IMG/VR virus record: IMGVR_UViG_3300027980_000044
Coordinates: 1 to 48,748 of that record
DNA from: a virus
Length of the DNA stretch: 48,748 nt
Direction: 5' to 3' (one strand)
Shown here: in pieces, positions 1-48,748 of the stretch
How positions within the stretch are numbered: position 1 is the first letter of the stretch
Layout: each line of letters starts with the position of its first letter
The notes under the pieces: model-generated
Databases searched by the model: none
Seen by the model: only the letters and a program-made list of their open reading frames with translations
What the model was told of the DNA's origin: nothing
Made by a program: the position numbers and the translations under genes

Positions 1-226
1 TAGCTCTGACACCATTTACGTACATGGGACTGGTCCTTCTCAGTTCGATCTAACAGCAGTAGAAAACCCTCTCAATACAACTTTGGTTGGTTACGACAAA
101 CGGGGTACCCCGTTTGGACAAATCTCACAAGAACCTTTCGATGGATACGAAATCAGCGTCTTGCTGTACGTCGGTTCCTCTAACTCTGTAGACCTCCGTT
201 TCAAAGGGAATGTAGTTGACGACCTA
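1..226. repeat. Terminal redundancy, left copy
   Basis: Bases 1-226 are repeated at 48523-48748 with a single difference (A at 99, C at 48621), which changes a Lys codon to Thr in the fibre. The gene frame is continuous across the join, so the two copies are best read as overlap of a circular or circularly permuted assembly; a true direct terminal repeat inside a gene is less likely. Confidence 0.9.
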
Positions 227-376
227 GCTCCAACAACTAAGATTAAGGTAGACGGTACGCAGTATAACCTCACTAACTGGGGATATCAGAGTAGTTCGGA
301 TGAAACAACTTGTAACGTATCTACTACTTCTCTTAGTTTTGTCGATGGGCAAACTTACGAAGTAGAACTCTTTTAA
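1..376 (+). CDS. Beta-propeller tail fibre, 3' part (gene begins at 47750)
   Basis: This is the C-terminal part of the fibre gene that starts at 47750 and crosses the join of the circular genome. The frame is open from base 2 to the TAA at 374-376 and matches the frame of the 3' end of the window. Joined, the protein is 382 residues. This part holds the end of the last propeller repeat (SDTIYVHG) and then a beta-rich C-terminal domain of about 95 residues that resembles the small tail protein at 4911-5291: both have an IS.EP..G..I start, a GN, a V(D/N)GT.Y core and a TY..EL end. Likely virion-exposed. The apparent TTG start at 83 is only an internal codon. Confidence 0.85.
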   Translation, partial: SSDTIYVHGTGPSQFDLTAVENPLNTTLVGYDKRGTPFGQISQEPFDGYEISVLLYVGSSNSVDLRFKGNVVDDLAPTTKIKVDGTQYNLTNWGYQSSSDETTCNVSTTSLSFVDGQTYEVELF

Positions 377-386
377 AGGAAGGAAA

Positions 387-788
387 ATGTACAAACTTTC
401 AAAAAGATCTCTTGATAGTCTTGATGGGGTTCATCCGGACCTCGTCAAGGTTGTTAAGAGGGCTATCCAAATCACTAAACAAGACTTCTTTGTAGGTGAG
501 GGAGTACGTTCTGTAGAGAGACAAAAGAGGCTTGTGGCTTCTGGTGCTTCACGCACTATGAACTCTCGTCATATCACAGGACACGCTGTAGACCTTCATC
601 CGTATCCCTACAACGGAGATCACGACCAAGATGGTGTTCCAAATCGTGATGACTGGGACGCTTACCGACCAATCGTAGAGGCTATGTCTAGGGCTGCTGA
701 TGAACTCGGTGTTCCACTAGAGCATGGCTGGGACTGGGGTTGGGATGCGCCCCACCATCAACTACCTTGGAGTGATTATCGTGTTTAA
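387..788 (+). CDS. Endolysin, M15-type L,D-/L-Ala-D-Glu peptidase
   Basis: A 133-residue peptidoglycan peptidase that would cut peptide stems of the host wall at lysis. The zinc-site pattern of M15C/VanY-like peptidases is visible: SRHITGHAVDLHP around residues 52-64 and DAPHHQLPW near 121-129, with an EGVRS segment at about 38-42. Between the two metal half-sites, around residues 69-80, is DHDQDGVPNRDD, which fits a 12-residue EF-hand calcium loop. The T5 endolysin of this family is calcium regulated (from memory), so calcium control is plausible here. The ATG has a strong AAGGAAGG ribosome site. It opens a lysis cassette of four genes. Confidence 0.9.
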   Translation: MYKLSKRSLDSLDGVHPDLVKVVKRAIQITKQDFFVGEGVRSVERQKRLVASGASRTMNSRHITGHAVDLHPYPYNGDHDQDGVPNRDDWDAYRPIVEAMSRAADELGVPLEHGWDWGWDAPHHQLPWSDYRV

Positions 789-1044
789 CGAGGAAGGTAT
801 CGTAAACAAACTGGTGACAGCTGCTGTTATTGGTCTGCTAGGGTGGAACGTAATGACCACCCAACAGTTGGCTATTGACGTGGCTGTCATCTCAGAAAAA
901 GTAGACACAAGTATCAGACAACAGGTGTCCAGCTCTGATATCGCTGTTCTACAGGACAAAATCGTTCGGCTAGAAAACTGGAACCAAAACCTTTCAACGA
1001 GGCTCGCTAATGTCGAAGACTACATCAGAAAAGAAGACCTATAA
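781..1044 (+). CDS. Small membrane protein with coiled coil, lysis cassette
   Basis: An 87-residue protein starting at GTG 781, inside the last codons of the endolysin gene (overlap of 8 bases). One hydrophobic segment (LVTAAVIGLLGWNVM, about residues 11-25) is followed by a long heptad-rich helix with VISEKV, IAVLQDKIVRLENW and LANVEDYI. One membrane span plus a coiled coil suits an inner-membrane lysis regulator, an i-spanin-like protein or an XhlA-like holin partner. The upstream in-frame ATG at 724 would lie deep in the endolysin gene and lacks a ribosome site, so GTG 781 is preferred. Exact role unproven. Confidence 0.7.
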   Translation: MFNEEGIVNKLVTAAVIGLLGWNVMTTQQLAIDVAVISEKVDTSIRQQVSSSDIAVLQDKIVRLENWNQNLSTRLANVEDYIRKEDL

Positions 1045-1189
1045 ACGTGAGGTGGCTGCTGTCCTTCTGGCTGGCTTAGGCTACCTCGTATTCGTAGATA
1101 ATGTGGAGATGGTAAATGTACTGGTATGGCCGTTTGTCAGTTTTGCTGCTGGTGCTTTTGGCCTCGATGCCATTAAGCAGCTGCGATAA
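1010..1189 (+). CDS. Holin-like two-span membrane protein
   Basis: A 59-residue gene that overlaps the coiled-coil gene before it (ATG at 1010, previous stop at 1042-1044) and the spanin gene after it. The product starts MSKTTSEKKTYKREV and has two hydrophobic spans, AAVLLAGLGYLVFV and VLVWPFVSFAAGAFGL, with a charged start and end. Small size, two spans and position between endolysin and spanin make it the best holin candidate in the genome. The reading frame was read directly; no homology search was possible. Confidence 0.72.
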   Translation: MSKTTSEKKTYKREVAAVLLAGLGYLVFVDNVEMVNVLVWPFVSFAAGAFGLDAIKQLR

Positions 1190-1448
1190 AGCTCTGCCAT
1201 TTCTTACCGGAGGAGGCCCTAACGTAGCTGCAAATACACAGCTGGGTAAAACCAATACACAAACGTTGGGTGTCTCCTCCTCCAACGCCCCTACGGTAAG
1301 CCTTAGACCTCAGTCAAGGGTGGATCAGATCGACCAGAGTACGAAGACCCAGAACGATACTAACCCTGTTGTCTGGGTTGTCTTTGGTTTACTCATTGCT
1401 CTAGCGATGTACCTTATGTATCTCCTCCCTTCACCTAAAAGGTCTTGA
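1116..1448 (+). CDS. Unimolecular spanin (u-spanin)
   Basis: A 110-residue protein with an N-terminal lipoprotein signal (LLLVLLASMPLSSC, lipobox LSSC, lipidated Cys at residue 23) and a C-terminal membrane span (VVWVVFGLLIALAMYLMYLL, residues about 85-104) followed by a short basic tail. An outer-membrane lipid anchor plus an inner-membrane span in one chain is the layout of a u-spanin such as T1 gp11, which fuses the two membranes in the last step of lysis. The periplasmic part includes NVAANTQLGKTNTQT, a segment I remember from other phage lysis proteins. Its start lies inside the holin-like gene. Its stop codon lies within the -35 box of the next promoter. Confidence 0.82.
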   Translation: MYWYGRLSVLLLVLLASMPLSSCDKALPFLTGGGPNVAANTQLGKTNTQTLGVSSSNAPTVSLRPQSRVDQIDQSTKTQNDTNPVVWVVFGLLIALAMYLMYLLPSPKRS

Positions 1449-1473
1449 CAGGTTTTAATAACCATGTTATAAT
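1445..1473 (+). promoter_or_regulatory. Sigma70-type promoter, rightward
   Basis: TTGACA at 1445-1450 and TATAAT at 1468-1473 with a 17-base spacer: both hexamers are perfect consensus. It would drive the small HNH gene and the tailspike genes up to the terminator at 5300. Host polymerase is the likely user, since the phage shows no polymerase of its own. Confidence 0.85.
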
Positions 1474-1501
1474 TAACTTAGGGTTTGTCCGGGGGGATAT
1501 A
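1471..1501 (+). repeat. Conserved promoter-leader element, copy 1
   Basis: A 31-base stretch that begins in the -10 box and covers the presumed transcript start. It matches 23928-23958 at 29 of 31 positions, in the same orientation and again directly after a TTGACA -35 box. It contains a CCGGGG block and ends GATATA. Function unknown; an operator or leader is possible. Confidence 0.8.
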
Positions 1502-1526
1502 ACATAACTTAACAATAGGGACTTTT

Positions 1527-1784
1527 ATGCCTCGTAATTATAAAAAAGAATACAAGAACTACCACTCTAAGCCTGCTCAAAAGAAAAATAGAGCTAGTCG
1601 TAATGCTGCTCGACGTAAGGCTGTAGCCTCAGGTAAGGCTCGTAAAGGGGATGGTAAGGACGTACATCACAAGAATGGTAATCCTCGGGATAACCGTAGC
1701 TCTAACCTTTCTGTGAAAAGTAAAAGTAAGAACAGATCTTATTCTCGCACTAAGACAGCACGTAAGAAAAATCCTAGGAGCTAA
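1527..1784 (+). CDS. Small HNH-type protein
   Basis: An 85-residue, strongly basic protein. The core GDGKDVHHKNGNPRDNRSSN (about residues 45-64) has the His-His, Asn and NR spacing of small phage HNH nucleases. The N-terminus (MPRNYKKEYKNYHSK) is typical of short HNH proteins in podoviruses, as I recall them. Such proteins are often linked to packaging or DNA processing, but here it is placed just ahead of the tailspike and behind its own strong promoter. The length covers only the minimal HNH fold, so nuclease activity is not certain. Confidence 0.75.
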   Translation: MPRNYKKEYKNYHSKPAQKKNRASRNAARRKAVASGKARKGDGKDVHHKNGNPRDNRSSNLSVKSKSKNRSYSRTKTARKKNPRS

Positions 1785-1790
1785 CAACGT

Positions 1791-4700
1791 ATGGCAAAGA
1801 GACCATCTATTTCTTCTGTAGGTTCTGGTTACACATCCCCAGAGACCCTAAACCAAAACTTCCAGAACATTGCTGAAGCATTTGACAACACACTGTCTAG
1901 GGATGGCTCCACGCCTAACTCTCTGGGGTCCGACCTAGACCTAGACGGTAACGATATCCTTAACGTAGATAACCTCACTGTTACTGGTACAATCAATTAC
2001 CAAGGTCGTGTCTTGACACCCGGAGGGGGTGGCGAAGGCTCCGGTGTTGCCGTTCTGTACAACTCGACCCTTCTAACTCCTGTTGCTACTGCTCTGAACT
2101 TCACTGGGGCAGGTGTAACAGTCACAAACGATGGTTTGACTAAGACGATCAACATCCCCGGTGCAGGTGGCTCTGGTGGTCTTCCTACCTACAGTCAACC
2201 AGCTTCAGTACGGACTGACATTGGGAATGGAACACTCTCGGATGGAGACAAGTTCTACCTCGGTGGGGAGTTGTTTGAAGTCCAACGTAGTCTAGATAAT
2301 GATCCGGACTCTTGGTTCTACAACACCAACGGTGACACCAATTACGGTGTTAAACCTATCTCTCCTCTTCCATACAACTACTATGTCTTCCCGGGTTTCA
2401 AAACCCAAGACAACAATAAGATTCACATTAGTATCTCTCCCGATGGACGTAGATTCTTCCGTCTCAACGCTGAACCCATCATGCGTGGTGGTGGAGACAG
2501 CACTATCGGTGGTCGAGACTCTCAGTTGTTCTGGAACGAGAACCTTGGTGAATGGTGGATGCCTGTTACCTCGGGCAGTGAAGTAACTGATTATGACTTC
2601 TCTGTCTTCCGGTCTCGAGACGGTATTACCTTTGGGTTGTCTCGTGGTTATCTTGACGCCAACAGTCCTGAAGGTAAAGTACGAGGGAAGACTCTTCCGG
2701 GTACTTCTCGTCCTGTGGATCGTCAGTGGTCTAACAAGTTCTATCGCTTTAACGGTACACTGTACATCATCACGTCTCTTCAGGTTCTCCCTGATGTCAC
2801 CAATGCGTTTGGTAATAATGCCCCTCAGTTCCGTCCGTACATCGCTGAGGTTATCGACGAAGACAACATGCTCTTCGGTCCTGTCACACAGCTTCAAATC
2901 GGTGGGGCAACTGACGCTAAACTGAACCCTGACTTCATCCTCGTAGACGGTACTTACTACGCTTGTATCAAAGATAGTCCTACTCGTTCTATCGAAGTCT
3001 GGTCTGCTACTGATCTGTTTGGTACTTGGACACTTGAAGATACTATCGACCTCAACCCGGCTGACTTGAACAGTCTGGAAGGCGATACTTGGGCTGTGCA
3101 TAAGTATGTAGACCCGAATGACCCAGACAACATTCTGATTAAATACCGTATCCATCTGGCTAACAACCGTGATGAGAACGACAAACTGATCGGTATTCCT
3201 CGGTTTACTGAATCTCTAACCACACCTGCTGGTCCTTATGGAGACATCGAACAACTAGACTTCTCCCATGCTTCCCGCAACGGTACTATCACTAATTTGG
3301 CGATGGTCAACGACCCTCGTGCTATCAAGTCCATTATGGCTGCTCAAGATGCTTACGTTGGTCAATTCCGACACAAAGTGGACGAACAGGAGACTCTGGA
3401 CGCTGGTACACACGACCTGTACCCTCAACAGAGTTTCATGTATACAATCGCTGGAGCAGGTGGTTCTACTGTTGTAGAAGTGAAAGAGAAGGTTGCTGAT
3501 CGTTTCTACGTTGGTGTTAACAACACTAATGCCGGAGCTACTATTGAGTTCACTGGTAACGATCTCTGTCGTGAGTTCACTGTAGGTGGTGGTGCCCAAG
3601 AGTACGTCGAGGTTATCTGGCTTGAGGCTATCGGTAAGTACGTACCAATTGGCCGTATACAGTCTTTTGGTGTTGCCGATAAACAACTTCTGACAGATAC
3701 CACAGACACTGTGACACCCACACAGGACACCGAGTACTATATTCTGGGTACAGCAGGGTCCACACAAGTAACCATCCCTGAGAAGGGAGCTGATAGCTTC
3801 TACGTAGCTGTTCACAACAGTGATCCCGGAGCTACTGTAGAGTTCATCGGCAATGACTTCTGTCGTCCCTTTACAGTAGGTGGTGGTCAACAGGAGTTGA
3901 TCCAAGTTATCTGGTCTGAGCAAATCGGTAAGTACATTCCGGTGGGACGTTTGTCTACCGGTGGTGGTGGCTCCTCAGACGGTGTCATCAATGGGTTGAC
4001 CTTCAACTCAGGAACAAATGTGCTGACAGCCTCTAGGACTGTTGGGGGTGATCTAACCGCTGACCTGTCTGCTCTGGATACCCAAGAAGGTATCACAGTT
4101 GAGGACGAAGGTGTTCCACTCACTACTCTTGCAACCACTTTGAACTTCACAGGTACTGGTGTAACCGTTACTGGAACCGGTGCTGAGAAGACAGTGACTA
4201 TCAACTCTGGTGGTGGAAGCGCTGACGGTGTTGTGACAGCAGGTACCTATAACTCTACTTCAAAGGAAGTAACTCTGTCTAGGTCTGAAGGCCTTGCTGA
4301 TGTTACAGTAGACATGAGTGGACTGCCTTACAGATACTTCGGCTCGACCACTGTTCTTCTGGACCAGTCTGGTGCTGATGGCTGGGGTATTCGGGATGCT
4401 GCTACAGATGGTGACTTTATCCCATTCGGCACTTCTCGTCGCCTAGGGAACCTTGCAAACCCTGTGAGGGGTGTTACACTGGAGGCTAGGGATGCAGCCG
4501 GTGGAACTGGCACAGACCATCTGGAACTGTTCCTTGCACAGAATGGTTCCCTGAGACTTACCGATGTAAATTCTCCTACAAACAACGATGGTTTGGACAT
4601 CAATGCGTTCAACCAAGTTCACATAGATACACGTACATCGGGTACTGCAACTTGGGATCGCTCTAACGGCAATGTCATCAACTTCACCAGCAGTCTTTCC

Positions 4701-4910
4701 AGCACACTTACTGTGGACTTGTCTAGTATGAAGGTTGGTGAGTTTGTGTTTGTTCGGGTGGGTAGTCCTAATAGCCGGACTATCAGCTTCACAGGACAAA
4801 CCTTTGAGTGGGCAGGAGGCTCTCAGCCTTCAACTACCGCGAGTACGATGTCTTACATCTTCTTCAGAGTAGGTTCGTCTAATACACAAGCTATCGCTGT
4901 GGAGTTCTAA
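1791..4910 (+). CDS. Tailspike / tail fibre with glycosidase-like beta-propeller
   Basis: A 1039-residue virion protein. Residues 1-75 are a typical fibre attachment region (SPETLNQNFQNIAEAF, then DLDLDGNDILNV). From about 165 to 510 there are repeating propeller-like strands with SPDGRRFFRL, SRDGITFG, FYRFNGTLYIITS and DFILVDGTYYACIKD, which recall GH43/GH32-type five-bladed glycosidases; a capsule- or LPS-degrading role is inferred. After this the protein carries two internal duplications: a 75-residue block (GN(D)xCR.FTVGGG.Q, near 545-625 and 640-715) and a shorter LNFTG.GVTVT block near 102-112 and again near 780-790. The start follows AGGAG and comes six bases after the HNH stop. Confidence 0.88.
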   Translation: MAKRPSISSVGSGYTSPETLNQNFQNIAEAFDNTLSRDGSTPNSLGSDLDLDGNDILNVDNLTVTGTINYQGRVLTPGGGGEGSGVAVLYNSTLLTPVATALNFTGAGVTVTNDGLTKTINIPGAGGSGGLPTYSQPASVRTDIGNGTLSDGDKFYLGGELFEVQRSLDNDPDSWFYNTNGDTNYGVKPISPLPYNYYVFPGFKTQDNNKIHISISPDGRRFFRLNAEPIMRGGGDSTIGGRDSQLFWNENLGEWWMPVTSGSEVTDYDFSVFRSRDGITFGLSRGYLDANSPEGKVRGKTLPGTSRPVDRQWSNKFYRFNGTLYIITSLQVLPDVTNAFGNNAPQFRPYIAEVIDEDNMLFGPVTQLQIGGATDAKLNPDFILVDGTYYACIKDSPTRSIEVWSATDLFGTWTLEDTIDLNPADLNSLEGDTWAVHKYVDPNDPDNILIKYRIHLANNRDENDKLIGIPRFTESLTTPAGPYGDIEQLDFSHASRNGTITNLAMVNDPRAIKSIMAAQDAYVGQFRHKVDEQETLDAGTHDLYPQQSFMYTIAGAGGSTVVEVKEKVADRFYVGVNNTNAGATIEFTGNDLCREFTVGGGAQEYVEVIWLEAIGKYVPIGRIQSFGVADKQLLTDTTDTVTPTQDTEYYILGTAGSTQVTIPEKGADSFYVAVHNSDPGATVEFIGNDFCRPFTVGGGQQELIQVIWSEQIGKYIPVGRLSTGGGGSSDGVINGLTFNSGTNVLTASRTVGGDLTADLSALDTQEGITVEDEGVPLTTLATTLNFTGTGVTVTGTGAEKTVTINSGGGSADGVVTAGTYNSTSKEVTLSRSEGLADVTVDMSGLPYRYFGSTTVLLDQSGADGWGIRDAATDGDFIPFGTSRRLGNLANPVRGVTLEARDAAGGTGTDHLELFLAQNGSLRLTDVNSPTNNDGLDINAFNQVHIDTRTSGTATWDRSNGNVINFTSSLSSTLTVDLSSMKVGEFVFVRVGSPNSRTISFTGQTFEWAGGSQPSTTASTMSYIFFRVGSSNTQAIAVEF

Positions 4911-5291
4911 ATGCTACAACTGTTCATGATGATGTCTGCCTTTGCGGCTAATCAAGAGACAGTTACCTACACATGGTCTATGACAGCTGGGACGAATGGT
5001 TCGTACAACGGCTATTCCCCAGCGTCAGACCTAAACGTTGGTTCTATCTCTGCGGAGCCTGTAGCAGGTCAGACGATACGAAGACAACTCTCTGGTGTGT
5101 CTAACGCGTCTAGGTTCCAGTTCCTTGGTAACGCTACTTCAGCTGTATCAGGGTTCACTGAATTGGTCGTTAATGGGACTTCCTACGCAATCTCTTCTTG
5201 GACATACAATGGTACAGCAACATACGCTGTGTTTACAACAACTGCTCCTACGTATAGTAACGGTGTTACCTACACCTGTGAGCTTAGATAA
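4911..5291 (+). CDS. Small tail-associated protein sharing the fibre C-terminal domain
   Basis: A 126-residue beta-rich protein starting immediately after the tailspike stop. The first 13 residues are hydrophobic (MLQLFMMMSAFAA) and could be a signal or a poorly formed start. From about residue 42 it aligns by eye with the C-terminal domain of the propeller fibre that ends at 376 (ISAEP..G..I, GN, LVVNGTSYAISSW, NGVTYTCEL). The shared domain suggests a common virion dock or a receptor-binding knob. No enzyme motif is visible. Confidence 0.75.
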   Translation: MLQLFMMMSAFAANQETVTYTWSMTAGTNGSYNGYSPASDLNVGSISAEPVAGQTIRRQLSGVSNASRFQFLGNATSAVSGFTELVVNGTSYAISSWTYNGTATYAVFTTTAPTYSNGVTYTCELR

Positions 5292-5340
5292 ACAAAAAGA
5301 AAGCCCCTAAGGAGAAATCCCTAGGGGCTATTTTCTTTTA
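5291..5340. terminator. Bidirectional intrinsic terminator
   Basis: AGCCCCTA at 5302-5309 pairs with TAGGGGCT at 5322-5329, with extra GG/CC pairs inside. On the + strand it is followed by ATTTTCTTTT; on the - strand the far side reads TTTCTTTTTGTTT. It separates the converging tail and replication blocks and would stop both. Confidence 0.9.
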
Positions 5341-5520
5341 GTTTACTGGTGTGAGTGATACCACCCGGTCAGGGTCGTTCTGCTCAAAGTCGATCTCTTG
5401 AGCCATCCACTCGTACATAGCCTCAGCTAGTTCCATGACGTCTTGGTCTTGGTGTTGCCGTGCTTCTACTGCGAGTTGGAGTGCTGCCATTTTTACGGAG
5501 AAGGATGAAATTGTGTTCAT
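5338..5520 (-). CDS. Hypothetical small acidic protein, last gene of leftward block
   Basis: A 60-residue acidic, probably all-helical protein (AALQLAVEARQHQDQDVMELAEAMYEWM). Its ATG overlaps the stop of the DUF3310 gene as ATGA, so it is translationally coupled. No known domain recognised. It ends directly at the terminator. Confidence 0.75.
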   Translation of the reverse strand: MNTISSFSVKMAALQLAVEARQHQDQDVMELAEAMYEWMAQEIDFEQNDPDRVVSLTPVN

Positions 5521-5849
5521 GTGGTTTCCTTTGCGGTGTACTCTTCTTTGATCAGTTCTAGGTAATGAATAGCTTTATTGATATCCTCTAGACCGTTCTT
5601 GTCCTTGTGACGTGAGACATACTTTACTACGTTACCTTCGTACCAACCTAGATTATTTTCTCTGATGTATTCGATGGGTTGGATCTTGAAGGTCTTGTAG
5701 TGGGCACCTCCCACTTGTTTGTCTTTTGGTTTCACTTCGTTTGTCCTTCGGAACGTCGGAAGAGAGCAACAATAGAGGGTCTGTCCGGGCAGTACATCAC
5801 GGTAGATCTTACCACAACTCTGACACCGGTAGTCACTCTTCGTTTCCAC
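5517..5849 (-). CDS. DUF3310 protein with N-terminal zinc-ribbon-like segment
   Basis: A 110-residue protein. Residues about 48-105 match the phage DUF3310 family (HYKTFKIQPIEYI, NLGWYEGNVVKYVSRH, LEDINKAIHYL), often labelled as a nucleotide-kinase-like protein though its activity is unproven. Ahead of it is an unusual short segment with C-x2-C and a CC pair (residues 9-28), probably zinc binding. GTG 5849 is the chosen start: it has GGAGGA upstream and overlaps the preceding 50-residue gene. Confidence 0.8.
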   Translation of the reverse strand: METKSDYRCQSCGKIYRDVLPGQTLYCCSLPTFRRTNEVKPKDKQVGGAHYKTFKIQPIEYIRENNLGWYEGNVVKYVSRHKDKNGLEDINKAIHYLELIKEEYTAKETT

Positions 5850-5985
5850 CTGTGAGTCCTCCTTCGATACCTTCTAGTGCGATTTGAAGACCGATAAGCA
5901 TCCAGTCTTTAGTCGGGCCATCTGGGAGGATTTGAACCCCCCAGCCAATAAGTTCAGCACTGAGCCACATTCGGAATTTAAGCAT
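5833..5985 (-). CDS. Hypothetical small protein coupled to thyX
   Basis: A 50-residue gene. Its ATG at 5985 lies in the last codons of thyX (ATGCTTAA), and its stop overlaps the next gene's GTG. The product begins MLKFRMWLSAELIGWG and has a second hydrophobic helix (WMLIGLQIALEGI). Perhaps membrane-associated. No family recognised. Confidence 0.7.
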   Translation of the reverse strand: MLKFRMWLSAELIGWGVQILPDGPTKDWMLIGLQIALEGIEGGLTGGNEE

Positions 5986-6652
5986 TCTCTTCTTCTTTCT
6001 TAACGAGTTCCCCCCAAGATACGGGGAAAAGCTCTTTCATTTTTTCGTCAATTTGTTGAGCCACAAGACGTGACTCGTATTGTGTGTCTTCTTTAAGACG
6101 TAGGCTGCACATGTCTGCAAAGGCGTCGAGGCTGCCAGACCAATACCACTCGGTCATCATGGACTGAGGTAGGATCATACGGGCTTGCTCAGGGCAGACC
6201 CCTTGCTCTATAAGGTGTTTGTAGAGACTTAAAGTCTCTTCGTTTTGAGCGTAAACATCCTCTGGGATATCCTTGAACTCCCACAGAGACTCGTAAGTTT
6301 GGACAGGTAGGTCCGTACTACCTTGCTTCTTGTCTACGGCCTTGGATCTCCAAACGTCTGGTACGTAAAGCTCGGGTGCGTCATCTACATAGCGTCGACT
6401 GATTTCATTCCACCTTAGGTATTGGTGCTTCACCAACTGTCTAGCGACAAAAAGAGGTGCCCTAACCCTGAACGAGGCAAAACAGTGTCCAAAGGGTGAG
6501 ATATGTTTGTTCCTCGCCAAATAGGAAATTAGTTTGTCGTTTTGTTCTTTTGAGTAAAGAGATGCTTCTTTGTCGAAAGACACTCTCGCAGCATTAACTA
6601 CCGTTTCATCAGTACCCATATGGTCTAAGTAGTCAACCTTGATTTGAGCCAT
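5978..6652 (-). CDS. thyX: Flavin-dependent thymidylate synthase ThyX
   Basis: A 224-residue enzyme that methylates dUMP to dTMP using methylenetetrahydrofolate and FADH2, supplying thymine for phage DNA. The signature region is at about residues 79-92: KHQYLRWNEISRRY. The usual cellular motif is RHR..S.NE.S.RY; here the first and third residues are Lys and Gln and the first Ser is Arg, while NE.S.RY is intact. I recall KH-type variants in other phage ThyX proteins, so this is likely functional. ISPFGHC near 51-57 also fits the family. It lies downstream of nrdJ, so dNTP supply genes are co-transcribed. Confidence 0.95.
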   Translation of the reverse strand: MAQIKVDYLDHMGTDETVVNAARVSFDKEASLYSKEQNDKLISYLARNKHISPFGHCFASFRVRAPLFVARQLVKHQYLRWNEISRRYVDDAPELYVPDVWRSKAVDKKQGSTDLPVQTYESLWEFKDIPEDVYAQNEETLSLYKHLIEQGVCPEQARMILPQSMMTEWYWSGSLDAFADMCSLRLKEDTQYESRLVAQQIDEKMKELFPVSWGELVKKEEENA

Positions 6653-7080
6653 TCAATAATCCTCTCTAAGTCTTCTATACTAGCGTCGTCTTTTATTCTA
6701 TTAGCCCTCTGTGAGAGCCACTGAACGTTTCCTTTTACGTAACCTTTTTCCGGAACCACCCTGTCTAACTCGGCTGCCTCTGAACTCCCTTTCGGAGCTT
6801 TCAAACTGAGAGGTGTTCCGAAGACGGGGCAAACTCCAGTCCAGATACCTTTTAAGTGAGCTACGTCCAAGTCAAAAGGTAGACCTTTGTCTGAGGCCCT
6901 GTGCCTAGCGGACCTCATCCTAATGGCAAACCTGTTTTTGTCTCTGTACTTTTTCTGGTACCCCTTGTTTCTCTCTACGTAACAAGCTTTACAAAGAGAG
7001 TGGAGACCTCCACGATTCCTATAGAAGTCTCCAGTGCTCTTCGGGGTAAGACACCCAGTACAGACCTTTGTCTGGCTCAA
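6625..7080 (-). CDS. HNH endonuclease, free-standing
   Basis: A 151-residue HNH nuclease. The N-terminus has two CxxC pairs (CTGC, CKAC) forming a likely zinc finger; the C-terminal half carries AELDRVVPEKGYVKGNVQWL, the DR.....GY..GNV core of a phage HNH family. The preferred start is TTG 7080, which overlaps the upstream stop as TTGA. Its 3' end overlaps the thyX start by 28 bases. Such genes often behave as homing nucleases inserted between nucleotide-metabolism genes; here it sits between the nrdJ cluster and thyX. Confidence 0.85.
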   Translation of the reverse strand: MSQTKVCTGCLTPKSTGDFYRNRGGLHSLCKACYVERNKGYQKKYRDKNRFAIRMRSARHRASDKGLPFDLDVAHLKGIWTGVCPVFGTPLSLKAPKGSSEAAELDRVVPEKGYVKGNVQWLSQRANRIKDDASIEDLERIIEWLKSRLTT

Positions 7081-7286
7081 GTAGCTCTCCCCAGTGTTAC
7101 ATATTTTTGGTCAGCGATGTAGGCTCCCTCTGGGAGAGAGTCCACATTGTTTTGTTTAAAGGTAAAGTTGGCTTCACGACATTCAGCCTCAGTCCTAAAG
7201 GGCATCAGAGAGGTTGCCAGACCACACCCCTCAGGGGTCCTAATGCCTTGCTCCAAACCACATACCAGTGTTAGTGCGATAAACAT
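7077..7286 (-). CDS. Hypothetical small protein with signal-like N-terminus
   Basis: A 69-residue product starting MFIALTLVCGLEQG, a short hydrophobic stretch that could be a signal peptide or lipoprotein-like start (Cys at 9), followed by a soluble region with two further Cys. GGAGGG precedes the ATG. Export and inhibition of a host function are possible but unsupported. Confidence 0.65.
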   Translation of the reverse strand: MFIALTLVCGLEQGIRTPEGCGLATSLMPFRTEAECREANFTFKQNNVDSLPEGAYIADQKYVTLGRAT

Positions 7287-7303
7287 TTGTTACCCTCCTT
7301 CTG

Positions 7304-7522
7304 TTACAGATTCTGCATTAGTTTAGTTCCGCAGTCAAAACATAGGTCCATCGAGATAGAGTGGGAAACACCACCCCAAGACCCATCGAAAGAACGTCCT
7401 CCTACATGGCCCTCTAGTTTGAGTTCAAAAGAACCACACGAAGAACCATCGTTGAAATCTTTGTTGTGTGACTCTCTGCCGCATTTGTCACACACGTAAG
7501 TTACTTCAGTTTTCTTAGTCAT
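7304..7522 (-). CDS. Zinc-ribbon-like small protein
   Basis: A 72-residue protein with CDKCG at residues 11-15 and CFDCG at 61-65, the two knuckles of a zinc ribbon. The ATG overlaps the nrdJ stop (CAATGAC). It could be a DNA-binding or protein-binding accessory. No specific family recognised. Confidence 0.75.
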   Translation of the reverse strand: MTKKTEVTYVCDKCGRESHNKDFNDGSSCGSFELKLEGHVGGRSFDGSWGGVSHSISMDLCFDCGTKLMQNL

Positions 7523-9426
7523 TGCCCGATATCCACCAGTTCACAAGTATCACCAGAGCAAGCCATAGTTTGCATACTCACAGTGTTGTCGTCTTCTTCG
7601 TAACCTCCCAGACCTGACCAGTTGATCTCAGTCGGCATCTTGGACAACAACTCATTGTACTCGTCTTCAGTTGCCTCTTGATATGGAGCTTGTTGGTAGA
7701 TGTGGTCATCGTAGGGCAGGAACGATACACCAGACATTTCGTCAAAGTGTTCATACACAAAAGCCCCTACTTCAAGCCACTCAGACTTCTTTACATTGAT
7801 CGTAACTGATGGTTTGTGTTCACACCAATGTCGCTGGTAAACCAACCAAGTCTTAAGCTGTTCGATAGCTGTAACATCAGAAGTAACTACAGCATCCTCA
7901 GGAGCCTTGATTGGGAAAGAGAAGACTGTCGTTGTAGACCCCTTGTAGACACAAGGCTCACTCGGGATACCTTGGTCTTTCATAAACTGTGTCAGTGGGT
8001 CTTTGTTGTCTCCACGAACAGTTCGGATATAGAAGGGACTGTAGCGAGTATGGATACCAGAAGCACTGTCTACCAACTGGGAGACTGTCCCTGAAGGTTT
8101 AACACAGGTGATCGCTGTGCTAACTGGGACACCAAGAATGTCAGCCCACTCAGCGTTAGTGGCAACAGCAATGCTCTTGAGGTGTTCGAGAGTCTTCTCT
8201 AGGCCTTTGTTCTGGGTGGTCATCAGGGGGTTATCCATAATGCCTGTCAGAGACACACCCAACAGTCGCTCTTCCTCGGTATTCTTCTGCCAAATCTTAC
8301 GAAGGTAAGGGAAGTTAGTGTAGGTGGACTGAATGGTACCAAGGATGGTTGCGAGGCGTACTTTACGCTCCAAGTCCTCGATAGTGTCTTCCCTACGTAC
8401 CACAACCTCAGTCAAGTTACAGAACTGATACGGACGAAGAATGATCTCAGAACAAGGGTTCGTACCAAAGTCAAACGAAGGATCACGTCGACCATTCTTT
8501 GCGGCTTGTTTCTTAGAAGCCTCTCGGTTGAAGATACCACGTTCACCGGAACCGCTTTCAGCAAGTGCTGTCCACTCCCGAAGGAAAGACAAGGCGTCTG
8601 GTTTCTCTGTGTAAGCCACCGAGTTGTTAGCAAGGAAACGATGATCAGGGAAAGAACCTGTCTTCGCATGGCGCATACGATCGTCACTGAGGTTACTCAG
8701 GGAGATCATAGCAGAACGACGCACACCTCCAACAACGACGATCTCACCGATCTTACACATGATGTCATGGGCTTCGATACTCGAGAGTTTACGTCCTTTA
8801 GCCTCTTTGAACATCGAGACAGTGAAGTTGAACAAGTCAACCAGAGGAGCAGGACCAGAGGCACGACCACCGAAGGTCTTCAGTTTAGCTCCTGCTGGGC
8901 GCACTTTGGATACGTCCCACTTGGGGATCTCACCAGAGTACAGAAGGGCAATCAGTTGTCGGTAAGACTTAGCCCAACCTTCTTTACTGTCTTTAACAAC
9001 AATTGTTGTCTCACTCTCAAAGAGTTCCTCTGGGATCTCTGGGAGTTTCTTGACGTACTGTCTCTCAACGGAGAAGCCCACACCAGTGCCGCACAGAAGG
9101 ATGAACATAGCCTCATCGAAGGACTTAACATCATCTACTGGAAGGTACGAACAGTTGTAACCACAGGTGTTGTCCCGGTCAAGAGCATTACCTGCGGTCA
9201 TCATGGCTCGCATGGAAGGCATTACTTCTAGGTCGAGAATGACTTCCTTTAACTGGTTAAAAACTAGGTGTCGGTCTTCTGTCCAGACTCCTTCAGGAAA
9301 TTTAGGCCCCCCGCAGACATTAAAGATGTAACGGTCTACAGTCTCTTCCCATGTCTCTCGTCGTTTCTCTTCAGGCAACCACCGAGCATAGCGGCTTTGG
9401 TGGATAAATTTTTGATAATCGTTCAT
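7519..9426 (-). CDS. nrdJ: Ribonucleotide reductase class II, adenosylcobalamin-dependent
   Basis: A 635-residue enzyme reducing ribonucleotides to deoxyribonucleotides through a B12-derived radical. Recognisable pieces in order: CGGPKFPEG near 35; NTCGYNCSY near 87 (first redox Cys); CGTGVGFSVE near 111; NPCSEI near 321 with the radical Cys, followed by FCNLTE with its redox partner; PSGTVSQLVDSASGIHTRYS near 443-462; and a C-terminal C-x4-C (ACSGDTC) that would shuttle electrons. This pattern matches the monomeric Lactobacillus-type class II enzyme. No small subunit or glycyl-radical site is present, as expected for class II. It is a hallmark of SIO1/cobavirus-type phages and implies a host with access to B12. 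Confidence 0.96.
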   Translation of the reverse strand: MNDYQKFIHQSRYARWLPEEKRRETWEETVDRYIFNVCGGPKFPEGVWTEDRHLVFNQLKEVILDLEVMPSMRAMMTAGNALDRDNTCGYNCSYLPVDDVKSFDEAMFILLCGTGVGFSVERQYVKKLPEIPEELFESETTIVVKDSKEGWAKSYRQLIALLYSGEIPKWDVSKVRPAGAKLKTFGGRASGPAPLVDLFNFTVSMFKEAKGRKLSSIEAHDIMCKIGEIVVVGGVRRSAMISLSNLSDDRMRHAKTGSFPDHRFLANNSVAYTEKPDALSFLREWTALAESGSGERGIFNREASKKQAAKNGRRDPSFDFGTNPCSEIILRPYQFCNLTEVVVRREDTIEDLERKVRLATILGTIQSTYTNFPYLRKIWQKNTEEERLLGVSLTGIMDNPLMTTQNKGLEKTLEHLKSIAVATNAEWADILGVPVSTAITCVKPSGTVSQLVDSASGIHTRYSPFYIRTVRGDNKDPLTQFMKDQGIPSEPCVYKGSTTTVFSFPIKAPEDAVVTSDVTAIEQLKTWLVYQRHWCEHKPSVTINVKKSEWLEVGAFVYEHFDEMSGVSFLPYDDHIYQQAPYQEATEDEYNELLSKMPTEINWSGLGGYEEDDNTVSMQTMACSGDTCELVDIGQ

Positions 9427-9596
9427 GTTAGTTTGTCTACTTTCTTTTGAGCTGAGGAAACACTGTTAAAACTACCCAAGTACTTCTTCCTCCGGTAAAG
9501 GAGGTAGTTCTCCCCCCGATCAGCCTCTAGGTAGAACTCACCGTCTTTAGTCTCCCATGACCATCTGGTCACTGGCTCTAGTTTAAACGAGGTCAC
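9423..9596 (-). CDS. Hypothetical small protein between mazG and nrdJ
   Basis: A 57-residue gene starting at GTG 9596 within the end of mazG, with its TGA overlapping the nrdJ ATG as ATGA. The product has an aromatic start (FKLEPVTRWSWETKDGEFYL) and a basic tail with RRKKYLGSF. A later GTG at 9572 is an alternative start. The double overlap argues that it is real. Function unknown. Confidence 0.68.
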   Translation of the reverse strand: MTSFKLEPVTRWSWETKDGEFYLEADRGENYLLYRRKKYLGSFNSVSSAQKKVDKLT

Positions 9597-9978
9597 TGAG
9601 GTCTACCTTTGGGTAATCTTTGTTCTTCACGATTTTACCGTCCTCTCTGCGTTGAATAGTACCATCTGGCTGGTACATACGACCCATGTTGTTGTCGTGG
9701 ACACGAAGCAGAGCTTGGTCTAGATCCCACCCTCGAGCATTAGCATATCCGTAGATGACATACACTAGGTCGGCAAGCTCTTTAAGCTGAGGAGCCTTAG
9801 TGATGTGTCGCCACTCTGTATCCCACTCAAAGAACTCCTCATGCACTAGACTCCGGTAAAGGACTGGATCAGGTTCTTGTCCCGAAACCTCTTGGTACTC
9901 CTTTACCATTTGTAGAGGGGTTTTGTCTCTTACGTCCTCACTTGGCTCCCAATATTCAAACATTTCTAGTTGGCTCAA
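9583..9978 (-). CDS. mazG: MazG-like nucleotide pyrophosphohydrolase
   Basis: A 131-residue all-alpha NTP pyrophosphohydrolase. The metal-binding helices are visible as EEFFEW (about 52-57) and KELADLVY (about 71-78), giving the ExxE...ExxD pattern, followed by GWDLDQALLRVHDNNMGR. It would hydrolyse nucleotides such as dUTP, dCTP or an alarmone. I place the start at TTG 9978, which overlaps the upstream TGA as TTGA and has GGAGG eight bases before it; a longer frame from 10014 would start inside the upstream membrane-protein gene. Together with nrdJ and thyX it forms a nucleotide-supply set. Confidence 0.88.
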   Translation of the reverse strand: MSQLEMFEYWEPSEDVRDKTPLQMVKEYQEVSGQEPDPVLYRSLVHEEFFEWDTEWRHITKAPQLKELADLVYVIYGYANARGWDLDQALLRVHDNNMGRMYQPDGTIQRREDGKIVKNKDYPKVDLSDLV

Positions 9979-10175
9979 AACAAACGCCTCCAAATAGTGA
10001 ACCACCCTGTGCAAACATCAATGAGAAAACAGACAAAGTAAGTAAATACCTTTTCAGATGTTTTGTCTGTGTCGCGAGTAAGTTCGTGTGTTTCATCAAT
10101 AGACTCGTCGACGATAGACAGCAAGAACTCTAGACTACCTAGAGCTACGACTAACCATAGAATAGTTTCAATCAT
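9975..10175 (-). CDS. Small two-span membrane protein
   Basis: A 66-residue product with hydrophobic segments near residues 4-20 (TILWLVVALGSLEFLLSI) and 44-60 (FTYFVCFLIDVCTGWFTIW), separated by an acidic loop. Its ATG overlaps the previous 55-residue gene and its stop overlaps the mazG start. Role unknown; a membrane-acting host inhibitor is one option. Confidence 0.75.
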   Translation of the reverse strand: MIETILWLVVALGSLEFLLSIVDESIDETHELTRDTDKTSEKVFTYFVCFLIDVCTGWFTIWRRLF

Positions 10176-10335
10176 CCTCGCTAATCCCCTCTTCGTCTAG
10201 GTAAATGTAATCTTTAAGGTCGATCAAACCTTCTTCAACCAACCAGTCGACTACAACAAAAACCTCAATGTCATTCTCCTCAAGGAGAGTTTCAAGAGGG
10301 TAGTAGTCGGCCAGTGCCTTCACGATGTCACTCAT
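10168..10335 (-). CDS. Hypothetical small acidic protein
   Basis: A 55-residue, strongly acidic protein starting MSDIVKALADYYPLETLLEE. Its ATG overlaps the endonuclease VII stop as ATGA. It seems helical and hydrophobic in heptads, with a WLVEEGLI segment, like a small protein-interaction module. Short acidic proteins of this kind are common in marine phages (from memory). No function assigned. Confidence 0.75.
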   Translation of the reverse strand: MSDIVKALADYYPLETLLEENDIEVFVVVDWLVEEGLIDLKDYIYLDEEGISEDD

Positions 10336-10775
10336 TCTCTCGCCTCTCTAAGGTACTCAATAGCTTTACCTAAAAGCTCTTCTGAGTCGTTGAACTTACC
10401 TAATCCTGTATTACACTTCGAACAAAGAATACCTCTGACTTTCCTTGTAATGTGACAATGGTCTATGTGTGGATGTTTCATTTCTTGAGAACAGAGACAA
10501 CACAAACCCCCTTGTGAAACTAGGATTCGGTCGTAATCGTCTCTAGTTAATCCGTACTTACTTTTGATTTGCTCCCACCTGGTGGGGCCTCTTGTCTCAC
10601 GCCTACGTCTGTTCTCCTCCTCCCTTACTAGTGGGTCCAAACGCCTTTGTCTTTTAGCTTCGTTTCTGCAGCTTTTACACTGCCCCATAAAACCATCTCT
10701 GTACCTAGGGTTTTTCCAGAAGTTTTCTAAAGTCTTATACGTTTTACACTTAGAACATCTTTTAACTGTAGACAC
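10332..10775 (-). CDS. Recombination endonuclease VII-like nuclease
   Basis: A 147-residue His-Me finger nuclease. An N-terminal zinc-finger pair (CSKCK, CKSC) precedes the endonuclease VII core: CCLCSQEMKHPHIDHCH near 92-108 and RGILCSKCNTGLGKFND near 114-130, with the DHCH and CNxxLG signatures. It would cut branched DNA to resolve replication intermediates before packaging. GTG at 10775 is the start; it overlaps the end of the phosphoesterase gene. The extra finger could be a DNA-targeting addition. Confidence 0.9.
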   Translation of the reverse strand: MSTVKRCSKCKTYKTLENFWKNPRYRDGFMGQCKSCRNEAKRQRRLDPLVREEENRRRRETRGPTRWEQIKSKYGLTRDDYDRILVSQGGLCCLCSQEMKHPHIDHCHITRKVRGILCSKCNTGLGKFNDSEELLGKAIEYLREARE

Positions 10776-11535
10776 GTTTTAGAGCCTCCATACTCACCCA
10801 CTGGAGGTCGTAGGTACCATTTTCTACTTCCCTTTTAACTGCCACCCCTTTAGTCCATTCGTGGTTAGCTTGACCTGCCCATGTTTCCTCTGCCCCCTTG
10901 AAGCAGCCCGCAACCAAACCCTGCATCGCACTAGGACGTGCATCAGTTTTAAGGTAATAGTGGAATTTATGAGAGTGACCAACAGTTGTAGAACAAGCTG
11001 TTTTTTCAACAAGAGCACAAGCGTGATGTTTACTTGAAAGAGCAGAACCATAGTTGCCACTAGCAATGTAGTGACTATAGAGGACCCCATCGACAGTAAG
11101 GGTTCCGGGGGCGCTATTCTCATATTCGGTGTACTCGTCGAACCAGTAGTCTGTTTGAAGATGGCTGAAGGAAATCCCGTGTGTTGATCCCTCAAGTCGA
11201 GGGTCGTGGGCGATAGCCTTTTTGATTCTATTCTCGTGGTTTCCCTCAAGACCGTACCAAGTTGGTTTCTTTCGCTTGTTCTTTTTGAACTTCCACCGAA
11301 GACGTTCTTGTGCATCGTTATACCATTCGATATCTTTCTCATAGGATTGATTGACAATCTGACTTGGGTACCGAGTGTCGTAGGAGTTAAGAGAGCGCAT
11401 GTCAGCACCATCTCCTAGGTCTACTACATAGTCTGGTTTCAAGTCGTAAAGGAACTCTCCGAGCCATGAGAACCTCTCGTTAGAGGCCTCAGGATCAGCG
11501 TGAGAACATGTGAAGATTACTGCTGTTTTACCCAT
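10762..11535 (-). CDS. Calcineurin-like metallophosphoesterase
   Basis: A 257-residue enzyme with the metallophosphoesterase motifs: SHADP near residue 10, DLGDGAD near 40, GLEGNHENR near 95 and GHSHK near 198. The first motif is SHADP rather than the usual D.H, so the first metal ligand arrangement is slightly atypical. Substrate unknown; related phage enzymes sit in replication operons and may act on nucleotides or DNA ends. It is encoded between the resolvase/exonuclease genes and endonuclease VII. Confidence 0.9.
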   Translation of the reverse strand: MGKTAVIFTCSHADPEASNERFSWLGEFLYDLKPDYVVDLGDGADMRSLNSYDTRYPSQIVNQSYEKDIEWYNDAQERLRWKFKKNKRKKPTWYGLEGNHENRIKKAIAHDPRLEGSTHGISFSHLQTDYWFDEYTEYENSAPGTLTVDGVLYSHYIASGNYGSALSSKHHACALVEKTACSTTVGHSHKFHYYLKTDARPSAMQGLVAGCFKGAEETWAGQANHEWTKGVAVKREVENGTYDLQWVSMEALKRVYS

Positions 11536-11735
11536 TTTATGCCTTTACCCATTTTGACCTCTGCCAGATACTCAGATACCTTATAGGAGCCTTCTGGTCC
11601 GATCTCCCACTCCTCTACTTCATCAGCGATTAGAGCTAGTTCCTCTTTAAGTTCATTTGTGACTGTGACTATGCTGGTGCCATAAGTCTCCCGGTCCTCA
11701 CACCAGTCTTCTCGATAGATAAAAACTTTAGACAT
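11517..11735 (-). CDS. Hypothetical small protein
   Basis: A 72-residue acidic protein starting MSKVFIYREDWCEDRE. Overlaps the next gene (phosphoesterase start) by 19 bases and the previous by 8, as usual in this block. Predicted mixed alpha/beta. No family recognised. Confidence 0.7.
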   Translation of the reverse strand: MSKVFIYREDWCEDRETYGTSIVTVTNELKEELALIADEVEEWEIGPEGSYKVSEYLAEVKMGKGIKWVKQQ

Positions 11736-12003
11736 CGTACTCTTTATCTCCTACAGGTGTAAACGGAAGAGGTGGATTGTTTTCACCGTAGTGACCGTAC
11801 TCGTTGAAAGGTTGAACTGAAGCTGGATACGGGTCATCCTCAATTTCTACCTTAAAGTACTTCTTTAGAACGTACCCTAATGCTTCTTCTTCACCATTGA
11901 AACTTTGATTAACCTTCTGTCCGTCAAGGTATAGGTTTGTTTCAAAGTGAGTACAACACCCACATGGAGCTTCCCAGATGTTATCTTCTACACGAATTTT
12001 CAT
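11728..12003 (-). CDS. Hypothetical protein with CGCC motif
   Basis: A 91-residue protein with a CGCC cluster at residues 14-17 and a proline-rich C-terminal third. The first half reads as strands (FETNLYLDGQKVNQSF). Starts within the end of the resolvase gene. No function recognised. Confidence 0.7.
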   Translation of the reverse strand: MKIRVEDNIWEAPCGCCTHFETNLYLDGQKVNQSFNGEEEALGYVLKKYFKVEIEDDPYPASVQPFNEYGHYGENNPPLPFTPVGDKEYDV

Positions 12004-12368
12004 TAGTCTACCTTCTCTGAGTTAATTCTCATAAACTCCAACTGCAAGTAGTAGTCAAAGTCTACCACAGCAAGAGGTTTCTTGTGATTAGCTTTTACAA
12101 CGAGAAGAGGTTCATACCCATTTGCATTCTCTTCTGCTTGTCCGTAGAGTTTGTAGATAGCCATCTCTTTGTGACTCTTGCATTCTACTGAGACAGGAAG
12201 CATGTCACGTGCAAAAGGTGAAAGCTGCACGTCTTCTCCTCCTGCTCCCATACTTGTGGACTTAACGTCCTCAGGAAGACAGCCCCAAGGCTTCATAAGC
12301 TCAATGAAACGGTCTCGAACGTATTGTTGTAGTTTACGGCCTTTGGCCTTAGCGCTTGATGTTTTCAT
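12003..12368 (-). CDS. PD-(D/E)XK nuclease, Holliday-junction resolvase-like
   Basis: A 121-residue nuclease. The basic start (SSAKAKGRKLQQYVRDRF) precedes the active-site strands: GGEDVQLS near 42-49 supplies the Asp and VECKSH near 61-66 gives the E-x-K. A later AEENANGYEPLLVVKAN segment fits the family. It likely plays the part of T7 endonuclease I, cutting junctions and perhaps helping degrade host DNA. It overlaps the upstream gene as ATGA. Confidence 0.87.
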   Translation of the reverse strand: MKTSSAKAKGRKLQQYVRDRFIELMKPWGCLPEDVKSTSMGAGGEDVQLSPFARDMLPVSVECKSHKEMAIYKLYGQAEENANGYEPLLVVKANHKKPLAVVDFDYYLQLEFMRINSEKVD

Positions 12369-12673
12369 TTAGTTTCCTCTAGTGCTGCTTTGATGCGGAC
12401 AGTGATTCTACTGTAAGCCTCTTCCAAACCAGAAACCTCCCCTTGTATGCTAACAATGCAGTCATACAGAATGTCCTCTATATCATTAAATAGGCCATCA
12501 GTATTCACCCCATCCGCGTTTTCACGGGCTTGGCGGTAGGCGGTGAGGGCGTCGCGTTCATCCTTGCATTCGTGGATAGCTTGCCGAGAAACAAGCACCA
12601 TAATGCCTTCTTCGTCAGCCTGTTGGTAGTTCATCAGGGCGTCCCATGCCGCCTCTTTGCTTGTGTCAGTCAT
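12365..12673 (-). CDS. Hypothetical helical protein
   Basis: A 102-residue acidic, helical protein. I choose ATG 12673 (MTDTSKEAAWDALMNYQ), which overlaps the stop of the upstream 45-residue gene and has GGAG before it, not the longer frame from 12748, which would lie across that gene. A segment reading ECKDERDALTAYRQAREN suggests helical bundles. Function unknown. Confidence 0.75.
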   Translation of the reverse strand: MTDTSKEAAWDALMNYQQADEEGIMVLVSRQAIHECKDERDALTAYRQARENADGVNTDGLFNDIEDILYDCIVSIQGEVSGLEEAYSRITVRIKAALEETK

Positions 12674-12803
12674 TGGGGTTCTCCTGTTTACAGATTTGAA
12701 TTTCTTTTCCAATCCAGTCAGCACATCCGTCGTCGTCCAAGTCGGCACCTAGAAGAAAAATAGCAAAGAGCATCCCTGTACAGAAGCATGCTAGTTCACT
12801 CAT
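12666..12803 (-). CDS. Hypothetical small protein with one hydrophobic span
   Basis: A 45-residue gene whose ATG overlaps the exonuclease stop (TAATG) and whose stop overlaps the next start. The product has a hydrophobic stretch (GMLFAIFLLGAD) and four Cys. Possibly a small membrane protein. The double overlap is the main evidence. Confidence 0.65.
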   Translation of the reverse strand: MSELACFCTGMLFAIFLLGADLDDDGCADWIGKEIQICKQENPND

Positions 12804-13663
12804 TACGTAACCTCGTCTACTTTAGGTTCCCGAACAACTTCAGTGAGAAACCGTGGTTTTCCTGCGTACAAGAAGGTCCGTAGACCCGGCCAGCACATGT
12901 CTTTGAAAGCACAGTAAGAACACTGTGTATCCAGTTTCATGTTACCAGACTTGCCGTCAGGAATAGAACTAAAACCCCGATCTGGCACCACCTCTGGGTT
13001 ATTAACCGCTGCTTTGATGGCTTCAAACTCTTCTTCCTTGGTGTTGATCTCATGTCCAAGGTCGTACATATCGAGACAAAGCTCACCGGAAACCTTGTTT
13101 ACAACCAAGAAAGCTCCAAGCGAGGGATGGGAGTCGACTTCTGTTTGTGTTCTTCCTGCGTAAACATACGATGATAGTTGGGAGATGTAACCAAAGGGAT
13201 CGTCATCCCGTAGACCCCCTGTTTTAAACTTGATAAAGGAGTAGGGACTGGCTGATTTAACGTCAACTGTGATTCCGTCGATAACAGCATCTCGGTGTCC
13301 CTTAATACCCGCGACCTCCAAAGTATCTTGCATTCCTGCCACGTCATGTCCGGCAGCGATTGCCAAGGATAGGATGAGATCTTCCAGAAGATCCCCGTAG
13401 AGAAATTTGAGGAGAGTGGAAGCCCGAAAAACTTCATTGTCATCAGGCTTGTTGATTGAGTACCAAAGCTTCCTCGTACATGAAGTGCCCATCCCACTGA
13501 GCCGGAGAGTTGGTTCTCTTTCTTCTCGTTCTCCACCCAGTCTACGCCACACCGTTGAAGACACTGACTCGGTGAAGAACTTGTGTACGGTTTCATCCCA
13601 ACCTCCATTTCCCTCGATAACACTGTTGATGTCTTCTACAAGTGTTGAAATCTTTTTAGCCAA
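12803..13663 (-). CDS. Cas4/RecB-like exonuclease with probable 4Fe-4S cluster
   Basis: A 286-residue PD-(D/E)XK nuclease. Catalytic residues are in GHRDAVIDGITVDVKSAS (about 124-141, D..DVK). A Cys in SCTRKLWY (near residue 61) and three Cys in CSYCAFKDMC (near 254-263) match the iron-sulphur cluster layout of Cas4, AddB and Dna2 nucleases. It probably serves the recombination/host-DNA digestion role of T7 gp6. TTG 13663 (GGGAG upstream, overlapping the previous stop) is the preferred start; a GTG at 13681 is an alternative. It is not beside any CRISPR array. Confidence 0.87.
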   Translation of the reverse strand: MAKKISTLVEDINSVIEGNGGWDETVHKFFTESVSSTVWRRLGGEREEREPTLRLSGMGTSCTRKLWYSINKPDDNEVFRASTLLKFLYGDLLEDLILSLAIAAGHDVAGMQDTLEVAGIKGHRDAVIDGITVDVKSASPYSFIKFKTGGLRDDDPFGYISQLSSYVYAGRTQTEVDSHPSLGAFLVVNKVSGELCLDMYDLGHEINTKEEEFEAIKAAVNNPEVVPDRGFSSIPDGKSGNMKLDTQCSYCAFKDMCWPGLRTFLYAGKPRFLTEVVREPKVDEVT

Positions 13664-13760
13664 AGTAGTTCTCCCATACACGCGTAATGATAAAACCTAA
13701 GGCGGCTCCTACGAGGCCTCCCAATAAGGAAGCCCCGAGGAGAGTCAGAAAGAACATCAT
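13656..13760 (-). CDS. Tiny glycine-rich membrane protein
   Basis: A 34-residue product starting MMFFLTLLGASLLGG with a glycine-zipper-like single span (GGLVGAALGFIIT) and a short WENYFG tail. Its ATG overlaps the upstream stop and its own stop overlaps the exonuclease TTG. It may help in membrane permeability or host takeover; no family recognised. Confidence 0.65.
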   Translation of the reverse strand: MMFFLTLLGASLLGGLVGAALGFIITRVWENYFG

Positions 13761-14026
13761 TTGCTGACAGGTTTCTTGTAGGTCACACCTTTACGAGGCC
13801 AAACGAAACCCCCTGTCGGGTAAACAAGCCAGACACAGAAGAGACCTAAAAAAGGAACTACGTTTGAGATAAGGTTAGAAAACCAAGAAGGTTTATGCGC
13901 AAAGCTTCCCTCGTACATCAGACCGGGAAATTCATCAGCAACACCACCTGTTTCTTTAGCCATAGTGAGGGCGTAAGAGATTAGGACAAGGACAACGTAA
14001 ACTACGGTATAAGCGGAAGTATCCAT
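13757..14026 (-). CDS. Two-span membrane protein
   Basis: An 89-residue protein with spans at about 6-21 (YTVVYVVLVLISYALT) and 54-70 (NVVPFLGLFCVWLVYPT), and a basic C-terminus. Encoded between SSB and the exonuclease. Function unknown; not part of the recognisable lysis cassette. Confidence 0.8.
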   Translation of the reverse strand: MDTSAYTVVYVVLVLISYALTMAKETGGVADEFPGLMYEGSFAHKPSWFSNLISNVVPFLGLFCVWLVYPTGGFVWPRKGVTYKKPVSK

Positions 14027-14037
14027 GTTTTTACTCC

Positions 14038-14514
14038 TTAGAACGGCAGACGGAGGTCAGGGGAACCACCTTCGTCGTCACCTTCAGGACGTTCGTACTC
14101 GACAAGGTCCAGAACCTGAACACCCATCATTCGAGTACCTTTGCCCATTTTTGTCTCGTAGACCTCGAAGGCAACTTTGACTTTGGATCCATTACCAATG
14201 AGTTTGGATGTATCCCAGAGTTCGCCTTCAGCGTCCTTGATAACAGGGGCACCACCAAGAGCAGGGATACTTGTGTGTTTGTGTTTACGTTTGAACTTAA
14301 TACTCAGACCATCGTCAGTGATACGGGGTTTGAGACGGGAACCGGAGGCACTCAGTGCGTCAAGGTTCTCTTTGTCAAGGATTACGTCGATTGTATATGC
14401 ACCGTCGCAGTCACCGTAGAAACCTTCGTGCATGTCTCGGTTGTTCTCGTAGAGACGAGGATACATCGCGATACCTTCAACGGTGTGTACTGTGCTTTTC
14501 GGTTTGTCTGTCAT
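14038..14514 (-). CDS. Single-stranded DNA-binding protein
   Basis: A 158-residue protein that fits the phage ssDNA-binding OB-fold family: long basic strands (LSIKFKRKHKHTS near 69-81), a GNGSKVKVAFEVYE segment near 106-119 and an acidic C-terminal tail (EGDDEGG) ending in LPF, as expected for a tail that recruits polymerase and helicase. It sits three genes downstream of PolA. Role is inferred from fold-like pattern, tail and location. Confidence 0.82.
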   Translation of the reverse strand: MTDKPKSTVHTVEGIAMYPRLYENNRDMHEGFYGDCDGAYTIDVILDKENLDALSASGSRLKPRITDDGLSIKFKRKHKHTSIPALGGAPVIKDAEGELWDTSKLIGNGSKVKVAFEVYETKMGKGTRMMGVQVLDLVEYERPEGDDEGGSPDLRLPF

Positions 14515-14530
14515 GTTCAGTTAGTTTCCT

Positions 14531-14668
14531 TTAGATGTCTTTAGTAGTTAGAGTTTGGTAACGAGCTTCCCAAGAATCTCGCATTAGACCTTTGCAGTCG
14601 TCCATTAGGTCTTTCATAGTTGGTGTTGCTGTTCTGTAGTATTCTTTAAACCACTCTTCGAAGGCCAT
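14531..14668 (-). CDS. Hypothetical small protein upstream of SSB
   Basis: A 45-residue protein beginning MAFEEWFKEYYRTAT, with AAGGAA before its ATG. Helical and amphipathic; probably soluble. It is the first gene downstream of the leftward promoter at 14690-14719. Confidence 0.7.
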   Translation of the reverse strand: MAFEEWFKEYYRTATPTMKDLMDDCKGLMRDSWEARYQTLTTKDI

Positions 14669-14689
14669 AGTGTTGTTCCTTACATATTA

Positions 14690-14719
14690 ATATTAACATG
14701 GTTTAGTTGGTGGGGTCAA
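14690..14719 (-). promoter_or_regulatory. Internal leftward sigma70-like promoter
   Basis: On the minus strand, TTGACC (14719-14714) and TAATAT (14695-14690) are separated by 18 bases. The run into the -10 box (ACCATGT) is the same as in the promoter at 1445. It would raise transcription of SSB and the downstream nuclease genes independently of the upstream operon. Confidence 0.6.
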
Positions 14720-14907
14720 GAAGTTTCGAAAGGAATTTCTTCAATTTCTGTGTCATGTCCTTGGTGTTTCTCGTAAGCTCCGTTATACTCCCTGTAGAAA
14801 CGTTCAGCACTTTTGGCTACATCTAGTGTCGGGTGGGCTGAGACTAGGCTTCGGTAATCTTCCCCTCCAACTGGGTACGTGTGTATTAGGATATACACAG
14901 AATTCAT
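14716..14907 (-). CDS. Hypothetical small protein
   Basis: A 63-residue protein starting MNSVYILIHTYPVGGEDY, with an alpha/beta pattern and an acidic tail. ATG 14907 overlaps the previous stop as TGATG. No family recognised; the start resembles short phage proteins that interact with partners rather than enzymes. Confidence 0.7.
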   Translation of the reverse strand: MNSVYILIHTYPVGGEDYRSLVSAHPTLDVAKSAERFYREYNGAYEKHQGHDTEIEEIPFETS

Positions 14908-15230
14908 CAAATTTTCTCCAACACAGTGATTTCTCGTACTTCAATAGACTCGATGGAATGGATACCCCACTCATGGTAGGGACAAACCTCAGAGAACACC
15001 TCTAGTTCCTCCTGTGTGATAACTCCTTTATAAGCGTCTTGGTACGCAGCTGAATGGTCAATGTTGTCCCAGTTGTGTTTGTAGGGGTTCTCCCTTCCGT
15101 ATTTCAAGACTTCTCGGCCTACCTTCAAGATAGTGTCTAGGTTTTCTTCCACCCAACCTTTAATTTCAGTCTCTTCTGTTATATAATCTGCGTCGTTTGT
15201 GTCAGCGGTGATCTTAAGGTATTTACCCAT
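14907..15230 (-). CDS. Hypothetical protein coupled to DNA polymerase
   Basis: A 107-residue acidic protein (MGKYLKITADTNDADYITEE). Starts inside the polymerase stop as TAATG. Predicted mostly helical with a conserved-looking HEWGIHSIESIEV end. No function recognised. Confidence 0.75.
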   Translation of the reverse strand: MGKYLKITADTNDADYITEETEIKGWVEENLDTILKVGREVLKYGRENPYKHNWDNIDHSAAYQDAYKGVITQEELEVFSEVCPYHEWGIHSIESIEVREITVLEKI

Positions 15231-17173
15231 TAGTGTGTCTCCAACCAGTTTTTTCCAATGTCTGTGCTACCAGCGAGAGGACAGAAGATATTCAAGTCCA
15301 AACCAGCTTGCACAATTGAGTTACGTTGTATCTCTCCAAGTCTTTCAGCCATATCCAGAGAACCAGGACACTCTGTCTGCCATTCATCGTGGACGAAATC
15401 CACTTGCTTGTAGAGAATCTTCTCTTCGTCAGCCCATTTACGCCACAGTCGGTTAGCGTGTTTCATAACGATTGCTTCCCCGTTCTGTAGATAACCTGCC
15501 AACATCAAGTGTTCACTGTTTTGAACAACTTTACGTCCGTCAAGACCCTCGAAGTAGCCCCTACGAGCATCGCGAGGGATAAGCCCTGTCTTCAGTTTCT
15601 TGAGTTTAGGAAGACTCTCAAGGAAGTTATACTCAGCCTCCTTTGCTTTCTTGTTGGTGGTTCTTAGGTTACGAGCCATCAAGGCTGTCCCTGAACCCAG
15701 GAGCCAACTGTAAATGAAAGTCTTGGCGTCATCCCGTGTGATGTGGTCAAGAGCCAAAGCTTTTTTGTTTACATTGTGAATATCCGTCAGGTCTTCTTTA
15801 CGACCAGAGTGGATAGCGTGGGCATACTCCTCATCTTTCATGTAGTGAGCAAGGATACGAAGCTGGATACCTTCAGCATCTGTGCCGACAAGGTACTTGT
15901 CCTCGTCTACGCACCAAAGGGATCGTAGTGTCGCATCGTACTCTTTCTTGATTTCTTTAACTGCGTTGTCTACTTGACCGTGGAAAGGGCTGAAGACGTT
16001 AGCTTGATTAGGGGCAGAGTGAGACATCCGATGAGTCCAAGCTCCGATGTTCCAGAACTTACCGTGGATACGGCCATCCTCTTGGACACAACCTAGCCAC
16101 TCCTCAAGGGAGGAACGACGTCCTTCTAGGGTCAGCCACTGAGCAAGAAGTTTAGCCCCTTCAGGAGCGCTGTCAGGGACTGTCTGAAGGTTTGTCTCGT
16201 CTACCTTCCATCCGTAATACTCGAAGTACTCCTTCTTGTCTTGGTAGGCTTCAGGCGTCATCAAGGTTTTACCCCACATATCCCCGGGTTTACACCGACC
16301 AAACTTTTGGTGTGTCTTTGTCTTGACCACTGGTTCCCAACCAGCTTCCCATAGTTTGTCGATACGGTGCTTAGTACTACCCGGGTTGAATGTTTCGTAG
16401 TCGTAACATACTAGCTCAGTCCCCTCAAGTTTTGTCTTGGGGTAACGTCCCATAGCATTCTCAGTGGTACTGTAGAAAGAACCATCTTGTTTGATCCGGA
16501 ACTGGACACGATTAACCTCGGTCAACCACGGAGGCCAACACTCTTGGAACTTAGCTTCGAGTTTCGCCATTCGCTCCTTAATAGAAGACAGGAGTTCTTC
16601 GGCTTTCTCTTTGTTAAACTTGAAGCCATTCTTCGACATATCCTCGTTGATGAGAACCATGTCGTGTTCTAGTCGCATAGCTTCCTTCCAAGCGTCATCG
16701 TGGATGTAACGCTCGTACATCTTGTAGATGCGCTCGTTAACTACAACGTCTTGGACACAGTAGTTCACCATCTCCAGAGAGAGTTTAGAGAAGTCATTGA
16801 AGACAGTCTTAGGAACCCCTAGGTACTGACCAAGTTCAGCCAAAGAATGAGTGGAAAAACCAGAATAGTTAACCAAACGGGAAACAACAAAGGTATCCAC
16901 CACCTTAGACTCTTCAATGCCGGCTCCAAGCACACGGTTAACAACAGGAACGTCGAAAGACAAACCATTATGGGCCACCCAGAGATCGACATCAGGAACA
17001 AAGCTAACAAAGTCATCGAAAGTACCCACCCAGTTGGAGTGGATCTTCACATCAGACCAGACTTTTGTTTCTTTGTCTAACTCTTTTGTGACGATACACC
17101 AAATTGTGTTAACCCCCCGGTGTCCTTCCCGGGGGATCAACTCTGTTTCGATATCAAAGATGATTATCTTCAT
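15230..17173 (-). CDS. DNA polymerase, family A (T7 gp5-like)
   Basis: A 647-residue replicative polymerase with an intact 3'-5' proofreading domain: FDIETE at 5-10, VAHNGLSFD near 66 and YCVQDV near 137. Polymerase motif A is DAEGIQLRILAHY near 428, motif B is RDDAKTFIYSWLLGSG near 480 and motif C is VHDEWQ near 600. Four residues after the motif B Lys is Tyr, as in T7 polymerase; this position (E. coli Phe762) is thought to correlate with lytic phages when Phe or Tyr. There is no 5'-3' exonuclease domain; the separate Cas4-like exonuclease may cover that need. Confidence 0.96.
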   Translation of the reverse strand: MKIIIFDIETELIPREGHRGVNTIWCIVTKELDKETKVWSDVKIHSNWVGTFDDFVSFVPDVDLWVAHNGLSFDVPVVNRVLGAGIEESKVVDTFVVSRLVNYSGFSTHSLAELGQYLGVPKTVFNDFSKLSLEMVNYCVQDVVVNERIYKMYERYIHDDAWKEAMRLEHDMVLINEDMSKNGFKFNKEKAEELLSSIKERMAKLEAKFQECWPPWLTEVNRVQFRIKQDGSFYSTTENAMGRYPKTKLEGTELVCYDYETFNPGSTKHRIDKLWEAGWEPVVKTKTHQKFGRCKPGDMWGKTLMTPEAYQDKKEYFEYYGWKVDETNLQTVPDSAPEGAKLLAQWLTLEGRRSSLEEWLGCVQEDGRIHGKFWNIGAWTHRMSHSAPNQANVFSPFHGQVDNAVKEIKKEYDATLRSLWCVDEDKYLVGTDAEGIQLRILAHYMKDEEYAHAIHSGRKEDLTDIHNVNKKALALDHITRDDAKTFIYSWLLGSGTALMARNLRTTNKKAKEAEYNFLESLPKLKKLKTGLIPRDARRGYFEGLDGRKVVQNSEHLMLAGYLQNGEAIVMKHANRLWRKWADEEKILYKQVDFVHDEWQTECPGSLDMAERLGEIQRNSIVQAGLDLNIFCPLAGSTDIGKNWLETH

Positions 17174-17192
17174 CTATTCTCCCGTCCAAATC

Positions 17193-17555
17193 TTACCAAG
17201 GCGTCCCCGTCACTTCATACTCTTCCTCTGACGGCATACTGTCGATGTTCTGGTCGGCCCAGAGACAATACTCATACAAAGTACTTGAAACTACTTCACT
17301 CTCGTAGCATTCTCCGAAATCAGACTCAAGGGAATGGGAACCCCAGATGAAAGAATGGTCAAGGAGATCTGGATCAAAGGACCCACCCACACAGGCATCC
17401 AGTACGTCTTGGATGAGTTCTCGGAGACTACCACAGTCAGTGATCTCACCCGGCCAACACCGGTACACCTCTGCCAAACTAATCTTTTCTTTCGGAGGCA
17501 CAGAAGGTTCTTTTCCTTCTACTTTACAGACGAACTTTACAAAACCTTTAGCCAT
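17193..17555 (-). CDS. KGFVxF-family small protein (paralogue A)
   Basis: A 120-residue protein of unknown function. Its start MAKGFVKFVCKVEGKEPSV lines up with the protein encoded at 26583-26906 (KGFV.F..K..G.EP.VP....SL). A second shared region is a LLDHSFIWGSHS segment near residue 66, matching LL..GF.W.S in the others. The body is acidic and contains five Cys. The family members may be substrates or partners of the peptide-ligase module (inference). It starts just before the end of the 17555 gene. Confidence 0.78.
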   Translation of the reverse strand: MAKGFVKFVCKVEGKEPSVPPKEKISLAEVYRCWPGEITDCGSLRELIQDVLDACVGGSFDPDLLDHSFIWGSHSLESDFGECYESEVVSSTLYEYCLWADQNIDSMPSEEEYEVTGTPW

Positions 17556-18151
17556 TAGATTTTCTCTGATTGGAGACGGGAACCTTCGATTTCTTTTGTT
17601 GCTCGGTGAGACTTAGTGTCTACTTGAACGACACGGGCAAGACCAGACGTGTTCTCAACGAACACAAAGTCACCAACTTGAAGGTTACGTTTGCTGTTGA
17701 AGTAGTGGCAGGTCGTCTGACTCCCCTGTACAAACCGAACACCGATGGTGTAGGGCATGACTTTTTCAATCTCGTGACGTTCCACAGTGAGAATCGACCC
17801 TGTGTTCTTGACCTCGAAGACAACCTTACCTTGTGAGTTTGTCGCGAGTGGGTAGCCGTATACGTCACGGCCTTTGAGTTGGTGAAGACTTTTATCCATT
17901 TTGTTTTCCTCTTCTTTGATTTTGACTACTTTTTGGTGAAATGGGATCTTATAGCTCACACCACCACTAGACTTAGCGTAGATTTCCTCAGTGTAAAAAG
18001 ACATTGAGGTTACTGTGTACGAAGCGGTGCCAGACGGATACCTGAAACAATCTCCTACATTTAGACAGCCAACTGGAATTTTTTTCTCATGAGAGGGGGT
18101 GGCGTAGCACATGATTCCAGTGGATGTTTTGAGACACGTATTTTTAGTCAT
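17555..18151 (-). CDS. Double SH3-like small protein
   Basis: A 198-residue product from ATG 18151 (MTKNTCLKTSTG). It holds two small beta-barrel-like modules: LNVGDCFRYPSG near residue 30 and LQVGDFVFVENTSGLARVVQV near 155. An internal ATG at 17899 with GAGGAAA before it (MDKSLHQLKGRDV) could give a separate C-terminal protein of 114 residues. The C-terminal module resembles SH3-like or PriA N-terminal-like phage domains. Function unknown; the longer frame from 18199 is not needed since it would lie across the primase gene. Confidence 0.7.
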   Translation of the reverse strand: MTKNTCLKTSTGIMCYATPSHEKKIPVGCLNVGDCFRYPSGTASYTVTSMSFYTEEIYAKSSGGVSYKIPFHQKVVKIKEEENKMDKSLHQLKGRDVYGYPLATNSQGKVVFEVKNTGSILTVERHEIEKVMPYTIGVRFVQGSQTTCHYFNSKRNLQVGDFVFVENTSGLARVVQVDTKSHRATKEIEGSRLQSEKI

Positions 18152-19715
18152 ACGACTTCTCCTCGAGTGTAAAGGTGGCAGGATCAAACATGAGTTCACC
18201 AGCGAAACCAGTGTTACCCACAGGACGATTTTTCAGGATAGTGAGTGCGGTCGTGTTTCGCATCTCGTCGTCCATAGCTTGTTTGTCTCGCTCAAGTTTG
18301 ACAACAACACCAGCCCTCTTACCGATCATTCGGCAATCACGGATCTGTCCATCGTCATTCTCGTGGGCGATAGAGATAACACCCACACCAAGTTCTGAGC
18401 AGAGACGAGCCATCTTAGTGGACAACTGAGACAACCAAGACTCAAGAGAAGAGTCGTCCTGTCGACTATACCCAAGGTCTTGGATAGGCTCGAAGAAGAC
18501 ATACTTGACCCCACAAACTTCAGAGAAATACCTGATCTGATCAAGGATATTCTCAGGATCGTCGTCTACACCGAGTGTGAACTGGTAGAAGTTCTCCCGT
18601 TCAGTGAATGAACGGATGGCTTCCATAACTTCTTCTTCAGGAACTCCTTTGTAACTTGGAAGGTAGACAATCTCTTCCTCTCCTTCGTCGTTGACTTCGA
18701 CTTTAGTGTCCTGAAGGGTTACGTCCTTCTTGAGTACATAGGAAGCAAGGCCGAGCAGACTCCGCTTCTTTGTCTCTTCAAGGTGCATAACCGCAATAGG
18801 TACAGTCGGGTGTTCGGAGAGAATTGTGTACTCGAGTTTACGCATGAACTCTGTCTTGCCGATACCCTCAGGTGCTTGGAAGAGAGTCCAGTACCCTTGG
18901 AACAAACCCAAAGCTTTTTCGTCAAAGTCTTTGATACCTGTTGGAAGGTACATCGAGCCTTTGTCGTCTTTGAGAATCTTCTCAAATTGCTCTGGTGTGT
19001 TGAAGATGTTCTCAGGTACGTACTTCTTCCGGTTGATCCAAGCGTATAGGAAGTCACTCCCGTCACCGTTAGTTAGGTAATCGTTTGGATCTTTGTGTTT
19101 GGTCATATTGACACGATAACACTTGTTAGGAAATGTCCGACTGAATACCTCAGCAGCAGCATTGCCCGCATCATCGCTGTCTGTGGCAAGTACGATAGTC
19201 TCGAAGGCGTCGATGTACTCGCGGCACACAGGATTCTTCAAGACTTGTTTAGCACTACCACCAGCCATACCAACAACAGGGTATCGTTTACCCAACATTT
19301 GGTAAGCTGAAGGAACATCGTCCTCACCTTCAACGATAGTCAAGACCTTAGAGCTACCGGCGTTGAACTTGTCCATACCGAAGAGCATGTTGTTCTTGAA
19401 GCCTTTGTTCTGTGTGAAGTCCTTAGGCAGCACACGAGTCTTCGGCATGTGTGGGTAAGGATAAACCCGATTGAAGTCTTTCCCACTGACTACACCAGTA
19501 AGAATACCGTAGAACTCAACAACATCTTTGTCAATAGAGCGGTATCCTTTGATTTCAAGGTCGATAGACTCTTCGTCAACTTTTGGAGCTGACTTTTTCT
19601 TTGTTGTCGTTGATCCGCAACTATGGCAGAACCAACCTCCGTCCTCAAAGACAGTCAGACACCCATCGTGCCCACAACTAGGACAAGACTTGTGTGTGTC
19701 TACAGGATCACTCAT
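18144..19715 (-). CDS. Primase-helicase (T7 gp4-like)
   Basis: A 523-residue bifunctional protein that makes primers and unwinds DNA at the fork. The N-terminal zinc finger is CPSCGHDGC...CHSCGS (residues 10-36). The Toprim primase core has IVEGEDDVPSAYQM near 108 and VLATDSDDAG near 157. The RecA-like helicase has Walker A EGIGKTEF near 285 and ISIAHENDD near 451. T7-like architecture in length and order. Its start lies two bases after the small zinc protein's stop, and its end overlaps the next gene. Confidence 0.95.
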   Translation of the reverse strand: MSDPVDTHKSCPSCGHDGCLTVFEDGGWFCHSCGSTTTKKKSAPKVDEESIDLEIKGYRSIDKDVVEFYGILTGVVSGKDFNRVYPYPHMPKTRVLPKDFTQNKGFKNNMLFGMDKFNAGSSKVLTIVEGEDDVPSAYQMLGKRYPVVGMAGGSAKQVLKNPVCREYIDAFETIVLATDSDDAGNAAAEVFSRTFPNKCYRVNMTKHKDPNDYLTNGDGSDFLYAWINRKKYVPENIFNTPEQFEKILKDDKGSMYLPTGIKDFDEKALGLFQGYWTLFQAPEGIGKTEFMRKLEYTILSEHPTVPIAVMHLEETKKRSLLGLASYVLKKDVTLQDTKVEVNDEGEEEIVYLPSYKGVPEEEVMEAIRSFTERENFYQFTLGVDDDPENILDQIRYFSEVCGVKYVFFEPIQDLGYSRQDDSSLESWLSQLSTKMARLCSELGVGVISIAHENDDGQIRDCRMIGKRAGVVVKLERDKQAMDDEMRNTTALTILKNRPVGNTGFAGELMFDPATFTLEEKSYD

Positions 19716-19717
19716 TT

Positions 19718-19900
19718 CTACCCTTTCGTTAGATTCTTTATTTCATTCTCGTCTTCACCCAAGATAATTCTCTGAACGTCCCCCAAGGTAAAGTCCTTGC
19801 CTATTGTGGTGTAAATAACTTCGAGGCAATCCTGACAGTAGACGTCCACAGGTGGGTCGTACATCAGAGCGCCCGGTCGGTCGCAACACTTGCATCTCAA
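19718..19900 (-). CDS. Small zinc-finger-like protein
   Basis: A 60-residue protein with CKCC near the start and CQDC near residue 22, a likely zinc knuckle, then an acidic helical tail. It starts with TTG that overlaps the upstream TGA as TTGA, a pattern seen elsewhere in this block. Placed directly upstream of primase-helicase; function unknown. Confidence 0.65.
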   Translation of the reverse strand: MRCKCCDRPGALMYDPPVDVYCQDCLEVIYTTIGKDFTLGDVQRIILGEDENEIKNLTKG

Positions 19901-20163
19901 TGTTCTGTTCCTTTGATGATAGTAGTCTCCTTCTCTTTGAAGAACCGTGCAATTCCTTTGAGGTTTTCCATTGGGTCTGCCTTTTTGAAAATACGTCTAA
20001 AAGAGTACTGGAATGCCCCTCTAATAGGCGTACCAGAAAACGTAGGGTCAATAGCTTGAACAACGCTGGTTTCACCTACTTCTAGAACCTTGAACTTTTC
20101 ACCAGCAGTACTCTCTACAATATCACCAACTTCAGCCCCGAGTTTTTGGAGTGACGTACCCAT
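19897..20163 (-). CDS. SH3-like small protein with C-terminal KGxARFFK motif
   Basis: An 88-residue protein from ATG 20163. Residues 8-30 read as a small beta barrel (LGAEVGDIVESTAGEKFKVL). Near the C-terminus is LKGIARFFKEKE, almost the same as LKGVARFFKGKD at the end of the next gene upstream and related to the KGFVxF starts of the paralogue family. The motif may be a docking or modification site. The 20199 start would lie inside the upstream gene and is rejected. Confidence 0.72.
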   Translation of the reverse strand: MGTSLQKLGAEVGDIVESTAGEKFKVLEVGETSVVQAIDPTFSGTPIRGAFQYSFRRIFKKADPMENLKGIARFFKEKETTIIKGTEH

Positions 20164-20164
20164 C

Positions 20165-20428
20165 CTATAGATCCTTTCCTTTGAAGAAACGAGCAACACC
20201 TTTGAGGTGCTTGTGACTCTTTTTCAGAGGTTTGAATTCTCTCAGGAGAAAAGAGTGGTCCCACAAACCGCAGTTTACACCATCCTTAGAGAGGCTAGCG
20301 GAGACCAGGTTTGTCCGGTAAACAGTGAAGACGGCCCCGGGTACGTATTTAGACGAGAGCCCCCGGTCACTGGATACAAACTCGATTTCATCACCTACCT
20401 TAAGGTCGTCTGTCCAATTCCTATCCAT
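20165..20428 (-). CDS. SH3-like small protein ending in KGVARFFK
   Basis: An 87-residue protein from ATG 20428, which overlaps the TAG of the upstream gene. It has an LKVGDEIEFVSSDRG barrel-like strand pair near residue 9 and ends HLKGVARFFKGKDL. The ending matches that of the neighbouring 19897 gene, so the two look like a duplicated pair. Function unknown. Confidence 0.75.
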   Translation of the reverse strand: MDRNWTDDLKVGDEIEFVSSDRGLSSKYVPGAVFTVYRTNLVSASLSKDGVNCGLWDHSFLLREFKPLKKSHKHLKGVARFFKGKDL

Positions 20429-21053
20429 TGTATCCTCCGTAGCTGTAGAATTTCTCATCCGAGTACATCGGAGAAAAGTCCAGATGAGGTTTGATCTTGT
20501 ACGCCATATCATGAGACACGAAATCAAAGAGTTCGTCCATCTCGTTGAACCACGTGTAAGCCTGTGTGGTCGGGCTGTTGGGGTCCAAAGAACGGACCTT
20601 AACATCAATGAGGCTGCGTTCCCAACTGTACCCATTGTCGTAGTACTCATCGAGAAGGTGGAGAACCTCAAGACTCACCTCACAGACACGGCCCTTGACT
20701 GGTTTGAGGTCACTGATGAAGTAATCAGGAAGGTCGACGTACTCAAGATCGAAAGGATCTTCCAGACATGCCGCAGGGTATGGGTTCGTGTGATCTCCCT
20801 TGATGTTATACCAAGGCAGGTACTCGTGTGCAGTGCAGGCCGCATGGTGAAGGCCACGGTACCCGTCGATACACTGTTGGTTTGTCAGGTCAAGATTGGC
20901 CTTCATGGCCGAGAACTCTTGGTTATCGTCCCACAGGAAGATCTTGATGGGCTCGTTGTTGAAACGAAGAACAGGAGCATCGTAGGTACGAGACTCGTTA
21001 AGGTTTGTCCGGATGATATCCAGAAGATTTGGTTTCTTCACAGTTTTAGCCAT
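20421..21053 (-). CDS. Divergent gamma-glutamylcyclotransferase-like protein
   Basis: A 210-residue protein. The middle (about 116-150) reads VKGRVCEVSLEVLHLLDEYY then YSWERSLIDVKV, which follows the G.V..(S).E....LD......Y.R..I.V pattern of the gamma-glutamylcyclotransferase/AIG2 fold and parallels the protein at 23376-23894. The usual YGTLR loop appears replaced by IFLWDDNQEF and the usual catalytic Glu is not obvious, so it may be an inactive or altered member. It is encoded directly after the glutamine amidotransferase, with one-base overlap. The family call is by eye and needs structure comparison. Confidence 0.5.
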   Translation of the reverse strand: MAKTVKKPNLLDIIRTNLNESRTYDAPVLRFNNEPIKIFLWDDNQEFSAMKANLDLTNQQCIDGYRGLHHAACTAHEYLPWYNIKGDHTNPYPAACLEDPFDLEYVDLPDYFISDLKPVKGRVCEVSLEVLHLLDEYYDNGYSWERSLIDVKVRSLDPNSPTTQAYTWFNEMDELFDFVSHDMAYKIKPHLDFSPMYSDEKFYSYGGYNG

Positions 21054-22012
21054 TAGCTTTCGCTTCCTTCTTGCTTCACCTTGTTCAAAGCAGTGATAAG
21101 ACGTTGACGTTCATTCGTCAGGTATTGTGCCTTCTTGTGAAGAAGGTAGTTGCTCTCGATCAACTCTTTGATGAGCAGTGTTGCATTCTCTGCGTCATTC
21201 CCTGAATTAATGATAGCATCCAGAGTCTCATCTGTAAAGAGGTGAACATCACGGATACTGTTGAGATTGAACTTCTCAGTGAACCGTCGTGTTTGACTGT
21301 CCTTCGCGTACCCTTTCGGGATAGGTCGAGTCGATGAAGTTTTCGTAGAGGAGACCCCCGAAGAATTCCCACCATGAATCACTTTCGGGGGGTTGTACTT
21401 TTTTACGCGGTGACTCGGATTGAAGGAGTAGGTATTGGAGTAGTACCAGCCTTCTTCCTTTTTACCACCGTTGCCCTCCTCGTTACACAATAGAGAGTTG
21501 CCTTCGCTGTCAAAGAAAGTCAGGACACTTGCAGCAGAGAGTTGATCCTCCAAAAGCTCTTTCACAAAAGGATCGGAAAGAAGTTCCTCGGGTTCCATAC
21601 CCTTCACCAGACGCTTGAAGAGAGGACGCACATAGGTACGAACAAAGTTCCGTGTGTCACTCTCATCGCCAGCAGCTTTGAGCTTGTAGCGGTTAAGTGT
21701 ACCGTTGTGACACATACGGAGGTCAATGCCATCCGTCTTCTTCTCAAGGATAGGGAACGGGTGAGCATTCCGGAGGTTTGTCGCCCCTGCAGTGGTATAC
21801 CGCAGGTGAAGCATCAAATCCTTGTCAATCAGTTCCTCGTTCACCAAACGGTAAAGGCTCTCAGGGTCAGGTTCTTCAGGGGAACGAATGACCTCAAGGC
21901 CCTTGTCACCTTGGAAAGCAAGCCCGTACCCATCAGGATTGTTCAGGATAGCGCTCTTGAACTTGTCAAAAGGAATCTCGAAGTTGGGTTTACGTTGGAT
22001 GATGAGACACAT
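21053..22012 (-). CDS. Class II glutamine amidotransferase
   Basis: A 319-residue protein whose second residue is Cys (MCLIIQRK), the N-terminal nucleophile of the Ntn-hydrolase amidotransferases. Further family marks are NPDGYGLAF near 25, MLHLRYTTAG near 86 with RNAHPF after it, CHNGTL near 118 and SDTRNF near 134. It would release ammonia from glutamine, or act on a gamma-glutamyl amide. There is no synthetase domain; the ligases are separate genes next to it. The C-terminal 130 residues are a variable tail with coiled-coil-like ends. Part of the peptide-ligase module. Confidence 0.92.
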   Translation of the reverse strand: MCLIIQRKPNFEIPFDKFKSAILNNPDGYGLAFQGDKGLEVIRSPEEPDPESLYRLVNEELIDKDLMLHLRYTTAGATNLRNAHPFPILEKKTDGIDLRMCHNGTLNRYKLKAAGDESDTRNFVRTYVRPLFKRLVKGMEPEELLSDPFVKELLEDQLSAASVLTFFDSEGNSLLCNEEGNGGKKEEGWYYSNTYSFNPSHRVKKYNPPKVIHGGNSSGVSSTKTSSTRPIPKGYAKDSQTRRFTEKFNLNSIRDVHLFTDETLDAIINSGNDAENATLLIKELIESNYLLHKKAQYLTNERQRLITALNKVKQEGSES

Positions 22013-22014
22013 GG

Positions 22015-23358
22015 TTAGGCTTTCTGGAACAGGTTGAGAAGGGAGGAGTACTTGTGGTCATTCTTGATGACGTACTCTTTGAAGTTTTCGATGAAGGAAC
22101 GACCGAAGCAACGAACACCGATACGGTCAGTAAACTCAAAGATAGCATCGACGTGGTCGAGACAGCGAATGATGTGGTCAACGTCGAAGATGCCTTGGAA
22201 GAGACGAACTTCAACAGTCGGACCAGAGCTGAAGTGACACACAGACCGCCCCGAAGTGTGGATAGTACGCTTCAAGCGACGAGCCAAAGTGTAGCCCTCG
22301 TAGTTGCGGTCGATCTGACAGTACTGGTTGCCCCGGTAGTCTTTCCGACGAGACACTTCTGTGAAGTGATCAACGGAAGTCTTGTCCCACTGGTTCCAAG
22401 CAGCAACAAACTTACGGCTGTGGAAGTGGCTCAGGAAGTGGCTACGAGACACGTGGATGTGAATACCGTTGTTCAGGTCGTCAGAACAGTCGAACACGTC
22501 GGAGATATTCATGTCACGTTTGGCGCACAGAGTCTGGAGCTTCTCGAAGAAAATCTTCCAGTTCTGACGAAGGTAACGGCGAGAACAAGGAACAGTGACG
22601 ATCTCTATTTTGTTACGGTAACAACCCGACACAGAAGAGTCACTCTTGAAGATGAAGAAAGGTTCCTGAACAGGTTCAACCTCGCAGACGATACGTTGAA
22701 TTTCCTTGGTGGAAAGCTTCGTGCTGACTTCAACTTCCATGCCATACTGTGTCACTTCGTTCTTGCTCTCACGAGAAAGAGTCCGGAAGAAACCAAAAGC
22801 TTCGGGTTCCATCTTGAAGCTGTAGTTGTGAAGTTTGGTCCACTTAGAGTGGATTCCTGTCGTATCCACCGAGTCGACCGGGTGTGAAGACGTCGGACTT
22901 GCGTCAATGTAGCCACCCCAACCGAAACTCAAGAGGAAAGCAGGTTTAATGGCATCCTCTTGTTCGTCGTCCACAAGGAGGATAGGTACACCATCACCCG
23001 AGGAGCGAGAAGTGTTTCGATGAAGCTGGAAAGGATGGTCACTGAGGACGATGTAGGACGAAAGCCAATCCCGGTCGACTGTGCTGATATCGTCACGTTC
23101 AAACCAACGGCGGATCCAATCACGGGAAGACACAGTGAGTTGAGGGAAAAGTGCGTCACGGTTTGCCATCCACCAGTCGAGAACCGCTGCTTTTGTCTGG
23201 AAACCCATCTGTTCGATAGTGAACCGTGGGTCGTAGAAACCGTGGACGTAGAAAGTCACTTCTTTCCCGGTGTGGTCCACAAAGAAGTAGCTCCGAGCGT
23301 TACCCGGTACCTCAAAAGTGTAGATTGCGTCTTCAGCTTCAAAAGTTACGTGTGGCAT
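22015..23358 (-). CDS. Amidoligase_2-type COOH-NH2 ligase
   Basis: A 447-residue protein of the glutamine-synthetase-fold amidoligase family. Marks: YGMEVEVS near 201 (metal-binding Glu pair), NNGIHIHVSRS near 302, the RxxYxx segment with YRGNQYCQ near 336, and TVEVRLFQG near 375. Such enzymes join a carboxylate to an amine with ATP. The first 180 residues are a beta-rich extension of unknown role. It lies between the amidotransferase and cyclotransferase genes, the arrangement described for predicted peptide-tagging systems (Iyer, Aravind and colleagues, recalled). Confidence 0.85.
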   Translation of the reverse strand: MPHVTFEAEDAIYTFEVPGNARSYFFVDHTGKEVTFYVHGFYDPRFTIEQMGFQTKAAVLDWWMANRDALFPQLTVSSRDWIRRWFERDDISTVDRDWLSSYIVLSDHPFQLHRNTSRSSGDGVPILLVDDEQEDAIKPAFLLSFGWGGYIDASPTSSHPVDSVDTTGIHSKWTKLHNYSFKMEPEAFGFFRTLSRESKNEVTQYGMEVEVSTKLSTKEIQRIVCEVEPVQEPFFIFKSDSSVSGCYRNKIEIVTVPCSRRYLRQNWKIFFEKLQTLCAKRDMNISDVFDCSDDLNNGIHIHVSRSHFLSHFHSRKFVAAWNQWDKTSVDHFTEVSRRKDYRGNQYCQIDRNYEGYTLARRLKRTIHTSGRSVCHFSSGPTVEVRLFQGIFDVDHIIRCLDHVDAIFEFTDRIGVRCFGRSFIENFKEYVIKNDHKYSSLLNLFQKA

Positions 23359-23375
23359 GTCAGTAGTCTCTCTAT

Positions 23376-23894
23376 CTAAGGTTTCTTGTTCAGATTCAGA
23401 GTCGAAGTCCAGTCGAACTCTTCTTTGTCGTTAAGACCAACAGGTCTGGTGTAGCGAAGGGAGGAGGAGTTGAGTTGAAGGTAAATCCAACACTCGTGTT
23501 CGTTACCCTCGTTGTCGAGAGTAATGATAGTAGTCCGGGTGTAGTGATCCGGGTGTCCTTCGAGAATGTCCAGCTCCCAGAAGCAATCCTCATTGGGGAT
23601 AGACCAGACGTCACCACGGACAGGGTTGAACAACTCGTCTACCGTGTAGGCGTGTGGGAACTCCTCACAGACTGTCTCTTTTGTGTAGACGTAGGGGCAA
23701 CCTACGTTACGCATCAGGTAAGGCTCCTGAGTCACGAAGGAACCCATGTGAGTGGCACCATGTCCGGTAAGGATACGGGAGTTACCGAACCCTTTACGGA
23801 GTGTGCCATAGGTAAAGACAAGACCACACTTGTTGATCTCATTCTTGTAATCTTCCCTTTGTTCAGGGCTAAGACTCATTTGGAAGTATCTCAT
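23376..23894 (-). CDS. Gamma-glutamylcyclotransferase (AIG2-like)
   Basis: A 172-residue protein with the substrate loop FTYGTLRKGFGNS near residues 28-40 and a catalytic-Glu segment WELDILEGHPDHYTR near 106-120. The fold releases 5-oxoproline from gamma-glutamyl amines or peptides; here it could trim or reset products of the neighbouring ligases. The ATG lies just left of the rightward promoter at 23902. Seventeen bases separate it from the amidoligase gene. Confidence 0.9.
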   Translation of the reverse strand: MRYFQMSLSPEQREDYKNEINKCGLVFTYGTLRKGFGNSRILTGHGATHMGSFVTQEPYLMRNVGCPYVYTKETVCEEFPHAYTVDELFNPVRGDVWSIPNEDCFWELDILEGHPDHYTRTTIITLDNEGNEHECWIYLQLNSSSLRYTRPVGLNDKEEFDWTSTLNLNKKP

Positions 23895-23901
23895 TTTTCT
23901 C

Positions 23902-23930
23902 TTGACAACCTCTCGATTAAAGGTTAAAAT
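23902..23930 (+). promoter_or_regulatory. Sigma70-type promoter pointing against the operon
   Basis: TTGACA at 23902-23907 and TAAAAT at 23925-23930 with a 17-base spacer, on the + strand. Every nearby gene is on the minus strand, so a transcript from here would be antisense to the ATP-grasp part of the ligase module. The sequence after the -10 box is the same element as at 1471-1501. Confidence 0.65.
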
Positions 23931-23958
23931 TAACTTAGGGTTTGCCCGGGGTGATATA
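23928..23958 (+). repeat. Conserved promoter-leader element, copy 2
   Basis: Matches 1471-1501 at 29 of 31 bases, including the run ACTTAGGGTTTG, CCGGGG and GATATA. Same orientation and same place relative to a TTGACA box. Conservation outside the hexamers implies a bound factor or a leader structure. Confidence 0.8.
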
Positions 23959-23978
23959 TGCTTTAAGCATCTACCTCC

Positions 23979-24086
23979 TCAGGATAAACCTACCCCGAAC
24001 CCAACGATAAGAACAAAGAAGTAGGACATGATGAGCCAACCAAGGTTAGCCATGTTGACACAGAAAAAGAATTCTTCTCCACACAT
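23979..24086 (-). CDS. Tiny membrane protein in the ligase module
   Basis: A 35-residue product with a single strong span (WLIMSYFFVLIVGFGVGL) after a short MCGEEFFFC start. AAAGGAGAG stands before its ATG, which follows the 122-residue membrane protein gene by one base. Possibly a partner of that protein. Confidence 0.68.
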   Translation of the reverse strand: MCGEEFFFCVNMANLGWLIMSYFFVLIVGFGVGLS

Positions 24087-24087
24087 C

Positions 24088-24456
24088 TTACTCTCCTTTC
24101 AGTTCTTTGAGTTGATGTTTGATCACCTGTTGAATGTCGTTGAGGATCTCTTGACCTGTCTCACTGGTGACAACAGCTTCGCCTGCTTCACTACCAGCAA
24201 TGAGGTAGATCGTTTCCTTTGAGGGAACAAAGTGTGTGATGACGAGAAGGAAGAAGAAAACCGACCACACCCAACAGAACCCTTTGGGAACATCAACCAT
24301 TTCCTCATAATCATTCTTGTTGAATTCGTAGAGACACTTCCAGAACAGAAGGCCAAAACCACCGAGAACAGACACGATGAAACCAAGACCACCAAGAGAA
24401 CTGGCTGCGTTGGGCAACACGTCTGCCAGATACAGAAACCAAGACAAATCATTCAT
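24088..24456 (-). CDS. Two-span membrane protein in the ligase module
   Basis: A 122-residue protein with spans at about 20-41 (SLGGLGFIVSVLGGFGLLFWKC) region and 63-77 (WVWSVFFFLLVITHF), followed by a helical cytoplasmic tail of about 40 residues ending LKELKGE. It could hold the ligase enzymes or their product at the membrane. No family recognised. Confidence 0.78.
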   Translation of the reverse strand: MNDLSWFLYLADVLPNAASSLGGLGFIVSVLGGFGLLFWKCLYEFNKNDYEEMVDVPKGFCWVWSVFFFLLVITHFVPSKETIYLIAGSEAGEAVVTSETGQEILNDIQQVIKHQLKELKGE

Positions 24457-25021
24457 CAGATTTCTCCTCAGCTTGAGTCATACGGACGACACGATAAGGT
24501 TCGTGTTGAGACAGTCCCCATTCTTCACACCACTTATTGGCGGCACTCTCTGATGTGAAAGTAATGCCCGGTTGGATTCCGTTGTTGAGGATAACGATCC
24601 ACACGTCCTCAACCTTTTCTTGCAGAGGTACGAGGTCAAACCCAGACTCTCCACCCCCTGAGAGGAACGCTCCGTGGCTGTCATGGGCACTCAGGTTTCC
24701 CTCTGGCCCCATCGAAACAACAGGCTTGCCCTTGTCGTTCCCATCCACACACAGAATGCGGACAGGCTGGGTCGGAGTGTGACGATAGGCCCATTCCTTG
24801 TCGAGTGTGATGATAGTTCCAGCACGACGGATGAGTTCCCACCTGCCGAAATTACCGTTACCACACACCACTCCTTTTGAGTTAACCCATCTTCCATTCT
24901 CTTGCCTCTCCCAGCGATAAAAGACATGGATAGAGCTTTGGAAATCAAAAACGTCTGGGTGGTAGCGGAACACATCCCCCTTCTGAGGGTTCCACTCCTT
25001 CATTGTCTTGAGCTCAGGCAT
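24449..25021 (-). CDS. Hypothetical protein with SH3-like segment
   Basis: A 190-residue protein. The N-terminal part has PQKGDVFRYHPD and aromatic strands; the middle has GKPVVSMGPEGN and a glycine-rich loop; the C-terminal 60 residues form a separate-looking domain (VWIVILNNGIQPGITF, AANKWCEEWG). It overlaps the next gene as ATGA-type coupling. Function unknown; its position between two ligase-module genes suggests a role there. Confidence 0.75.
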   Translation of the reverse strand: MPELKTMKEWNPQKGDVFRYHPDVFDFQSSIHVFYRWERQENGRWVNSKGVVCGNGNFGRWELIRRAGTIITLDKEWAYRHTPTQPVRILCVDGNDKGKPVVSMGPEGNLSAHDSHGAFLSGGGESGFDLVPLQEKVEDVWIVILNNGIQPGITFTSESAANKWCEEWGLSQHEPYRVVRMTQAEEKSDE

Positions 25022-25241
25022 TGGTGTTTTCCTTTTTAAACTGTTCTTTCAGGAGGTTGTAAAGTTCCTCCGAGATTTCAACTTCTGCTGTTGAGCCGTA
25101 GTCTTCCAAACTATAGAAGAACTTACCGTCTTTCTTGAAAATCTCAAGAACACCATAGTAGTTCTCGATGAAAGTGGATTGAAAGGCTTCAGTCTGACCA
25201 GCTTTGACCCTCCACCCCGCAGACTCTACAAGGTTTTTCAC
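25014..25241 (-). CDS. Hypothetical small protein next to ATP-grasp ligase
   Basis: A 75-residue mixed alpha/beta protein (MKNLVESAGWRVKAGQTEAF). Overlaps the ATP-grasp stop as ATGA and the following gene by 8 bases. No motif recognised. Could be a small regulator or a ligase substrate. Confidence 0.72.
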   Translation of the reverse strand: MKNLVESAGWRVKAGQTEAFQSTFIENYYGVLEIFKKDGKFFYSLEDYGSTAEVEISEELYNLLKEQFKKENTNA

Positions 25242-26218
25242 ATTCCTTCTCCTTCGTTGTTCTGGGTTGCGTAATGGTCCTTAACCGCTGGGTGGATATA
25301 CTTCCGCCAGCCGGTAGCGTCAGGGCTGAGAGACATACGCTCTTTCCCGTGGTCAGCCATGTAGGCGAAACAGTGGGCCATACACTTCTGACGATAGGAG
25401 ACAGACCCATCGGACAACAGAGGGAGAGACGGAGCGCTGTTCATTTCGATGACATACGCACGACCATTCTCGTCCACCATCACATCCACCCCAGAGAAGT
25501 CGAGGTCAGGCACATGTTTGAAGGCTTCAACAGCCACACGGCAAACCTCCATCGGCCAGTCACCCCAGTTGACCACATCGAAGCGACCACCTTGGGCCAC
25601 ATTCCAAGCCACTGCACTGGGGTCGTCAGGGGTCTTCCTTGCAACAGTAGCAACCCGACCAGACACAACGTACACCCGGTATTCAGCGACTTTGTTGATC
25701 AATTCAGAGGCATACCAGCCACCGGAGAACACACGAGAGTTGTTGTTGACAACATTAAGAAGGTCTTCCAACCCATTGACAACAAACAAGTTCCTACCCT
25801 GAGCGTGTGTCCGAGGACGAAGCACCAACGGCTGCTCGCCACTGATCCAAGAGGTTTCGTTGTCGCTGTCGCCTTTGATGATAGTAGTCGGGATCAAGGT
25901 AGGGTCCATCTCTCTGAACATCTTGCGGCACCCGAGTTTGTCTCCTACGATGGAGATTGCCCGGGATGGATTCACTTGTTTGCTCAGAGGAACCCCTGTA
26001 GGGGATGTACACCCCCACCTCACGACAAGGGTTGAATCCTCCAAAGCGGCCATCGCTCTGGTATCTTGAAGACGATCGCTCCGGACACACGACGCCTTCT
26101 GACCCAAAGACAAGATAGCTGACGTGGACCGGGGAGTTCTCCCATCTTGGTTCAAAAAGGAAGTCATTCCCCGGATCGACCCAGCCCCGAGTTTTTTCCT
26201 GCGAAGAAATGTAATCAT
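25238..26218 (-). CDS. ATP-grasp COOH-NH2 ligase (RimK-like)
   Basis: A 326-residue ligase from ATG 26218 (MITFLRRKKLGAGSIRG). ATP-grasp marks are VRWGCTS near 62, PLVLRPRTHAQGRN near 133, an EYRVYVVSGRVATVARK strand pair near 180, and the metal-binding end FSGVDVMVDENGRAYVIEMNS near 245-266. The family activates a carboxylate as acyl phosphate and joins it to an amine. Upstream in another frame is a short KGFVxF-type start (see 26213-26282). It is the second ligase of the module. ATG 26218 is preferred to the TTG-led extension to 26299, which is out of keeping with the family. Confidence 0.88.
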   Translation of the reverse strand: MITFLRRKKLGAGSIRGMTSFLNQDGRTPRSTSAILSLGQKASCVRSDRLQDTRAMAALEDSTLVVRWGCTSPTGVPLSKQVNPSRAISIVGDKLGCRKMFREMDPTLIPTTIIKGDSDNETSWISGEQPLVLRPRTHAQGRNLFVVNGLEDLLNVVNNNSRVFSGGWYASELINKVAEYRVYVVSGRVATVARKTPDDPSAVAWNVAQGGRFDVVNWGDWPMEVCRVAVEAFKHVPDLDFSGVDVMVDENGRAYVIEMNSAPSLPLLSDGSVSYRQKCMAHCFAYMADHGKERMSLSPDATGWRKYIHPAVKDHYATQNNEGEGM

Positions 26219-26282
26219 GTTTGTACTCTTTCTCTTTTTTCCCGTCGAGTTTGTTTTGAAACCTGACGAAACCTCTACCCAT
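26213..26282 (-). other. Orphan KGFVxF-type start, out of frame with ATP-grasp
   Basis: ATG 26282 overlaps the TAG of the upstream paralogue and opens MGRGFVRFQNKLDGKKEKE, a clear copy of the family start motif. The frame stays open to 25794, but beyond the motif it does not resemble the other family members and lies over the ATP-grasp gene. Loss of one A from the A6 run at 26235-26240 would join this motif in frame to the ATP-grasp protein. It could be a truncated paralogue, a fusion broken by a sequence error, or a site of slippage. Confidence 0.55.
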
Positions 26283-26586
26283 TGTCCTGTCTCTGCCAAC
26301 TGCGGATGATATCACGCGCTTTAGCAGACTCATCACAAGTGAGTTGACCCAAGGCTATTCCAATACGCAACTTGACATGGATATCGTCCCAAAAACTATA
26401 GCCTTGATCGGTTGAGGACCACCTGAAGCCGTCGAGAAGTGCCTCGCTGTCGATATGGTCAACGCGAGTTTCCATAAGTCTTCGCCAGAGCCGGAAGGTA
26501 TAACCGGGTTGAGGGTATTCGTCATCTTTAGGTTCTACTACCTCTCGGCCCTCTAGCTTGCGTTGAAACTTAGCGAACCCCTTCAC
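26275..26586 (-). CDS. KGFVxF-family small protein (paralogue B)
   Basis: A 103-residue protein starting at GTG 26586, which overlaps the previous TGA as GTGA and has GGAGG upstream. It opens KGFAKFQRKLEGRE and shares with paralogue C an LMET.V segment, an LL..GF.W.S..QG..FW segment and a W-QRQ end. The upstream TTG and ATG (26610, 26598) would add residues that hide the motif. Tandem with paralogue C and directly upstream of the ATP-grasp region. Function unknown. Confidence 0.8.
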   Translation of the reverse strand: MKGFAKFQRKLEGREVVEPKDDEYPQPGYTFRLWRRLMETRVDHIDSEALLDGFRWSSTDQGYSFWDDIHVKLRIGIALGQLTCDESAKARDIIRSWQRQDNG

Positions 26587-26906
26587 CGCTCCCTCCATTG
26601 GCGTTGCCAATCCTCGATGTATTCCAATGCCTTCTGGAAATCAGGGTCATCTGAAGGTTCACGTCCTGCGTTCCTGTTCTGCAACTCGCGGTAGAACTTA
26701 CGCCAGAAAGCAGCCCCTTGTGGTGAAGAGTGCCAAACGAAACCCCTGTTGAGGAGTTCATGTGACACACTGTTGACAGGAGTTTCCATGAGTTGATCCC
26801 AGTATGATCCTGCGTTATTGTCCGGGAGACTGGACAAAGGTCCCAAGGGAACTGGAGGTTCTTCGCCACGCAGTTTCATTTGGAAGGTAACAAAACCTTT
26901 AGCCAT
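26583..26906 (-). CDS. KGFVxF-family small protein (paralogue C)
   Basis: A 107-residue protein starting MAKGFVTFQMKLRGEEPPV, followed by YWDQLMETPV near 35 and LLNRGFVWHSSPQG near 51. It shares these blocks with paralogue B and, more distantly, paralogue A at 17193. Conserved aromatic residues suggest a small folded domain with a constant N-terminal tail. Candidate substrate or adaptor of the ligase module (inference). Confidence 0.8.
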   Translation of the reverse strand: MAKGFVTFQMKLRGEEPPVPLGPLSSLPDNNAGSYWDQLMETPVNSVSHELLNRGFVWHSSPQGAAFWRKFYRELQNRNAGREPSDDPDFQKALEYIEDWQRQWRER

Positions 26907-26916
26907 TGTGTTTTCC

Positions 26917-27192
26917 TCACGGGTATAGGCACCGGTAGATAGTACCGGGAACCTTCATGTGGTATTTAGACCAGTCAGCAAGAACATCGTAGTCTGTCTT
27001 GTAGTGGTTCGCTTTACGACCTTCCCTATCAATAAGGTATTGTGGTCCATATCGTTTACCACCCATGAGTATCCACCCATCTTTTGAAACGGTCGCACCT
27101 TCGTGGTAGGCAATCTCAATGTAGGAAGTGAAACGACCCACTACAAGACCACCTTTCACGTACAGAAGGAATGTCCTAGGTAGAGTACCCAT
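26917..27192 (-). CDS. Hypothetical protein
   Basis: A 91-residue basic, beta-rich protein (MGTLPRTFLLYVKGGLVVG). Contains SKDGWILMGGKRYGPQYLIDR. Starts inside the end of the 178-residue gene upstream. No family recognised. Confidence 0.72.
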   Translation of the reverse strand: MGTLPRTFLLYVKGGLVVGRFTSYIEIAYHEGATVSKDGWILMGGKRYGPQYLIDREGRKANHYKTDYDVLADWSKYHMKVPGTIYRCLYP

Positions 27193-27728
27193 CAGAAGGA
27201 AGGTTCAGAGTCAGCGGTGGTCAGACCAGAAACCAGAGCCTTCGCGGCTTCAACAGACATGTCATTGTCCTTTGCGAACTTGATCAGCCAGCTCTTCGCC
27301 TGCTTCTGCTTCTGCTCCAGAGTCTTTTCACCAGTATCCTTGCGGATGACAGGGAATGCTTCCTTGTACCCTTTGTCACGGATGGTGCGCTCACCGAGGT
27401 TGCGAAGGGCTTGGATACGGTCGGTATCAACGCCGCCGTTGTCGCTCCTCTCGAACACAACACCAAAGTCTGCATCCTTGTTGAACTTATACGTCACACC
27501 CTGAAGAGAGTGGTCAAGGATACGCTTGAGGTGCGTTGCGTACACCATGCGAGCCGGTTCCTTGCGTTTGATACGCTTGCACACCTTGCCATGAGTCACC
27601 ACCAGCAACTTGCCAAGGGAGTTTGTGTCACCTGCATTGAAGCTTTCGAGAGCCTGCACCACGGCTTTGAAGAAACCAGTTTCCGCACCAGTGGCGTTGG
27701 AACAAAACTTTTTCACTTGATCTACCAT
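27192..27728 (-). CDS. Hypothetical early protein, basic and helical
   Basis: A 178-residue protein from ATG 27728 (MVDQVKKFCSNATGAE), with a stretch reading GKVCKRIKRKEPARMVYATH and a helical C-terminus. The longer frame from 27797 would run across the tRNA gene, so it is rejected. Similar proteins occur near the early ends of marine podoviruses as I recall, without known function. High charge and position suggest nucleic-acid binding (inference). Confidence 0.78.
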   Translation of the reverse strand: MVDQVKKFCSNATGAETGFFKAVVQALESFNAGDTNSLGKLLVVTHGKVCKRIKRKEPARMVYATHLKRILDHSLQGVTYKFNKDADFGVVFERSDNGGVDTDRIQALRNLGERTIRDKGYKEAFPVIRKDTGEKTLEQKQKQAKSWLIKFAKDNDMSVEAAKALVSGLTTADSEPSF

Positions 27729-27767
27729 TTTGTGTCTCCTTACACATGTTTGGTTTCGTTTAGATTT

Positions 27768-27844
27768 TGGCGACCACGGTAGGACTCGAACCCACAACCA
27801 AAGAAATAGAAGTTCCTTGCTCTATCCTGTTGAGCTACGTGGCC
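27768..27844 (-). tRNA. tRNA-Arg (anticodon UCU)
   Basis: The minus strand folds as a full cloverleaf of 77 bases with encoded CCA. The acceptor stem is GGCCACG with CGTGGTC (one G-U), the D stem GCTC/GAGC, the anticodon stem AGGAA/TTCTT with loop CTTCTAT, and the T stem GTGGG/CCTAC with loop TTCGAGT. The anticodon TCT lies at 27808-27810 and reads AGA and AGG. It lies inside the leftward operon between two protein genes, so it is probably cut from a polycistronic transcript. Confidence 0.96.
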
Positions 27845-27859
27845 TTATGAACACCACAA

Positions 27860-27885
27860 AGGGGATAACCGTGTGGCTATCCCCT
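27860..27885 (-). terminator. Stem-loop upstream of tRNA, possible weak terminator
   Basis: AGGGGATA pairs with TATCCCCT around a ten-base loop. In the leftward direction it is followed by only three T residues, so it may be a leaky terminator or a processing site ahead of the tRNA. Confidence 0.5.
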
Positions 27886-27906
27886 CAAGCTGTTCACCTC
27901 CATGCG

Positions 27907-28113
27907 TTACATAGTTTCAATTTCCAGTTCATATTCTCCTTCACTTAGACGATCCACGATGACCCTGAAAACTTCATCCAGATAAAAGAAATGGTCCCCA
28001 TCGTCATCAAAAACCTGTTCATCACCAAAGAACAGAGTCCAGACAAAGACTTCATCGTCTACATCTGGGGCACTGTAGTCCGCGATGTCGATCCTTTCGA
28101 CCTTGATTTTCAT
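27907..28113 (-). CDS. Hypothetical small acidic protein
   Basis: A 68-residue acidic protein (MKIKVERIDIADYSAPDVDD), beta-rich then helical (VFRVIVDRLSEGEYELEI). No family recognised. Among the first genes of the leftward block, so likely early. Confidence 0.7.
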   Translation of the reverse strand: MKIKVERIDIADYSAPDVDDEVFVWTLFFGDEQVFDDDGDHFFYLDEVFRVIVDRLSEGEYELEIETM

Positions 28114-28118
28114 GTTTT

Positions 28119-28280
28119 TCAGTATACCTTTTCCTCAAGACGACAAGACAACACATCTAGGTTCATCGCCAAGTGTACCCTACGGACTTCTTCCTCCTTG
28201 TCGTTGTGATGATAGTAGTCCTTTTCCCAGACGTCACCACTTCTGTTCCGTACCTCAACGGTGAACTTGTGAAGTCCCAT
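28119..28280 (-). CDS. Hypothetical small early protein
   Basis: A 53-residue product starting MGLHKFTVEVRNRSGDVWEK. Strand-rich start and a charged helix (HNDKEEEVRRVHLAMNL). GAGGA lies about eight bases before the ATG. Second gene of the leftward block. Confidence 0.65.
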   Translation of the reverse strand: MGLHKFTVEVRNRSGDVWEKDYYHHNDKEEEVRRVHLAMNLDVLSCRLEEKVY

Positions 28281-28325
28281 CGTGTTGTCCTCACATTTGA
28301 TTAGGTCAGTGTGTACCCGTAAGGT

Positions 28326-28439
28326 TTAGTCGTCAGCCTTCAGCCACGCCTTGATGAGTGTTGCCACGTCTTTCTTGGACGCATTGGCTTTCTTCTCACC
28401 ATTGAAGAGAACAGAAGTCGCAGTGAAACGAATTGTCAT
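28326..28439 (-). CDS. Hypothetical small early protein, first gene of leftward block
   Basis: A 37-residue basic protein (MTIRFTATSVLFNGEKKANA) with AGGAAAGGA before the ATG. It seems to be the first gene transcribed leftward from the 28.4-29.9 kb control region. No family recognised. Confidence 0.65.
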   Translation of the reverse strand: MTIRFTATSVLFNGEKKANASKKDVATLIKAWLKADD

Positions 28440-28477
28440 GGTTTTTCCTTTCCTATGTAAACCACAAGGCACACCCA

Positions 28478-28558
28478 TCAGTTAAGACAGGTGCACCCAA
28501 GCTTTACATACTTTTCTAACCTTGTTTTGCATTTGCCACAAGATACCCATTCGGCCAT
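28478..28558 (-). CDS. Possible 26-residue Cys-rich peptide
   Basis: A short frame reading MAEWVSCGKCKTRLEKYVKL and then a C-x-C pair before the stop. The C-x2-C and C-x-C spacing could bind zinc. No good ribosome site, so it is listed with low confidence. Confidence 0.3.
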   Translation of the reverse strand: MAEWVSCGKCKTRLEKYVKLGCTCLN

Positions 28559-29343
28559 GGACAAGACTAAGTGAGACTCCCTGTATATCAGGACACGTCA
28601 CCTAGGTTGCCGCCTATTGGTATCAAGACAGAGAGCCTAGGGCATACCATAGGCACACCGTCAAGGAATGGAAATTAGTCTAACCGTCACCCCAAGCCAT
28701 TCACTCAAGGGGCAAGACCACAAGGCTAGGCCAAGCGGATATGTCAAAGAACACGCAACCACATGTGCAGTCACTTCCCAGACCTACCGATACACTTCAC
28801 AAGTACGCCCCGTTATCCTAAGAGTTAGGACTAGGTAGGGCAGGCTACCTGTTTGCCTATCGGCTGGCCCTTATGGGCTATGTGTTAGAACCTAGTCTAA
28901 GTGTTTCCTAGTGTCAACCCCTCTTTTTATATCCCGCTTAAAGGTAACTTGCGGCTAGTTCCTGTAATCTAGGGCCTTGCACCGTAGCTGTCAACAGGTT
29001 TCTTCTAGGTTCGGATCAAGAGGCTTGTGCCTTACTCTCACCTAGGGTCTGTCGCTGTTGATGAAACCAATATGGCCTAAGAGGATGAGGATAGCAAGGG
29101 GGTAAGAGTTCACGAAATGTTACATTATGTTTCAGTGTATGTGTTGTTTGTGTCTGTGTATAAGAACACGTATGCGCGTAGTATGAAACATCTAGTGTTG
29201 TCAATAGTTTATTTCACATCTAGGATATTGAATGTGTGTTACATGGGGTACTATACTACCTATTGAGAATGATTCTCATCTAGATACTTAACCATTTGGT
29301 TAACCATTAGGGGGTACCCTAGTAAAACCATCAAGTATTAACA

Positions 29344-29367
29344 GGGGGGGAGAGGGGGGCTGGGGGG
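29344..29367 (+). other. G-run cluster (possible G-quadruplex)
   Basis: Runs of seven, six and six G are separated by only two or three bases. Three runs plus a split of the G7 run would suffice for a quadruplex; the pattern stands out in this otherwise AT-rich part. Confidence 0.55.
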
Positions 29368-29613
29368 TACCTTCTAGTTCTTGAATGACACCCTAAGATT
29401 TTCTAACCAAAATTTACCATCTAGAAATTAACGCAGGAGAGCCTTAAATACCCTCTAGGCTACCTCGGTACCTAAAAAACCATTACACCCATCTAGAGAG
29501 GCTCTCTGTGGCTCTCAGAGGTATTTCCACCTAGTCTGCCCCATCTAGTATTCACCTAGACCTAGGTAACATGGTATACTAGGTGTTATAACTAGATGTT
29601 TAAACCCTAGGGG

Positions 29614-29640
29614 AACCTCTAGGTTAGAACCTCTAGGTTA
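29614..29640. repeat. Tandem near-palindromic repeat
   Basis: AACCTCTAGGTTA occurs twice with one base between (29614-29626 and 29628-29640). Each unit is nearly its own reverse complement, as expected for adjacent protein-binding sites. Confidence 0.75.
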
Positions 29641-29726
29641 TACCTTAAGTATCTTTATATTACTTTTAATAACATTAAGAACCTAAGGGTACTCTAGGGA
29701 AGAACATCTAGTATACCATCTAGTTA

Positions 29727-29742
29727 TATACCTTAAGGTATA
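29727..29742. repeat. Perfect 16-bp palindrome
   Basis: TATACCTTAAGGTATA reads the same on both strands. It lies about 105 bases before the late promoter and close to two CATCTAG sites; an operator or origin element is likely. Confidence 0.75.
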
Positions 29743-29846
29743 GATAGGGTACTACACTATTCTTGTCTTGTCAACATAAAAATACACGTTAGGTATACTT
29801 TTCTTCACTTGTCTTTACTTTTCTTTGTCTTACCCCAACAAAACAC

Positions 29847-29876
29847 TTGACAAAGGTGTAACGAACATGGTATAAT
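29847..29876 (+). promoter_or_regulatory. Sigma70-type promoter for packaging and head genes
   Basis: Perfect TTGACA (29847-29852) and TATAAT (29871-29876) with an 18-base spacer, 28 bases upstream of the small terminase ATG. It would start the long rightward block. Confidence 0.87.
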
Positions 29877-29903
29877 TAATGCATACGAACAAAGGAATGT
29901 ACA

Positions 29904-30413
29904 ATGAAACTCCCTGTAGACAGAGATCAGATCTATACAACCAACAATGGTCTCAAGGTTCTTTGTCTTATCAAGGAACTTTGTAAGCCCACCGACACAC
30001 CGATCTTCACTTTGAGAGACGAGAAAGAAGGATACGAAAGCCTTCGAACTCTTTTTGTCTCCCTCACAGTAGAGGATCCCTCCGAGGCCACCTTTGCTTC
30101 TCTTGTCTTTGATGACGTAGGCTATTGGCTTAAAGCCCGAGAGAATAAGATCCTCAAGCCTTACATCGAAGAGTGGCGAGAAGAAGCAGACGTCAAGCGA
30201 AAAGCTCTGGCCTTTAACGCTATTGTCCACGAGGTTAAGACAGGAGGTAAGTCAGCCTTCAGTGCTGCTAAGTTCCTTATCGAAGAACCTTACAAAGACA
30301 AACGAACACCTAAGACTAAGGCTCAGGTTCAGAAAACTACAGAGAAAGCTAAGTCCTCTGTCTTTGTCCCTGACAACCTAGAAGACTTCCTCAACCAAGG
30401 TAAAGTTAACTAA
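29904..30413 (+). CDS. Terminase small subunit (by position)
   Basis: A 169-residue protein just upstream of the large terminase, overlapping it by one base (TAATGG). It is helical, with a basic C-terminal linker (YKDKRTPKTKAQVQKTTEKA) and an acidic end (NLEDFLNQG), a layout common in podovirus small terminases, which bind the packaging site and recruit the large subunit. No sequence signature is strong enough by itself. AAAGGAATG lies before the ATG. Confidence 0.75.
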   Translation: MKLPVDRDQIYTTNNGLKVLCLIKELCKPTDTPIFTLRDEKEGYESLRTLFVSLTVEDPSEATFASLVFDDVGYWLKARENKILKPYIEEWREEADVKRKALAFNAIVHEVKTGGKSAFSAAKFLIEEPYKDKRTPKTKAQVQKTTEKAKSSVFVPDNLEDFLNQGKVN

Positions 30414-31960
30414 TGGATCAAAAGACCAAGGACCAGATTAGGGAGGTCGCTGAGAATAGCCTTGAGGCTTTTATCGCTCTAGTAGCTCCTCAACGTGTTC
30501 TTGGCAACTGCCACAAAGAACTACTCCGATGGTGGACACGTCCTGACGCTAAGGACCACCAACTAGTACTCTTCCCTCGAGACCACGGTAAATCAGCTAT
30601 GGTAGCTTACCGAGTAGCTTGGGAGCTTACTAAAGATCCTTCCCTCCGTGTCCTCTACATCTCAGCTACTTCTAACCTTGCACAGAAACAACTTGGTTTC
30701 ATCAAACAGATCTTTGAGTCAGATACTCATCGTCACTTCTGGCCAGATCACATCCATCCTGAAGAAGGTAAACGATCCAAGTGGACTGCTTCAGAGATTG
30801 AACTAGATCACCCCATTCGTAAGATCGAACAGATTCGTGACCCCTCAATTATGACAGCTGGTCTTACCACAGGGATTACTGGTCTTCACTTCGATGTTGC
30901 TGTCTTGGATGACGTAGTCGTTTACGAAAATGCTTACACCCAAGAGGGTCGTAACAAGGTTGAAACTCAGTACTCCCTCCTCGCCTCTATTGAGGGCACA
31001 GGAGCAAGAGAATGGGTTGTTGGTACTCGGTACCACCCCAAGGATCTCTACTCTCTGATGCTCGAAATGGTTGAGCCTACGTTCAACGAAGAAGGACAGG
31101 TTGACGGAGAAGTAAACATCTACGAGATCCTCGAAGAAGTTGTAGAAGACCGAGGGGATGGCACTGGTCAATTCCTCTGGCCTAGGCAACAACGTAAAGA
31201 CGGTAAGTGGTTTGGTTTTGACATGAAGGAATTGGCTCGTAAGAAAGCCAAGTATGTTGACCGCACACAGTTCCGTGCCCAGTACTACAACGACCCAACT
31301 GACCCTGATTCTCGTCCTATTGACTATGACAAGTTCCAGTACTACGATAAGAAGTTCCTCAAACAAGAAAGAGGACACTGGTACTACAAAGGTGAGAAAC
31401 TAAACCTAGTAGCCTCTATCGACTTTGCTTACTCCACACGGAAAGAAGCAGACTACACAGCTATCGTGGTTATCGGGGTCGATGGAGACAACAACATCTA
31501 CGTCTTGGATATCCAGCGGTTCCAAACTGACCGTATCCGAGATTACTTCCAAGAGCTTCTGAACCTCCACAATCGTTGGGGATTTAAGAAACTCAGAGCA
31601 GAGACTACAGCTGCCCAGCAGTCAATCGTTAAGTCTCTTAAACAAGACTACTTTGCCCCTCACGGCCTTATGATCCGAGTAGAAGAAGTTAAACCTACCC
31701 GACATGAAGGTTCTAAAGAGGAGCGTATGGAGGCTGTCCTAACACCTCGTTACGATAACTTCCAAGTCTACCATTACCGTGGGGGTAACACTCAGATCCT
31801 CGAAGATGAGCTTGTGAGTAATAACCCTCCACACGATGACGTTAAGGACGCACTAGCGACTGCTATCGAAGGTGCTGTGAGGCCCACTAAAAACTACATC
31901 GGTTCTTCGTCTTCAAACGTAATTAAATTCAACGAAAGGTTCGGAGGTAGAAGCTTCTGA
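30413..31960 (+). CDS. terL: Terminase large subunit
   Basis: A 515-residue packaging motor. The ATPase has FPRDHGKS (about 59-66, Walker A) and VAVLDDVV (about 163-170, Walker B). The nuclease domain has ASIDFAYSTRKEADYTAIVV near 333-352, where Asp residues bind metal, and a late Asp-rich segment (PPHDDVKDALATAIEG). It cuts concatemers and pumps DNA into the prohead. Family-level similarity is to T7-like/podovirus terminases. One-base overlap with the portal gene. Confidence 0.95.
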   Translation: MDQKTKDQIREVAENSLEAFIALVAPQRVLGNCHKELLRWWTRPDAKDHQLVLFPRDHGKSAMVAYRVAWELTKDPSLRVLYISATSNLAQKQLGFIKQIFESDTHRHFWPDHIHPEEGKRSKWTASEIELDHPIRKIEQIRDPSIMTAGLTTGITGLHFDVAVLDDVVVYENAYTQEGRNKVETQYSLLASIEGTGAREWVVGTRYHPKDLYSLMLEMVEPTFNEEGQVDGEVNIYEILEEVVEDRGDGTGQFLWPRQQRKDGKWFGFDMKELARKKAKYVDRTQFRAQYYNDPTDPDSRPIDYDKFQYYDKKFLKQERGHWYYKGEKLNLVASIDFAYSTRKEADYTAIVVIGVDGDNNIYVLDIQRFQTDRIRDYFQELLNLHNRWGFKKLRAETTAAQQSIVKSLKQDYFAPHGLMIRVEEVKPTRHEGSKEERMEAVLTPRYDNFQVYHYRGGNTQILEDELVSNNPPHDDVKDALATAIEGAVRPTKNYIGSSSSNVIKFNERFGGRSF

Positions 31961-33675
31961 TGGCTGGAACAACACTAGATCTTGAAAACCTGATTGATCC
32001 AGATGATCTGGCTAAAGAGATTTCTCTTAACTGGATCGAATGGGACAAACTTCGAGTTGAATGGAAAGAAGAGAAGAAAGAGCTTCGTAACTACATCTAC
32101 GCTACGGATACTCGAACTACTTCTAACCAAGACCTACCGTGGTTCAACTCAACGACTACACCTAAACTCACACAAGTATATGATAACCTAAAAGCTAATT
32201 ACTCTGCTGCTCTTTTCCCAAACACCAACTGGATGAAATGGGAAGCACATGACCGGGAAGCTGCTACCAAAGCCAAACGAGACACTATTCAGTCTTATAT
32301 GGAAAATAAGATTAGACAGAGTAAGTTTGAGCGTGAGGCCGATAAACTAATTGATGACTTCGTTCTTTTCGGAAACTGTTTTGCTACAGTAGAGTTTGAG
32401 CAAAATTATAACGAGGTGGACAATGAAGTTATCCCCGGATACATTGGTCCTGCTATTAAGCGCATTAGTCCTTACGATATTGTCTTCAACCCTACGGCAT
32501 CAAGCTTTAGCAGCTCTCCGAAAATCATCCGATCTATTACAACTCTTGGGGAACTAGCCCGCGATGATCGGTACTCGGAAGTAATCGAGAAGACAAAGTA
32601 TAACCGAAGAGAGGTAGCTGCGGCTGACTCTTGGGACAAGTCCGAAGGCTTCGTAGCAGATGGTTTCTCGGACATCCAACATTACTACGGTTCTGGTTAT
32701 GTAGAGATCCTGACGTTCTATGGTGATGTCTTTGATGTACGAACCGGAGAGTTCAGGTCAAACCGTAAAATAGAAATTATCGACCGTGCCTATATCTTGT
32801 CTGACGAACCTGTAGCCTCTTGGCTTGGAAAGGAACCAATCTTCCATGCTGGCTGGCGTAACCGTCCGGATAACCTCTGGGCAATGGGTCCACTGGACAA
32901 CCTTGTCGGTCTTCAATACCGTATTGACCATCTGGAAAACCTGAAGGCTGATGTCTTCGACCAGATCGCTTACCCAATCATGAAGATCCGTGGTGACGTA
33001 GAAGACTTTGACTACGCCCCGGGCACACGAATTATCCTAGGAGAAGAAGGGGACGTTGAGTATATGTCTCCTGATGCTACTGCTCTCAACGCAGACATGC
33101 AGATCCAAGTCCTAGAAAACAAAATGGAAGAGCTTGCTGGTGCGCCTCGACAGGCAATGGGTATTCGAACACCCGGTGAAAAGACAGCCTTCGAAGTACA
33201 GCAACTCCAAACCTCATCGTCTCGTATCTTTGAACACAAGGCTATGAAGTTTGAAAGAGAATTCCTTGAGCCTGCTCTGAACGCAATGCTTGAGTCTGGT
33301 CGACGTAACATGGATGCTTCCGACCTTATCCGTGTACTCGATGATCCGACTGGAGCTGAACTGTTCAAGTCCATCACTCGTGAGGACATTACGGCTAAAG
33401 GTAAGATTGTTCCTCGTGGTGCTTCTCACTTCGCAGAGAGAGCACAGCGTCTACAAAACCTTCTGCAAATGCAGCAGATGAAAGCCGACCCAACTGTAGG
33501 TGCACACATTTCTGGTAAGGTTATCGCCCGTATCATGGCTGAAGAGTTGAATGAAAAAGACCTCTTTGGAGATAACATTGCAGTAGAGGAACAAATGGAG
33601 ACTCAGAAGGCTGCTCAGGACGCTGAAGCAGACGCTATGGAGGAACTCCAAGTTGCAGCGGAGCAAGGTCTGTAA
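31960..33675 (+). CDS. Portal protein
   Basis: A 571-residue protein in the portal position, after the large terminase and before the scaffold. Matching features are the N-terminal YIYATDTR and WKAN-type helices, ISPYDIVFNPTASSF near 167, the wing/stem region with LVGLQYRIDHLENLKADVFDQ near 310-330, and PRQAMGIRTPGEKTAFEVQQ near 396-415. The C-terminus is acidic and helical, like a barrel domain. Twelve copies should form the DNA entry ring. Confidence 0.9.
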   Translation: MAGTTLDLENLIDPDDLAKEISLNWIEWDKLRVEWKEEKKELRNYIYATDTRTTSNQDLPWFNSTTTPKLTQVYDNLKANYSAALFPNTNWMKWEAHDREAATKAKRDTIQSYMENKIRQSKFEREADKLIDDFVLFGNCFATVEFEQNYNEVDNEVIPGYIGPAIKRISPYDIVFNPTASSFSSSPKIIRSITTLGELARDDRYSEVIEKTKYNRREVAAADSWDKSEGFVADGFSDIQHYYGSGYVEILTFYGDVFDVRTGEFRSNRKIEIIDRAYILSDEPVASWLGKEPIFHAGWRNRPDNLWAMGPLDNLVGLQYRIDHLENLKADVFDQIAYPIMKIRGDVEDFDYAPGTRIILGEEGDVEYMSPDATALNADMQIQVLENKMEELAGAPRQAMGIRTPGEKTAFEVQQLQTSSSRIFEHKAMKFEREFLEPALNAMLESGRRNMDASDLIRVLDDPTGAELFKSITREDITAKGKIVPRGASHFAERAQRLQNLLQMQQMKADPTVGAHISGKVIARIMAEELNEKDLFGDNIAVEEQMETQKAAQDAEADAMEELQVAAEQGL

Positions 33676-33905
33676 TGGACTCCCGTTGGCTCAAAGGACA
33701 CTCTAATCGAGAAGCTAGGAAGAAACAAGTCAAGGACATGGATTATGCCTTTGATGAGATCATCAAGCTTCTCGAGAAGGAGTACAAGAAAAAGCCAGCC
33801 GATAGAGATTACACCAATCCTAACTGGATGGCAAGTCAAATTGCGATCAACGAGTATAACCAAGCCGTTGACGACATCATCAAACTCTTAACAATTAAGG
33901 AATAA
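33675..33905 (+). CDS. Small protein between portal and scaffold
   Basis: A 76-residue charged helical protein (MDSRWLKGHSNREARKKQV). Starts one base inside the portal stop, ends two bases before the scaffold ATG. Could be an assembly chaperone or minor head protein; no family recognised. Confidence 0.75.
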   Translation: MDSRWLKGHSNREARKKQVKDMDYAFDEIIKLLEKEYKKKPADRDYTNPNWMASQIAINEYNQAVDDIIKLLTIKE

Positions 33906-33906
33906 C

Positions 33907-34632
33907 ATGTCCAGTGTTTTTGACGCTCCCACCACAGAGCAAGAAGCCAATAACTCCCAAGAAACTCCCACCACAGAGGATTGGGTTAGTGAACTGGTAA
34001 AAGAAAAGGGTGAGCAATGGCAAGACCCGCAAGCAATTGCAAAAGGGTATCTCCACGCTCAGAACCGTATCAAAGAACTCGAGGCTATCGCTGAGAAAGC
34101 CAAAGAGAATGACTACGCCAAGACCCTACTGGAACAACTTCAAGCTACACAGGCCCCAGCAGCTACTCCTGAACCGCTTGAAACTAACGAAACTCCGAGT
34201 AGCACAGAACAAAACGACCATACCAGTCTGCGTCCTGAGGATATTGAGAGCCTGTTGGAAGAGAAACTTTCTACTCGTGCTAAACAAGAGAAAGTAGAGA
34301 AAGCCCTTCGTGAGAAATTTGGGGATAACGCAAACAAAGTTGTCCACGACCGAGCAAAGGAACTCAATCTCTCCATTGAGAAGATGCAAGAACTTGCAAA
34401 TGAATCCCCCGATGCATTTCTTCGTCTTGTCGGTGATCCCGCACCCAAGGAGACAAACAAAACTATTTCGTCTTCTATTAACACGGGTAGCGGTTTCAAC
34501 AGTAATAGCGGTGAACGTAACCACGCTTACTACAGCGAGCTTCGCCGCAAGAATCGCAAACTCTATGACTCAATGCAATCCCAAATGCTACAAGATCGTA
34601 TGCGACTTGGGGATGCTTTCTACAAAAATTAA
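33907..34632 (+). CDS. Scaffold protein
   Basis: A 241-residue, acidic, strongly helical protein directly before the capsid gene. It has a low-complexity middle (TQAPAATPEPLETNETPSST) and a long helical region (EEKLSTRAKQEKVEKALREKF), then a polar linker rich in Ser and Asn, and a basic C-terminal end (RRKNRKLYDSMQSQM) of the kind that binds coat protein. Position and composition support the call. Confidence 0.85.
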   Translation: MSSVFDAPTTEQEANNSQETPTTEDWVSELVKEKGEQWQDPQAIAKGYLHAQNRIKELEAIAEKAKENDYAKTLLEQLQATQAPAATPEPLETNETPSSTEQNDHTSLRPEDIESLLEEKLSTRAKQEKVEKALREKFGDNANKVVHDRAKELNLSIEKMQELANESPDAFLRLVGDPAPKETNKTISSSINTGSGFNSNSGERNHAYYSELRRKNRKLYDSMQSQMLQDRMRLGDAFYKN

Positions 34633-34644
34633 AGGAGACAGTAA

Positions 34645-35610
34645 ATGTCTGGTATGACTACTGGTAACTCGGAACACCTGATTCGTTCTGAGATTTGGTC
34701 CACGGAGCTTAAGGAAATCCTCCGTGATGAAATGATGGCGCAAAGCTACGTCCGTATGCTCGATGGCTTCCCGGATGGCGATACCTTCACTATCCCGTCT
34801 ATCGGTCAAGCACAGGTTGACGACTACGAGGAAGATACTGAGATCCAGTTCCGTCCGATGGACACTGGTGAGTTCCAGTTCTCGATCACCGAATACCTGT
34901 CGAGCGGTACCTACATCACCAAGAAAAACATGCAGGACTCGTTCTACTCTGCACAACTGATTTCTCGCTTCCTCCCGGAGCAGGAACGTGCAATCATGGA
35001 ACACTTTGAGACCACTACTCTGGCAACCCCGGAAGCTGGTGTCGCTGCAAACTCTAATGAGCTTATCGACGGTATCGAACACCGTTGGGCAGCTGGTGGT
35101 GCAGACGCTCGTATGCAAGTCGAGGACTTCGCTCGTGCCCGTTATGCTCTGAAAAAAGCTAACGTCCCGGATCGGAATCTGGTCGCTATCGTTGACCCTT
35201 CCGTTGAATACACTATGAACACTCTGACTAACCTGACTAACGTTTCGGACAACCCGCGTTGGGAAGGTATTGTCGCTGACGGTATCGCTACTGGTATGAA
35301 GTTCGTCAAGAACATCTACGGTTTCGATGTTTACACGTCCAACCACCTTAAGGACATCACAGATAACGCCCTGAACACTGCGGCTGACTCTGCGGTTGAC
35401 TTCTCGTCTGAAAACGGCAAGGCCAACCTGTTCTTCTCTGCGGATGCTTCGGTTACTCCGTTTGTTGGTGCATGGCGTCAGATGCCTGAAGTTGACTATG
35501 AGTTCAACAAGAAGCGTCAGCGTCACGAGTATATGACCACTGCACGTTACGGTGTGAAGAAGTATCGCCCCGAGAACCTCGTGGTTGTTCCTTCCAAGAC
35601 CGACGTGTAA
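34645..35610 (+). CDS. Major capsid protein
   Basis: A 321-residue capsid subunit of probable HK97 fold, preceded by AAAGGAGA. Blocks typical of podovirus capsids are SEIWSTELKEILRDEMMAQ near 14, an E-loop-like segment near 45-95, FARARYALKKANVPDRNLVA near 165-185 and the C-terminal GVKKYRPENLVVVPSK. Codon use is more restricted here (CTG, CGT, GGT, AAC) than in neighbours, as expected for the most expressed gene. Confidence 0.93.
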   Translation: MSGMTTGNSEHLIRSEIWSTELKEILRDEMMAQSYVRMLDGFPDGDTFTIPSIGQAQVDDYEEDTEIQFRPMDTGEFQFSITEYLSSGTYITKKNMQDSFYSAQLISRFLPEQERAIMEHFETTTLATPEAGVAANSNELIDGIEHRWAAGGADARMQVEDFARARYALKKANVPDRNLVAIVDPSVEYTMNTLTNLTNVSDNPRWEGIVADGIATGMKFVKNIYGFDVYTSNHLKDITDNALNTAADSAVDFSSENGKANLFFSADASVTPFVGAWRQMPEVDYEFNKKRQRHEYMTTARYGVKKYRPENLVVVPSKTDV

Positions 35611-35634
35611 TTGAAAGAATAAGGAGAAGATATT

Positions 35635-36111
35635 ATGTCTTGGAAAAACGCTGACGGTCTTGAAGTGCTTATGCACGGTGAACAAGGCAAAGTGAAAAAG
35701 AACGGTGGTACAACTCGTTCTATTAAACAAACTCTGATTGTCGACGTGGAGGGTACTGAGGTACCTTCTACTGCCGATACCCCGGAGGCTAACGACGCAT
35801 TTATTCCGGCAGGTGCCTATATCACTGGTGCTTACCTGATTGTCGAAGAAGCCTTTACATCCGGTGGTGCTGCAACCATGACAATCGGTACGTATGAGAA
35901 AGACGGTACGACTATTGATGCTGATGGTGTCGATGCTGCTGTTGCTCTCACCGCAGTAAACGCTGGAGGCAAGGTCGTCAAGAACGATGGTGCTCAAGTG
36001 GCTGGTGCCGCAACCGTTGGTTCTGCTGATGCGTATGTCAAAGTAAACTATGGTACTGCTGCCTACACTGGTGGTAAGGCCAAACTGTTCGTGGAATACA
36101 TCCCACGGTAA
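35635..36111 (+). CDS. Probable head decoration or head-surface protein
   Basis: A 158-residue, Gly/Ala/Thr-rich beta protein right after the capsid gene, with AAGGAGAAG before the ATG. Segments such as AFIPAGAYITGAYLIVEEAF look like a jelly-roll or decoration fold. It shares the capsid's restricted codon use, and a terminator follows it, so it is likely made in large amounts. Confidence 0.75.
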   Translation: MSWKNADGLEVLMHGEQGKVKKNGGTTRSIKQTLIVDVEGTEVPSTADTPEANDAFIPAGAYITGAYLIVEEAFTSGGAATMTIGTYEKDGTTIDADGVDAAVALTAVNAGGKVVKNDGAQVAGAATVGSADAYVKVNYGTAAYTGGKAKLFVEYIPR

Positions 36112-36120
36112 CTTTAACGG

Positions 36121-36158
36121 AGGGGAGTCTTGGAGGTGAGGCTCCCCTTCTTTCCCTT
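36121..36158 (+). terminator. Intrinsic terminator after capsid genes
   Basis: AGGGGAGTC pairs with GGCTCCCCT (36140-36148, one G-U) around a ten-base loop, then TCTTTCCCTT. The modest T tract suggests partial termination, giving more capsid than tail mRNA. Confidence 0.8.
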
Positions 36159-36169
36159 AGGAGATATTC

Positions 36170-36769
36170 ATGGCAAACATTCTTCATTCTGTCCTACAAG
36201 GCTCCGAGATCCATGAGCCTAAGGGTGCTGACACTGCAAGTGAAAAACAAGTCTACCTGTCTGATGGCACTGGATCTGGTGCTTGGACTAACTGGCCGAC
36301 AGGTTGGGGTTACTACGTAGACAACACAGCTCAGGTCTTTGGGAACAGTTACAGTAAACTGACAATCAGTGGGACAGGTTCTGGAAGTGACTCAACACAC
36401 CTCCCAATTGGTATCAGAGGCTCTGGTGAACTTTGGGATTCTTCCTCTAATGTAATCACACCGATGGCTGTTGGGGATGCATACGATATGCGTCTAAATC
36501 TTCCAGTTACAGCTGAGACTGGGTCTCCCACAGAGATTACGATCCAACTAGATATCGGTGGAGGTGCTTCTCCGACTATCGTTGTTGCAAGCCGATACGC
36601 GAGTGCTGGTCGCTCTACACCTTACACGATTACTGTAGGTTTCCCTATTTTCACACTAAACACTTTCATCACCAACGGTGGTCAATTTTTTGTAAAGACT
36701 GACTCTGGTTCAGTTACTATTACAAACCCTGGCCTTCTACTGGTACGCAACCATCCGGGTGACATCTAA
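36170..36769 (+). CDS. Structural protein, probable head fibre or decoration
   Basis: A 199-residue beta-rich protein. The N-terminal VLQGSEIHEPKGADTAS segment is, as I recall, a repeated feature of phage head-fibre and decoration proteins; the C-terminal 130 residues look like a compact jelly-roll (GELWDSSSNVITP, LDIGGGASPTIVV). It overlaps the next gene by one base. No enzyme motif. Confidence 0.7.
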   Translation: MANILHSVLQGSEIHEPKGADTASEKQVYLSDGTGSGAWTNWPTGWGYYVDNTAQVFGNSYSKLTISGTGSGSDSTHLPIGIRGSGELWDSSSNVITPMAVGDAYDMRLNLPVTAETGSPTEITIQLDIGGGASPTIVVASRYASAGRSTPYTITVGFPIFTLNTFITNGGQFFVKTDSGSVTITNPGLLLVRNHPGDI

Positions 36770-37500
36770 TGTCTATGAAGAAAACACTGCTGGAGATCGT
36801 CCAAGACATTCTCTCGGATATGGACTCTGAGGAAGTTAATTCGATCTCTGACTCCAATGAGGCTCGTCAAGTTGCACGTATTGTACAGACGACCTTCTAC
36901 AACCTGATCGCTACAAGGGAGATTCCAGAGCATGAAGAGCTTCTGAAACTAACTCCTGCAAGCGACTCCAACTTTCCAACTCATTTTGAGTACACAGACA
37001 ATGTAAAAGAAATCACTGATGTTTGGTACGAGGACTCTGATGGCTTCTACCGAGAAGTTCGTTGGATTGAACCTTTGGACTTCCTAAACCGAACAGACCG
37101 TGTAACAGAAGATTTTGTCACTGTCTTCGATAAGAACGGTGGTACAAAACTTAGAATTAAGAACGATGCAAATCCGACGTTCTACACTTCTTTTGACGAC
37201 AAGTGGATCGTTATGAACTCCTACGACTCCTCTGTTGATTCAACCCTTCAATTCTCGAAAGTACGTGCCTATGGTACAGTCTACCCTGTTTTCACTCTTG
37301 CAGACGGTTACACACCTGACCTTGACTCTACCTTATTTCCTTATCTTGTCGCTGAAGCTAAGTCCACGGCTATGTCCCTTCTGAAGGGGCAGACAGACCC
37401 TAAGGTAGACCAACAGTCTCGTAGACAAAAAAGCTATATGCAAAACGATCAATTTAGATCAGAACGAGGAAACAAGAGAGTAAACTATGGTAGATGTTGA
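36769..37500 (+). CDS. Tail adaptor / tail tubular protein A
   Basis: A 243-residue protein in the gp11/gp4-like adaptor position between head and tail genes. Typical blocks are TLLEIVQDILSDMDSEEV near 5, an IVQTTFYNLIATREIPEH segment near 33 and LFPYLVAEAKSTAMSLLKGQ near 184-203. It would join the portal to the tail nozzle. Overlaps the next gene by 14 bases. Confidence 0.87.
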   Translation: MSMKKTLLEIVQDILSDMDSEEVNSISDSNEARQVARIVQTTFYNLIATREIPEHEELLKLTPASDSNFPTHFEYTDNVKEITDVWYEDSDGFYREVRWIEPLDFLNRTDRVTEDFVTVFDKNGGTKLRIKNDANPTFYTSFDDKWIVMNSYDSSVDSTLQFSKVRAYGTVYPVFTLADGYTPDLDSTLFPYLVAEAKSTAMSLLKGQTDPKVDQQSRRQKSYMQNDQFRSERGNKRVNYGRC

Positions 37501-37816
37501 ACGGGGTGTAGACGATTACGGGTTTGAGTGGATCAAAGTAAAATCCCCAAAAGCTGAAGTGACCTACTTGATCTCCAAGTCTGAGAATGGTTTCTCACAG
37601 TACCAAGTCTCCCTGTCTAGTGGTAAGGTTCCTGCCGAACTTAGTGGTGTCTACACAACCCCTGACTTTGCTCTCCGTTGTGTTCTGAAACATATTGAGA
37701 AGAAACGTTGGACACAAGCTGCTAAAAACAGGGAAACAGCAAAACGAGTAGCTCAACGTAAAAAGGAACGCACGGATGGTAAGCTTCAATCAAACAGTTC
37801 GGACACAGTTCAATAA
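37487..37816 (+). CDS. Hypothetical protein between tail tube genes
   Basis: A 109-residue protein with a beta-rich first half and a basic C-terminal helix (RWTQAAKNRETAKRVAQRKK). Overlaps the tail tubular B gene by 41 bases. Possibly a minor virion protein or tail-assembly helper. Confidence 0.72.
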   Translation: MVDVERGVDDYGFEWIKVKSPKAEVTYLISKSENGFSQYQVSLSSGKVPAELSGVYTTPDFALRCVLKHIEKKRWTQAAKNRETAKRVAQRKKERTDGKLQSNSSDTVQ

Positions 37817-39956
37817 AGGACTGCTGACTGAATTCTCAGAACTAAACTTCCCTGAGGAAGCTTCTATTGACGAACTCAACTGTGATCTGTTCAAAGCAGG
37901 CAACAGGACTAAAAGAAAAGGTTTCAGCCCTGAGGTAGGCTCTTCTCCAGCCTCCGGGCCTTTTCAACTTGGTTCTCTCTTCCACACAGCTACTTGGACT
38001 AACGTTGGTGGAGATCCTTCGGTAGAATTCCTTGTGGTCCAGTCTGGTGGTAAGATCAGGTTCTACCGTAAAGGTAACGCACCTATGTCTGAGCAAAGTG
38101 TTAAGACCTCTTCTACCAGCGAGACCATTTACCAACTGAACCTAAACCCTTACTCAGTCGTTGGTGGTCTTGGTTCTGACGCCTCTAAGATTGACGTTGC
38201 ATCCTTTGATGGAGACCTAGTTATCGTGTCTCCTCAGATCAACCCTATCCGGGTGGAATACAACACAAACGATGGTACTTTCAACGTAGAGCAGATTGAG
38301 TTCCGTATCAGAGACTTTGAATGGCAAGGTCAACGAGAACTCTACGCTAAGTCGAATGGAGAAGAATTCGTAGGTCCGGGACGTAAGTATGACACCAAGA
38401 ACTGTGGTTGGGCAGATGGTCCAAACGACATTGGTGATACTGTTCTTAACTCCTACATCAGCGCTAAAGCCGCTTGGCCTCCCCTGACACACCCTTGGTT
38501 CTCTGGAAAGGACTCCAACGGTAACTTCCAAGTAGCCACTTGGGAAAAAGTTTACTCCGGTACAAGCCTTATTGGCAACGGACACTACATTCTAGACCTC
38601 TGGGATCGTAACCGAGAAGAAGTCAGTGGAGTTACTGGTGTCTCAAACGAGTTGATCACAGACCGGTTTGCTACGATTGCTGCTTATGCTGGTCGTGCTT
38701 GGTACGCTGGGTTTGACTCTCGAGTTTACTACTCTCAAATTCTTGAAGACAACAACCAACTTGGTGAACTTCTCCAGTCCAACGATCCAACTTCTGAGGA
38801 GTCTTCTGACGTTCTTGCTACTGACGGTGGCTACATCAACCTTCCAGAAGCGAATGGTATCCGAAAACTACACGCCTTTGGGTCATCTTTGCTTGTCTTC
38901 GCTGACAATGGTGTGTGGCGTATCTCTGGTATCGACGGAAACCTCTTTAAGGCTGACGACTTCTCTGTATACAAGATTACAGACTTTGGTCTAGCTTATC
39001 GTACTTCTCTGGTAGCGGGCCAGAACAGTGTTCCCTTCTGGTGGAGTTACACAGGTATCCACACTATCCAAGTTACAGATGCTGGTGGTCTTGTAGAAGT
39101 AAACGTTAGTCGAGACACTATCCAGTCCTTCTGGGAGAACATTGACTCTGAGGCTAAGACATTTGTCACAGGCACCTATGATGCTTTCAACAACCGAGTG
39201 GTTTGGCTGTACCCTGAAGACAATGAGACTGTCGACTACAAGTTCCGACGACTACTTTTCCTTGACGTAGACCTTGGTGCTTTCTTCCCTTGGGAGGTGG
39301 CTGACAACGGTAATACCTACATCTGTGGAACATCGTTCTTTAACGGCTCTGGTAGTTCTTCTGTGACATTCAACGTAGTTGACTCCAACGGTGACATTGT
39401 CCAAGATACAAACGGAAACAATGTCGTAGTGGAAAGAACGGCAGGTACTGTTCGATCCTCTGAGATCTACTTCCTTATCCGTACAGAGAACAACGAGATT
39501 ACCTTTGGTCTTTTTGATCGTGATACTTATTACGACTGGGGAGATCAGCCTTACGATGCTTACGCAGAGTCCGCTTACAACTTCATTGGAGATCTTGGTC
39601 GAAGAAAGACAAGCCCCTATATCACTGTCTTCATGAGGCAGACTGAAATGGGTTTCACAGACCAAGGTAACGGAACTTACTCTGCTATTGATGAGTCCTC
39701 TCTTAACGTCTCAGCCTTCTGGGACTTCAAGAAAAACCCATCCTCGGCTCAACAACAAGCTTATCGACACAAGACACCTGTTCTTGTCAATGTAAACGAT
39801 CTAAGTGATTTCCCTACACCAACAACTGTTCTAACTACTCGACTTAAACTTCGAGGGAGAGGAAGGGTTGTTAAGATTAGGTTCGAAGGTGTCCCCGGAA
39901 AGGGATTTAACCTCCTAGGCTGGGAAACACTGGACGCTAGAAAAGACACGTATTAA
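37776..39956 (+). CDS. Tail tubular protein B / nozzle
   Basis: A 726-residue beta-rich structural protein in the T7 gp12/P22 gp10 position. The start (FNKGLLTEFSELNFPEEAS) and the early NRTKRKGF match what is usual for podovirus nozzle proteins, and repeats such as DGDLVIVSP, LLVFADNGVWRISG and HTIQVTDAGG fit a propeller-like fold. Six copies would form the tail tube tip. It ends with a C-terminal basic strand (LRGRGRVVKIRFEG). Confidence 0.88.
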   Translation: MVSFNQTVRTQFNKGLLTEFSELNFPEEASIDELNCDLFKAGNRTKRKGFSPEVGSSPASGPFQLGSLFHTATWTNVGGDPSVEFLVVQSGGKIRFYRKGNAPMSEQSVKTSSTSETIYQLNLNPYSVVGGLGSDASKIDVASFDGDLVIVSPQINPIRVEYNTNDGTFNVEQIEFRIRDFEWQGQRELYAKSNGEEFVGPGRKYDTKNCGWADGPNDIGDTVLNSYISAKAAWPPLTHPWFSGKDSNGNFQVATWEKVYSGTSLIGNGHYILDLWDRNREEVSGVTGVSNELITDRFATIAAYAGRAWYAGFDSRVYYSQILEDNNQLGELLQSNDPTSEESSDVLATDGGYINLPEANGIRKLHAFGSSLLVFADNGVWRISGIDGNLFKADDFSVYKITDFGLAYRTSLVAGQNSVPFWWSYTGIHTIQVTDAGGLVEVNVSRDTIQSFWENIDSEAKTFVTGTYDAFNNRVVWLYPEDNETVDYKFRRLLFLDVDLGAFFPWEVADNGNTYICGTSFFNGSGSSSVTFNVVDSNGDIVQDTNGNNVVVERTAGTVRSSEIYFLIRTENNEITFGLFDRDTYYDWGDQPYDAYAESAYNFIGDLGRRKTSPYITVFMRQTEMGFTDQGNGTYSAIDESSLNVSAFWDFKKNPSSAQQQAYRHKTPVLVNVNDLSDFPTPTTVLTTRLKLRGRGRVVKIRFEGVPGKGFNLLGWETLDARKDTY

Positions 39957-40393
39957 TGATTAGGTCAGCTACAAAAGACGACAAACTTGAGTTCCTTCTC
40001 CTATGTAAGGAATTCCTGAAAGAAAGTTCTTACCCGTTCTCTATGAGTATCAAGAAAGTCTCTGAGAACTTCAACGCTATCGTAGACCATGAACAGTTCT
40101 TTGTCAAGGTCATCGAGAAAGAAGGAGAACTCGTTGGTTTCCTTGTAGCTGGCCTTGTGTCTCCTATGTTTTCTGATGACATTGTGTCTTCTGAGCTTGC
40201 TTGGTTTGTGTCTAAAGAACACCGTGGTGATTCTGACAGCATTAAACTTCTGGTCCAGTACGAAAAGTGGGCAAAGAAGCAAGGATGTAAATTCATCACT
40301 ATGGTCGACATCGACTCTCTTAATAGTCTCGAAGACTTCTACTCTCGAAGAGGATACACCCTCACAGAGAAAACTTATGTAAAGGAAATCTAA
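39956..40393 (+). CDS. GNAT-family acetyltransferase in the tail operon
   Basis: A 145-residue protein with the GNAT pattern: MIRSATKDD start, GELVGFLVAGLV strand near 57, ELAWFVSKEHRG near 80-91 in place of the usual V...R/Q-G-G/A acetyl-CoA loop, and FYSRRGYTLTEKTYVK near 128-143. GNAT genes are often found beside tail or internal virion genes in podoviruses (recalled); the target may be a virion or host protein. The acetyl-CoA loop is degenerate, so activity is uncertain. One-base overlap on both sides. Confidence 0.82.
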   Translation: MIRSATKDDKLEFLLLCKEFLKESSYPFSMSIKKVSENFNAIVDHEQFFVKVIEKEGELVGFLVAGLVSPMFSDDIVSSELAWFVSKEHRGDSDSIKLLVQYEKWAKKQGCKFITMVDIDSLNSLEDFYSRRGYTLTEKTYVKEI

Positions 40394-40899
40394 TGGCTGC
40401 ATTCTCGTCTATTGCTCTAGCTGTAGGTGCTGCTGCCTCTATCGGTGGTACTTACGTATCCTACAAAAACCAAAAGAAAGCTGCTGCGTCTCAACGACGT
40501 CAACAAGAGGTAGCCACTCGTCGTTCTCGTCGTCAGGCTATCCGGCAAGCACAGATCGCTCGTGCCCAAGCTGTTGCCTCTGCTGCTGCCTCAGGAGCCA
40601 CTAATAGTTCAGCTGCCTTTGGAGGCCAAGCTTCTATTGGATCCCAAACAGGGGAGGCCCTAGGGTTCTCCACTCAAATGTCTAGTCTGTCTGGTGACAT
40701 CAGTCGATACTCCAGTCGAGCAAACATGGCTCAAGGTGTCGCTGGTCTGGGTAACATGGCAATCAGTTACGGTGTCCAACAAGGTGGTAACTTCAACTGG
40801 CTTAAGAACGCAACTCAAAAACCTACTTCAGTATCACAAGCCTATAACCTAGGCTCTGGTCTTTATGGAGCCTCTGCTGGTCCTCAAGGTAATTTCTAA
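40393..40899 (+). CDS. Internal virion protein, gp14-like
   Basis: A 168-residue Ala/Ser-rich protein with an N-terminal membrane-like helix (SIALAVGAAASIGGTYVSY) followed by a very basic Arg/Gln-rich helix (RRSRRQAIRQAQIARAQAV). This is the usual layout of the smallest ejection protein in T7-like phages, which inserts in the host outer membrane to start the DNA channel. It directly precedes the two large internal proteins. Confidence 0.83.
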   Translation: MAAFSSIALAVGAAASIGGTYVSYKNQKKAAASQRRQQEVATRRSRRQAIRQAQIARAQAVASAAASGATNSSAAFGGQASIGSQTGEALGFSTQMSSLSGDISRYSSRANMAQGVAGLGNMAISYGVQQGGNFNWLKNATQKPTSVSQAYNLGSGLYGASAGPQGNF

Positions 40900-43800
40900 A
40901 TGACAAACTTTCCTGTAAACAAGATGCCCACTGGTCCCGTGAACTTCATGGACCAAGAACAAACTGAAAATGTAAACAGTTCAGCTGTTGGAGATCGTGC
41001 GGTATCTTTGGCCGCAGGAGAAGGAGTAGCCCCGACACAAACCCGTGAGGCTTCTCGCGTTGGAGACAAAAGCGCTGTTCTTCAATCTCAACCGCCTATT
41101 CAGAGTACTCAGGAGAACTATGTCCGAGAGGCTCTGGCACAAGGTAACGTGAACCTTGAAACCCTGTCTGCTGCCGTAGCGATGGCCCCAGAGAAAGCTG
41201 AGGTTCGTCAGGAGTTGGAAGACTACTTCATTGAGGTTGGTCGTCTTGAAAAGGACGCTAACTATACTCCTACTGATCTTCGCTACGTCACAAACACTCT
41301 TATCGCTGAACAACTCTTCCGTGACCGTATCTCTGAAGTAGAGAGTGACACTGGTTTTGTTGGTCGTGTAGGTGACTGGGTTGATCGCTATATGCTCCGT
41401 CAGATCCCCATTGGTATGGTGGAAGATCTCACTAAGCGTCGTGAACGTAAAGGCGAAGAACTGCTCCAAGCTGCTCTGACGATGAACCCTAAACAGTACA
41501 AAGAGTTCATCTCTAACTACATCGACGAGTTGTCTGACGAAGGTTTTTTCCTCTCGGACAACATCTACGCTCTGCAAGATGGTTTTGAAGAAGCAGTAAA
41601 CGCTGGTTATGATCCCTTTGGGAATGTGATTGCTGGTCTTGCTGCATTCGAAGCCATCGGTATCGCAAAGCCTCTTGTACGCTCTGTACGTTCCCTCGGT
41701 AAGGCAGACTCGGTTATCGGTCGAGTAGCTGCTCTAGAAGGCCAGGAGATCGCCGCAGAGGTCGCTGAGAAGGCCATTGAGGCATCTGAGGGACTAGACC
41801 CCCATATCCTCACTAAGGCCGGTCCTGAGGCTTTTGACGAGGGCACTGCTGTTGTACGTCCTCAGTCTGCTAAAGTCCTTGAGATCGCAGAAACGAATAC
41901 CCTTTGGGCTAAAATTCGTGAACTAGACAAGAAGGGTGTGTTCGGTCGTGTAGCAACTCCTGAGGAAACTCTGTCTGCTGGCCGTAAGATTGTAGACGAC
42001 TACAAGAAACGAGTGACAAACACTTTCAACAACTTTAGTGTTATCCAAGATATCGCTGGGAACTCTATTGTTCGTACTGACTTTGGCAATATCAAAAACG
42101 GTACTCCCTACAAACGTATGAGAGACGCCGAAAAGGCTGCAAGCAAATCTGTCCCTGAGGCTTACGCTGCACCTGTTGACCCTGATGATGCTTCCAAAGG
42201 TTTTGTTGTTCGAGTAGACAAACGTATCGACGTCACTGGTCTTGCTGATGAGTTTGACACAAATGCAATCGAGTACGGAGCTATCCGAGAAAACTTTGCT
42301 CGTGTCTTTGGCTCTAATGCTGCTCTTGACGATGAGTACCTTACCGCTCTTGCTAACATGGCTGAGAGTGGTCAGACAGCGATTAAAGAGGCTGCTCGTA
42401 CCTATGAGAAAGCCCTCAAGACTACACCTCGTGACTCTAAGGTTGCTATTGTTCGTGTCTTCAAAGAACTGAGGGACGGACAGGACGCTGCCACTAAGAT
42501 GGGTTACACCCGTGAGGAGTTCAAACAAAAGTTCAAAGAGTTTCACCCTAAAGGTCTTGCTCCTACCGAGAAGGATATGGAGGCTTACGACGCTTTGACT
42601 CAGTTTGAAGATGCTGGTTGGCTCATGAGGGCTAACGAGAGTCTTGCTCGCTATGTTAAGAACGACTACTGGGCTATCGAAGTGGACGATGGACGGACTA
42701 TTGCTCGCAAGGCAAAAGAAGTTCCTGAAGATACTTGGGTCTACAATGTGACAACTGGTGTCAACGACCGCTATTCTAACATTGATGTTCCTGTTTGGCG
42801 TCTGGATCAACCTCGTCGTGACGGTGTAGAGTACGTCTCTAATCCTAAGTCTGTGAAGGTTCTGGACCATGCTGATGTAATGGGTTTCAATGCTGGTGGT
42901 CGACGGGTAAACCCTAAAGCCAACTACTTTGTTACCTTTGATGGTGATCGCCCTCGTGCTGTCATGACAACCTTCACTGAGAAACAAGCCCGTATCGCTG
43001 TAGATCAGTTGAACAAGCTTCGTGCAAAAGTACGTGAACTTGGTGGAGATATCAACAAGATTAAGTCCTCTGAGGAGCTTGATGATGTTGTACGTGCCAA
43101 CAACGACTGGAACCCCTCGATCACAACCTTCGATGAGTTTGCTACTCTAGTAAAAGATCGTGGTTGGGACTTGACAAAGAAGATCAGTCACAAACAACGT
43201 GATGGTGAAATTGTAGACGAGACAGCTGACAGCTTCCACAAAGGTGAGAAGTGGGACAACTATGTCCGAGTACAGCTTCATCGTTACAACGACACTCTGA
43301 TGGACTTTGGTGGTGGAGAGAGCTACAACGTAGACCCAGTAAGTGCTATCCTTGGTGAATTTGCCAACGCAGCTACTCACTACACACACAGGGCTTACAC
43401 CTACAAAGCCTCTGCGTCTTGGGTTAAACGTGCTGCTCGCAAAGGATCTGGTGTTAAACTTTCAGACTCGTTTGCAAAGGACGACTACCTGAACCAAGTT
43501 CAACATGCTGAGATCACAGGTTCTGACTCTGTTGCTCGTCGTATGCGTCACCAACGTGCTGTTATCCGACGTAGACTTAAGATGAGTGGTCCTGTCCAAC
43601 AACGGTTTGAAGCCTTTGGTCAAGAAGTAGCTGAGTTTGTTTCTGATGCTACTAAAGGCCGTATTCAACCACACAGTCTAGACCCTAGTGACAATCTTTT
43701 GAAACTGGGTTTTCAGTCTGCTTTTGGTTTCTTCAACGTGTCTCAGTTCGTAATGCAGTCCTTCCATGCGACTACCATTATAGCTATCTCACCTAAACAG

Positions 43801-45234
43801 GGTGCCCGTGCCGCTGTGTCTGCTATTCCACTTCGGTTGGCCCTCAACGCTACAAACCCTGCTACACAGAAGCTGGCTGTTAACCGTCTGGCTAAAGTGA
43901 TCGGGGAGACAGAAGAAACTGCTGCCGAACTGGTGGAGTACATTCGTTCCTCTGGTCGAGACATTGTGGATGGAGATGCTATTGAGTTGGGCACTGGTCC
44001 TTCTTATGGTATCTCAGGTTGGCAAGAGAACTCTTACCTTCCTTCCTCTGTCTCTAATGTACTTCAGAAAGCGACTAACGGTGGTCAAGCCCTTTTGGAC
44101 TTTGGTCTTCAGCCCTTCCGTCAAGGTGAGCGTCTGTCTCGTCTTACTGGGATGACTACAGCGTTCTTTGAGTACAAAGCGAAGTATCCTAAGTCTTCTG
44201 CTCTGTCTGACGAAGGACGTAGGTGGATTACCACACGTGAACAGAACCTTACTTTCAACATGACTGCTTCGGCTCGTCCTATGTTCCAAGAAGGTGTGAT
44301 GAAAGTTCCAACCCAGTGGTTGTCCTACAGTTTCCGTGCGATGGAGACAATGGTCTTGGGTCGTGGGTTTACCCCTGCTGAACGTGCCCGTATGGCTGCT
44401 GCACTTCTTCCGTTCTACGGTATGACTGGAATGGGTCTTGGCTCTGCTGCTGAGTGGGCCTCGGAGAAACTTGGTCTAGAAGATCCTGAGTTGTTCATCG
44501 GACTTAAGTACGGTTTCCTTGATTACCTTATCTCGGAGATCACTCCTGTTGAGACTGCCTTGGCTACCCGTCTTGCCCCAATCACTGCCTTCACTGACCT
44601 TTGGAGTAACATTGTTGGTGGAGAGAAGAGCTTTATTCAAGTAATCGGTGGTCCTTCCGGGGACATTACTACTGGTGTACTTGGACAGTTCTTAGAGGTT
44701 GGTAACGAGCTGTGGAATGGACATACTGTGTCTCTCACAGAGGACAGCCTAGCTTTGTTGCGTCAGCCTTCTGGTTTGGACAACATTGCGAAAGGTATCG
44801 GCATCCTGACTAACGGAATGTATCGCTCTAAGACTGGAACCATCCTTCCTGTTGAGATGAAACCTTCTGATGCTCTCATCAGTTTCATGGGGTTCTCTCC
44901 TCTCGAAGTATCCGAGTTCTACTCTCAGAAGTCTGGTCAGTTCAACTCAGACAAGAAGCTTCGTGCTTTCACCAAACAGATGAGAAAAGACTACCAGTTG
45001 GCGATGCAGCTTTGGAGAGAAGATCCTGATAAAGGAACTAAGATGTTCCAAGAGATCCACACTAAGGTCGCTTTGTCTGGTTTCTCAATGGCTCAACAAC
45101 AAAAGATCCGTCAGGGTCTTGCTAAAGATGTAAGCTACCAAGAGGTATACTACATCATTCAAAACCTAATTGAACGAGACAGGAATAACACTGCACTCGT
45201 TGTTGAACAACTCCTAGGAGAAAAAACACAATGA
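40900..45234 (+). CDS. Large internal virion (ejection) protein, 1444 residues
   Basis: The largest gene. Helical throughout, with a hydrophobic segment near 250 (NVIAGLAAFEAIGIAKPLV), and another region near 940-975 (LGFQSAFGFFNVSQFVMQSF), followed by repeated helical hairpins. This fits a gp16-like ejection protein that forms the DNA-translocating channel across the periplasm and inner membrane. Unlike T7 gp16, no lysozyme motif is evident here; the glycosidase domain is in the next gene. Starts at the base after the previous stop. Confidence 0.85.
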   Translation: MTNFPVNKMPTGPVNFMDQEQTENVNSSAVGDRAVSLAAGEGVAPTQTREASRVGDKSAVLQSQPPIQSTQENYVREALAQGNVNLETLSAAVAMAPEKAEVRQELEDYFIEVGRLEKDANYTPTDLRYVTNTLIAEQLFRDRISEVESDTGFVGRVGDWVDRYMLRQIPIGMVEDLTKRRERKGEELLQAALTMNPKQYKEFISNYIDELSDEGFFLSDNIYALQDGFEEAVNAGYDPFGNVIAGLAAFEAIGIAKPLVRSVRSLGKADSVIGRVAALEGQEIAAEVAEKAIEASEGLDPHILTKAGPEAFDEGTAVVRPQSAKVLEIAETNTLWAKIRELDKKGVFGRVATPEETLSAGRKIVDDYKKRVTNTFNNFSVIQDIAGNSIVRTDFGNIKNGTPYKRMRDAEKAASKSVPEAYAAPVDPDDASKGFVVRVDKRIDVTGLADEFDTNAIEYGAIRENFARVFGSNAALDDEYLTALANMAESGQTAIKEAARTYEKALKTTPRDSKVAIVRVFKELRDGQDAATKMGYTREEFKQKFKEFHPKGLAPTEKDMEAYDALTQFEDAGWLMRANESLARYVKNDYWAIEVDDGRTIARKAKEVPEDTWVYNVTTGVNDRYSNIDVPVWRLDQPRRDGVEYVSNPKSVKVLDHADVMGFNAGGRRVNPKANYFVTFDGDRPRAVMTTFTEKQARIAVDQLNKLRAKVRELGGDINKIKSSEELDDVVRANNDWNPSITTFDEFATLVKDRGWDLTKKISHKQRDGEIVDETADSFHKGEKWDNYVRVQLHRYNDTLMDFGGGESYNVDPVSAILGEFANAATHYTHRAYTYKASASWVKRAARKGSGVKLSDSFAKDDYLNQVQHAEITGSDSVARRMRHQRAVIRRRLKMSGPVQQRFEAFGQEVAEFVSDATKGRIQPHSLDPSDNLLKLGFQSAFGFFNVSQFVMQSFHATTIIAISPKQGARAAVSAIPLRLALNATNPATQKLAVNRLAKVIGETEETAAELVEYIRSSGRDIVDGDAIELGTGPSYGISGWQENSYLPSSVSNVLQKATNGGQALLDFGLQPFRQGERLSRLTGMTTAFFEYKAKYPKSSALSDEGRRWITTREQNLTFNMTASARPMFQEGVMKVPTQWLSYSFRAMETMVLGRGFTPAERARMAAALLPFYGMTGMGLGSAAEWASEKLGLEDPELFIGLKYGFLDYLISEITPVETALATRLAPITAFTDLWSNIVGGEKSFIQVIGGPSGDITTGVLGQFLEVGNELWNGHTVSLTEDSLALLRQPSGLDNIAKGIGILTNGMYRSKTGTILPVEMKPSDALISFMGFSPLEVSEFYSQKSGQFNSDKKLRAFTKQMRKDYQLAMQLWREDPDKGTKMFQEIHTKVALSGFSMAQQQKIRQGLAKDVSYQEVYYIIQNLIERDRNNTALVVEQLLGEKTQ

Positions 45235-47753
45235 CACTAGCCCCTACCCTTAACCAAGGGATTGGCTTTGAACAGCCAGTTCAAGAACCCAATATTCTGT
45301 CTGGCATTGGAAACACCCTGAGTGCTTTTGCCTCAGGGACTTCCAAAAAGAAAGGCCCTTCTTACAAAGACCAACAGGAGGTTGCCCTTAAAGGTGGTCT
45401 TGTTGAAGGTCTTGAGAAAGCACAGGCCCTTCGGGAACAGGGTAAGGGGTCTCAGGCAACACGTCTAGAGCGTGAAACACTTCTGAAATACTCGATGCAA
45501 GGTGGTGATCTTAACTCTGGGGATACTCAGTCTCTGATTACCACCTACACGGGTCGTCCATCTGAGGATGTTGGCTTTACTCAAGAAGAAGCTGCTTTCC
45601 AAGATATGATCCAAAGCCCTGAGTTCCAGAAGTCTTTTCTAGGTACTTTTGCTTCTCATCCAGAGGCATCCGAAGAAGAGCGGATTAACATTGCTGCGTC
45701 TAACCTTCAGATGGCGGCTGCTACAGAAGATATCATCCAACAGACTAAGACAAACTGGATTGCTAACCAAGGTCAGTCTTCTCGTGTGGCTAAGATCGAA
45801 CAATGGCGTCAAGGTAACATGGGTATCTTGTCTCTCTCCGGCACTCAGAATGGTCGAGTAGACAACAACTCTGTGCAACAAGCCATGTTGGACTTTGGGA
45901 ACCTGAGAGCAGAGATCATCAACTCTCGTCCTGCTGGTGTAGCTTCTGGTGAATGGAAACCTGTTGAAGACTCTCTGGCTGCTGTGGAGAAACAACTCCA
46001 ACTGGCAAACGAACTGACCTCTAACGACGAGATTGCTTCTGATCTGGTGCGTGAGTTTATGGACGCTGTGGCTGGTCTTGAAGATGTCTCGATGGCAGAC
46101 AAGAACGTAGCTATCCAAGTTATGATGAAAGATCCGTCTGCTTTCCTTGAGCGTGGTGCTATCCAAGAAGGTACACTCCAGAACATTTTCTCTGCTGCTT
46201 CTAAGGTTGTTGTAGAAGACAATGCTGCTGCTCTTGAGAAAGGCAATGGTAACGGTGATGTTATCGGGGACGAAAACCCCGGTGCTTTCACTACAGCTGA
46301 AATGGAGTCTGTCTCCGGCACTGATCCGAGTATTAAGTTCCGTGAGGCGTCTGACCTCGCTTCGGCTGCTGGTGGTATCACCAATGTTCTGAACGACCAA
46401 ACTGCAACTTCTCAGTGGATCGGTCTTACTCGCCAAGGTCTTGCTTCTCTGAAGTCTATGGCTGCTGAAAACGAAGCTTGGGCAACTGCTGAAGGCTACC
46501 GGAAGTATTTCAACCAGAACTTCTTCCAAACGATGGATGGTCTTCGTAACAGTGGTTCTACCTTCCCGTATGACGCTATGCGGGGTAAAGCTCTGGACAC
46601 TATCGACACGAACATCACTGCTCTCCGGGCTGGTATCAATGTACGGACAGAGAGCAACATTGTAGAGTACAGTGCCGCTTCCAATTCACTTATCTTCAAT
46701 CGGGATGCCTTCTTGGCCTCTGACCGTGTACCGCCTTCTGTAAAGGCAGAGGCTCTGTCTGTCATTGACAACAAGTACAACGGGGATATTATGAAGTACA
46801 TCACCAACGAACCTAGTTACTTGACTAGCCGTATCTTTGGTGAACTTCAAAACTCTGACGTGACTGATCGTATCAAAGCGATTGACCAACTGAATACCTT
46901 CAAATCTCGTCTTCCTGCCACTGAAGAAGAACTTCAAGGTGGAGAGGGTGTAGGACAACTCGGGGGTGGACAGGGTTCTGACTTCATGGGTCCGGACACA
47001 GCAACAGGTCTTATCGCTGAGTTTGAAGGCTTTCGTGAAGGCGCTTACTGGGATGTGAATGCTTTCCGTGCAGGCTTTGGTTCTGATACAATCACTCTGG
47101 CTGACGGTACTGTAAAAAGTATTAATGAGACCTCTGTGGTCACACGTGAAGACGCTGAAAGGGATCTTGCCCGTAGGGCTGAAGAGTTCGCCACTAAAGC
47201 CAAACGTCAAGTAGGCTCCGATGTGTGGACAAACCTACCGGGTAACGTGACAAACGCTCTTACGTCTATCGCCTACAACTACGGCAGTCTTCCTGATAGG
47301 ATTGTACCTGCCGTTAAGTCAGGTGACATTGAGGAAATCGCTCGTGCTGTGGAGACACTGAAGAACGACAACGATGGGGTAAACTCCCGACGTCGTCAGC
47401 GTGAGGCAGATATCATCCGAGGTAAACAACTTCCTCCGTCTGCTGCTCCTATCTACGCTTCAGCACCTCCGAGTCGACCAGAAAGTCTTGGTCAAGTCGA
47501 AAAACCTGAGGTAAAGGTAGCGTCTACTGGTGGTACTGCCGTAGAGGCCCGTGGAGCTTCACCAGAGGCTGTAACACAGGTTAAACGTACCGAGGGTACT
47601 AAACAAGAAAAGACCCCTGACAAAGCCTCTGAGCAGATCTGGGGTAAACTAGAAAGTCAGACAAAGAAGATGTTGGTTCGTCTCTTTGGTGACGAAGAAG
47701 CTGCCCTGAAGGCTATTGCCGAGGGTGAAATTTCTGAGGAGGATCTTCTGTGA
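45231..47753 (+). CDS. Internal virion protein with C-terminal GH24 lysozyme domain
   Basis: An 840-residue protein. About 580 helical residues precede a phage-type lysozyme domain at about 590-725: AEFEGFREGAYWD contains the catalytic Glu and the following Asp, and LTSIAYNYGSLPDRIV and SRRRQREADI fit the C-terminal lobe. At the place of the usual TIGYG loop the sequence is RAGFGSDT, so the T4-lysozyme catalytic Thr is replaced. It likely opens peptidoglycan locally during DNA injection. The C-terminal 100 residues are a Pro/Glu-rich linker and helix. It starts in the previous stop as ATGA. Confidence 0.87.
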   Translation: MTLAPTLNQGIGFEQPVQEPNILSGIGNTLSAFASGTSKKKGPSYKDQQEVALKGGLVEGLEKAQALREQGKGSQATRLERETLLKYSMQGGDLNSGDTQSLITTYTGRPSEDVGFTQEEAAFQDMIQSPEFQKSFLGTFASHPEASEEERINIAASNLQMAAATEDIIQQTKTNWIANQGQSSRVAKIEQWRQGNMGILSLSGTQNGRVDNNSVQQAMLDFGNLRAEIINSRPAGVASGEWKPVEDSLAAVEKQLQLANELTSNDEIASDLVREFMDAVAGLEDVSMADKNVAIQVMMKDPSAFLERGAIQEGTLQNIFSAASKVVVEDNAAALEKGNGNGDVIGDENPGAFTTAEMESVSGTDPSIKFREASDLASAAGGITNVLNDQTATSQWIGLTRQGLASLKSMAAENEAWATAEGYRKYFNQNFFQTMDGLRNSGSTFPYDAMRGKALDTIDTNITALRAGINVRTESNIVEYSAASNSLIFNRDAFLASDRVPPSVKAEALSVIDNKYNGDIMKYITNEPSYLTSRIFGELQNSDVTDRIKAIDQLNTFKSRLPATEEELQGGEGVGQLGGGQGSDFMGPDTATGLIAEFEGFREGAYWDVNAFRAGFGSDTITLADGTVKSINETSVVTREDAERDLARRAEEFATKAKRQVGSDVWTNLPGNVTNALTSIAYNYGSLPDRIVPAVKSGDIEEIARAVETLKNDNDGVNSRRRQREADIIRGKQLPPSAAPIYASAPPSRPESLGQVEKPEVKVASTGGTAVEARGASPEAVTQVKRTEGTKQEKTPDKASEQIWGKLESQTKKMLVRLFGDEEAALKAIAEGEISEEDLL

Positions 47754-48748
47754 GACTTTACCCAAGCCTAACGGTTGACGGTGAGTTCAAAGCTTTGAGG
47801 GACGCTGGTTACACTGGCTCCCTCAATGATATGCAATTCGCTTTTCTACGTTCTGAGGGATACTCTGGTGCCCTTGGTGATATGCAGTACCAATTCACAG
47901 GGGGTGATGCCCCTCCTAGTGGTGTCTACTACCCACCGGCGACAACCATTTTAAGTAGTTTTTCCACTCCCGGGCCAAGTCCAATCGGGCTGGCGTTTGA
48001 TGGAAATAACCTGATAAGTTGTGATTTTAACACCGACAGGATCTATATCCACGACGGCGTAAGCTCCACAGTATCAAGCAATTTCGCCTCCCCAGGAGCT
48101 TTCCCCTACGGCTTAACATTTGATGGAACCAACCTGATTAGCTGTGATGGAGTGGCCGCTAGAATTTACGTGCATAGCGGGGTAAGTTCGACCACCTTGA
48201 GCAACTTCGCCACGCCCGGAACGTTTCCCACTGGACTGGCATTCGATGGAACCAACCTGATTAGCTGTGATGCGTCCTCTGACACCATTTATGTACACAG
48301 TGGCATAAGCTCCACTATCTCCAGCAGCTTCGCCAGCCCTGGAGGGGGCTCCTCACTAGGCCTGACGTTTGACGGAACTAACTTGATTAGCTGTGATAAT
48401 TCAGCAGAAATCATCTATATCCACGATGGGGTAAGCTCAACCATCCTAGACAGCTTTTCTAGTCCGTCCGGAAACCCTAGCGGCCTTACGTTTAACGGAA
48501 CAAACCTAATCAGTTGCGACACTAGCTCTGACACCATTTACGTACATGGGACTGGTCCTTCTCAGTTCGATCTAACAGCAGTAGAAAACCCTCTCAATAC
48601 AACTTTGGTTGGTTACGACACACGGGGTACCCCGTTTGGACAAATCTCACAAGAACCTTTCGATGGATACGAAATCAGCGTCTTGCTGTACGTCGGTTCC
48701 TCTAACTCTGTAGACCTCCGTTTCAAAGGGAATGTAGTTGACGACCTA
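47750..48748 (+). CDS. Beta-propeller tail fibre, 5' part (continues at 1-376)
   Basis: A GTG at 47750 overlaps the previous TGA as GTGA and opens a 382-residue protein that continues across the join. Residues 1-50 are a small duplicated helix motif (RDAGYTGSLNDMQ, then RSEGYSGALGDMQ). Residues about 68-270 are five blades of 41-42 residues with the pattern GL.FDGTNLISCD....IYVH.GVSST. The DNA units start at 47996, 48119, 48242, 48368 and 48491. Codon choice in the blades (AGC, ACC, ATC, CTG) differs from the flanks (TCT, GGT, CGT), suggesting an acquired cassette. Likely receptor-binding. Confidence 0.85.
   Translation, partial: MRLYPSLTVDGEFKALRDAGYTGSLNDMQFAFLRSEGYSGALGDMQYQFTGGDAPPSGVYYPPATTILSSFSTPGPSPIGLAFDGNNLISCDFNTDRIYIHDGVSSTVSSNFASPGAFPYGLTFDGTNLISCDGVAARIYVHSGVSSTTLSNFATPGTFPTGLAFDGTNLISCDASSDTIYVHSGISSTISSSFASPGGGSSLGLTFDGTNLISCDNSAEIIYIHDGVSSTILDSFSSPSGNPSGLTFNGTNLISCDTSSDTIYVHGTGPSQFDLTAVENPLNTTLVGYDTRGTPFGQISQEPFDGYEISVLLYVGSSNSVDLRFKGNVVDDL
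47996..48540 (+). repeat. Five tandem propeller-blade repeats
   Basis: Blade units recur every 123, 123, 126 and 123 bases. The most constant DNA piece is GATGGAACCAACCTGATTAG, present with few changes in each unit. In-frame spacing shows protein-level repeats rather than a non-coding array. Confidence 0.9.
48523..48748. repeat. Terminal redundancy, right copy
   Basis: Matches 1-226 with one difference at 48621 (C here, A at 99; Thr versus Lys in the fibre). Removing one copy gives a circle of 48522 bases with an intact fibre gene. Confidence 0.9.

Follow-up and report, generated by a model that had tools for sequence, protein, structure and literature searches.

A fibre-like gene of a cobavirus-like phage encodes a five-bladed propeller in foreign codons: a probable mobile recognition module

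Tail fibres of phages are modular proteins that combine a conserved anchor with a variable tip. Receptor-binding proteins of the type found in Staphylococcus phage phi11 are defined by a five-bladed beta-propeller and by recognition of GlcNAc on wall teichoic acid. That such a propeller can serve as a receptor-binding platform is seen in the phi11 protein itself, for which the best DALI match is the glutamine cyclotransferase 3NOL (PMC4901313). In beta-propellers that are highly repetitive and recently amplified, the blades are almost the same, as copying of a single blade would produce (PMC9218822); a word search of the main text of that survey returned no phage or five-bladed example. Among Cobavirinae, gp51 of Lentibacter phage ICBM2 (AYP28110.1) is a propeller of five repeats and is encoded in the tail-gene region.

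Here, we analyze the record IMGVR_UViG_3300027980_000044, derived from an uncultured marine-type phage; the window comprises the whole stretch of 48,748 bases. The internal virion protein D of this phage is 29-31% identical over more than 90% of its length to those of ICBM2, CRP-4 and CRP-5, and the order of the late genes and their neighbours is the same as in Siovirus/Veravirus, which places the phage among or near the Cobavirinae (Zobellviridae). A megablast comparison of the late region with phage records yielded no match.

A fibre-like gene of this phage encodes a propeller of five four-stranded blades that resembles the phi11 protein in this architecture, in the order of N-terminal part, propeller and C-terminal domain, and in having glutamine cyclotransferase as the best fold match. 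The phi11 protein, however, forms a large trimer and has a helical stem, whereas the window protein has an N-terminal part of 62 residues and blades that are nearly identical repeats of 41 residues, and its propeller domain passes from one unrelated protein to another. From its position and its partners, we infer that the window propeller may play the same receptor-binding role. It shares near-identical blades with the recently amplified propellers but belongs to a family that is nearly confined to virus contigs. ICBM2 gp51 is a structural match as well; it differs in sequence family, in repeat length (about 48 amino acids), in its Lactonase/SGL-like matches and in its place in the genome. As in other modular tail fibres, the N-terminal part is conserved and the body is exchanged, but the unit of exchange is an entire propeller that is also found on a tail terminator, a nozzle-like protein and other tail proteins. 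The product of the gene is probably an accessory receptor-binding (adhesin) protein in which an imported, mobile propeller is flanked by ends of the phage's own.

The fibre-like gene and its slot

The ends of the contig overlap, bases 1-226 duplicating 48523-48748 with one mismatch, so that the gene, interrupted at base 48748, resumes at base 227. Once the ends are joined, it is complete and encodes 382 amino acids on the plus strand: the first 333 codons at 47750-48748, starting with a GTG that overlaps the stop of the upstream gene, and the last 49 codons and the stop at 227-376. The upstream gene (45231-47753, plus strand) encodes an internal virion protein with a lysozyme domain; the gene immediately downstream (387-788, plus strand) encodes an M15-like endolysin. 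The fibre-like protein comprises an N-terminal part (residues 1-62; 47750-47935), presumed to be the virion anchor, the propeller of five repeats of about 41 residues (residues 63-269; 47936-48556), and a C-terminal domain (residues 270-382; 48557-48748, completed by 227-373).

The mismatch in the contig-end overlap is a Thr/Lys difference, and the overlap begins at residue 258-259, near the end of the codon-atypical stretch described below; it may mark the edge of a cassette at which the assembly of a mixed population branched. The main fibre gene lies separately, at 1791-4910; its first ~130 residues are nearly identical to those in the related record L006, followed by strong divergence. An HNH endonuclease gene (1527-1784) is located between the lysis and fibre genes, and the HNH-like genes of L006, judged by eye, sit in other positions.

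Two helices (residues 11-18 and 25-35) are predicted, with low confidence, in the N-terminal part, of which residues 1-51 recur in other cobavirus-like phages ahead of unrelated bodies. ORF51 of PQ867845 occupies the same slot and carries the same N-terminal part (51%) on an unrelated body; in L058, this part is followed by a LamG-like body, with a LamG score just under the Pfam cut-off; and L036 encodes a weaker homologue. For the C-terminal domain, a single-sequence scan detected no relatives, no family was matched, and the structural model is poor (pLDDT 44). The entire fibre-like gene is absent from L006, the sequence of which is about 94% identical as far as the slot: the junction is clean, the stop of the upstream gene directly overlapping the start of the endolysin gene, and a search of that record found neither the propeller nor the N-terminal part. 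The unit gained or lost at L006 is therefore the gene, not its middle. Taken together, the comparisons with PQ867845, L058 and L006 indicate that the slot houses exchangeable proteins and that the N-terminal part is kept within it. A scan with the conserved end of the upstream gene matched L006 only, and no relative was found that carries this gene in full, so that the breakpoints of the window gene itself are deduced. The upstream gene also differs between the two phages: in place of its lysozyme domain (46956-47474), L006 has an unrelated one, with the gene more than 90% identical on both sides, a second domain swap beside the fibre slot.

Codon usage along the gene

Synonymous codon choice was scored at constant amino acid sequence, with the late genes of the phage itself as the reference. 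The N-terminal part (z -0.4) and residues 270-382 (z -0.9) are typical of the phage, whereas the propeller has a z of -10.2, compared with -5.84 for the lowest control, and none of the 306 other 207-codon segments of the genome is as low. Scored separately, blades 1 to 5 have z values of -5.9, -4.7, -5.4, -4.4 and -2.7. Because the blades are repeats and thus not independent, one random codon per blade column was also scored; the mean z was -4.2, a value matched by one of 1323 late-gene segments of 41 codons. The best-scoring atypical stretch covers residues 62-256 and so agrees to within one residue with the 5' edge of the domain homology (residue 63); the 3' edge is softer, the atypical stretch ending at 256 and the homology at 269.

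This profile confirms the observation made in the initial annotation, which had placed a foreign-coded middle between phage-typical ends at 47938-48545, a span that corresponds to the propeller. The codons then said to be favoured hold up in part. AGC (15 of 39 serines, compared with 46 of 557 in the reference) and ACC (9/23 versus 106/544) are indeed enriched, CTG is modestly so (6/14 versus 121/535), and ATC is not (9/18 versus 231/376). GGA is also more frequent than in the late genes, while GGT (1 of 24 glycines versus 363/590) and TCT (3/39 versus 257/557) are depleted. A plain GC profile displays only a small rise in GC3, insufficient by itself to carry the claim of a codon break. Since the propellers of many relatives fit the codon usage of their own genomes, with z of about 0 in several other phages, the foreign pattern is not general to the family.

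A virus-associated propeller family and its exchange between phages

An AlphaFold model built from 18 aligned proteins consists of five four-stranded blades, with 20 strands in order and mostly pLDDT 90+ for residues 63-268. The nearest solved folds are glutaminyl cyclases (Z 23-24) and YjiK (Z 22.4), and the model matches the five-bladed structures 2faw, 3mbr and 3qqz over its full length; with four antiparallel strands per blade around one axis, the predicted fold is a five-bladed beta-propeller. By sequence, the propeller reaches no Pfam or NCBIfam cut-off and has no credible PHROGs match: membership in PF05096 (glutamine cyclotransferase) was rejected at 13.4 bits against a gathering cut-off of 22.3, and NHL, WD40 and glutaminyl cyclase families likewise fell below every cut-off.

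The blades, about 41 amino acids each, share the conserved motifs DGxNLISCD and IY(I/V)H; we refer to this group as the FDGTNLISCD propeller family. The window propeller is 60-69% identical to the other three members of a four-copy family profile, which it matches with E 2e-113, being itself one of the four rows. This profile retrieved 43 loci in IMG/VR virus contigs, whereas in 84,980 prokaryote genomes it gave a single weak match. Searches of 50,697 phage records did not recover the propeller, so that there is no cultured host to help. The same records yielded no match to the L019 and L016 propellers (with the low-complexity filter on), a plasmid search gave no match, and a single-sequence scan with the whole fibre-like protein found no relatives. 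The family is thus uncatalogued in Pfam, NCBIfam and PHROGs and nearly confined to virus contigs.

Propellers of this family are joined to about 20 unrelated N-termini. Clustering of the flanks by sequence similarity gave 24 clusters, 21 of them N-terminal, with one perhaps held together by serine-rich sequence alone. Identified partners include a tail terminator (PF23961; L033), a T7 gp12-like tail protein (phrog_376; L035) and a tail assembly protein (phrog_1082; L037). The L035 propeller sits inside its host protein (4647-7097), and a single protein of L015 (2325-4574) contains two five-blade propellers in tandem.

Comparison of two loci, L022 and L034, shows that the propeller moves between phages as a block. 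Their propellers are 98.7% identical, whereas the flanks are 59% (842 columns) and 69% (563 columns) identical, the change being abrupt on both sides, at the glycine linker that precedes blade 1 and immediately after the stop codon. The two loci come from different metagenomes and differ in gene setting further out, and their propellers are not one assembled sequence because about eight scattered differences separate them. The converse is seen between L010 and L019, where the propeller is 83.5% identical and the flanks are 94.8% and 98.4% identical. Many silent differences in the propeller, as against zero differences in the N-terminal part of the same gene, exclude selection on the protein as the source of this divergence. 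Given that the blades within one gene, that of L011, differ about as much as L010 does from L019 (pS 0.43), the divergence reflects either import or within-gene blade shuffling, and the latter could account for it.

Variation is concentrated on one side of the propeller. With loop borders taken from the model strands, and the D-A and B-C loops assigned to one face on the basis of standard propeller topology, mean entropy is 2.6 bits in these top loops and 1.4 in the bottom loops (A-B and C-D). Between L010 and L019, pN is 0.30 in the top loops versus 0.03 elsewhere, a roughly tenfold difference at similar pS. The hypervariable B-C position recurs in every blade; in blade 1 of the window protein, it corresponds to residues 93-96 (48026-48037, plus strand). 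One-sided loop variation of this kind is the pattern expected of a recognition face, and the top-face loops are likely to form the putative ligand site.

A diversity-generating retroelement was considered as the source of this variation and rejected: the window record has no match to reverse transcriptase PF00078, and 2 of 33 records pass the cut-off. One of these is the contig of L016, denoted L062, in which the variable repeat lies in a gene other than that of the propeller. On the reverse strand of this contig, a pair of 116-base repeats (9540-9655 and 9734-9849) adjoins the reverse transcriptase gene. The two copies differ at 16 positions, at every one of which the same copy has an adenine; this element is, by its sequence signature, a diversity-generating retroelement, the putative target of which is a gene for a 625-amino-acid protein, not the propeller. 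The other propeller-bearing record that passes the reverse transcriptase cut-off is the contig of L028 (G022:C1:7476-8021).

Origin and function of the window propeller

The initial annotation also proposed that a receptor-binding middle had been swapped between conserved ends. The exchange is well supported by the family's behaviour and the codon profile, namely the joining of the propeller to about 20 N-termini, block transfer in relatives, and the occurrence of the N-terminal part before unrelated bodies; for the window gene, the breakpoints themselves were not seen, and in L006 it is the whole gene that is missing. An alternative, which we regard as rather unlikely, is that gain (or, in L006, loss) involved the gene in its entirety, with the propeller already inside and its codons odd owing to fivefold amplification of one ancestral blade. 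The clean junction in L006, amid ~94% identity around the slot, fits this scenario, as does the repeat nature of the blades. Furthermore, serine AGY codons are common to propellers of unrelated phages at the same blade positions and are hence ancestral to the repeat. However, the signal persists with one codon per blade column, the loss of GGT contributes to it beyond serine, the N- and C-terminal parts are codon-typical, the N-terminal part occurs elsewhere without a propeller, and the propellers of several other phages are adapted to their genomes.

Other readings appear far less probable. That the propeller is an enzyme instead of a binder, for instance a glutaminyl-cyclase-like or glycan-degrading one, is suggested by its nearest solved folds and by the weak match to PF05096; this match is well below threshold, though, no single asymmetric active site is obvious among near-identical blades, and variable loops occupy one face of each blade, so that we find an enzymatic role quite improbable. 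Still less credible is a reading without any exchange, in which the codons of a surface-repeat gene were shaped by selection acting on mRNA structure or translation. Synonymous bias by itself names no donor, but the codon break coincides with a domain edge, block transfer is directly seen in relatives, and such selection would require a similar bias in all propellers regardless of genome, whereas many relatives with the same fold show none.

The reading that we favour is thus import of the propeller. The short N-terminal anchor and the C-terminal domain would be native to the phage, and the propeller would have been acquired, probably recently, from the propeller gene of another phage, its codons still unadapted. 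It would act as a mobile recognition module, in which the scaffold and the bottom loops are nearly invariant and the top-face loops D-A and B-C vary freely; located on the virion, it would bind a ligand through these loops, and swapping of the block or of blades would alter what the virion binds and, possibly, the host range.

More broadly, it seems an even bet that this essentially virus-confined family supplies a recognition head of general use, its back invariant and its front hypervariable, which otherwise unrelated phages exchange as a block between their tail, neck and fibre proteins and which changes binding without a diversity-generating retroelement. The swapping of receptor-binding tips is already known; in the present case, what is swapped is one recognisable fold family that Pfam, NCBIfam and PHROGs lack, the variable face and exchange borders of which can be read from sequence. 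This makes it testable which loops determine phage specificity and would help annotators to spot receptor-binding proteins in uncultured phages.
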